A stretch of 34,252 bases of DNA from IMG/VR virus record IMGVR_UViG_3300020053_000593, positions 1 to 34,252 of that record. The stretch is one strand, 5' to 3'. The notes below the pieces were generated by a model, which was not told the origin of the DNA, ran no database searches, and saw only the letters and a program-made list of their open reading frames with translations. Position 1 is the first letter of the stretch. Every line of letters begins with the position of its first letter. Both the position numbers and the translations under genes were made by a program. The stretch is from a virus. Shown here in pieces: positions 1 through 34,252 of this stretch.

Positions 1-43
1 TTCCGGGGGGGGCGGGGGGTCTCTTTCTCTCTATCTGTTACAC
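1..43. other. GC-rich left end with G runs
   Basis: The first 20 bases hold runs of seven or eight and six G separated by a single C, followed by a CT-rich stretch. This is unlike the AT-rich body of the window. It could be a real terminal or packaging region, since the right end is GC-rich as well, or a sequencing or assembly artefact. No gene is seen here. Confidence 0.4.
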
Positions 44-226
44 TCAAATTTTTCCCAGTTTTTCCAAAAGACGTTGGTTGCACAGTGTAAACACGATATC
101 TTTCTGTACCTGGTCAAACTCTCGCCAATTAACAATCTCATCTCGTGTACGACCACAAGAGATACACAACTCGATATTGTCTATAGACTCTAATCTACAT
201 TGATACGTGCATGGTGATTCTTGCAT
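44..226 (-). CDS. DUF1289 family small Cys-rich protein
   Basis: This 60-residue protein has the layout of DUF1289 proteins: SPC near the start, a second Cys four residues later, then CISCGRTRDEI followed by a Trp and a charged helix. The family is common in Proteobacteria and its four cysteines suggest metal or Fe-S binding, but no reaction is established. The start at 226 is preferred over an upstream ATG at 280 because GAGGA lies 4 bases before it, and the added residues do not look like the family. It is the only leftward gene at this end and may be the first gene of the leftward unit if the ends join. The family call is fairly sure and the role is unknown. Confidence 0.75.
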   Translation of the reverse strand: MQESPCTYQCRLESIDNIELCISCGRTRDEIVNWREFDQVQKDIVFTLCNQRLLEKLGKI

Positions 227-265
227 GGTGTCCTCATGGTCATTAGTTATATATATATCATTGGT

Positions 266-282
266 GCATGCGGTTAGCATGC
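266..282. repeat. Paired GCATGC palindromes, possible operator
   Basis: GCATGC occurs at 266-271 and again at 277-282 with GGTTA between, so the sites are 11 bp apart (one helical turn) and together form a 17-bp inverted repeat. It lies 40-56 bases upstream of the DUF1289 start, a usual place for a repressor or activator site. The binding role is inferred. Confidence 0.4.
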
Positions 283-315
283 CATGTGGTTATCTAGGAG
301 TAGATAGAACCTAAC

Positions 316-339
316 CCGATAAAAAAAAGGTATTATCGG
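316..339. repeat. Inverted repeat CCGATAA/TTATCGG
   Basis: CCGATAA (316-322) and TTATCGG (333-339) form a 7-bp stem around a 10-base A-rich loop. On the minus strand the loop is T-rich and on the plus strand there is no T run, so it is not a standard terminator. A regulatory site is possible. Confidence 0.35.
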
Positions 340-541
340 AAAACAGCTTTAGCTGGATAGCTCTCGTTTATCTAGTATGCTGTACGCCCGCTTTCACGAT
401 TCCCGATACCTTTATAAACTACTATAGGAGAGATCTCTGCGGTTAAACACGTTTATTCCCTTGGTCGCTATCTACCGATGGGAGGGCTGGGTAATGGCCC
501 CGTTAAATACATATTAGCATAACCAAGGATTAAATCAATAC

Positions 542-569
542 TTGCACTTAGGTATATTTGAGATATACT
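542..569 (+). promoter_or_regulatory. Sigma70-like promoter for the rightward block
   Basis: TTGCAC (542-547) and TATACT (564-569) are separated by 16 bases. The -10 box matches the consensus at 5 of 6 positions, the -35 at 3. The expected transcription start falls at about 576, immediately before the ATG at 577, and there is no Shine-Dalgarno there, so the first transcript could be leaderless. Confidence 0.5.
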
Positions 570-576
570 AACTCTA

Positions 577-1002
577 ATGGAATACAAGATACCTGAATCA
601 ATTAAGATACAAAAGCTAAGAAATAAAGATCACAGGTACTTTGTAGTCATTCCATTTAAAGCAGTGCTGGATCAGAAAGTGACTCCAGGTAACTTAAGAG
701 TATTAGCTGTATTAGCTGGATACTGTAACAAACAAGGTTTTAGTATTGTAGGCATTAGGACGTTAGCTGAGAAACTCAAAGTGACTTATCCTACGATACA
801 ATACCATCTACAGAAACTGATGAAGTTAGGTTATGTAGAGATGAGACCGAGATCGGCATACCCAGGCATCCGTGGTAACTTGAGACGGATTGTGTATGAT
901 AGTAGTGTGAAGTGGGATGATGTAAAAGGTTACATGTTGGACAATGAAGACATCAACTACATTAAACGCTATACCAAGATCGAGGGAGGAAAAGATGTTT
1001 GA
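577..1002 (+). CDS. Winged helix-turn-helix DNA-binding protein
   Basis: This 141-residue protein has a central region (about 30-105) typical of phage winged-helix proteins: a helix followed by GIRTLAEKLKVTYPTIQYHL, which fits a helix-turn-helix with its recognition helix, then KLMKLGYVEM and a wing-like segment. Such domains occur in replication initiators and regulators. It is the first rightward gene beside the control region, and no other replication initiator was seen, so an initiator or early regulator role is reasonable but not shown. No Shine-Dalgarno precedes the ATG and the promoter sits directly in front. Its end overlaps the next gene by 8 bases. Confidence 0.7.
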   Translation: MEYKIPESIKIQKLRNKDHRYFVVIPFKAVLDQKVTPGNLRVLAVLAGYCNKQGFSIVGIRTLAEKLKVTYPTIQYHLQKLMKLGYVEMRPRSAYPGIRGNLRRIVYDSSVKWDDVKGYMLDNEDINYIKRYTKIEGGKDV

Positions 1003-1180
1003 GTATGTGCTTGTTGTATATATGACAATGAAACACCCCCAATACGTGGGACATTTTGTAGATTGTACAAGAGCGAATGAATATGCTTTAAAGAACTATC
1101 CAAAGGCAGAGTATACCAGTTGCTTGCATGAGGATTATATAAACTTACCTGAAGGTTTACTGAAGAAGGAGATCAAATGA
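995..1180 (+). CDS. Small conserved-looking protein, unknown
   Basis: This 61-residue protein starts MFEYVLVVY and runs to LLKKEIK. It contains HPQYVGHFVDCTRANEYA, a layout seen in small phage proteins with a beta strand followed by a helix. I do not recognise a function. The start at 995 is chosen because GGGAGGA lies a few bases before it; an upstream ATG at 944 would lie deep inside the previous gene. It overlaps the previous gene by 8 bases and the next by 4 (ATGA), so it is translated as part of the same operon. Confidence 0.65.
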   Translation: MFEYVLVVYMTMKHPQYVGHFVDCTRANEYALKNYPKAEYTSCLHEDYINLPEGLLKKEIK

Positions 1181-1269
1181 GTGATGGTGGAAAAGGCAGT
1201 GCGCCAAGACCAGTGGATCGTAAAAAGTTTGAAGAGAACTTTGAACGTATCTTTGGGAAGAAGAAGTGA
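1177..1269 (+). CDS. 30-residue conserved phage peptide (DGGKGS...FGKK type)
   Basis: A 30-codon gene begins with ATGAGTGATGG in an ATGA overlap with the previous gene. The product begins MSDGGKGSAPRPVD and ends FERIFGKKK. I recognise this pattern (Gly-rich start, RP, then a short helix with F..IFGKK) from very small proteins in many marine phages; the function is unknown. AAGGAG stands before the start. Its stop overlaps the GTG start of the next gene. The conserved pattern and tight overlaps make it more than chance despite its length. Confidence 0.7.
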   Translation: MSDGGKGSAPRPVDRKKFEENFERIFGKKK

Positions 1270-1535
1270 CATTACGCGAATTCTATAAACTCATCTGTAA
1301 TGAGTTCAACGATGGTAAGCCGTTGGAATACAAGTTTACCGATCCAAGTGGCTATTGGAAAATGACTAAGGGTTTTGACGGGCATGGCTTGAAGACGATA
1401 GGGGCCAGTCAGTATCTGAAAATGATTGCCATGTGTAAACGTGATGTCGCTAAAGAACATGAGAATGATGTACGGAGTCGTGGACGTCCGAAGAAAAAGG
1501 TCCGTAACAAATATGTAGGAGACTTGTATGAGTGA
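1266..1535 (+). CDS. Hypothetical protein with basic RGRPKKK motif
   Basis: This 89-residue protein starts at GTG 1266 in a GTGA overlap with the preceding 30-residue gene. The centre holds YKFTDPSGYWKMTKGFDGHG, and the C-terminal part has RSRGRPKKKVRNK, which resembles an AT-hook (RGRP core) and suggests contact with DNA. No catalytic motif is visible. It lies among small DNA-related genes and overlaps the next gene by 8 bases. Function is not known; binding AT-rich DNA is an inference from the motif. Confidence 0.65.
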   Translation: MTLREFYKLICNEFNDGKPLEYKFTDPSGYWKMTKGFDGHGLKTIGASQYLKMIAMCKRDVAKEHENDVRSRGRPKKKVRNKYVGDLYE

Positions 1536-1689
1536 TCTAAAACCGTTCTTAGTTCGACTTACTCCTCAAAGTGTTGAGTTATTAAGCAAGACTGCGAAAG
1601 AGCAAGAGAAGACTAAGGCGAGCATTATAAACGATGCGATCAAAGCTTACTGTACTAAAGACATTAATGCGAGATTGAATCGACTATGA
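1528..1689 (+). CDS. Ribbon-helix-helix (CopG/Arc-like) protein
   Basis: This 53-residue gene starts with ATG at 1528, behind a TAGGAG at 1516-1521, overlapping the previous gene by 8 bases. The protein begins MSDLKPFLVRLTPQSVELL and continues with a second helix containing KASIINDAIKAY. A short strand of alternating residues followed by two helices is the fold of ribbon-helix-helix repressors, which bind DNA as dimers through the strand. It could repress an early promoter such as the one at 542. The end overlaps the RusA start by 4 bases (ATGA). Confidence 0.7.
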   Translation: MSDLKPFLVRLTPQSVELLSKTAKEQEKTKASIINDAIKAYCTKDINARLNRL

Positions 1690-2063
1690 CACCGACACTA
1701 AGATTTGAATTGCCATATCCTCCCAGTGTAAACAACTACTGGCACGCATCGGGAAAGCGAAGGTATATCTCTCCCGCTGGAAAAAAATTTACCGAAGAGG
1801 TAGATGCTATAGTCAGAAAAGCTGGGTACAAAGGGTTTGGTGATAAGAGTCTTGGGGTCAGTGTCATGATACATCCCAGGTCGAAAAGAAGGTTTGATCT
1901 GGACAACACACTCAAAGCAATACTAGATGCACTCATGAAGGCTAACGTGTATGATGACGATAGTCAATTTGAATACATTGAAATTGCTCGCGGTGAATCG
2001 AAGGATGGTGGCGCTGCCGTCGTCCATATTTATGAACTAGAAAAGGAAGAAGATAATGGCTGA
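1686..2063 (+). CDS. rusA: RusA-type Holliday junction resolvase
   Basis: This 125-residue protein matches RusA in length (about 120) and motifs. It opens with the strand and PPSVNNYW signature (residues 12-19) and carries RRFDLDNTLKAILDAL at 68-83, with acidic residues D71, D73 and D81 and K77 in the positions of the RusA metal-binding centre, and more Asp at 90-92. RusA dimers cut four-way DNA junctions formed during recombination or replication, resolving branches before packaging. It lies just upstream of terminase genes, which suits that role. It overlaps both neighbours by 4 and 8 bases. Confidence 0.93.
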   Translation: MTPTLRFELPYPPSVNNYWHASGKRRYISPAGKKFTEEVDAIVRKAGYKGFGDKSLGVSVMIHPRSKRRFDLDNTLKAILDALMKANVYDDDSQFEYIEIARGESKDGGAAVVHIYELEKEEDNG

Positions 2064-2355
2064 AGATTATAAACGTCCGTTAGAATTGAAAGAAAACGAA
2101 GGCAAATTATTTGTTAACAACGATAAGACAGAGGATTGGCATGGCGACTACCAAGGCCAAGTGTTACTACCAGATGGAACACGATGCTACATTAATCTCT
2201 ACGAAAACGTTTCACAAAGTTCTGGAAACAAGTGGTACAAGATTAAGATCGGTAATCCAGTTAAACAGGGTACCAATTCCACACCACAAGCACCAGTACA
2301 GAATTCGGTCTCATCGGATTCACTTATGGATGTTGAAGACGATCTACCCTTCTGA
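2056..2355 (+). CDS. SSB-like protein with acidic DDLPF tail
   Basis: This 99-residue protein has a beta-rich front half (about 15-68: GKLFVNND, DWHGDYQGQVLLPDG, WYKIKIGNP), a linker rich in Pro, Gln and Ser, and ends MDVEDDLPF. That end closely resembles the tip of bacterial single-strand DNA-binding proteins (consensus MDFDDDIPF), which recruits partner proteins. The front half resembles small phage OB-like proteins of the DUF736 kind. A single-strand binding role beside the RusA gene fits, but a classic SSB fold cannot be confirmed by eye. An AAGGAAGAAG ribosome site precedes the start. Confidence 0.65.
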   Translation: MAEDYKRPLELKENEGKLFVNNDKTEDWHGDYQGQVLLPDGTRCYINLYENVSQSSGNKWYKIKIGNPVKQGTNSTPQAPVQNSVSSDSLMDVEDDLPF

Positions 2356-2774
2356 TGAGTGAAACTAAAAACAAAAATAAACCGATTCCAAGTTTGTCAG
2401 GCTATGGCGGTGTCAGAGCTTTACAAAAGAACTTAGAACGGAGTACAACCATCGCAGCAAATCGAGAGGCCGTGGCCTACTCGTTGCTGTGTATGGCAAA
2501 TACAAAACTATCAGACATCATGAGTTGGGATGAAGAAGGCAATGTTCAAGTCAAAGCTAGTAAGGATATTCCTGAACATGCCATGCAAGCGATTAAAAGA
2601 ATCAAGACCAATCCGAAGACAGGAGAGATTGAGATTGAGTTATGGGACAAGGTACAGACTTTAAGACTGTTAGCCAAAGCCAGTGGCTTGCTGGATACGC
2701 CTGATGATTCAGATCGACCGTCTGTCATTGGTATTAATATTAAAGCACCCGAAACAATTGACAATGAAGAATAA
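2355..2774 (+). CDS. Probable terminase small subunit
   Basis: This 139-residue protein resembles the C-terminal half of Terminase_2-type small subunits: MANTKLSDIMSWDEEGNV, then IPEHAMQAIKRIK, a beta hairpin with GEIEIELWDK, and VQTLRLLAKASGLL. In that family the segment follows an N-terminal DNA-binding domain; here only about 45 residues precede it, so the helix-turn-helix is short or lost. The small subunit recognises phage DNA for packaging and stimulates the large subunit, whose gene starts about 540 bases on. Its ATG overlaps the previous gene at TGATGAG. It could also be an unrelated conserved phage protein. Confidence 0.7.
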   Translation: MSETKNKNKPIPSLSGYGGVRALQKNLERSTTIAANREAVAYSLLCMANTKLSDIMSWDEEGNVQVKASKDIPEHAMQAIKRIKTNPKTGEIEIELWDKVQTLRLLAKASGLLDTPDDSDRPSVIGINIKAPETIDNEE

Positions 2775-2952
2775 AGCATCACGAGATAAATATATGGCTA
2801 TTATTAAACAAGAAGCAGAAAGAGTACAGGGATACGACCGATACAGAGGTTGGATAAAAAAAGTATTAGATAATCCTAACCAACAGTTTGAAGTGGTCAA
2901 CAAGTTTGCAAAAGAAGCAGCACGAAGATTAGGAATAGATAAAGATGAATGA
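2764..2952 (+). CDS. Small helical protein, unknown
   Basis: This 62-residue protein begins MKNKASRDKYM and is charged and helical throughout, with AIIKQEAERVQGYDRYRGWI and a final EAARRLGIDKDE. No function is recognised. The start at 2764 overlaps the previous gene by 11 bases and has no clear Shine-Dalgarno, so translation may be coupled; a second ATG at 2794 is possible. It overlaps the next gene by 8 bases. Confidence 0.55.
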   Translation: MKNKASRDKYMAIIKQEAERVQGYDRYRGWIKKVLDNPNQQFEVVNKFAKEAARRLGIDKDE

Positions 2953-3175
2953 TAACGTCAATCGACCCAAGCATTACACACAAGGTAAAGTGGAATGTAT
3001 TGATGCTATCGAGTCGGCAACCATGGGTCTGGTGGGGATAATTGCAGTTTGTGTAGCAAATGTAATTAAGTATGTTTGGAGGTTTGCGCTCAAGAACGGA
3101 GTTGAGGATCTTGATAAAGCAGACTATTACTTACAACGACTTCGCAAGAAAGTGAGGGAACGTGATGGAACTTAA
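2945..3175 (+). CDS. DUF3310 family protein
   Basis: This 76-residue protein carries the DUF3310 pattern: VNRPKHYTQGKVECIDAI at the start and NVIKYVWRFALKNGVEDL followed by KADYYLQRL. The family is widespread in phages, often near replication or nucleotide genes and sometimes labelled a nucleotide kinase, but it lacks a P-loop and its biochemical role is not known. The centre of this copy (GLVGIIAVCVAN) is somewhat more hydrophobic than usual. It overlaps the previous gene by 8 bases and the next by 11. Confidence 0.85.
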   Translation: MNDNVNRPKHYTQGKVECIDAIESATMGLVGIIAVCVANVIKYVWRFALKNGVEDLDKADYYLQRLRKKVRERDGT

Positions 3176-3326
3176 AGCAATGATTGAGCAATTGCGAGAA
3201 GAGTTTGCTATGGCACATCTGAATAACTCAAGGGTTATGGAAATTATTGATGCGTTATGGAAAGAGAATCAAGAACTCAGACGAATTGCAACCATGAAGT
3301 TTAAAGACATCGACGATGAGCAATAA
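3165..3326 (+). CDS. Small helical protein before terL
   Basis: This 53-codon gene has a strong ribosome site (GAGGGA at 3154-3159) 5 bases before the ATG. The product begins MELKAMIEQLREEF and is a single charged, probably coiled-coil, helix with a Met-rich middle and a C-terminal KDIDDEQ. No family is recognised. It overlaps DUF3310 by 11 bases and terL by 11 bases. Its place directly before terL suggests a packaging or regulatory accessory role, but this is a guess. Confidence 0.6.
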   Translation: MELKAMIEQLREEFAMAHLNNSRVMEIIDALWKENQELRRIATMKFKDIDDEQ

Positions 3327-4878
3327 AAAAGAACGTAGTAAAAAAGAGTTAGCGGGTCCAGGCATTGATCTGGATTTTAGTAGCGCACGGACAACTTATA
3401 AATTTCTCCAAAGTAATGCATTTGTTCGCGGACTTATGGGGCCTGTTGGATCTGGTAAATCCTATGCGTGTGCTGCTGAGATCATGATGAGAGCTGTCAG
3501 ACAGAAACCATCACCGATTGATGGGATTCGCTATACTCGCTTTGTAATTGTCAGGAACTCGTACCCAGAACTTAAGACGACAACCATTAAGACATGGCAA
3601 GAGTTATTTCCTGAAAACACTTTTGGTCCGATGCTATACACACCTCCAATCACTCATCACATTCGCCTCCCGTCCCGCGGTGATGCTGCGGGTATAGACT
3701 GTGAAGTGATTTTCCTGGCATTGGACCAACCTAAAGATGTACGTAAATTATTGTCACTTGAACTTACAGGAGCATGGGTCAATGAAGCACGAGAACTTCC
3801 AAAAGCTGTTATTGATGGTCTTACTCATCGGGTTGGTCGCTATCCTACACAGCGGGATGGTGGCCCGACTTGGCATGGAGTGTGGATGGATACTAACCCC
3901 ATGGACGATGACCATTGGTGGTTTCGTTTAAGCCAAAAAGAGCCGATCACAGGTAAATATGCTTGGGACTTCTTTCATCAGCCAGGCGGTGTCATCGAAG
4001 TGAGTCCTGAAAATTTACCTGAGAATCCAGAAGCGAATGATCATATTTTTTCAGGGGGTCGTTGGTGGACCATTAATCCTAAAGCAGAAAACGTATCGAA
4101 CTTACCTGGCGGATATTATGCTCAAATGTTGGGTGGTAAGAACTTAGATTGGATTCGTTGTTATGCTGAAGGTAAGTTTACTTACGTGCAAGAAGGTAAG
4201 CCTGTATGGCCTGAGTATGATGACAACATGATGAGTAGTTCTGAGGTTGATTATGATCCCACTCTACCTATTCATATTGGTCTTGACTTTGGTTTGACAC
4301 CAGCCGCTGCAATTGGGCAACGACTCAATAATGGACGTTGGGTAATCTTACATGAAATTGTGACAGAAGATATGGGTCTTGAAAGATTTGGCACACAACT
4401 TTTAGCTGAAATAAATGCTAAATATCCTAAAGCACAAATACTGGTATGGGGCGACCCAGCGGGTATGCAACGAGATGCGATCTATGAAGTCACTGCATTT
4501 GATTACTTACGTACCTTAGGCTTACGCGCACAACCTACACCATCAAACAATTTCCAAGTCAGACGTGAAGCAGCAGCTGCTCCGATGCAACGATTGATTG
4601 CTGGAAAGCCTGGACTTGTATTACACACTTCTTGCAAAAGATTACGTAAATCACTCGCTGGAGGCTATCATTTTAAACGAGTGAGTGTTGGTGCTGGACA
4701 AGAAAGATTTAGAGACAGTCCAAATAAGAATGAACATTCTCACATTGGCGATGCATTTGGTTATCTGCTTTTAGGTGGCGGAGAACATAAGCGGATGACC
4801 AAGTCCGCCTTATCACAGAATACATTAATTTCACAAACTGTAGTAAATAGTGACTTCGATGTTTTTAACTCACGTTGA
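3316..4878 (+). CDS. terL: Terminase large subunit (packaging ATPase-nuclease)
   Basis: This 520-residue protein is the motor that drives DNA into the empty head. The N-terminal ATPase has a Walker A motif GPVGSGKS at 42-49 and a Walker B-like strand ending GAWVNEA with E157. The C-terminal RNase H-like nuclease has the expected acidic residues in GLDFG (D324), WGDPAG (D380) and HIGDAFGY (D479). Length and order are normal for podovirus large terminases. It follows the probable small subunit after three small genes and precedes head genes, a standard order. The start overlaps the preceding small gene by 11 bases. Confidence 0.97.
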   Translation: MSNKKERSKKELAGPGIDLDFSSARTTYKFLQSNAFVRGLMGPVGSGKSYACAAEIMMRAVRQKPSPIDGIRYTRFVIVRNSYPELKTTTIKTWQELFPENTFGPMLYTPPITHHIRLPSRGDAAGIDCEVIFLALDQPKDVRKLLSLELTGAWVNEARELPKAVIDGLTHRVGRYPTQRDGGPTWHGVWMDTNPMDDDHWWFRLSQKEPITGKYAWDFFHQPGGVIEVSPENLPENPEANDHIFSGGRWWTINPKAENVSNLPGGYYAQMLGGKNLDWIRCYAEGKFTYVQEGKPVWPEYDDNMMSSSEVDYDPTLPIHIGLDFGLTPAAAIGQRLNNGRWVILHEIVTEDMGLERFGTQLLAEINAKYPKAQILVWGDPAGMQRDAIYEVTAFDYLRTLGLRAQPTPSNNFQVRREAAAAPMQRLIAGKPGLVLHTSCKRLRKSLAGGYHFKRVSVGAGQERFRDSPNKNEHSHIGDAFGYLLLGGGEHKRMTKSALSQNTLISQTVVNSDFDVFNSR

Positions 4879-5350
4879 TAAAATACTCAAAGCAATGCCT
4901 GAAGTTAAAAATGGATATTATCTACCATTTCATGAAGGCCATTTAGATAATTTTAAAGGAATAGATGAGTATGAATCTCAATCAATTACGATTGAAGATA
5001 GAAAACGGTTTCTTGTGTTTCAATCTTACTGCGGTCCTAGTATTACTGCGTTTGTCAATCGTCGTCCTGTCGCTGTGTTTGGTGTTATGTTTCACTGGAA
5101 AGGAGTGGGTGAGGCGTGGTCTATGTTTACTCAGGAATCCAGAAGATACCCAATAGCTATGACAAAAGGTGCATTTGCATTTTTTGATAGCTGTCAGATA
5201 TTATTTAATTTACATCGTATACAAATAACAGTAAAATGTAATGATCATCGTGCTGTTCGTTGGGCCAAGTCATTAGGTTTTATTGAGGAAGGAACTATGA
5301 AAGAATATAGCGCAGATAAGGAAGATACATATATTATGAGGAGATTGTAA
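4859..5350 (+). CDS. T7 gp13-like / GNAT-fold protein
   Basis: This protein of 163 residues (166 if the GTG at 4850 is used) resembles the T7 gp13 (DUF2833) family, which has an acetyltransferase-like fold. Visible features are FVNRRPVAVFGVMFHWKGVG, a central GEAWSMFT strand, then the GNAT-like end HRAVRWAKSLGFIEEGTMKEY. In T7, gp13 is a minor virion-assembly factor. The start of the neighbouring terL end overlaps. The canonical acetyl-CoA loop (R/QxxGxG/A) is not clear, so enzyme activity is uncertain. No strong Shine-Dalgarno decides between the two starts. Confidence 0.75.
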   Translation: MFLTHVDKILKAMPEVKNGYYLPFHEGHLDNFKGIDEYESQSITIEDRKRFLVFQSYCGPSITAFVNRRPVAVFGVMFHWKGVGEAWSMFTQESRRYPIAMTKGAFAFFDSCQILFNLHRIQITVKCNDHRAVRWAKSLGFIEEGTMKEYSADKEDTYIMRRL

Positions 5351-5586
5351 TGGGTGGTTTAATTGGTGGTAAGCCAGATACGTCCGCTGCTGATGAAGCT
5401 TTACGCCTACAGCGTGAAGAAACTGCACGCGCAAGAAAAGCAGCTGAAGAGCAAAAAAGAGAATTAGCAGAACAAATGTCTGCAGCACAAAAAGCAAGAC
5501 GTGTTGGTGGAAAGCGTATGTTATTGGCACAACGTGTCACACCAGAAACAGGTGTTGATGAAGAAGATCAAACTTTAGGAGGCTAA
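5350..5586 (+). CDS. Small coiled-coil virion-region protein
   Basis: This 78-residue protein starts MGGLIGGK, then forms a long Glu/Lys/Arg/Ala helix (about 14-48), and ends with GKRMLLAQRV and an acidic Gly tail. Short proteins with a Gly-rich start, coiled coil and an RRVGGKR-type end are common beside podovirus terminase and portal genes and are probably structural, but no function is established. The start shares one base with the preceding stop, with GAGGAG just upstream. Confidence 0.65.
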   Translation: MGGLIGGKPDTSAADEALRLQREETARARKAAEEQKRELAEQMSAAQKARRVGGKRMLLAQRVTPETGVDEEDQTLGG

Positions 5587-5587
5587 T

Positions 5588-6271
5588 ATGGCTAACATTA
5601 CTTACGAACAAGCTGTTGCTCGAAAAATTATTCCTGATGTTCCTGGCATTAAAGCAGACATCCTAGATCAACTTGGCGGTCAAAAGAATGTTTTTAAGTC
5701 TGAAGCATTCTTTAATCAAGCCATCGATAAGATTATTAAAGAAGGATATCGGTCACAAGAAAAAGCATTAGAGTTCTTTAACCCAGCCACTGGTCAATAT
5801 GAATTAGGGGAAAGAAGTACCAAAGGTTACATGCAAGTAGCTGCTAACCAAAACTATGATAAAACATATTTAACAGATCAATTACCTGGTCAACATAGTG
5901 GTTATATTTTTTATACCCCACCTAAAGGGATTGAACCAACAAGTTATACAGGTATAGGAATTAATAAAAAACCAGTATATGACACGAGAATGGTCGATGT
6001 ATTTAGACCTGAGGGTGCTGGTTCTGCTACAACTTATTTAACTGCGGATCAATTAAAACAACTTACAAAATTAGCAAAATCAGGCACACAAGATGTCAAG
6101 CGCGAAGCAGCAACTATGACAGCATCTAGAAAAAGATTATCTCGCGCTACTGGTGGTTTAGCAGCAAAAGCTAGGCCAATTGGTAAATCTGGTGGAACAG
6201 GACTGCCAGAGTTAGGTACTGGTGGATTACAAGTTGGTCAAACATCTTTAGGGAAAGGGTTGCTCGTATGA
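5588..6271 (+). CDS. Conserved-looking phage protein, unknown
   Basis: This 227-residue protein begins MANITYEQAVARKIIP. The first half is mixed helix; a segment with SGYIFYTPPKGIEP and TRMVDVFRP looks globular, and the C-terminal 60 residues are basic and Gly-rich (RLSRATGGLAAKARP and LPELGTGGLQVGQ), probably disordered or DNA-contacting. I recognise no family. It sits between packaging and portal genes, which suggests a minor virion or assembly protein. An AGGAGG ribosome site precedes it. Confidence 0.6.
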   Translation: MANITYEQAVARKIIPDVPGIKADILDQLGGQKNVFKSEAFFNQAIDKIIKEGYRSQEKALEFFNPATGQYELGERSTKGYMQVAANQNYDKTYLTDQLPGQHSGYIFYTPPKGIEPTSYTGIGINKKPVYDTRMVDVFRPEGAGSATTYLTADQLKQLTKLAKSGTQDVKREAATMTASRKRLSRATGGLAAKARPIGKSGGTGLPELGTGGLQVGQTSLGKGLLV

Positions 6272-6420
6272 TGGATAAAATGCAAAAGAAAGTTCGTAAG
6301 GTTATGAAAGAATACAAAGAAGGAAAACTCAAGTCAGGCTCAGGTAAGAAAGTGACTGATAAGAAACAAGCAGTTGCGATTGCTATGTCTGAATCAGGTC
6401 AAAAGAAAAAAGGATACTAA
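6268..6420 (+). CDS. DUF6496 small basic protein
   Basis: This 50-codon gene begins ATGATGG, overlapping the previous stop. The product has KVRKVMKEYKEGKLKSGSG followed by KKQAVAIAMSESG and a Lys-rich end. This is the pattern of the small DUF6496 family (VMHEFK..LKSGSG..V..RKQAIAIALSEA), present in bacteria and phages. Its strong basic charge suggests nucleic acid contact; the real role is unknown. It is directly followed by another tiny basic gene at TAATGG. Confidence 0.75.
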   Translation: MMDKMQKKVRKVMKEYKEGKLKSGSGKKVTDKKQAVAIAMSESGQKKKGY

Positions 6421-6554
6421 TGGCATCTAAGGGATTATATTACAACATCAATAAGCGTAAGAAAGAAGGTACAAGTCGATCAAAAGAAGACTCGACAATA
6501 TCACCTAAAGCTTACAAGAATATGTTAGCTGGTTTTCCAAAGAAAAAGAAATAG
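6420..6554 (+). CDS. 44-residue basic phage peptide
   Basis: This short gene starts at the A of the previous stop. The product begins MASKGLYYNINKRKKEG, has a Ser-rich centre (SRSKEDSTISPKAY) and ends MLAGFPKKKK. I recognise this GLY.NI..RKK.GTSRS...SPKAY pattern from many small phage proteins coded near portal genes. It is probably a DNA-binding or virion accessory peptide, but no function is known. The stop immediately precedes the next start. Confidence 0.7.
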   Translation: MASKGLYYNINKRKKEGTSRSKEDSTISPKAYKNMLAGFPKKKK

Positions 6555-7058
6555 ATGGAACAATACAGAGGGGCATATCCTACCAGAAGTGTTGAACATG
6601 TCAGGCTAATTGAAGGCCATGCATTTAGTGCTGGATTAGTTGCTGATTACGACAATAAAATAGCAGATGGATCTAGTATTGATATTGTGATTGCTTTTCC
6701 TTCTGGAGTGAATCCTGTATTTACAATTAGTGGTTTATCTAGTGGTAATGCAGTCGGGTACTTGTATGAAGGTGCTAGTGCGACAGGTGGTACATCATTA
6801 CCTATTATTAACAGAAATCGCGCAAGCACATTATCTAGCACAGGTGTAGCTTTAGCTAACCCTACAGTCTCTAGCACAGGCTCATTGATATTGAAAGAAA
6901 TACTCACAGGTGGTGTAGGTAAAAAAGGTGGTGGCGGTGAAGTAGGCGGTAATAACATTATCCTTAAAGGATTAACTAATTACCTATTTAGGTTAACTAA
7001 TGCAGATGGAAACAACAATTCACATGCAATGGAAATAATAATAAGTTGGACTGAGTAA
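6555..7058 (+). CDS. Predicted beta-sandwich virion protein
   Basis: This 167-residue protein resembles a phage family with VRLIEGHAFSAG, alternating beta strands, a PIINRNR segment (about 85-91), a Gly loop with VGKKGGGGEVGG and a last strand before MEIIISWTE. Members of this family occur beside head genes and look like jelly-roll decoration or tail-surface proteins; the exact place in the virion is not known. No signal peptide is seen. It abuts the 44-residue gene upstream and shares one base with the next start. Confidence 0.65.
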   Translation: MEQYRGAYPTRSVEHVRLIEGHAFSAGLVADYDNKIADGSSIDIVIAFPSGVNPVFTISGLSSGNAVGYLYEGASATGGTSLPIINRNRASTLSSTGVALANPTVSSTGSLILKEILTGGVGKKGGGGEVGGNNIILKGLTNYLFRLTNADGNNNSHAMEIIISWTE

Positions 7059-7330
7059 TGGTAGCTAAGAAATATCAAAACCCTAAAGGTGGATTAAATG
7101 AAGCTGGACGTAAACACTTTGAAAGTAAAGATGGTGGAGATCTTAAACCACCACAAAGTTCTGGGACTGACGGCCGTCGTGTCAGCTTTGCTGCACGCTT
7201 TGCTGGTATGTCTGGTCCCTTAAAAGATGAAAAAGGTAGACCCACACGATTAAAGAAAGCATTACAAGCTTGGGGTTTTAGTAACAAAGCAGAAGCAAGA
7301 GCATTTGCTAATAAACATAAAAAGGGATAA
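7058..7330 (+). CDS. DUF6321-like small basic protein
   Basis: This 90-residue protein has the pattern GGLNEAGRKHF, DLKPPQSS, RRVSFAARFAGMSG and GRPTRLKKALQAWGF. It matches small phage proteins of the DUF6321 type, in which a GLT..GR start, LKPP, RR.SFC.R..GM and PTR blocks are conserved. They are basic and probably bind nucleic acid or act in the virion, with no known reaction. In most relatives a Cys stands where this copy has an Ala in SFAARF. It lies in the same run as the other basic small proteins. Confidence 0.75.
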   Translation: MVAKKYQNPKGGLNEAGRKHFESKDGGDLKPPQSSGTDGRRVSFAARFAGMSGPLKDEKGRPTRLKKALQAWGFSNKAEARAFANKHKKG

Positions 7331-7332
7331 TT

Positions 7333-7755
7333 ATGGCTGAAATGTATATGCCGCGTCACATGATGACATTGTCAGAAGCAGAAAAGAATATTGTTAAATA
7401 TCATCGTGACACTATTAAATCTGGGAAAGTTGGTCGAGATTCAGAAGGTCGTCCAGTTACTGTATATTCTACAGGTATTATTATTCCTGAAGGACCAAAC
7501 AAAGGTAAATATGTTTCTGTTCCTGGATATGTAAGAGATTTGGGTAAAGTAATTACCAATGAAGATCAGTTATATGATATTTGGAAAAAAGACATTGAAG
7601 CTGGTAAATTTCCAATATATGACAATGCTCAACAACTTAATAAAAGATCAGAAGAAATACACACAATTATGGATCAAGAAGAGCAAGAAGCTATGCAATC
7701 AATGAAAAATCCAAGATTAAAAAACAGAGGACTATTAATGGGAGTAGGGAAATAA
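7333..7755 (+). CDS. Conserved-looking phage protein upstream of portal
   Basis: This 140-residue protein begins MAEMYMPRHMM and has a globular centre (GRPVTVYSTGIIIPEG and YVSVPGYVRD), then a long acidic helix with DQEEQEAMQSM and a basic end. I recall similar proteins directly before T7-like portal genes of marine phages, but they have no assigned role. An AAGGGATAATT ribosome site precedes the start. It ends one base before the portal start and could be an assembly factor for portal or head. Confidence 0.6.
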   Translation: MAEMYMPRHMMTLSEAEKNIVKYHRDTIKSGKVGRDSEGRPVTVYSTGIIIPEGPNKGKYVSVPGYVRDLGKVITNEDQLYDIWKKDIEAGKFPIYDNAQQLNKRSEEIHTIMDQEEQEAMQSMKNPRLKNRGLLMGVGK

Positions 7756-7756
7756 T

Positions 7757-9316
7757 ATGGTAGACATGATGAGATTAAAAGCTGAAGATGTTTTAAAAAG
7801 ACATGAGAAGGCTTTAATTAAGAAAGAAGACTTTAGAAGTTTATATGAAGAATGTTATGAGTTTGCTCTACCACAACGTAACCTATACGATGGTCATTAC
7901 GATGGTAAAGTAGGTGGAACGAAAAAGATGAATCGTGTATTCGATTCTACTGCAATTAATTCTACACAACGATTTGCTAACCGTATGCAATCTGGCATAT
8001 TCCCTCCACAAAGAAAATGGTGTCGATTAGAACCAGGATCAGACATTCCAATGGATCGTCAGGCAGAAGCTCAAGCTGCATTAGATCTTTATAATGATAA
8101 ATTATTTGATACATTAAAACAATCTAACTTTGATGTTGCTATTGGAGAGTTCTTACTTGATTTATCTGTAGGTACAGCTGTTATGATGATACAGCCAGGC
8201 GATGACTTAAGCGCAATTAACTTTATTCCAGTACCACAGTACTTAGTATCATTTGAAGAAGGTGCTAATGGTCAGATTGATAATGTTTACAGACGTATGC
8301 GCATGAAAGGCGAATCAATCCAAAGGCAATGGATGGATGCAAACATACCAGCAGATTTGCAAAAAAAGATTAATGATAAACCAACAGATGATGTTGAGCT
8401 AATTGAAGCAACTATTTTTGATCAAAAGCGTGGTGATTATTGCTACCATGTAATTCACAAAGAATCTAAAACAGAGATCGTGTACAGACGTATGAATTAC
8501 AGTCCTTGGATTGTATCACGTTATGCTAAAGTCGCTGGTGAGATCTATGGTCGTGGTCCATTAATTACTGCACTGCCTGATATTAAGACATTAAATAAAA
8601 CATTAGAGTTAGTATTAAAGAATGCATCTTTAGCGATTGCTGGCGTTTATACAGCTGCTGATGACGGTGTATTAAATCCTAATACAATTAAAATTGTTCC
8701 TGGAGCGATTATTCCAGTAGCACGTAACGGTGGTCCACAAGGTGAATCACTCAGACCATTACCACGTGCGGGTGACTTCAATGTCTCTAACATTGTGATG
8801 AATGATTTACGTATGAATATCAAGCGTATTCTTCTTGATGAATCATTACCACCAGACAACATGTCAGCTCGATCAGCAACAGAAGTTGTAGAACGTATGA
8901 AAGAATTATCACAGAATTTAGGTTCTGCTTTTGGTCGCTTGATTAATGAAACAATGATTCCATTAGTATCCAAAATACTGCAAGTGATGGATGAACGTGG
9001 TATCATTGCATTACCACTAAAAGTGAATGGTTTAGAAATTAAGATTGCACCAGTAGCTCCATTAGCCATGGCACAGAATATGGATGATGTGCAAAACATT
9101 TTACAATATGCACAGATTGCACAACAAGCTGGACCAGAAGGTGCAATGACTATTAAGATTGACGAAATGATGGATTACATTGCTGAGAAATTAGGCGTAC
9201 CACAACGATTACGACCAACACCAACTGAGCGTGCAATTATGAAAGAACAAGCATCACAAATGGCACAGATGGCACAGCAGCAAGAAATGGCCATGATGCA
9301 ACAACCACAAGGATAA
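7757..9316 (+). CDS. Portal / head-to-tail connector (T7 gp8 family)
   Basis: This 519-residue protein belongs to the T7-like head-to-tail connector family (T7 gp8, 536 residues). Visible signatures are FDSTAINSTQRFANRMQSG near residues 55-73, the PPQRKWCRLE that follows, a long stem with YGRGPLITALPDIKTLNK, and RSATEVVERMKELSQNLG near 375. Twelve copies form the ring at one head vertex through which DNA enters and to which the tail attaches. The C-terminus is rich in Met and Gln (QMAQMAQQQEMAMMQ), probably a flexible tail. Its neighbours, scaffold and capsid, support the call. Confidence 0.95.
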   Translation: MVDMMRLKAEDVLKRHEKALIKKEDFRSLYEECYEFALPQRNLYDGHYDGKVGGTKKMNRVFDSTAINSTQRFANRMQSGIFPPQRKWCRLEPGSDIPMDRQAEAQAALDLYNDKLFDTLKQSNFDVAIGEFLLDLSVGTAVMMIQPGDDLSAINFIPVPQYLVSFEEGANGQIDNVYRRMRMKGESIQRQWMDANIPADLQKKINDKPTDDVELIEATIFDQKRGDYCYHVIHKESKTEIVYRRMNYSPWIVSRYAKVAGEIYGRGPLITALPDIKTLNKTLELVLKNASLAIAGVYTAADDGVLNPNTIKIVPGAIIPVARNGGPQGESLRPLPRAGDFNVSNIVMNDLRMNIKRILLDESLPPDNMSARSATEVVERMKELSQNLGSAFGRLINETMIPLVSKILQVMDERGIIALPLKVNGLEIKIAPVAPLAMAQNMDDVQNILQYAQIAQQAGPEGAMTIKIDEMMDYIAEKLGVPQRLRPTPTERAIMKEQASQMAQMAQQQEMAMMQQPQG

Positions 9317-9318
9317 TA

Positions 9319-9582
9319 ATGGCTGGATGGGAAGATTTACAAGAAGCATTGCCTCTTGAAAAAGGTGATGGTCTACAAAAGCGAGATGATTTAGATCGTC
9401 TTTGTTTACGTGTCCTAGGGGGTGAGGACGGGGAGAAGTTAATGAAATGGCTGCGTGAAGCAGTTGTTGAGCAACCTGTTGCCTTGCCAGGTAGCGATCC
9501 AAGCTACGCATTTTACCGTGAAGGACAAAATTCAATAGTTAAGGATTTAGAAGCAAGGCTAATTAGAGCAAGGAAATTATAA
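9319..9582 (+). CDS. Bbp19-like small phage protein
   Basis: This 87-residue protein resembles the Bbp19-type domain of podoviruses, with a helical front, then ALPGSDPSYAFYREGQNSIV followed by KDLEARLIRARKL. Members lie between portal and scaffold genes as here, and are thought to be minor virion or assembly factors, without a proven role. It overlaps the scaffold start by one base (TAATGG). Confidence 0.7.
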   Translation: MAGWEDLQEALPLEKGDGLQKRDDLDRLCLRVLGGEDGEKLMKWLREAVVEQPVALPGSDPSYAFYREGQNSIVKDLEARLIRARKL

Positions 9583-10391
9583 TGGAAGAAACACTCGAGC
9601 CTAGTGTGGATCAAGAAAGCACTGGCCTACTCGATGGAGCAAGTCCAGAAGTCGAAGAAGCTAATGCTGAGAGTCCACAAAAAGTAGAAATAGATCATCG
9701 TGATCCTGAAGAATTAAAAGCCAAAGCAGAATTTGCGGCTGAGTCTGAAGATAATGAACCACTAGAACGACCTGATTGGTGGCCTGAAAATTTCTGGAAA
9801 GCAGATGAAGATGCTCCAGATTTAGAAGGCATTGCTAAATCATGGATGGACTTACGTAAACAAATCTCTCAAGGTAAGCACAAGGCGCCAGCAGATGGTA
9901 ACTATGATTTATCTGCATTTGGTCCTACACCAGAAGATGACCCATTACGTAACCATGTTGTGACCTGGGCATCTAAGTATGGTGTGAGTCAAGCTGCGTT
10001 AGATGATCTTGTTAGTGAAGTTGTAGAAAGTAACATGCTTAATGCAGAAACTCAACAAATTAACTTAGAACAAGAGCGTAAATCTTTAGGCCCTAATGCT
10101 GATGTTAGAATTAATGGTATTGTAAAATGGGCATCTAGTTTAGTTCAAAAAGGCGTTTGGGGTGAGGATGACTTTGAAGAGTTTAAAGTAATGGGTGGTA
10201 CTGCAAAAGGTATTGCTGCATTAGAAAAACTGAGAGCATCTTATGAAGGTCGACTTCCTGTCGAAACTACTCCAGTCGAAGGCGCACCATCTAGAGAAGA
10301 GTTATATCAAATGGTAGCAGATCCTAGATATCAATCTGATCCATCCTACCGTCAAAAAGTCGAAAGAGCATTTGCTCAAAATTTTGGCTAA
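9582..10391 (+). CDS. Capsid assembly scaffold protein
   Basis: This 269-residue, very acidic protein has an unstructured first third, a PDWWPENFWKADEDAPDLEG segment (about 64-83) typical of T7-like scaffolds, a middle with NYDLSAFGPTPEDDPL and a helical C-terminus with SREELYQMVADPRY. Scaffolds such as T7 gp9 guide capsid subunits into a procapsid and are then lost. Position between portal and major capsid is standard. The basic C-terminal helix that touches the shell in other phages could be the KVERAFAQNFG end. Confidence 0.9.
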   Translation: MEETLEPSVDQESTGLLDGASPEVEEANAESPQKVEIDHRDPEELKAKAEFAAESEDNEPLERPDWWPENFWKADEDAPDLEGIAKSWMDLRKQISQGKHKAPADGNYDLSAFGPTPEDDPLRNHVVTWASKYGVSQAALDDLVSEVVESNMLNAETQQINLEQERKSLGPNADVRINGIVKWASSLVQKGVWGEDDFEEFKVMGGTAKGIAALEKLRASYEGRLPVETTPVEGAPSREELYQMVADPRYQSDPSYRQKVERAFAQNFG

Positions 10392-10397
10392 AATTGC

Positions 10398-10427
10398 TTG
10401 ACAATAGGCTTTGTTCCCATGTAAAAT
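10398..10427 (+). promoter_or_regulatory. Consensus sigma70 promoter for major capsid
   Basis: A perfect TTGACA (10398-10403) is followed, after 18 bases, by TAAAAT (10422-10427, 5 of 6 matches). Transcription would start near 10434 and give the capsid and the 93-residue gene extra transcripts, ending at the hairpin at 11732-11755. The -10 box lies within the loop of a 16-bp inverted repeat. Confidence 0.7.
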
Positions 10428-10560
10428 CGGGAATGAGGCCTATTACATATTCATGTAACCCTTAAACGCAAGTAGTCTTGTCGACTGGCTATCGTTAATA
10501 GCAAGCACGGCCCAGACATCTCTGGCACACCACAGCGATTAATTTACTTTTATTAATTAC
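10403..10560 (+). promoter_or_regulatory. Structured leader upstream of major capsid
   Basis: This gene-free stretch can form at least five hairpins: a 16-bp stem with four central positions that are wobble or A-U pairs (10403-10418 with 10429-10444), then TTACAT/ATGTAA (10443-10458), AGTC/GACT (10474-10486), GCTAT/ATAGC (10488-10502) and CCAGA/TCTGG (10512-10525), and a loose ATTAAT pair (10538-10557). Such a dense row is unusual in this genome. It may protect or control translation of the abundant capsid transcript, or the first stem may act as an operator around the promoter. Two AUG-UAA minimal reading frames occur at 10419 and 10453. Confidence 0.55.
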
Positions 10561-10573
10561 TAAGGAGCTAATA

Positions 10574-11416
10574 ATGGCTATTGGATTATCTAATGCTTTT
10601 GTTACCCTATTTGATGCCGAAGTTAAACAGGCTTACCAAGCTAAAGCGCAGTTAGTTGGCGCAGTAAGACAAAGACGTGGCGTTGAGGGTTCAACAGCAA
10701 AATTCCCGAAAGCGGGTAAAGGCGTAGCAACATTACGTATTCCACAAACAGACGTAACACCATTGAATGTGGATTTTTCACAAGTAACAGCAACAATGGA
10801 AGATTGGAATGCAGCAGAATATTCCGACATCTTCATGCAACAAAAAGTTAACTTTGACGAAAGACAAGAATTAGTACAAGTTGTTGCTAATGCTATCGGT
10901 CGTCGTCAAGACCAACTTATTATTGATGCTTTAACAGCATCTTCAACATCAAACACTGTTTCTAATGACATCGGTGGTACTGACTCTAACTTAAACTTAG
11001 ACAAGCTTTTAGCTGCTAAGAAAGCTTTAGATAAAAACAACGTACCTCCACAAGATCGTCACATGGTAATTCATGCTAATTCTTTAGCTGCATTACTAGG
11101 CGAAACAGAAGTTACTTCATCTGACTACAACTCAGTTAAAGCTTTAGTATCTGGAGAAATCAATACATTCTTAGGTTTCAATTTCCATGTACTTGGCGAC
11201 AGAGTTGAAGGTGGTTTAGCTGTTGACGGTTCTTTAGATAGAACTATCTGGGCATTCCACAAAGATGCAGTTGGCTATGCTGAAGGTATGGGTCCTAAGA
11301 CAGAGATCAATTATGTTCCAGAAAAAACATCATTCTTAGTGAATGCTATGTTTTCAGCTGGTGCAGTAGCGATCGATGCTGAAGGTATTGTTCAAATCAC
11401 ATGTCGTGAAGCTTAA
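10574..11416 (+). CDS. Major capsid protein
   Basis: This 280-residue protein begins MAIGLSNAFVTLFDAEVKQ and carries features of HK97-fold capsids from marine podoviruses: an N-terminal helix, an extended loop with QRRGVEGSTAKFPKAGKGVA, a spine-helix region near 130-150, and a C-terminal core with GEINTFLGFNFHV and RTIWAFHKDAVGYAEG. A strong AAGGAG ribosome site, a dedicated promoter and a leader suit high expression. Length is below T7 gp10A (345), typical for this class. No -1 frameshift extension as in T7 gp10B is evident. Confidence 0.93.
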   Translation: MAIGLSNAFVTLFDAEVKQAYQAKAQLVGAVRQRRGVEGSTAKFPKAGKGVATLRIPQTDVTPLNVDFSQVTATMEDWNAAEYSDIFMQQKVNFDERQELVQVVANAIGRRQDQLIIDALTASSTSNTVSNDIGGTDSNLNLDKLLAAKKALDKNNVPPQDRHMVIHANSLAALLGETEVTSSDYNSVKALVSGEINTFLGFNFHVLGDRVEGGLAVDGSLDRTIWAFHKDAVGYAEGMGPKTEINYVPEKTSFLVNAMFSAGAVAIDAEGIVQITCREA

Positions 11417-11430
11417 TAAGGAGATAACAC

Positions 11431-11712
11431 ATGGCTTATAATAAAGACAATCTACAACCGATAGGTGGTCAGTCTAAAGCTGGTAATGCTCCTCAAATGT
11501 GGAGCTATACAGCACCTGGCACTGATGCACTTGCTGATATCAATACATCAGGTTACTTCAATGACGCATCATCAGTATTAAAAGTTGGTGACTTAATTCA
11601 TGTATGGGATGCTTCTGTGCCTACATCGTCTTTAGTTACTGTACTTTCTAATGCTTCTGGCGTAGTTGATGTATCTGACGGTACAGCACTATCAGTCGCA
11701 GACGCTGACTAA
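11431..11712 (+). CDS. Small capsid-associated protein, likely decoration or stabilising
   Basis: This 93-residue protein begins MAYNKDNLQPIGGQSKAG, followed by WSYTAPGTDALADIN, GYFNDASSVLKVGDLIHVWD and several beta strands. Small beta proteins with the LSPIGG-SRAG type start and VGDLI core are frequently found right after major capsid genes and are presumed head decoration or head-surface proteins. A strong AAGGAG site precedes it, 14 bases after the capsid gene. The decoration role is inferred from place and composition. Confidence 0.7.
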   Translation: MAYNKDNLQPIGGQSKAGNAPQMWSYTAPGTDALADINTSGYFNDASSVLKVGDLIHVWDASVPTSSLVTVLSNASGVVDVSDGTALSVADAD

Positions 11713-11731
11713 GTTGTAATATATTGCAGAA

Positions 11732-11755
11732 AGGTAGGTACTTCGGTGCCTACCT
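11732..11755 (+). terminator. Intrinsic terminator with cUUCGg loop
   Basis: AGGTAGGTAC (11732-11741), loop TTCG, and GTGCCTACCT (11746-11755) form a 10-bp stem with one wobble pair and the very stable C(UUCG)G tetraloop. The following sequence ATTTGCACATTT is only moderately T-rich, so termination may be partial. It stands after the two capsid genes, as T7's main terminator does after gene 10. Confidence 0.85.
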
Positions 11756-11779
11756 ATTTGCACATTTAAAGGAAAGAAA

Positions 11780-12394
11780 ATGGCTACAGGTGATACCGAT
11801 ATCAAAATATGTTCCGATGCATTACTAATGCTTGGTGCTAATCCTATATCATCATTTACTGAAGGCACAGATGAATCTAATATCTGTTCTAGACTTTATC
11901 CAGATATTAAAATTAGAACATTAACCATGTATCCATGGTCATTCTCATTCAAAAAAACTGCATTAGCAAGATTAGTGACTACCCCAACTAATGAATACAA
12001 ATATGAATATCAACTACCCTCTGACATTATTGGGAGACCTAATGCTGTATATGATGCAGATGAGATAGGCTCACCAAAACGCAGAGAGTATCGTCTTATA
12101 GGTAGTAAATTATTAACAGATTATGAAGAAGTATATATAGATTATCAATATAATATTTCTGAATTTGCATTACCACATTACTTTGTACAATTACTAAAAT
12201 ATGAAATGGCTTGGCATTTAGCTATGCCAATTACTGATCAACCTGATCGTGCAGAATATTGGAGAACAGTTGCAGAAGGTACTCCAGGTGAAAATGGTCG
12301 TGGTGGTTATATGAGACAAGCAATGAGGATTGATGGCCAAGGCAATCCAACAAATGCAATACAAGATTTTTCATTAATTGATGTGAGGTATTAA
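11780..12394 (+). CDS. Tail tubular protein A (T7 gp11-like)
   Basis: This 204-residue protein matches T7 gp11 (196 residues): a start with DTDIKICSDALLMLGANPI, then SNICSRLYPDIKIRTL, YPWSFSFKKTALARL and a middle with YEYQLPSDIIGRPNAVY. Copies form an adaptor ring below the portal to which the nozzle and fibres attach. AAGGAAAG precedes the ATG and the stop overlaps the next start (TAATGG). Confidence 0.92.
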   Translation: MATGDTDIKICSDALLMLGANPISSFTEGTDESNICSRLYPDIKIRTLTMYPWSFSFKKTALARLVTTPTNEYKYEYQLPSDIIGRPNAVYDADEIGSPKRREYRLIGSKLLTDYEEVYIDYQYNISEFALPHYFVQLLKYEMAWHLAMPITDQPDRAEYWRTVAEGTPGENGRGGYMRQAMRIDGQGNPTNAIQDFSLIDVRY

Positions 12395-14358
12395 TGGCTA
12401 GGTTTGTTGATATTCAAACAAACTTTACCAGTGGAGAGTTAGATCCACTAGTACGTTCTCGTATTGATTTAGATTCATACAAAAATGGCTTGCAAACAGC
12501 TCGCAATGTTATATGTCAACCACAAGGTGGCGTGCATCGTAGGCCAGGAAGTAAGTTTTTAGCTGAACTAGGTGGCAGTCCAGAAAATGGTGTACGTCTT
12601 GTGCATTTTGAATTTTCAGTTAGCGATAGTTATATGTTGGCTTTTACCAACAATCGCATGTATATTTTTAAGAATAAAGTATTGCAAACCGATATTAATG
12701 GATCAGGTGATAATTACCTAACAACCACTATTGCAAGTGCTAGATTAAATGCAATGTGTTTTACACAGTCAGCAGATACATTGATTGTTGTAGACGAAGA
12801 TATGGCTCCAAAAAGAATTACCAGAACAAGTGACACGAGTTGGTCTATTTCTGATATTCCATTTAACTCTATTCCACAATATGCTTTTACTTTATCAACA
12901 AGCAATCCAGCTGCTACGTTAACTCCTAGTGATGTAACAGGAAAAGTAACGCTCACTGCCAGCACATCAGTATTTACAGCAGCTCATGTTGGACAATATA
13001 TTAATGCTGAACCGCAAGGTAGAGCTAGAATTGTTGAATATGTTAGTGCAACAAAAGTCAATGTAGTCACAGAGTTTCCATTTTTTGGAACAACAGCAAT
13101 TGCTTCAGGTGACTGGGAACTAGAAACAGGTTATGAAGATGTATGGTCAGCATCAAAAGGATGGCCAAGATCTGTGACTTTCCATCAAGGTCGATTATTC
13201 TTTGGTGGGTCTAAATCAAGACCATCAACAATATGGGGATCTAAAGTAGGATTGTTTTTTGATTTTGAACCAGTAGAAGGATTAGATGATGATGCTGTTG
13301 AGGCTACTCTCGATACTAATACTTTTAATGCTATCATTGATCTTATTAGCGGTAGAGATCTACAAATATTTACATCAGGTGGTGAGTTCGCTGTTATTCA
13401 AGAAGGTTTAACACCGATTACGCCAACAAGTTTTTTTGTATCCAATACATCAAGAAATGGTATCAAAGAAGGTGTGCGTGTCAAACAGCTAGAATCTGGT
13501 GTGTTATTTATACAAAGACAAGGTAAACAATTAGCTGAGATTGCATACTCTGATACATTCTTAACTTATGTCACTTCTAAAATCTCATTACTGTCTGGTC
13601 ATTTACTGAAAGGTCCAAAACGCATGGACTTGCGTCGTGCAGTAAATACTGATGAAAATGATTTACTATTTATTGTTAATGAAGATGATGGCTCAATGGC
13701 CGTGTTCTCTTTATTACGATCACAAAACGTTATTGCTGCATCTGAATTTACCACAGTAGGTAGCTATTTAGATGTAGGTGTGGATATTACAGATATTTAT
13801 ACTATTGTTAAACGGGATGATAATGGTACAGATAAATACTATGTTGAGGTGTTTGTGGAAAATCTACTAACTGACAGTGCAGTTATAGGCGGAGCAGTGG
13901 CAAGCTTGGATGCATCACATATTGATGGTTCCACAGTGAATGTGCTGTCAGATGGTTTAGTTGAGGAAGATCAGACAGCTGATAGTGCCGTGACTTTTAC
14001 TAATACTCCAACAACTTCGTGTGAAGTTGGTTTACCAATTAGTGTAGAAGTCAAGACTATGCCTATCGATTTAAGAGTGGTAGGTGGAACTCGTATTGGA
14101 TTTAAAAAACGTATTGTAGAAGTAAATGCATTGTTATATGAAACACAAAATATTGTCATTAATGGTAATTTAGTACCTATTCGTAGCTTAGGTATTAATG
14201 CATTAGATAATACAGTACCAGAGTTTACAGGAACAAAGGTATTGCATGGTATACTTGGGTATAGCAATGAAGGACAGATTACAGTTACACAATCTGCTCC
14301 ATTAAAAATGACATTGCTTGGTTTAGAATATAAAGTAGCAACACATCAAGGAACTTAA
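12394..14358 (+). CDS. Tail tubular protein B / nozzle (T7 gp12-like)
   Basis: This 654-residue protein begins MARFVDIQTNFTSGELDPL and continues RNVICQPQGGVHRRPGSKFL, a signature of podovirus tail nozzle proteins related to T7 gp12 (794 residues). The bulk is beta-propeller-like, with VDEDMAPKRITR, GWPRSVTFHQGRLFFGGS and TPTSFFVSNTSRNGIKEG. It probably forms the lower tail tube that contacts the cell surface. It is shorter than gp12. It overlaps the previous gene by one base. Confidence 0.92.
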   Translation: MARFVDIQTNFTSGELDPLVRSRIDLDSYKNGLQTARNVICQPQGGVHRRPGSKFLAELGGSPENGVRLVHFEFSVSDSYMLAFTNNRMYIFKNKVLQTDINGSGDNYLTTTIASARLNAMCFTQSADTLIVVDEDMAPKRITRTSDTSWSISDIPFNSIPQYAFTLSTSNPAATLTPSDVTGKVTLTASTSVFTAAHVGQYINAEPQGRARIVEYVSATKVNVVTEFPFFGTTAIASGDWELETGYEDVWSASKGWPRSVTFHQGRLFFGGSKSRPSTIWGSKVGLFFDFEPVEGLDDDAVEATLDTNTFNAIIDLISGRDLQIFTSGGEFAVIQEGLTPITPTSFFVSNTSRNGIKEGVRVKQLESGVLFIQRQGKQLAEIAYSDTFLTYVTSKISLLSGHLLKGPKRMDLRRAVNTDENDLLFIVNEDDGSMAVFSLLRSQNVIAASEFTTVGSYLDVGVDITDIYTIVKRDDNGTDKYYVEVFVENLLTDSAVIGGAVASLDASHIDGSTVNVLSDGLVEEDQTADSAVTFTNTPTTSCEVGLPISVEVKTMPIDLRVVGGTRIGFKKRIVEVNALLYETQNIVINGNLVPIRSLGINALDNTVPEFTGTKVLHGILGYSNEGQITVTQSAPLKMTLLGLEYKVATHQGT

Positions 14359-14360
14359 TT

Positions 14361-15017
14361 ATGGGAGCAGCAGTACCCTTCGCTGGGGCAACGATGACAG
14401 GAATGGGAGGCGCAGCAGCTACAGCTGGAACAGTAGCCGCTATATCTGCACCTATTGCTAGTGTTGGTGCGTCTATGATGATGAACCCAGCAATTCTTTC
14501 ACCTGGCGGTGGCGGATTGTTAGCTGGATTTGGCACAGCCTTTGATCTGTATAACAAATATTCTGGATTAATATCAGCTGGATTTTCAGGATTGCAAGCC
14601 GTAGGCGCATACAATCGTGGCCAGTATATTGAGCAACAATATCAACTGCAAGCAGAACAGATGCGTGTAGATCAAGAAATTAACAGGCTTAATATATTAA
14701 GAGCAGCTAACGATAAAACACGCGAATTAATTGCAACTAATGCAAGTGTTTTAGCTACAGGGTTTGCAGCGGGTGTCAATGGATTAGATGGTTCAGTAAA
14801 GCTTGTCACAAAGAAAAATGAAGAACGTTATTTACGTGATTTAAGTGCGTTAGAATTTAGTAGTATGTCATCTGAATTGTTTGAAGATGCGCAATATTCA
14901 TTACTTAATGCTGCTGCTGATCAAGCTGTCAATGGTTCTAAATTTGACGCTCTATATCACATTGGCAATGCGTATAGTATTTACAATCAAACGAAGGTTC
15001 CAACATGGGCAAGTTAA
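14361..15017 (+). CDS. Internal virion protein, T7 gp14-like
   Basis: This 218-residue protein has an Ala/Gly/Met-rich, hydrophobic N-terminus (about 1-70) and then a helical part with QYIEQQYQLQAEQMRVDQEI. Size, composition and place match T7 gp14 (196 residues), an ejection protein that enters the outer membrane to form the first part of the DNA channel. Sequence similarity to T7 is weak by eye, and the call leans on order. Its stop overlaps the next gene by 13 bases. Confidence 0.78.
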   Translation: MGAAVPFAGATMTGMGGAAATAGTVAAISAPIASVGASMMMNPAILSPGGGGLLAGFGTAFDLYNKYSGLISAGFSGLQAVGAYNRGQYIEQQYQLQAEQMRVDQEINRLNILRAANDKTRELIATNASVLATGFAAGVNGLDGSVKLVTKKNEERYLRDLSALEFSSMSSELFEDAQYSLLNAAADQAVNGSKFDALYHIGNAYSIYNQTKVPTWAS

Positions 15018-17404
15018 AACAATATCAGTCATCTGGCATTACAATGACTGGCATGCAACAATTTACTAATGCACCTATTCAAGAATCACTTGCAGCAAAT
15101 GAACGTCTTGATAGATTTTTAACTTCTGCTGGTACAAAATTTCTTGAACAAGCAAATGTTTATGCAAGTGAACAAGCAGTTAAAGATGCTATTGCTAATC
15201 CAATTACAAAAGAACAAATAGATCAAGCACGTCAAACGGGTGGTAATCCAATTGATGAGTTTTTAAAAGGTGGTAAAACTTATAATGATGCAATTAAGGA
15301 CGTTTTAAGTCAACAAATTGCTGGAGAGTTAAGACTAGAGTTAGATCAAACTAGTGCAGATATTTTAGAGCAAGTGCGTCTCGGAAAGATTACTAATCAA
15401 GGCCAAGTTTTACAAAAATTACAAGAGCCTATTTCTGCTCATGTTGAGTTTTTAAGTGGGATTAATCCTAAAATTGCTGAAGGTTATGGCGCACAAGCAA
15501 CTGCATCTGCACGTAACTATCTTAATCAAGCAGATACATTAATACGTAATCAAGAAGAAGAAAAGCGTGTATTTAATGCTGAGTTGATGAAAGTCAATGT
15601 AGAACGTGATTATCAAAACTTTTTACTTGCTTATCCTAATGCCACATTAGAACAAAAACAACAATACAAAGATGTTATCCAGCAAATGGCAAGAGACATG
15701 TCATTTAGCGGTACACGTCAACAAGTAAAATTAGCGCAACAATTAGCTGATGGATTACAGTTTATTGATGATGGCCATCATGCAAAAGCTATTGCACAAA
15801 AATACAGAGGCAAAAGTATCTTAGAAGTTTTAAATGCATTACCAAAAGATAAATCATCTGAAGCAAGTTATTACATGCAGTCTACAGATAAAGATAGATT
15901 TGCAAAGTTAATTAACAATGAACTGTCATATATTAACTCAGAGATTGCAGCTCGAGACAAGATCGCACAAAGAGAATTAAGATTAATTAATGATAATTAT
16001 TTGGCAGAAGGTCAGCGTATTCCTCCAGCTAAAATTAAAGAAATGTATGCGCTAGTTGGGCCTGGATCTGATTTGATAGACCAAATTGATCTTATGGTTA
16101 AACAATCAACTCAAATTGAACAGCTTAATAAAACAAGTTTACCTGAATTAGCAGCAGAGCGAGATGAATTATTAGCAATAAAAATTGATCCTAATAAAGA
16201 CTTAACAATAGATCAAAATCAAAGATTAAGCATATTAGAACCGTATGTAAAAAATATGGTTGTTGCTTTAAAAAATGATCCTGTTGGCTTAATAGGCAAG
16301 CGTGATGGAAACTTTGAAGAGTTAAATTTAAATGATCCTGATTTGGCAAACAAAGTTCTAGCAAGAAAGCAACTAGTAGAACGCAATGCTGACAAGTATG
16401 GTATTAGCGATCTTGATAAAGATATGCTGTTATTTACTAAAGATGAGGTTAATGCATTTGTAAATACATACAAACTCTCTGATGCTCAAACTAGAATAGC
16501 TATGTTACAAGTATTAGATGACCAGTTTGGTGCAGATAACTCAGCTGCGTTAGTTCAATTAGTTCAAGGCGGCTTACCTACAACTGCGGAATTATCATCT
16601 TATTTTAGCGATCCAATATTAACTGCCAAGTTTATGAGCTTTGATGATGAGGAAGAACAAAAACGCTTAATAACCGTAGCTAAAGAAAAAAATACTACAT
16701 ATATTGAAATTCGTAGAGAAATTGCTAATCAACTTGCAGCTTTTGACAATGTTGTTATGTTACAAAATCCAATGAATAAAAGTATTGCAACACAAAAATT
16801 AGATAATATTAAAGATGCATTAACTTACTTAGCCATTAGTGAAATGCAATCAGGTAAATCATTAAGTAATTCTGTTAAAGACGCAGCTGGAACATTAACA
16901 AAAACTTTTCAACTTAAAGATACTTATTATGTTCCTACAAAATATAATAGTAAAGAGATTGACCCAGATAATATTATTGCCAAAGCAGAGCGTATTAAAG
17001 ATATTCATTTAGCAGATTTTAATGCAGTCCCATTTGGCTCATTTCTAAATATTGTAGATGAGAAAGAGCGTGATTTAGAGTTTAGAACTCAAATGGTAGA
17101 GAATGGTAAGTGGCAAAACACTGCTGATGGTACTGGATTAATCTATGGTATTACTATGGCTGATGGTTCTTTTGGTCCGATACAAAATGCAAATGGTAAT
17201 TTCTTAACATTTAAATTTGACGATGCAAGCATGGTTGTACCATTTACTAACATAGACATTACAGTTCCAAAAGGCGAAACAGTAATTGAAAGAATAGGGC
17301 GTAAGAAACAGGCGCAAAAAAGATTAACTATGCCAGCCGATGAACTGAGAATTCTAGAAGAGAAAAAAGCTAGAGGCAAGCGAGTCTTTGGCTTAGAGGA
17401 TTAA
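15005..17404 (+). CDS. Internal virion protein, T7 gp15-like
   Basis: This 799-residue, strongly helical and charged protein begins MGKLKQYQSSGITMTGMQQF. T7 gp15 is 747 residues and sits at the same position, between gp14 and gp16; it spans the periplasm during DNA ejection. No signal peptide or membrane segment is seen. Motifs are few, so the assignment depends on size, order and composition. It overlaps the previous gene by 13 bases and ends one base before the next gene. Confidence 0.75.
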   Translation: MGKLKQYQSSGITMTGMQQFTNAPIQESLAANERLDRFLTSAGTKFLEQANVYASEQAVKDAIANPITKEQIDQARQTGGNPIDEFLKGGKTYNDAIKDVLSQQIAGELRLELDQTSADILEQVRLGKITNQGQVLQKLQEPISAHVEFLSGINPKIAEGYGAQATASARNYLNQADTLIRNQEEEKRVFNAELMKVNVERDYQNFLLAYPNATLEQKQQYKDVIQQMARDMSFSGTRQQVKLAQQLADGLQFIDDGHHAKAIAQKYRGKSILEVLNALPKDKSSEASYYMQSTDKDRFAKLINNELSYINSEIAARDKIAQRELRLINDNYLAEGQRIPPAKIKEMYALVGPGSDLIDQIDLMVKQSTQIEQLNKTSLPELAAERDELLAIKIDPNKDLTIDQNQRLSILEPYVKNMVVALKNDPVGLIGKRDGNFEELNLNDPDLANKVLARKQLVERNADKYGISDLDKDMLLFTKDEVNAFVNTYKLSDAQTRIAMLQVLDDQFGADNSAALVQLVQGGLPTTAELSSYFSDPILTAKFMSFDDEEEQKRLITVAKEKNTTYIEIRREIANQLAAFDNVVMLQNPMNKSIATQKLDNIKDALTYLAISEMQSGKSLSNSVKDAAGTLTKTFQLKDTYYVPTKYNSKEIDPDNIIAKAERIKDIHLADFNAVPFGSFLNIVDEKERDLEFRTQMVENGKWQNTADGTGLIYGITMADGSFGPIQNANGNFLTFKFDDASMVVPFTNIDITVPKGETVIERIGRKKQAQKRLTMPADELRILEEKKARGKRVFGLED

Positions 17405-17405
17405 T

Positions 17406-18617
17406 ATGGCTCAAATAGGATTTGGTCTTGAGATTAATACATCAGTACAAGAATCTGGTTATGATCAATATATTGTAGGCCTTGGTGATGTTTTAAAAGC
17501 AACCGCTAAAGAGACATGGGCAAGAAATCCACTAGAATCTACACAAACATTAATTGAATTACAACGTGCAAAACAAAATGAGAATAGCCCTCTTGTTCCT
17601 AAAGATCAACTCAATAAAGAATATGGTGAGCTAGGCTTATCATTTGAAGAAGATGAATACCAATCTGTTGTTGACTTAATGGTTGAAGAGAAGCAAGCAG
17701 AACGTGAAAGACAAGCTATTATTGCACGAGGCCCACAAGGTTTTGGTGTTGGTGTAGCTAAGTTTGCAGTAGGTTTAGGTGTAAGTATGCTAGATCCTAT
17801 TAACGTAGCATCAGCATTTATTCCAGTTGTTGGTCAAGCACGTATGGCACAAATGGTAGCCAAGCAAGGATTTACTCGAGCTAGGTTTGCTAAAGGTGTA
17901 ATAGAAGGTGCTGTCGGTGCCGCAGTTGTAGAACCTATTGTTGCATTAGCAGCCAATGAATTACAAGCAGATTATGGCCTAGCAGATAGTTTCTTAAACA
18001 TTACCTTTGGATCAATCCTTGGTGGTGGATTACATGTAGCTTCTGGAAAACTATCAGATCTTGCGATTAGAACAGAGTTTAAAGCAAAGGTAAGACGAGC
18101 CAGAGAGGAATTAGGTATAGATTCACCTAACTTAAGAGATGCTGAGATCAATCTATATAAAGCATACTATCCAGAAAACTCTGCTGTCATGAGAGATCTA
18201 GAAAGAACTGATCCGCTGACTAGAAAAACATTGCTTGAAAAATCATTGAATGACTTGTTGTTAGAAAAGGAAGTTGATGTATCACCGATTGTAGATGCTG
18301 ACTCTACATTAAAACAATCATCTGATACTTCTGCTAAACCAAATAACAGAGTTAAACCAGAAAAAACAAAGATTGACCAACAAGAAAAAACTGCTGTTAA
18401 TAATACAGTCAATAAAACAGAATCAGACTTTGATATTGAAATAGAAAACTTAACGAAGAGACTAGAAGAGAAACGTCAAGCACGTCCAGAGTTAAGATTT
18501 GATGAAGATGCAAAAGAGATTCAAGCCGCATCAGAAGCACTTGATGAAGCACAAGCTAAGTCTACTGATTTAGAAGCAGCAATTAAAGATTTAACCAATT
18601 GTTTAAACGGAAGATAA
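17406..18617 (+). CDS. Internal virion protein, gp16-like N-terminal part
   Basis: This 403-residue protein has hydrophobic, Gly/Ala-rich segments at about 110-145 (with VAKFAVGLGVSMLDPINVAS), 163-185 and 195-212 that may insert in the membrane, then a charged, coiled-coil-like end rich in Lys and Glu from about 285. With the following 860-residue protein it covers 1263 residues, close to T7 gp16 (1318), and the order suits a gp16 homologue divided in two. The lytic transglycosylase domain of T7 gp16 (catalytic Glu in a GLxQ context) was not seen. The role in ejection is inferred. Confidence 0.65.
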   Translation: MAQIGFGLEINTSVQESGYDQYIVGLGDVLKATAKETWARNPLESTQTLIELQRAKQNENSPLVPKDQLNKEYGELGLSFEEDEYQSVVDLMVEEKQAERERQAIIARGPQGFGVGVAKFAVGLGVSMLDPINVASAFIPVVGQARMAQMVAKQGFTRARFAKGVIEGAVGAAVVEPIVALAANELQADYGLADSFLNITFGSILGGGLHVASGKLSDLAIRTEFKAKVRRAREELGIDSPNLRDAEINLYKAYYPENSAVMRDLERTDPLTRKTLLEKSLNDLLLEKEVDVSPIVDADSTLKQSSDTSAKPNNRVKPEKTKIDQQEKTAVNNTVNKTESDFDIEIENLTKRLEEKRQARPELRFDEDAKEIQAASEALDEAQAKSTDLEAAIKDLTNCLNGR

Positions 18618-18618
18618 G

Positions 18619-21201
18619 ATGGCAGATAAATGTTTATTAAGAGTTGAAAAGTTACTAGACAAGTCATCTATCGGCTTTGTTGAAAAAGATGAGATTCTGA
18701 ATCAAATTAAGATCGCACAAGCTGAGCTTAAACTAAGTAGCATTGATGAAATTAACGTTGATAAAGTTGCTAAAGACGTACAAGCTCAGATTGTATTACA
18801 ACGTAAAATCAATAAACGTAATGCTATTGAAGATGAAATCAAAGGAAGAGAGTTAGTTGATTACGTGTTAGATGAGTTTCCAGACAATCCACAAGAAGGA
18901 TTAACAGCGATTCTGGTTGGCTCAACTGATCAGAAGAAAGGGGCTAGGGCCTCAGCAGCAGTTCAACAGCATGCGGCAGTCAATCAATTGATTAATGGAT
19001 TTCCTAAAAAGCTTAGAGATGCTGGTGTAGAGAAGTTATTTGCTAATGCCGACAGAAATACTCAATTAAGAATTGCTAGAACATGGTATGAATTAGCACA
19101 ACAACCGACTAAAGCAGAAGCCGATGCTGGAGTTAAACCGAAAGTCACAGAAAAGAATCCAGAGATTGTAAAGATTGCAACGATTATGCATGAATACTCT
19201 GAGATGGTCAGGCAACAACTTAATGATCGTGGTGCAAACATTCCTAAACTTTGGGGTTATGTGGTCAGACAATCTCATGATCCATATCTTGTGCGTGATG
19301 CAGCAAAGGTATTAGGCAAACAAGATGTACCGACAGATCCAGCATTAGCTAATAAATACGATCAAAACTATAACAAGAACTTTGCTGCCTGGAAGGATTT
19401 TGTTATGGATAAATTAGATAAAGATAGAACATTTGCTGATACAGACAACATTGATGAGTTTATGTTGTTTGCATACAACTCTCTTGTGCGTAATGAAAGC
19501 TTAAAATCTAATGGTGCTGAGTTTACTTTTGGTGCAAGGCCAACAAAAAACGTTGCTAAATCAGCAGAGATGAAACGAGTCTTACACTTTAAAGATGCAG
19601 ACAGTTGGTTTGAATATAATGAAATGTTTGGTGTTGGTAACTTGAATGAATCATTCTTTTCTGGCTTAACAACTGCTGGTCGTAACATTGGTATTATGGA
19701 TACATTAGGAACCAAGCCCGCACAGAACTTTGAGAAGATTAGAAAAGCTGTAGCAACACGTATGGCCCAGCAAGGTAAAGATGCTGGTAAAGTATCTAGT
19801 GGTCAATACAAGAAATACATGGACGTTATTGATGGTACTATCTATTCTGTTGAAGGATTTGCATTAGCCAGATGGTCAGCTATAGCTCGTACTGTGGCTA
19901 GTACAGCTAAGCTTGGTGGAGCTGTCATTAGTGCTGCATCTGACTTAGCTCAGTATGGTGCTGAAATGAGATACCAAGGTCGAGGTTTTTTGAGTGGTAT
20001 GGCTGAAGCATTAGGATCGTTGTTCAGATTAAAAAGCAGTAAAGATAAGAAAGAGATTGCAGAAGCTTTAGGCTTTATGGCTGACAATACCATATATGAC
20101 ATATCAGGACGATTCCAGGTTGGTGATAACTTATCTAAAGGTTGGACGAATGTCCAAAGAACATTCTTTAAATACAACTTACTATCTTGGTGGACTAATA
20201 CTCTCAAAGAAGGTGCAATGTTAAGCATGGCAAATTACTTTGCTAAACAAAAGAACCTCCAGTTTGATCAATTAAATCCATCATTAAAGAATCTATTCAA
20301 TCAATATAACATTGATGCAGCACGCTGGGATGTTATTCGATCAGTCGCTATGGAAAGATCTGCTGATGGCAAAGAGTTTATTAGCATTAGAAACTTAGAT
20401 AATATTACTGATCAACAAGCATTAAATATTGCTGGATTGAAACAGGCAAGTGAACGTGAGATTAGAATCATCAAAGAAAAGTTTAAATCATCTGTGTCTG
20501 GTATGTTATTAGATAGGTCTACTTACGCTGTGATTGAACCAGATGCAAAGATTAAAGCAAAGATGACTCAAGGATTGTTAGCGGGTACATACCTTGGTGA
20601 GGCTATTCGTTTTATCGGACAGTTTAAAGCATTCCCAATGTCTATTGTATACAAAACATTATCTAGAGAAGCATCATTCTGGAGAGCGGGCAATAAAGCT
20701 AGAGCAATTAGTGGTGTGTCTTCAGTGTTAGTAACATCTGCTTTACTTGGATATGTATCCATGACTGCTAAAGACATACTCAAAGGCCGATCTGCACGTG
20801 ATCCATTAAAAGCTAAAACATGGACAGCCGCATTTTTACAAGGTGGTGGTTTGGGTATATATGGTGATGTGTTATTCCAGGAAACAAGAAGTGGTGCAGA
20901 CATTGCAGCAAGTATGCTTGGCCCAGTCCCATTAAGTGCATTTGATGTGTTGCAAGGAATTAAATACGGAGTTAGTGGTGAAGGTGATAAAGCTGCACGA
21001 CAAGCGTATCGAGTGATATCTACCAATATACCTTTCTTAAACCTGTTCTATACTAAAACAGCATTTGATTATCTTATTGGATATCAAATGATGGAGACTA
21101 TGAATCCAGGTGTATTAAAGAGAATGGAGAAAAGAATGGAAAAAGACTACAATCAGGAGTTTTTATTGACTAAACCATCGCAACAATTTACAGGTTTTTA
21201 G
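18619..21201 (+). CDS. Large internal virion protein, gp16-like C-terminal part
   Basis: This 860-residue protein starts MADKCLLRVEKLLDKSSIG one base after the previous stop. It is mainly helical, with segments such as GYVVRQSHDPYLVRD, and hydrophobic stretches near 412-440 (TVASTAKLGGAVISAASDLA) and near 695-720 (SGVSSVLVTSALLGYV). These suit a protein ejected with the DNA that forms the inner-membrane end of the channel. It closes the internal-protein block before the tail fibre. A direct catalytic motif is not visible. Confidence 0.7.
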   Translation: MADKCLLRVEKLLDKSSIGFVEKDEILNQIKIAQAELKLSSIDEINVDKVAKDVQAQIVLQRKINKRNAIEDEIKGRELVDYVLDEFPDNPQEGLTAILVGSTDQKKGARASAAVQQHAAVNQLINGFPKKLRDAGVEKLFANADRNTQLRIARTWYELAQQPTKAEADAGVKPKVTEKNPEIVKIATIMHEYSEMVRQQLNDRGANIPKLWGYVVRQSHDPYLVRDAAKVLGKQDVPTDPALANKYDQNYNKNFAAWKDFVMDKLDKDRTFADTDNIDEFMLFAYNSLVRNESLKSNGAEFTFGARPTKNVAKSAEMKRVLHFKDADSWFEYNEMFGVGNLNESFFSGLTTAGRNIGIMDTLGTKPAQNFEKIRKAVATRMAQQGKDAGKVSSGQYKKYMDVIDGTIYSVEGFALARWSAIARTVASTAKLGGAVISAASDLAQYGAEMRYQGRGFLSGMAEALGSLFRLKSSKDKKEIAEALGFMADNTIYDISGRFQVGDNLSKGWTNVQRTFFKYNLLSWWTNTLKEGAMLSMANYFAKQKNLQFDQLNPSLKNLFNQYNIDAARWDVIRSVAMERSADGKEFISIRNLDNITDQQALNIAGLKQASEREIRIIKEKFKSSVSGMLLDRSTYAVIEPDAKIKAKMTQGLLAGTYLGEAIRFIGQFKAFPMSIVYKTLSREASFWRAGNKARAISGVSSVLVTSALLGYVSMTAKDILKGRSARDPLKAKTWTAAFLQGGGLGIYGDVLFQETRSGADIAASMLGPVPLSAFDVLQGIKYGVSGEGDKAARQAYRVISTNIPFLNLFYTKTAFDYLIGYQMMETMNPGVLKRMEKRMEKDYNQEFLLTKPSQQFTGF

Positions 21202-21210
21202 CATTATCAG

Positions 21211-21234
21211 ATATCACTTAGTGGATATTTTATA
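21211..21234 (+). terminator. Weak hairpin with T run after ejection genes
   Basis: ATATC (21211-21215) pairs with GATAT (21224-21228), extended by two inner pairs around a TTA loop with one bulged G; the sequence then runs TTTTATATT. The stem is AT-rich and weak, so termination is at best partial. It lies in the 65-base gap before the tail fibre gene. Confidence 0.3.
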
Positions 21235-21266
21235 TTAACAAGAGTAAAATATAGTAGAGGATTATT

Positions 21267-24200
21267 ATGGCAATCGACATATCAAGCACAACGAGACGTA
21301 TAGTTTACACTGGTTCAGCTGGTGTAGGCCCTTACGCATTTGAATTCGAAGTATTAGCACAGACTGACATTGCTGTATACTTTAACTACACAGAACTTAC
21401 TCTAACCACAGACTATACTGTATCCATTGATGGAGATGGAACTGGATCTGTTACGATTGTGACTGGCACTAATGTTCCTAGCACGCCTACTGCGTCTGAT
21501 CGAATTACAATCATTGGCGATAGAACAATTCAAAGAACAACAGACTTTACAACTGGTGGTCCACTCTTCGCTACATCCTTGAACGATGAGTTTGATAGCC
21601 AAACAATCTTTGTACAACAAGTTCAAGAACAATCTGATCGTGCATTACGTGCGCCTAATACAGATCCTACTACAGTGAATATGACATTGCCAAACAATGT
21701 GGATCGTGCTAACAAAACATTAGCGTTTGATGCAGATGGTAATCCAACCATTGGTGAACAAGTTGGTGACTACCGTGGAAACTGGTCATCTGGCGTTGAA
21801 TACAATAAGCGTGACTTAGTTAAAGACACAAGCAATGAAAACGTTTACATCTGTCTTACTGCACACACATCTTCAGGATCATTACCGATTGACTCTAATG
21901 CAGATGCTGCTAAATGGGCAGTGCTGGTTGATGCTGAATCAGTACAAGATATTGCAGATGCAGCAGAAGCAAGTGCCACAGATGCAGAAGCCGCACAAAC
22001 AGCAGCAGAAGCCGCACAAGCTTTAGCCGAAACTGCACAAACAGCCGCAGAGTTAGCACAGACTGGAGCAGAGACTGCTGAAACAAATGCAGAGACTGCA
22101 CAGACTGGAGCAGAAACAGCACAAGGATTAGCAGAGGCCGCACAAGCAGCGGCTGAAGCCGTGTTCGATAACTTTGATGATGCATACCTTGGTGCTAAAG
22201 CTAGTGATCCTACATTAGACAATGATGGTAATGCATTAGCCGATGGCGCATTATACTTTGATACAACAAACAATGTCATGAAAGTATATGACCTTGGCAC
22301 AACAACTTGGTATCAACTTACACCTTCTGTAGAAAATCAAACTAACATCAATACTGTTGCTGGCATTAGTGCTGACGTTACTACAGTCGCTGGCATTGAA
22401 TCAGATGTCACTACTGTTGCAGCAGATGGAACTGACATAGGCACAGTAGCTACGAACATTGCTGATGTAAATACTGTAGCTGGAATCAGTGCAGATGTGA
22501 GTGCCGTTGCAGCGAATGAAACTAACATCAATGCAGTCAACGCAAACGAAACAAACATTAACACTACCGCAACTAACATAGCTAATGTGAATACCACTGC
22601 AACTAATATAGCTAACGTGAATACCACTGCAACTAATATAGCCAATGTCAATACGACCGCAACCAATATTGCAGATGTTACAACAGTAGCTGGCATTAGT
22701 GCTAATGTTACAACTGTCGCTGGACTCTCATCTGATATTACAACAGTTGTTGCTGATGCAGCTGACATAGGTACAGTGGCTGGATTATCAACAGAGATCA
22801 CAGCACTTGGTCCTATCAGTGATGACATTACAACTGTTTCAGATAATGTATCTGATGTAGTGACATTTGCAAATACATATTTAGGTGCAGCATCTTCTGC
22901 TCCAACCACATCTACAACTGGTGCTTTATATTACAACACAGTTGATGAGCAACTTTATGTATGGGATGGATCTGCATGGCAAGCTGCTGCATTCTCAGCA
23001 TCAGGAGCAGTAACTTCATTTAACACCAGAACAGGTGCTGTAACACTTACTGCAACTGATGTTAATACAGCATTAGGATCTGATGCTGTACTAGATTCAG
23101 ACATAGGATCAACAGTCCAGGCATATGATGCAACCATACTTAAGTCAGCAGACATTGGTACAAGTGTACAAGGTTACGATGCTGATACGGCTAAATACGA
23201 TGACACTACTGCTAACTTTACAGGTACTCTTCAGAATGGTGGTAGTAATGTTCTAGTCGATACAGATATTGGATCTACTGTTCAGGCCTATGATGCAAAT
23301 ATATTAACTTCATCAGACATCGGATCCACAGTACAGGGCTATGATGCAACTATCGTAGTTGATGCTGACATCGGTGTAACTGTTCAAGGATATGATGCAG
23401 ACACAGCTAAGTATGATGATGTTACTGCAAACTTCACAGGAAACTTACAACAAGGTGGTGCTAATGTTTTAACTGCAAACCAAACAATCACATTGTCAGG
23501 TGATGTGTCAGGAAGTGGAACTACATCTATTGCAGTAACTATTGCAGACGATTCACACAATCACATTATTAGTAATGTTGATGGATTACAAACAGCACTA
23601 GATGGCAAGCAACCATTAGATGCAGACTTAACTGCTATTGGTGGATTAGCAAACACTGACGGAAACTTTATTGTTGGTAATGGATCAACATGGGTGGCAG
23701 AATCAGGTGCTACTGCGAGAACATCATTAGGCCTAGGATCTCTTGCAACATTAAATGAAGTAAACGCATCTACAATTGCAGACAACTCTGTTGGTGCAGA
23801 TGAATTAAATGTATCAGGCAATGGTACTGCTGGACAATACCTTGCGTCTGATGGTGACGGAACAATGACATGGACTACTTTAGCAGCTGGTGGTGGCTTT
23901 AGCAACATAGAAGTTTTTACCTCACCAGGCACATGGACAAATCCAGGAACAGTAGAAAAAGTTAAAGTGACAGTAATTGGTGGTGGTGGTGGTGGTGGTT
24001 TACAAGGAACCTTTGGACCTACACCAGCTCCAATGGCTGGACAAGGAGGAGGTGGAGGTGCTGGTGGAGCAGCTATAGAAGTTGTACCGTTTCCTAGTGC
24101 CACTAACGTAACTGTTACAATTGGATCAGGTAGCACTGGAACAGGCGGTACTTCTTCATTTGGAGCTTATTGTTCTGCAACTGGTGGAGGTGCTGGAGGT

Positions 24201-24476
24201 ACATATATAGGTGGGACTGGAGGTGCTGGTTCTGGTGGATCGATCAATATAGATGGTCAAGCTGGTAGTGCTGGTGTGGTGACATTTCCAGGTCCGCAAA
24301 CAGGTCCTGGTGTTACTCAAGGAGGAGGTACTGGTGGATCTTCTATATTAGGTGGAGGTGGATTGTCACGTAATAGTGGGGGATTATATGGCGGAGGTGC
24401 TGGTGGAGCTTCAGCAACATCTTTACCCGCTCCTAATAGAACAGGTGGTGGTGGTGTAGTAATAGTGGAATATTAA
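21267..24476 (+). CDS. Tail fibre with glycine-rich receptor-binding tip
   Basis: This 1069-residue protein is the likely host-recognition fibre. Residues about 1-135 resemble the T7 gp17 N-terminal attachment domain (YTGSAGVGPYAFEFEV, LTTDYTVS). Residues 168-222 form a small domain ending AAKWAVLV. An Ala-rich coiled coil follows at 226-300, then I/V-repeat rods at 354-511, a second repeated rod with DIGSTVQAYDA units (610-741), and from about 880 a tip starting FTSPGTWTNPGTVEKVKVTV with many GGGGGG runs. Gly-rich tips of this kind pack as polyglycine helices or loops and carry receptor-binding residues. No chaperone gene was recognised next to it; the following 91-residue gene is a candidate. 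Confidence 0.92.
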   Translation: MAIDISSTTRRIVYTGSAGVGPYAFEFEVLAQTDIAVYFNYTELTLTTDYTVSIDGDGTGSVTIVTGTNVPSTPTASDRITIIGDRTIQRTTDFTTGGPLFATSLNDEFDSQTIFVQQVQEQSDRALRAPNTDPTTVNMTLPNNVDRANKTLAFDADGNPTIGEQVGDYRGNWSSGVEYNKRDLVKDTSNENVYICLTAHTSSGSLPIDSNADAAKWAVLVDAESVQDIADAAEASATDAEAAQTAAEAAQALAETAQTAAELAQTGAETAETNAETAQTGAETAQGLAEAAQAAAEAVFDNFDDAYLGAKASDPTLDNDGNALADGALYFDTTNNVMKVYDLGTTTWYQLTPSVENQTNINTVAGISADVTTVAGIESDVTTVAADGTDIGTVATNIADVNTVAGISADVSAVAANETNINAVNANETNINTTATNIANVNTTATNIANVNTTATNIANVNTTATNIADVTTVAGISANVTTVAGLSSDITTVVADAADIGTVAGLSTEITALGPISDDITTVSDNVSDVVTFANTYLGAASSAPTTSTTGALYYNTVDEQLYVWDGSAWQAAAFSASGAVTSFNTRTGAVTLTATDVNTALGSDAVLDSDIGSTVQAYDATILKSADIGTSVQGYDADTAKYDDTTANFTGTLQNGGSNVLVDTDIGSTVQAYDANILTSSDIGSTVQGYDATIVVDADIGVTVQGYDADTAKYDDVTANFTGNLQQGGANVLTANQTITLSGDVSGSGTTSIAVTIADDSHNHIISNVDGLQTALDGKQPLDADLTAIGGLANTDGNFIVGNGSTWVAESGATARTSLGLGSLATLNEVNASTIADNSVGADELNVSGNGTAGQYLASDGDGTMTWTTLAAGGGFSNIEVFTSPGTWTNPGTVEKVKVTVIGGGGGGGLQGTFGPTPAPMAGQGGGGGAGGAAIEVVPFPSATNVTVTIGSGSTGTGGTSSFGAYCSATGGGAGGTYIGGTGGAGSGGSINIDGQAGSAGVVTFPGPQTGPGVTQGGGTGGSSILGGGGLSRNSGGLYGGGAGGASATSLPAPNRTGGGGVVIVEY
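22560..22679 (+). repeat. Four tandem 30-bp units inside fibre gene
   Basis: Units at 22560, 22590, 22620 and 22650 each encode NTTATNIANV (the last ends ADV). Units two and three are nearly identical in bases, pointing to recent duplication. They lie in the fibre rod, and changes in unit number would change fibre length without frameshift. Confidence 0.85.
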
Positions 24477-24485
24477 GGATAAATT

Positions 24486-24761
24486 ATGGCAAAAAAAGCA
24501 TTAATTAGCACAACAGAAATTTCTAATGTTACTTGGATTTCCTCTTGGACATGGAATACAGAAACACAACAATATGATCCAAATTATTCTACAATAGAAG
24601 ATACTATGAGAGTTGCAGAAGTTGTTGATGCAAACAAAACATTTGAAACTTATTCGACATTAATATGGGTAGATTGTCCAGATGAGTGTATGGCAGATGT
24701 ATGGTATTACAAAGATGGATCATGCTATACTAAACAGGTTGATGAACCATATCCAGAATAA
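24486..24761 (+). CDS. Small fibre-associated protein, unknown
   Basis: This 91-residue protein begins MAKKALISTTEISNVTWISS and contains RVAEVVDANKTFE and STLIWVDCPDECMADVWYY. I recall short proteins with this order of blocks (KALIS, RVAEV, F, WVDC, YY) after tail fibre genes in several marine phages. They could be fibre tip components or assembly chaperones, but no function is established. It begins 10 bases after the fibre gene with AAGGA upstream. Confidence 0.6.
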   Translation: MAKKALISTTEISNVTWISSWTWNTETQQYDPNYSTIEDTMRVAEVVDANKTFETYSTLIWVDCPDECMADVWYYKDGSCYTKQVDEPYPE

Positions 24762-24770
24762 CAATATATT

Positions 24771-25886
24771 ATGTATCAAACAAGCATTGATAGTTTTCAA
24801 CAAAACAGTTATGTACATTTAAAAAGCTTTTTAGACGAACAAAACTGTGCAGAATTAACACAAGCATTAAAAGATTTAGTTGTAAACGGACGTACAGTAA
24901 AAGATATACAATGCCCAAAGTCAGAAGCTGTACATGGAACACAGACATTTGACCAGTTGTTAGTAGACTTATTACCACACTTTGAAAAACATTGTGGTAA
25001 AAGATTATATCCAACTTATTCATACGCAAGATTATATGCTCCTGGTGACGAACTTGTAAAGCATAAAGACAGACCAGCCTGTGAAATATCAGCAACCATT
25101 ACACTAGGTTTTGAAGGTGACGTATGGTCTATCTACATGGAAGGTAACAAAGTAGATATGCAAGTAGGTGATGCCGTTTTGTATCGTGGCATGGAAGTTG
25201 AGCATTGGCGAGAAAAGTATACTGAAGGTCAATGGCAAGCACAAGTATTCTTACATTATGTAGATGCTGATGGACCACATGCTGAATGGAAGTATGATAA
25301 ACGTCAGTCATTAGGTGTCTCTAAAAATACACTTACTGAACGAACATTAACTAATTGTGCTGTATTTGATAATCATTTGTCTCATGACTTTTGCAATAAC
25401 TTAATTAACACATACTCACAAGACAGTATAAATAAAGAACCACCATACATTGGTAACAATACTGGAGAAATAGATAAAACAATTAGAGATGTTAAAAGAG
25501 TTATACTGCCACAAAATGTAGGCATTGGTGCCACACTAACATCAACAGGATTAAATGCAAACCAGTATTGGTGGCAATATCATATAACTCATTCTAATCA
25601 AACTGAGTTATTAATATATAAACCAGAAGGACATTACACTCAACATGTAGATACGTTTCATAGTCATAGTGAAGAGACAAGAAAGCTCACATGCTTGGCA
25701 TTTTTGAATGATGATTATGAAGGTGGTAAGTTTTTTATTAACGCTGATGGTAGAGTATTTTATCCACCACAAAGCAAAGGAACTGTGTTAGTATTTCCTA
25801 GTTATATGATACATGGTGTTGAGCCAGTAACAACAGGAACTCGATACAGTGCCGTAACATGGTTAGTAGGACCATACTTTAAATAG
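24771..25886 (+). CDS. Double-domain 2OG-Fe(II) dioxygenase
   Basis: This 371-residue protein contains two complete prolyl-hydroxylase-like domains. Domain 1 (about 1-170) has the iron triad H98, D100 (HKD) and H145 (EHWRE), then AQVFLHYVD. Domain 2 (about 190-371) has H292, D294 (HVD), H348 (YMIHGVEPV) and R358, the usual 2-oxoglutarate-binding Arg ten residues on. In domain 1 no Arg or Lys stands at that spacing; this holds for other HWRE-type members as far as I recall. Such enzymes hydroxylate proteins or other substrates using 2-oxoglutarate and oxygen. The gene lies between the fibre and lysis genes, and modification of fibre or host surface is possible. Substrate is unknown. Confidence 0.88.
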   Translation: MYQTSIDSFQQNSYVHLKSFLDEQNCAELTQALKDLVVNGRTVKDIQCPKSEAVHGTQTFDQLLVDLLPHFEKHCGKRLYPTYSYARLYAPGDELVKHKDRPACEISATITLGFEGDVWSIYMEGNKVDMQVGDAVLYRGMEVEHWREKYTEGQWQAQVFLHYVDADGPHAEWKYDKRQSLGVSKNTLTERTLTNCAVFDNHLSHDFCNNLINTYSQDSINKEPPYIGNNTGEIDKTIRDVKRVILPQNVGIGATLTSTGLNANQYWWQYHITHSNQTELLIYKPEGHYTQHVDTFHSHSEETRKLTCLAFLNDDYEGGKFFINADGRVFYPPQSKGTVLVFPSYMIHGVEPVTTGTRYSAVTWLVGPYFK

Positions 25887-25891
25887 GATTG

Positions 25892-26062
25892 ATGATGACA
25901 CCAGACGAAAAGCTAGCAGCCCACGAGAAGTTATGTGCAGAACGATATGCAACATTGCACTATCGTCTTGATCGTCTTGAAGCTATGCTTGGTAAACTTA
26001 TTTGGGGATGCATGACTGGCTTCGGTGCTATTGTAATATCTGTTATTGTTGGCAAAATATAA
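25892..26062 (+). CDS. Small XhlA-like membrane protein, holin candidate
   Basis: This 56-codon gene begins MMTPDEKLAAHEKLCAER, with an amphipathic helix (YRLDRLEAMLGKL) and one C-terminal membrane segment (CMTGFGAIVISVIVG) with a short basic end. This is the build of XhlA-type or class II/III holin accessory proteins, which regulate membrane damage at lysis. AGGATTG precedes the start; a second ATG at 25895 is possible. It stands first in the lysis cassette. The role is inferred from fold and place. Confidence 0.65.
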   Translation: MMTPDEKLAAHEKLCAERYATLHYRLDRLEAMLGKLIWGCMTGFGAIVISVIVGKI

Positions 26063-26104
26063 TGTTAACAAGACTATGTCAAATGTTAAGAAGGGGAATA
26101 CAAA

Positions 26105-26239
26105 ATGTGGATGATCTATATACTCATAGTTATCTTGATACTCGTGGCCTACGAAGTTATCCGAAAGCCAAGCGTAAGCATGATCAAGAGTGTCCTTATA
26201 AAGTTGAGCGATTGGTTGAAGGCGATTGCATCTAAATGA
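26105..26239 (+). CDS. 44-residue single-span membrane protein
   Basis: The frame beginning at 26105 encodes MWMIYILIVILILVAYEVI, a clear membrane helix, followed by a basic, amphipathic tail (KSVLIKLSDWLKAIASK). AGAAGGGGA stands 7 bases before the start, and the stop overlaps the holin start in ATGATG. A longer frame over the same bases (26062-26235) lacks such logic. The protein may be a second holin, antiholin or inner-membrane spanin fragment. Confidence 0.65.
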   Translation: MWMIYILIVILILVAYEVIRKPSVSMIKSVLIKLSDWLKAIASK

Positions 26240-26631
26240 TGTGGGGTCCAATCATATCAGTCGTTAGTTCTGTCTTAGATAAAGTAATACCCGATAACAA
26301 TGCCAAAGAGAAAGCAAAGGCAGACATTGAAAAAGCTCTTATCGACAATGCAGCACAGATTAATCTCGCTCAGGCTGAGACGAATAAGATCGAAGCTAAT
26401 CATCGCAGCGTGTTTATTGCTGGTTGGCGTCCTTTCCTTGGGTGGGTGTGCGGTATTGGTTTTGCTTGGATATTTGTGCTTAACCCGATACTTCAATGGG
26501 GGTTAGCTTTGTATGGCATCAATGCTGTATTACCTCAACTACAAACAGATGTACTAATGGAACTAACTATTGCACTACTTGGCCTTGCGGGTCTACGCTC
26601 TTGGGAAAAGGCTAAGGGCCTAACACAGTGA
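26236..26631 (+). CDS. Holin of the 3TMs family
   Basis: This 131-residue protein resembles the 3-TM holin (GTA-holin) family: an N-terminal segment with VSSVLDKVIPD, a charged helix (KADIEKALIDNAAQINLAQA), the signature FIAGWRPFLGWVCGIGFAW (residues about 59-77), then two more hydrophobic segments. Holins form the pores or lesions that let the endolysin reach the cell wall. It overlaps the 44-residue membrane gene by 4 bases and the endolysin by 4 bases (GTGA), a tight lysis cassette. Confidence 0.88.
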   Translation: MMWGPIISVVSSVLDKVIPDNNAKEKAKADIEKALIDNAAQINLAQAETNKIEANHRSVFIAGWRPFLGWVCGIGFAWIFVLNPILQWGLALYGINAVLPQLQTDVLMELTIALLGLAGLRSWEKAKGLTQ

Positions 26632-27068
26632 GGTTATCAGAACACTTTACCTTGGAAGAAATGACGAGGTCGCAGTTAGCTGCACGTCATGGTATAATAA
26701 ATAAACCCAACGACATACAGTTGGAGAACTTAAAAACATTAGCGAAAGGAATGGAACTTGTTAGGACTAAGCTTGATAGTTTGCCTATTATTGTTAGTAG
26801 TGGTTTTAGGTGTGAAGCTCTCAACGATCTTCTTGGATCTAAAAGGACCAGCCAACATATTATGGGTCTTGCTTGTGATTTCACTTGTGATCGTTATGCT
26901 CATGTTGGACGAGTATTCGAGGTAATCGCAGACTCCTCTATTCCTTTTGACCAACTGATATTAGAATATGATTCCTGGATACACATCTCATTCCCACCCG
27001 AAGGTGCGGAACCTCGAAGACAGATGTTGGTAATCGATCGTGAAGGCGCAAGGATTTATAACCGTTAG
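26628..27068 (+). CDS. Peptidase M15-type endolysin
   Basis: This 146-residue protein starts at GTG 26628, within the holin stop. It has the M15_3 layout: LSEHFTLEEMTRSQLAARHG, a SSGFRCEALN motif at 57-66, SQHIMGLACDF with zinc ligands H77 and D84, and WIHISF with H119. The enzyme cuts peptide bonds (D-Ala to the cross-linking residue) in peptidoglycan to release progeny. No signal peptide is present, so it needs the holin to pass the membrane. It overlaps the next gene by 29 bases. Confidence 0.93.
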   Translation: MRLSEHFTLEEMTRSQLAARHGIINKPNDIQLENLKTLAKGMELVRTKLDSLPIIVSSGFRCEALNDLLGSKRTSQHIMGLACDFTCDRYAHVGRVFEVIADSSIPFDQLILEYDSWIHISFPPEGAEPRRQMLVIDREGARIYNR

Positions 27069-27390
27069 TTTCATTGAACATCTTTACAATACATTCCGTA
27101 TTCATAAACCATTCCAAGACTTTCCTGATAGCATTCATGTTGAGTTTGAAGTTGTCTACAATCATGATTGTATCGGAGAGTACACTCCTGAACCGCACCG
27201 TATACTCATCTCTACCAAGTATTGTAAGACCCTCGAAGCTGTTATCTATACCGTACTGCATGAGATGATTCACATGCGTATGTATTTAGACAATCCAAAG
27301 TCTGAAGAATACGTTGAACATAATCAGAAGTTTGATGCCTACAACAAACAAGTCTGTGCCATGTACTTCCTTGACCCACAAGAACTTTAA
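27040..27390 (+). CDS. SprT-like zinc metallopeptidase domain
   Basis: This 116-residue protein has the zinc motif HEMIH at residues 74-78 (H74, E75, H78) in TVLHEMIHMRMYLD, and H94 in VEHNQKFDAY as a probable third ligand. This agrees with small SprT-like proteins of phages. SprT/Spartan relatives digest proteins cross-linked to DNA; in phages the target is not known. The GTG start at 27040 lies within the endolysin gene, and no strong ribosome site is visible, so coupling is likely. The place after the endolysin could also hint at a lysis function. Confidence 0.75.
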   Translation: MKAQGFITVSFIEHLYNTFRIHKPFQDFPDSIHVEFEVVYNHDCIGEYTPEPHRILISTKYCKTLEAVIYTVLHEMIHMRMYLDNPKSEEYVEHNQKFDAYNKQVCAMYFLDPQEL

Positions 27391-27427
27391 TATATAATAG
27401 ATATAACACATAACATGGAACTTACTT

Positions 27428-28132
27428 ATGAGTTACAAGTCGGTATTGGTTATATCAGATTTGCATATACCCTATCATCATCCTGATGCATTTGAATTCT
27501 TAACTCAACTCAAGAAGAAATATAAACCAGATCTCGTTGTCAATATTGGAGATGAGATCGATCAACACTCAATCAGTTTTCATAATCATCACCCAGACTT
27601 GAAGTCACCTGGCGATGAACTTAGAGTTACTAGACAATATGTAAAAGAGTTAGAGAAAATTTTTCCTGAAATGACCTTGGTGCATTCAAACCATTCATCA
27701 CTTATCTATCGTCGAGCTGTAGCCCATGGCTTGAGTTTGGAGTATCTAAAAAGCTACAATGAATTCTTACAAGTAGGGCCTGGATGGAAATGGGTGGATG
27801 ATTTCACTGTTACTTTATCAGATGGTCAGCGCTGTTTCTTTACGCATGGGATGTCAGCTGACGTCATGAAGGTGGCCCAGCAATATGGAATGAATACTGT
27901 CCAGGGGCATTATCATTCTAAGTTTAAGATTGAATACTATTCTAATCCTGACAAGCTTGTCTGGGGTATGCAAACAGGATGTCTCATCAATCAAAAAGAA
28001 TTAGCATTTGAATATGCTAAGAATTTTAAATCCAGATTCATCATCGGTTGTGGTATGATTATAGAGGGGCAACCTAAACTCATGCCAATGATACTTAAGG
28101 ATGGTGGACGATGGACGAAAACGATAGTGTAA
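27428..28132 (+). CDS. Calcineurin-like metallophosphoesterase
   Basis: This 234-residue protein has the whole set of metallophosphoesterase motifs: SDLHIPYHH (D11, H13), GDEID (D42), SNHS (N88, H89, where many relatives have GNHD), THGMS (H140) and GHYH (H161, H163). Such enzymes use two metals to cut phosphomonoesters or phosphodiesters, including nucleotides and nucleic acids. The substrate is not evident. It follows a short AT-rich gap (27391-27427) with TATATAATAG that may hold a promoter. It overlaps the next gene by 22 bases. Confidence 0.9.
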   Translation: MSYKSVLVISDLHIPYHHPDAFEFLTQLKKKYKPDLVVNIGDEIDQHSISFHNHHPDLKSPGDELRVTRQYVKELEKIFPEMTLVHSNHSSLIYRRAVAHGLSLEYLKSYNEFLQVGPGWKWVDDFTVTLSDGQRCFFTHGMSADVMKVAQQYGMNTVQGHYHSKFKIEYYSNPDKLVWGMQTGCLINQKELAFEYAKNFKSRFIIGCGMIIEGQPKLMPMILKDGGRWTKTIV

Positions 28133-28335
28133 TTTCTGAATTAGATTCCGAACAAGCAAATGCAATTGACTCAGTCATTGGTAAAAAGATTTGGAACATC
28201 GAAGTCTTAGAAGAAGGTGATCAATCGATGGTAAAGATTATGTTCTCGGAAGATGAAGAGACAGATTTTATTCTTTTACATGCTGAAGGGATGGATATGT
28301 ACATCGTTAATGCAAAACCTAAGGTCACCCACTAA
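28111..28335 (+). CDS. Small acidic protein, unknown
   Basis: This 74-residue protein begins MDENDSVISELDSEQANAI and includes GKKIWNIEVLEEGDQSMVKI and TDFILLHAEGMDMYIV. It is strongly acidic with a beta-rich half. I recognise no family. It overlaps the phosphoesterase by 22 bases and is the last rightward gene of the main block. It could be a DNA mimic or a partner of the phosphoesterase, but nothing proves this. Confidence 0.6.
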   Translation: MDENDSVISELDSEQANAIDSVIGKKIWNIEVLEEGDQSMVKIMFSEDEETDFILLHAEGMDMYIVNAKPKVTH

Positions 28336-28436
28336 AAACGACCCACACAATCGTTCTCTGTTGCACGATCTCATGTCAGCCTAGGGTAACCTATCAGAAA
28401 ATAACGATCGTTTAACTACGCTCTTTCTGCATATCT
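28336..28436. other. Gap between converging transcription units
   Basis: Rightward and leftward units meet in this 101-base gap. It holds short inverted repeats ATCGT/ACGAT (28350-28369), TAGG/CCTA (28382-28393) and a 10-bp palindrome AACGATCGTT (28403-28412). None has a T run, so a classic terminator is not evident. Confidence 0.4.
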
Positions 28437-28925
28437 TTATAACGATTTAGGCATATTCCATGTAGATTCTAGTGCAATAATGTCTTTAAAGGGTACCAAT
28501 GTCAGTAAATCTTGGCGACCTTCTCGAGTATACAGCTGATACACACCTTTTCCTTTGCTGTAATTTTTTTCCTTGACTTTCTCATTGACTAATTCACGTA
28601 GCTCTTCTCTGTTTGCAATGACCCATGCATCTTCTCGTTCAAACACAATGTAATCTGCAAGGCCTTTAATCCATCCAGGCTTGCCATGTACATTCTTACT
28701 TTCAATCCATGTATATTTTTGTATGGTATTGGTATCATGTCTGTTGTATCGCTTCATGCCTTTGACATCAAACTTCAATGGCTCAGTATCAATCCATCCA
28801 CATACACCTTGAACATCCCAATGCTCATACATGTCTTGTTCTTTGGTGGCCCAGACCACATCATTTAATTCAGCATCAGCAAATGCTTGTTCTACTTTCT
28901 TACCTTCAGTTAAAAAATCATTCAT
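28437..28925 (-). CDS. Possible PD-(D/E)XK-like phage nuclease
   Basis: This 162-residue protein contains EHWDVQGV (D37), KFDVKGMKRYNR (D53, K55) and WIESKNVHGKPGWIKG (73-88), then DYIVFERED and a C-terminal GRQDLLTLVPFKDI. I know this pattern from conserved phage proteins with ADYIAFE and KDVLTLV blocks. The spacing of D37 and D53-x-K55 would suit a PD-(D/E)XK nuclease, but it has not been proven. AAGGA lies 5 bases before the start. It is the last gene of the leftward unit. Confidence 0.6.
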   Translation of the reverse strand: MNDFLTEGKKVEQAFADAELNDVVWATKEQDMYEHWDVQGVCGWIDTEPLKFDVKGMKRYNRHDTNTIQKYTWIESKNVHGKPGWIKGLADYIVFEREDAWVIANREELRELVNEKVKEKNYSKGKGVYQLYTREGRQDLLTLVPFKDIIALESTWNMPKSL

Positions 28926-28946
28926 ACTTTTCCTTATCCTTTATTC

Positions 28947-28987
28947 ATGTATTTGTCATACCTGTATTACATGTATATCTGCCATAC
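28947..28987 (+). repeat. Two imperfect direct repeats upstream of pqqA
   Basis: ATGTATTTGTCATAC (28947-28961) is repeated as ATGTATATCTGCCATAC (28971-28987), 24 bases downstream. The second copy touches the -10 box of the pqqA promoter, with a TACATGTA palindrome at 28969-28976. They could be sites for a regulator of pqqA. Confidence 0.45.
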
Positions 28988-28993
28988 TATAAT
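28988..28993 (+). promoter_or_regulatory. TATAAT -10 box for pqqA
   Basis: A perfect TATAAT precedes pqqA, with the expected transcription start near 29000 and a 16-base leader. No good -35 box is seen at 16-18 bases upstream, so the promoter may be activator-dependent or use the direct repeats at 28947-28987. Confidence 0.55.
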
Positions 28994-29015
28994 CTCAATT
29001 AACTAGGAGACTATT

Positions 29016-29087
29016 ATGTGGACTAAACCAGCAGCAACTGAAATGCGTTTCGGTTTCGAAGTTACAATGTACGTATGTAACAAATAA
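29016..29087 (+). CDS. pqqA: PqqA, PQQ precursor peptide
   Basis: The 23-codon gene begins MWTKPAATEM and has the core RFGFEVTMY, ending VCNK. This is the pattern of PqqA, the ribosomal peptide from which the cofactor pyrroloquinoline quinone is made: MW.KPA start, R.G.EVT.Y and 23-24 residues in all. E15 and Y19, the Glu and Tyr that PqqE links and that become the PQQ skeleton, are both present at the right spacing. AGGAGA stands 5 bases before the ATG, a TATAAT box is upstream and an intrinsic terminator follows at once. Neighbouring genes run the other way. No pqqB-E genes are in the window, so host enzymes must process it. The gene is likely host-derived. Confidence 0.93.
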   Translation: MWTKPAATEMRFGFEVTMYVCNK

Positions 29088-29112
29088 AGAAAGGGGCTTG
29101 CGCCCCTTCTTT
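29086..29112. terminator. Bidirectional terminator after pqqA and the ParB-like gene
   Basis: GGGGC (29093-29097) pairs with GCCCC (29102-29106) around TTGC, and the stem continues as AAAGAA (29086-29091) with TTCTTT (29107-29112), leaving one bulged A at 29092. It directly follows the pqqA stop on the plus strand and the ParB-like stop on the minus strand. In the leftward direction the RNA has a long U-rich tail, so it should work both ways. Confidence 0.85.
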
Positions 29113-29113
29113 G

Positions 29114-29836
29114 TTAAAAGAATCCTACCTTCTGTGCTTTAGACACTTTGAAGTTATAAATATCTCTGATTGCATTCCTGAAAGTATCTTCCCCTCCACT
29201 CTGCGGCAACATATGAGATTGTACTTTTAACTTCTGCATCATTCGACTATGATTGTAGTCTGGGTGATGGAATAGTTTGATCATACAATTTAGTAGGTGA
29301 CTCTTCTTATAGTTTGGATAGTATTGACCAATCTGATCGAGCTGTCTTGCATGTTCTAAAGCTTGATTGTAATTCTTGATCTTGAATGTACCAAATTTAA
29401 ACTGCCTACCTAATTCACCTGATCGGGTTGGACTACCACCGAGCAATGCAATACATGCACTGTAGTTGTATCCAGTCTCTTGCATGAACTGTTTAAACTT
29501 AATGTATTCTGGATGGCCTAGCGCACAGAATGAATGTAGTCTATTGCCATTGTTCCAGTTAGCCATGTTCTCATTCAGTCTGCGCACCTCATCTAATGCT
29601 AACTTATTGATCTTGATAAAGTGTACATCAAAGCCTAGAAAGTTTGCCGCTTCAAAGCGATGTTGACCATCAATGATCTCATGCTTCTCATTGACAATAA
29701 TCGGCACAGGGATGTACCTTTCTTTCATGGACTTAATCAGTCTCTTTAAATTACTTTTATTGATGTTACGATTCCCGTTAATGTATTTAAACATACCGTA
29801 ATCATTGGTTTTATAAACTTGATTTACTTGTTTCAT
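29114..29836 (-). CDS. ParB/sulfiredoxin-fold phage protein
   Basis: This 240-residue protein has a ParB-like N-terminal domain: INKSNLKRLIKSMKERY, a VPIIVNEKHEIIDGQHRFEA strand-turn-helix with the DGQHR motif at 56-60, and then EVRRLNENMANW. ParB domains can bind CTP or act as nucleases; stand-alone phage members have unclear roles, including DNA binding or nicking. The remaining C-terminal part is helical with RSGELGRQFKFGTFKI. AAGGAAA lies about 8 bases before the ATG. It ends at the bidirectional terminator. Confidence 0.85.
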   Translation of the reverse strand: MKQVNQVYKTNDYGMFKYINGNRNINKSNLKRLIKSMKERYIPVPIIVNEKHEIIDGQHRFEAANFLGFDVHFIKINKLALDEVRRLNENMANWNNGNRLHSFCALGHPEYIKFKQFMQETGYNYSACIALLGGSPTRSGELGRQFKFGTFKIKNYNQALEHARQLDQIGQYYPNYKKSHLLNCMIKLFHHPDYNHSRMMQKLKVQSHMLPQSGGEDTFRNAIRDIYNFKVSKAQKVGFF

Positions 29837-29852
29837 TATGTTTTCCTTAAAG

Positions 29853-30005
29853 TTAATTACAAATTACTACATCTTTACATACTCGACAGATTTGCATCGT
29901 TCCGTCGGGTAAATAAACTCTTTTGGTTTCACACGCTCCAATGTAATGTGAGAAACCGACTAATGCCAGGATAATGACAATGACTAACACATCATTTTTT
30001 GACAT
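29853..30005 (-). CDS. 50-residue membrane or exported Cys-rich protein
   Basis: This small gene has an excellent GGAGGT ribosome site 5 bases before its ATG at 30005. The product begins MSKNDVLVIVIILALVGFSH, a membrane helix or uncleaved signal, and ends with a short domain GACETKRVYLPDGTMQIC and CKDVVICN containing four cysteines, two in CRVC form. Similar tiny proteins with the PDG...C...VVIC end occur in phages. It may place a disulfide or metal-bound knot in the periplasm. It overlaps the previous leftward gene by 14 bases. Confidence 0.7.
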   Translation of the reverse strand: MSKNDVLVIVIILALVGFSHYIGACETKRVYLPDGTMQICRVCKDVVICN

Positions 30006-30306
30006 GATTACCTCCACTTCCTTCGCTGGTTCTTCTTAAGCGTTCGCCTCTCATCTTCATCTCAGCAATACGCTCCCTAAATATATCTTTATCCATGTTG
30101 AGTACATCCATGCATAATTCAAACATCACATTGTCATCATAGATAAAGTGTGCCGCTTGATCGACTAACAGTTTCGGTGATCGATAACCTAGGAAGTCAT
30201 GCAAGGCATTCTCTAAAATGCCAAGCAATAATCTTCCGCGCCAGTCATCATCAGCAAAACTTCGATCAAACATCCTGTCGTATAATGGATCTTTAGTAAC
30301 GTTCAT
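29992..30306 (-). CDS. Hypothetical phage protein
   Basis: This 104-residue protein begins MNVTKDPLYDRMFDRSFADD and has a DWRGRLLLGILENALHDFLG helix, AAHFIYDDNVMFELCMDVL and a basic end with RERIAEMKMRGERLRR. The build of helix, FELCMDVL, then MDKDIFRERI resembles phage proteins in which a small helical domain precedes a DNA-binding helix. The function is not known. A CAGGAG site precedes the start. It follows the frameshift extension of the ERF gene. Confidence 0.6.
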   Translation of the reverse strand: MNVTKDPLYDRMFDRSFADDDWRGRLLLGILENALHDFLGYRSPKLLVDQAAHFIYDDNVMFELCMDVLNMDKDIFRERIAEMKMRGERLRRTSEGSGGNHVKK

Positions 30307-30308
30307 GA

Positions 30309-30497
30309 CTACTCCTGGCTTATTTTTCTCAGTATGTCACTGATCGCATTCTTAATATCCATGAATGTATCAGGGCCTAATGCACTGAGTGCCATCTTAT
30401 TTAACTCAAAGAATTCAGTTAACTTCTTTGCTTTTTCTTCAGGTGGCAGTTGACTATTACCGATTCTGTGTGACATCTCAATCATAGTCTTCTTCAT
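30309..30497 (-). CDS. Helical ORF; likely -1 frameshift extension of ERF
   Basis: Read alone from the ATG at 30497 this gives 62 residues (MKKTMIEMSHRIGNSQ to SDILRKISQE), with an AAGGA 4 bases upstream. The same frame is open back to the A-rich heptamer at 30554-30560 in the ERF gene, and the intervening bases encode a protein-like stretch, VLSLNLPGKEPIEVKDKDA, with no normal start codon. A -1 shift there would join 81 residues to the ERF protein. Both translation modes could exist. The segment is helical; a partner-binding or regulatory tail would be plausible. Function is unknown. Confidence 0.6.
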   Translation of the reverse strand: MKKTMIEMSHRIGNSQLPPEEKAKKLTEFFELNKMALSALGPDTFMDIKNAISDILRKISQE

Positions 30498-30514
30498 GGC
30501 ATCCTTGTCTTTAA

Positions 30515-30575
30515 CCTCAATCGGTTCCTTGCCAGGTAGATTGAGGCTTAAAACTTTTTTACTTCAAGCACCTTT
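30515..30575 (-). other. dnaX-like programmed -1 frameshift signal
   Basis: On the minus strand this site shows, in order, AAAGGTG (30575-30569, Shine-Dalgarno-like), 8 bases, the heptamer A AAA AAG (30560-30554) placed in the ERF frame exactly as X XXY YYZ, 7 bases with the ERF stop, and an 8-bp perfect stem CCTCAATC/GATTGAGG (30546-30539 with 30522-30515) whose 16-base loop can pair further (CCT/AGG). This is the same arrangement as the E. coli dnaX frameshift site. Confidence 0.7.
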
Positions 30576-31012
30576 GATGGTGGTAGTTTTTCAGCCATAG
30601 ATTTTGTTTCTCTGTATGGTTGTTCTGCTACTTCAGCATCATCATCTAACTTCTCTTCAGGTGGTACCCCACAAGCAGTCAGCAAGCTGTATCGACGCGC
30701 ATAAGTCAAAGCTGATCCATACTTTTGCGGGGACTGTTGTTCACTAGGAACATACAATAAACCACCTGATATTTGTTCACCTGTCTCATGCATAAAGATA
30801 GTCTCTACTTTGACACCATTCTCACATTCGTGTGTCTTTTGTATTAATGCAATACCATGTTTGTTTAAGGCTGGTTTAACCGCAGCAACACAAGCATCGA
30901 GTCTTGCATAATTGCTTCTAAAGTGTGGATTTTTGCCTTCTAATCCAGTCTTTTCAAACTCTTTTTGTGCTTCGACAAAAGCCTTAGCAATCCCCAAAGT
31001 TTTCTCTGTCAT
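30548..31012 (-). CDS. erf: ERF-family single-strand annealing protein
   Basis: This 154-residue protein resembles ERF-type recombinases: GKNPHFRSNYARLDACVAAV, KPALNKHGIALIQ, then the signature QKYGSALTYARRYSLLTACG (about 96-115) and an acidic DDD. ERF proteins anneal complementary single strands, working with an exonuclease; here a YqaJ-like gene lies just upstream in the same unit. The ATG at 31012 has GGAG 6 bases upstream and is preferred over a TTG 12 bases earlier. The frame-0 product ends EVKKF; a -1 shift at the final Lys codons would give a form of 234 residues. Confidence 0.9.
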   Translation of the reverse strand: MTEKTLGIAKAFVEAQKEFEKTGLEGKNPHFRSNYARLDACVAAVKPALNKHGIALIQKTHECENGVKVETIFMHETGEQISGGLLYVPSEQQSPQKYGSALTYARRYSLLTACGVPPEEKLDDDAEVAEQPYRETKSMAEKLPPSKVLEVKKF

Positions 31013-31169
31013 AATTTTCTCCAAAGTAAGTTAATATTAATTGGTTACGTCTACGTTTATCAACGATTCGACGCTTGATGATCTGTAAAAACATCTCATC
31101 ATCTTTTTTATCTTGCTCATATTCCTCTTGACGTACTACCGTTTCATAGAGGTACTGTAAATCATCCAT
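30984..31169 (-). CDS. Small charged protein between exonuclease and ERF
   Basis: This 61-residue protein begins MDDLQYLYETVVRQEEYEQD and has a basic second half (IKRRIVDKRRRNQLIL). It is helical and highly charged. AAGGAG stands 8 bases before the start, within the end of the exonuclease gene; its stop lies inside the ERF gene by 29 bases. Its place suggests a helper of the recombination pair, but it matches no known family I recall. Confidence 0.6.
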   Translation of the reverse strand: MDDLQYLYETVVRQEEYEQDKKDDEMFLQIIKRRIVDKRRRNQLILTYFGENYDRENFGDC

Positions 31170-32124
31170 TGTCTACACTCCTTATGCGTAATTTAGATTG
31201 GCGCACAGTTCGCGCTGGCTTGGCTGGAACGATCTTTTCAGGTGTCGCTTTATAATTGATCATTGGCCATGAGATTTTATATTGACCTGAAATGGCATAC
31301 ATATTGTCGCGCATACGATCCATGATTCTAAGCTCATGATTTTGTATTTGCTCTTCGATGTCTGCATGGATCTGACGTAACTCTATGATTTTATTCACAT
31401 CTTCCTCTACATCATCGAGTACAATCGTTTCCTTTTCAGCTTGGTCAAAGATCGATGCTGCTTCCTTGGTCGTTTCCATGTCATACCATTCCACCTCATC
31501 GTTGGTTTTGTATTTGTCCAGGCGTCGTTGAAAATCAATGACAGCTTCATGAATCTTAGCAATCACTTCCTCGTCGCGTTGGTATACAAAAGTTTTTAGA
31601 GTTGTGCCTTTATATAAGACACACACTGCACCCCACTTTGCACCTGTGATGTCCATCTGCATTTGCAATTGCAATGGCCCACGATACAGTGGGAGTTCTG
31701 TTGCTGACTCGACTTCATGCGCAGTGAGTTTGGCTTCGACTACGCCCATGCCATCCAGGCGTATCTCGTCCCCATTGACACACACAATGCCTTTCTCAAT
31801 GTCTGTCATGATGATTCGATCATCACCTGTGACAGTGCCATCAAGGCTGCATGCAATTGGTATTTTCTTATGAAAATATGGTTGCGTGTGTGTGGTCTTT
31901 GGATTGCCAAGCCCTAGCCTAGCGCATGATTCATTCAAGATGGTAGTTTCAAGCTTATTGCCCCAATCCATAGATTCATTGCTAGTGAATGGTGGATCGA
32001 TGCCTGAGATAACATCCATCTTTTGTTTTAGTAGTTCGTTGACCGTCATATACTTTGATGCACCCATTAATACAGGTACTTCAGAAGCGGATAACTGGTC
32101 GTTCGGTGTGACTTTACCGACCAT
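31162..32124 (-). CDS. YqaJ-like phage recombination exonuclease
   Basis: This 320-residue protein has the lambda-exonuclease/YqaJ fold motifs: SASEVPVLMGASKYMT near the start, SMDWGNKLET with E59, CSLDGTV with D95, VVEAKLT with E130 and K132, and a QLQMQMDITGAKW block (152-164). These form the metal site of 5'-3' double-strand exonucleases that produce single-strand tails. The C-terminal third is charged and helical (EQIQNHELRIMDRM) and ends in a basic tail. Together with the ERF protein it forms a two-part recombination system, useful for end joining or concatemer repair. AAAGGGA precedes the start. Confidence 0.9.
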   Translation of the reverse strand: MVGKVTPNDQLSASEVPVLMGASKYMTVNELLKQKMDVISGIDPPFTSNESMDWGNKLETTILNESCARLGLGNPKTTHTQPYFHKKIPIACSLDGTVTGDDRIIMTDIEKGIVCVNGDEIRLDGMGVVEAKLTAHEVESATELPLYRGPLQLQMQMDITGAKWGAVCVLYKGTTLKTFVYQRDEEVIAKIHEAVIDFQRRLDKYKTNDEVEWYDMETTKEAASIFDQAEKETIVLDDVEEDVNKIIELRQIHADIEEQIQNHELRIMDRMRDNMYAISGQYKISWPMINYKATPEKIVPAKPARTVRQSKLRIRSVDNG

Positions 32125-32287
32125 TGTGTTCCCTTTCGTTTAGTAGTTCTAAGAAATTGTCAAGATCATTGACCATTGAAAACCAGTCATCCATTGAAAT
32201 CTCGCCACGTCTTTCGAGTTCAAAGACATAGTTAATGAGTTGTCTGACCTTAGTTTTGAGTAGAGTTTTCTCTTCTTGTTTTGTCAT
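32114..32287 (-). CDS. Small helical protein, unknown
   Basis: This 57-residue protein begins MTKQEEKTLLKTKVRQLINY and is helical and charged, with RGEISMDDWFSMVNDLDNF. The start at 32287 has AAAGGTG 6 bases upstream and is preferred over a GTG at 32296. It lies in the reading path between two overlapping genes and overlaps the exonuclease by 11 bases. Function unknown. Confidence 0.55.
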   Translation of the reverse strand: MTKQEEKTLLKTKVRQLINYVFELERRGEISMDDWFSMVNDLDNFLELLNEREHNGR

Positions 32288-32498
32288 TGTGTTCACCTTT
32301 CATGGTTTCTGTTAAACATTCTTGTTTTGTCTTTACAAGTATTTTGGTATCTCTATGCACTTGTTCAAACAATGCCCCGTTTTTGCAATAGACTTCAGGG
32401 GTATCCCTATTATAAGATATCCTTAAATTAATTGCAAGATCATAGATTCCCGCGCCAATAACGGCCCCGAGAATGATATAAATGCCTGGCTTTCTCAT
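32250..32498 (-). CDS. Small membrane-anchored protein
   Basis: This 82-residue protein begins MRKPGIYIILGAVIGAGIYD, a membrane anchor (about 5-24), followed by a charged domain with two Cys (VYCKNGALFE and KQECLTET). AAGGGGG stands 6 bases before the ATG. It ends inside the next gene in another frame. An exported domain or inner-membrane anchor with a possible disulfide could act on the host envelope, but no family is recognised. Confidence 0.6.
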   Translation of the reverse strand: MRKPGIYIILGAVIGAGIYDLAINLRISYNRDTPEVYCKNGALFEQVHRDTKILVKTKQECLTETMKGEHNDKTRRENSTQN

Positions 32499-32620
32499 GA
32501 TGCCCCCTTGTTAATTTTTGGTATCTCGACCCTATTGAGAAGGTAATTTTCGATGGCCAGATCGTCAATCCAATCTTGTCCATTTTCAAACCCGCAATAA
32601 GTTTGGTTATCATTTGCCAT
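32495..32620 (-). CDS. 41-residue acidic peptide
   Basis: This small gene begins ATGGCAAATGA behind AAAGGGGG and ends in an ATGA overlap with the next gene. The product begins MANDNQTYCGFENGQDWIDD and ends IPKINKGAS. It is acidic, with no membrane helix. No function is recognised; the strong ribosome site and coupled stop support translation. Confidence 0.6.
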   Translation of the reverse strand: MANDNQTYCGFENGQDWIDDLAIENYLLNRVEIPKINKGAS

Positions 32621-32632
32621 TTAAACCCCCTT

Positions 32633-32797
32633 TTATATATTTATGTTTAAAACATAATATGAGATTATTCCTAAGATTAAAAACAAAATAAAGCCGCCTA
32701 AAACGTCCATAATGGTATTTTTAATGCGCCTTTTTTTAGCTATATCTTGTAACATTTCAGAATTAATATCTGATAAGTAACGGTCAAAGTTATTCAT
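32633..32797 (-). CDS. 54-residue single-span membrane protein
   Basis: This gene has AAAGGGGG five bases before its ATG at 32797. The product begins MNNFDRYLSDINSEMLQDI, has a basic patch (KKRRIK) and then a membrane helix (VLGGFILFLILGIISYYVL) at the C-terminus, so the N-terminus probably stays in the cytoplasm. It matches no family I know. It is one of several tiny, separately initiated leftward genes that may alter host functions early in infection. Confidence 0.65.
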   Translation of the reverse strand: MNNFDRYLSDINSEMLQDIAKKRRIKNTIMDVLGGFILFLILGIISYYVLNINI

Positions 32798-32809
32798 TAC
32801 AGCCCCCTT

Positions 32810-32971
32810 TTATTTAAAATAAGTATTAATCATGATAGCCGCATTTTGCCTTGTCTTATGCATTGCAAATTGAATAGCTTCATTATGCGCAATTCCCGCG
32901 GCTTTATATTGGTTTAAATAGTCATTAAATATATTTTTAATAACTTGCTTGTTAGCTTCTGTTAGTTTCAT
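32810..32971 (-). CDS. 53-residue helical protein, unknown
   Basis: The product begins MKLTEANKQVIKNIFNDYLN and continues QYKAAGIAHNEAIQFAMHK to a final NTYFK. It is a helical, neutral-to-basic protein. AAAAGGTA stands about 8 bases before the ATG and is part of an 18-bp leader element shared with two other genes. Function is unknown. It is the first of the tiny genes downstream of the Cys-rich 33060 gene. Confidence 0.6.
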   Translation of the reverse strand: MKLTEANKQVIKNIFNDYLNQYKAAGIAHNEAIQFAMHKTRQNAAIMINTYFK

Positions 32972-33015
32972 AATATGTACCTTTTAAAGTTTATAAAAAT
33001 GATTAATAACTAAGT
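32972..33015 (-). promoter_or_regulatory. Leader repeat, copy A
   Basis: The core at 32978-32995 reads TATAAACTTTAAAAGGTA on the minus strand, 17 of 18 bases equal to copy B. A shared TTATTAATC block lies upstream at 33001-33009. It may be a promoter with a TATAAA -10 box joined to the ribosome site of the gene starting at 32971. Confidence 0.5.
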
Positions 33016-33059
33016 ATTAATCCAATAGCAGCCTATTAAAAGCCGCTATTAGTTAACAC
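33016..33059 (-). other. Intergenic gap with AATAGC/GCTATT stem
   Basis: AATAGC (33024-33029) and GCTATT (33045-33050) can form a 6-bp stem with a 15-base loop just after the stop of the 33060 gene. It could be a weak leftward terminator, as a T run is only partly present. Confidence 0.3.
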
Positions 33060-33782
33060 TTAATGAATATATTTTGCGCCGCTGCCATGCTTAATAACAG
33101 CTATACTAGGCGCTGTAGCATGCGCGCCTTGACATAGTCCGCATGAGTTACAGTCTGATTTATTGCCGCCTTCTGGAGTAGCTGGGCAAATAATCTCATT
33201 TGATTGTTTTTCTGTAGCTACGTGAATGATGCGAAAGGTTCGGCGTTTATTTTGCCAGGCGATGCGCGCATCGTGTAATGAGTCCGCGCTTGTCATAAAT
33301 AAATCGTGGCGGACGTCCGCTGTTTTTATATTAGATTGATGGGTGTAAGCGGTATGCCCTTTTGCATGTTTTAATAGATTATCCCAAATATAACTAGGAA
33401 CCGCCGCGGGATCGCCATAAGTACCTAGGCGAACCATGCGGCCTTTTGCAAAGTTTGATATGTCATCGTTATTATTTGCCATGGGATATTTGCCGCGGTT
33501 ATAAGCTTTAAATACGCCAGTAGGGCCTTGTCCGATAACCACGTAACATGATCTATTTTTGGCTAGTTTCGCGTTTGGATCATCCGTTGCTTGTCCGCGG
33601 TGTTTACAATCACCGCAAATGGAATAGTCCGCGCCCGTTTTTGATGCATCGCGCGGATCAATATCAGACCGCATTATATAAGTTTGGATCATATTGCCCG
33701 TTTTTGCATTGCTGCTAGTTTTAACAGCTATTGCCATAATAGGCTTGCCGTCTATCAGTGATTTTCCTTGATAAAGTATCAT
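33060..33782 (-). CDS. Conserved phage Cys-rich protein (DUF7227-like)
   Basis: This 240-residue protein has the layout of a conserved phage family: SSNAKTGNMIQTYIM at 23-37, YSICGDCKHRG, SCYVVIGQGPTGVFKAYNRG, RLGTYGDPAAVPSYIWDNL, TAYTHQS, then ADSLHDARIAWQNKRRTFRI and a C-terminal CNSCGLCQGAH. The cysteine pairs at both ends suggest bound zinc or an Fe-S centre; the family has no confirmed function. GGGGG in the leader acts as the ribosome site. Base use (many CGCG, GCC) is somewhat more GC-rich than the neighbours. Confidence 0.75.
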   Translation of the reverse strand: MILYQGKSLIDGKPIMAIAVKTSSNAKTGNMIQTYIMRSDIDPRDASKTGADYSICGDCKHRGQATDDPNAKLAKNRSCYVVIGQGPTGVFKAYNRGKYPMANNNDDISNFAKGRMVRLGTYGDPAAVPSYIWDNLLKHAKGHTAYTHQSNIKTADVRHDLFMTSADSLHDARIAWQNKRRTFRIIHVATEKQSNEIICPATPEGGNKSDCNSCGLCQGAHATAPSIAVIKHGSGAKYIH

Positions 33783-33982
33783 AATGCGCCCCCTCTATTA
33801 GCTAATTTTCTAAGTTGATCTTTAGTTATTTTGCGGGCTTCTGAAATATCAAAGTAATAAAATCTTTTATGATATAAAACATCTGAACCTATTGCATAGT
33901 CATAATATGAACCATAAATAGTAAATGATCCATCGCTATGCTTTTCTATACCGCCGTGAAGTTGATAGTTAGTATTTTTCAT
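33779..33982 (-). CDS. Small Tyr-rich beta protein, unknown
   Basis: This 67-residue protein begins MKNTNYQLHGGIEKHSDGSF and contains TIYGSYYDYAIGSDVLYHKR and FYYFDISEARKI. It is beta-rich with many Tyr, and could be a small single-domain protein. AAAGGTA in leader copy B serves as its ribosome site. It overlaps the next gene by 4 bases. Function unknown. Confidence 0.6.
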   Translation of the reverse strand: MKNTNYQLHGGIEKHSDGSFTIYGSYYDYAIGSDVLYHKRFYYFDISEARKITKDQLRKLANRGGAL

Positions 33983-34018
33983 TTTGTACCTTTCAAAGTT
34001 TATAAATGATTAATAATC
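33983..34018 (-). promoter_or_regulatory. Leader repeat, copy B
   Basis: The core at 33987-34004 reads TATAAACTTTGAAAGGTA on the minus strand, followed by ACAAA and the ATG at 33982. The TTATTAATC block found in copy A is also present upstream (34008-34016). Confidence 0.5.
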
Positions 34019-34207
34019 AAACCCGATAAAAACGGGCTTATTTGATTTGATAAAGCGTTCTTTATTGATATCAGTAACGGGGCTTATTGAATAAGTTTTA
34101 CTTGATCTATCATAATGGTTTAATGTATAAACCACGCTATTATCAGGCTGTAACTTAAAATAAACTTCACCGTTAGTCTTTAATTGATTGATTAATATTG
34201 CTTTCAT
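34010..34207 (-). CDS. Small phage protein (SISP...FIGFDY type), unknown
   Basis: This 65-residue protein begins MKAILINQLKTNGEVYFKL and has NHYDRSSKTYSISPVTDINK and a final KPVFIGFDY. Small phage proteins with this order (NHY...YS.S...D.N...F.KA...VF.GF.Y) are widespread and without known function. The start at 34207 follows leader copy C (AAAGGTA) and is preferred to an upstream ATG at 34246 near the window end. Confidence 0.65.
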   Translation of the reverse strand: MKAILINQLKTNGEVYFKLQPDNSVVYTLNHYDRSSKTYSISPVTDINKERFIKSNKPVFIGFDY

Positions 34208-34236
34208 TTTGTATACCTTTCTTAGTTTATAAAATG
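34208..34236 (-). promoter_or_regulatory. Leader repeat, copy C
   Basis: The core at 34214-34231 reads TATAAACTAAGAAAGGTA on the minus strand, 16 of 18 bases equal to copy B, again directly before a leftward start codon. Confidence 0.5.
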
Positions 34237-34252
34237 CGGCGGCCATGCGCCG
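34237..34252. repeat. GC-rich terminal hairpin
   Basis: CGGCG (34237-34241) and CGCCG (34248-34252) form a 5-bp GC stem around GCCATG at the very end of the window. It is unlike the AT-rich interior and may belong to a terminal or packaging region with the G-rich left end. Confidence 0.35.

Follow-up and report, generated by a model that had tools for sequence, protein, structure and literature searches.

A 23-residue PQQ precursor peptide gene in an MEP301-type phage genome and its recurrence among methylophages

The pqqA locus and its setting in the genome

The window, by which we mean the whole 34,252-base IMG/VR virus record analysed here, carries on its plus strand, at positions 29016 to 29087, a 23-amino-acid open reading frame whose peptide, MWTKPAATEMRFGFEVTMYVCNK, is PqqA, the precursor peptide of PQQ. 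The translation is exactly the one given in a preliminary description of this DNA, which had recognised a PqqA signature and proposed a profile search as a check; that search, run here, placed the peptide far above both curated cut-offs, with matches to NCBIfam TIGR02107 (E = 5.8e-12, 45.1 bits, cut-off 20) and to Pfam PF08042 (E = 6.3e-11, 42.4 bits, cut-off 21.1). The two profiles rule out a chance open reading frame at this position, and a six-frame PqqA profile scan of the entire record returned the same interval as its single match at E ≤ 10 (E = 2.3e-11). Glu15 and Tyr19, the cross-link sites, are both in place with three residues between them. The peptide matches no family of PHROGs version 4 at E ≤ 0.001; among host peptides fetched by a core-motif pattern (matches listed) and by profile hits, its exact sequence is absent, and three of them lie one residue away.

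Around this frame the elements of a small transcription unit can be read with differing confidence. A putative sigma70-like promoter (28966 to 28993, plus strand), proposed from a promoter scan and from comparison with relatives, consists of ATTACA at 28966 to 28971 and TATAAT at 28988 to 28993 with a 16-nt spacer, making 10 of 12 matches. Scanning 28400 to 29300 yielded two sites against 3.7 expected from shuffles, no excess over chance when the window is taken by itself; among MEP301-type relatives, a TATAAT-like hexamer lies 15 to 54 nt 5' of the ATG in 22 of 24 distinct upstream sequences, compared with 9 of 24 for a control stretch lying farther upstream, these sequences being related and the counts not independent. 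The position of the hexamer varies, at 22, 27 or 28 nt 5' of the ATG among the nearer MEP301-type relatives. A ribosome-binding site, AGGAGA (29005 to 29010, plus strand), stands 5 nt 5' of the ATG, and AGGAG or a similar sequence precedes the pqqA start in the relatives inspected. Downstream, a GC hairpin at 29091 to 29108 scores as terminator-like in both directions, and would serve both pqqA and the convergent gene. A hairpin is found in 22 of 23 distinct downstream sequences of MEP301-type loci, in 14 different sequences and with MEP301 itself as the exception, a tally made without a shuffle control on related sequences whose counts are not independent. More broadly, among the matches listed, a hairpin with a T-rich tail lies within 70 bases 3' of pqqA in 85 of 183 viral copies (10% in shuffles), and a terminator-like hairpin follows 126 of 159 fetched host copies (18% in shuffles), the control in both cases being a dinucleotide shuffle written for this analysis. 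Of the promoter, ribosome site and terminator that had been claimed for the gene, all three motifs are thus present; the hairpin is supported, and the promoter is plausible by its enrichment in relatives.

Both flanking genes run on the minus strand. The upstream neighbour (28437 to 28925) encodes 162 amino acids with no Pfam match at E ≤ 1 and no PHROG match at E ≤ 0.001, and the convergent neighbour (29114 to 29836) encodes a ParB-like protein (phrog_12305, E = 5.4e-33). The earlier claim that pqqA runs against both neighbours therefore holds in the window, but it does not hold as a general rule: among the matches listed, the 164 viral loci with both neighbours callable divide into 58 in which pqqA runs against both, 62 in which it runs with both and 44 of mixed orientation.

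Beyond these neighbours lie an Erf-like single-strand annealing protein (30548 to 31024, minus strand; phrog_2324, E = 1.6e-39), a YqaJ-type recombination nuclease (31162 to 32124, minus strand; PF09588, E = 2.9e-7) and, outside the variable interval in which pqqA sits and beyond its far boundary, a calcineurin-like phosphoesterase (27428 to 28132, plus strand; PF00149, E = 2e-7), which keeps its place in the gene order in the MEP301-type loci compared. The order phosphoesterase, small gene, pqqA interval, Erf annealing protein, YqaJ nuclease is common to the window and to Methylophilales phage MEP301, to which 25% of the first 20 kb matches at 76% identity, and by these sequence comparisons we assign the window to the MEP301 type. 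MEP301 (MW452941) likewise carries pqqA, at 3316 to 3384, between recombination genes and phosphoesterase and against both neighbours; it differs in its peptide, MWTSPKATEMRFGFEVTMYVMNK, and its gene is absent from the record's annotation. As MEP301 is reported to infect methylotrophs of the OM43 group (PMC8024684), the shared gene order suggests a Methylophilales host for the window too, which accords with the methylotrophic host proposed earlier. The MEP301 host strain is given as FZCC2181 in record MW452941 (L002) and as HTCC2181 in the paper (PMC8024684).

Three further observations concern the record itself. Its ends share no exact repeat of 12 bases or more, so the record may be incomplete, and a run of G at the extreme left end (positions 1 to 25, TTCCGGGGGGGGCGGGGGG) is possibly an assembly or sequencing artefact. 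The C-terminal part of a bipartite protein encoded at 24771 to 25886 (plus strand) is a 2OG-Fe(II) oxygenase (PF13640), and the N-terminal half of the protein draws two conflicting matches, one to a PHROG named ferrochelatase and a weak one to Pfam PhyH.

Distribution of pqqA among phages

A search of phage genomes had also been proposed in the preliminary description, and tblastn with the window peptide across 50,697 phage records (E up to 10) matched 12, ten of which we count as genuine phages: Venkman, P19250A, MEP301, MEP401, MEP402, four Melnitz records and the uncultured podovirus ctXG6705. Nine have hosts in the Methylophilales or Methylophilaceae, the tenth phage being uncultured. In none is the gene called pqqA: five records have no feature at the position, and the other five are annotated with a 'hypothetical protein' there, on the opposite strand in both of those inspected. 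The two other matching records, both named 'Acinetobacter phage MD-2021a', were set aside as bacterial DNA; we take CAKLQF020000010 (L365) to be bacterial and mislabelled because pqqB, pqqC, pqqD and ppk surround its pqqA, and the second, CAKLQH020000055, was excluded by name alone. Pelagiphage HTVC008M, described as a near relative of Melnitz (PMC10580990), is among the 50,697 records and was not among the matches to the 23-residue query, which misses strongly diverged PqqA. Nor should ten be read as a count of every cultured methylophage, since MEP431-434, Venkman EXVC038S and HIMB624-A, among others, are named in taxonomy and absent from the matches, perhaps lying outside the collection.

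DNA searches with the stretches surrounding pqqA in Venkman (4.1 kb) and MEP401 (3.1 kb) found that the other methylophages share only the pqqA segment, MEP402, the sister of MEP401, aside; the shared segment starts 13 bases before the ATG with Venkman and ctXG6705 and 0 to 3 bases before it with MEP401. The Melnitz peptide begins MKW, and Melnitz stands outside the loci and flank groups described below.

In IMG/VR, pattern scans found at least 236 viral loci, at least 195 of which hold a PqqA open reading frame by regular expression, a lower bound drawn from a non-random sample. When the 195 loci listed, five named phages and the window were grouped by two shared proteins within 4 kb, they formed 27 flank groups, 13 with a single member, in which short contigs may split one lineage and shared recombination genes merge Venkman, MEP301, P19250A and ctXG6705 into a single group. 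A phage gene (major head protein, terminase, clamp loader, primase or single-strand-binding protein) lies nearby in nine of nine groups sampled, a check made on nine proteins, one per group, out of 20 candidates. One locus from the bacterial genome collection, L325, is possibly a prophage, or else a phage binned there by mistake, because its phage neighbours are those of the MEP301/Venkman group.

Used as bait, the YqaJ nuclease of the window drew 64 relatives, 36 of which extend at least 3 kb past YqaJ; pqqA is present in 26 of these 36 and absent from ten, and it is therefore dispensable in some phages and comes and goes. A PqqA profile search of ten MEP301-type whole records found the gene in one only, that of L459, and gave nine negatives, of which six belong to the ten pqqA-less loci (two of them about 34 kb long) and the remaining three are records in which the locus stops short. 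Among close relatives, pqqA is present or absent within an otherwise kept order of flanking modules, as is expected of a moron. The earlier reading of the locus as a stand-alone moron accordingly keeps its cassette and loses its singularity: pqqA is a widespread and recurrent methylophage gene, not a universal one, and the window is one instance of it. The pqqA-less loci are L425, L427, L429, L431, L432, L434, L436, L457, L465 and L466, and the order YqaJ, Erf, phosphoesterase, peptidase is kept in the seven of them that were compared, L431, L457 and L465 being left out; L459, close to these loci, has pqqA at another distance.

Selection on the peptide and the host's share of the pathway

Conservation of the two reactive residues was judged from searches unconditioned on them, scans that required E15/Y19 or used a regular expression holding them being left out. 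Glu15 and Tyr19 are kept in 77 of 78 places with TEMRFGF (80 loci listed), the exception, L344, being a chance match, and in all 35 MEP301-type loci found through YqaJ. Both residues are likewise kept in 91 of 92 places of the MWTKPA set, the 119 listed places of which comprise these 91, the frameshifted L098 as the exception, L092 cut by a contig end and 26 that look like chance; L098 is a viral copy that reads MWTKPAATEMRFGLTI and then stops. The ratio pN/pS is 0.15 over 189 distinct viral sequences among the matches listed, a value biased low by the search patterns, and again 0.15 over 23 distinct MEP301-type sequences (the YqaJ-found loci, the window and MEP301), to which the PqqA expression was still applied. 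Letter for letter, 91 of 195 viral peptides among the matches listed are identical to a fetched host peptide. The gene thus combines a close host homologue with purifying selection in phage, two marks of an auxiliary metabolic gene.

The remainder of the pathway appears to lie with the host. A PqqE profile found no match over the window record, and tblastn with the proteins encoded around pqqE in LSUCC0665 (OM43), PqqE and neighbours that we take from their position to be PqqC, PqqD and a PqqB fragment, gave nothing better than E 0.46, in agreement with the statement in the preliminary description that the phage has no pqqB to pqqE. To have pqqBCDE next to pqqA is common, though PqqA does not require it. 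In 19 of 19 small host genomes searched, PqqE exceeded the cut-off, and the dependence on host maturation enzymes that had been claimed is what these sequences point to. Thirty-six larger viral records (at least 20 kb), hand-picked for length and for carrying pqqA, each hold exactly one copy; in none of them did PqqE exceed the cut-off, one record giving a weak sub-threshold match. A PQQ-dependent alcohol dehydrogenase over the cut-off occurs in one, the record of L158, so these phages do not generally bring a PQQ-using enzyme. In that record (72,356 bases, G119) the dehydrogenase, a 628-amino-acid open frame, lies about 6 kb from pqqA, and a 669-amino-acid protein of phage family phrog_35576 is near the gene; a search of the record for a T4-type major head protein found none.

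Hosts are rich in the precursor gene. It occurs in 80 of 80 genomes of the family of LSUCC0665, at 1 to 12 copies each, and copies away from the pqq operon are usual there; G005, G035 and other genomes have scattered copies, up to 12. Methylophilaceae are described as carrying several copies of pqqA and typically one of each other pqq gene (PMC4109929). These chromosomal copies resemble the viral ones in their near-identical peptides and in the terminator-like hairpins that follow them; unlike the viral copies, they reside on a chromosome, in numbers of up to a dozen, with pqqE in the same cell.

Proposed role of phage-borne pqqA

We hold it probable, at roughly 0.72, that phage-borne pqqA supplies just the component that is consumed one-for-one per PQQ made and thereby sustains methanol oxidation. 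In the biosynthesis described by PMC10906245, PqqE acts together with PqqD to join a Glu and a Tyr of PqqA, and cleavage and oxidation of the peptide then give PQQ; because PqqA itself undergoes these steps, one peptide is spent per cofactor and the enzymes are reused. During infection the phage cassette would make this ribosomal precursor, host PqqD and PqqE would bind it and join Glu15 to Tyr19, and a host protease, PqqB and PqqC would complete PQQ. If the host chromosome is shut down or degraded in the infected cell, PqqA would run out first, and phage PqqA would keep PQQ available to the host's PQQ-dependent methanol dehydrogenases, so that energy and carbon from methanol could continue to flow until lysis. 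We infer on these grounds that the gene is expressed in infection, that its product is matured by host PqqD and PqqE, that host PqqA is depleted and that the phage benefits; PQQ or energy supply may accordingly rise in infection, as the preliminary description had supposed. The availability of PqqA is reported to be rate-determining in Methylovorus MP688 (Ge et al., as cited in PMC11317620), whereas pqqA is reported as nonessential for PQQ in M. extorquens AM1, in work in which orphan copies were not examined (Toyama and Lidstrom, cited in PMC11317620).

Phage-borne pqqA is itself already known. In the Lake Baikal phage population VP_266, PqqA was reported together with a methanol dehydrogenase and the same benefit was proposed (PMC7678222); that population is like the window in its phage-encoded PqqA and in its predicted Methylophilaceae host, and unlike it in being assigned to the T4 type and in encoding methanol dehydrogenase, the window being of MEP301 type and none of its tested proteins having been recognised as such an enzyme. 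As far as its text was available to us, PMC7678222 describes one phage population and not a wide occurrence, and pqqA also figures in the list of virus-encoded genes given by a 2026 reservoir study (PMC13188868). The term 'pqq' is absent from the main texts of the MEP301 paper (PMC8024684) and the MEP401/402 paper, was not found by text search in the Venkman paper and occurs in the Melnitz paper as a medium component only. In open-licence PubMed Central we found no report of a wide occurrence in methylophages. The gene is far more widespread than annotation and the literature found would indicate, and what is new here is this breadth, together with its invisibility to annotation.

Other explanations of the gene have to be set against the supply of a consumable precursor. 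The preliminary description had offered as an alternative that the phage peptide is a decoy that ties up PqqD and PqqE and blocks PQQ synthesis, and the rather tight binding of PqqA to PqqD reported in PMC10906245 (Kd 0.39 uM) means that an excess could in principle compete. We regard this as very improbable because so many viral peptides are host peptides and because the reactive Glu and Tyr, which one would expect an inhibitor to have lost or changed, are kept; a true substrate is, moreover, a poor blocker of its own product. It is unlikely, though less so, that the peptide serves some other purpose in the infected cell, such as other PQQ enzymes, lanthanide handling or redox protection. XoxF-type dehydrogenases use both a lanthanide and PQQ, which lends this idea some substance. 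In M. extorquens, moreover, the orphan copies of pqqA are reported to respond to which lanthanide source is given, and a part in lanthanide uptake was suggested (PMC11317620). The hosts of the named carriers, on the other hand, are methylotrophs, in which methanol dehydrogenase is the obvious user of PQQ.

To the idea that pqqA is passenger DNA, a small host gene captured often by chance and under no selection in the phage, we give hardly any weight. Capture should be easy because hosts have up to 12 copies, and both the related phages that lack pqqA and the single frameshifted copy, L098, are what such a passenger would leave behind. Against it, amino-acid change is strongly suppressed, as the pN/pS value indicates, terminator hairpins persist while their sequence changes, and pqqA occurs in several unrelated phage lineages. 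Equally little weight falls to a product that serves a survivor or a lysogen rather than the lytic burst, with which the recovery of MEP301 from seawater as a phage infectious for an OM43 strain (PMC8024684) sits somewhat uneasily.

Building on precursor supply, we put at slightly better than even odds a broader reading, namely that pqqA is a hidden near-core gene of Methylophilales phages, acquired separately by several lineages, that precursor supply limits methanol oxidation in infected cells, and that the gene went unseen because gene callers skip open reading frames so short. Were this true, pqqA would be to phages of methylotrophs what psbA is to cyanophages, and with its 23 codons it would rank with the smallest metabolic genes that phages carry. 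The two would be alike, by analogy only, in that the phage carries the fastest-consumed part of a host energy machine, and different in that psbA makes a protein subunit of that machine whereas pqqA makes a cofactor precursor. Time and again, phages that infect a major group of methanol consumers carry this one specific piece of host metabolism, the precursor that each PQQ uses up, and annotation overlooks the gene in ten of ten phage records. The pattern yields a testable idea, namely that phages bring in the parts that are spent rather than those that can be used again, for which phage-host pairs are in culture (such as those of MEP301, Venkman, Melnitz, MEP401/402 and P19250A); it also suggests an under-count of very short metabolic genes in phages. 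If the near-core reading is true, a virus-driven supply of PQQ would shape C1 carbon turnover.
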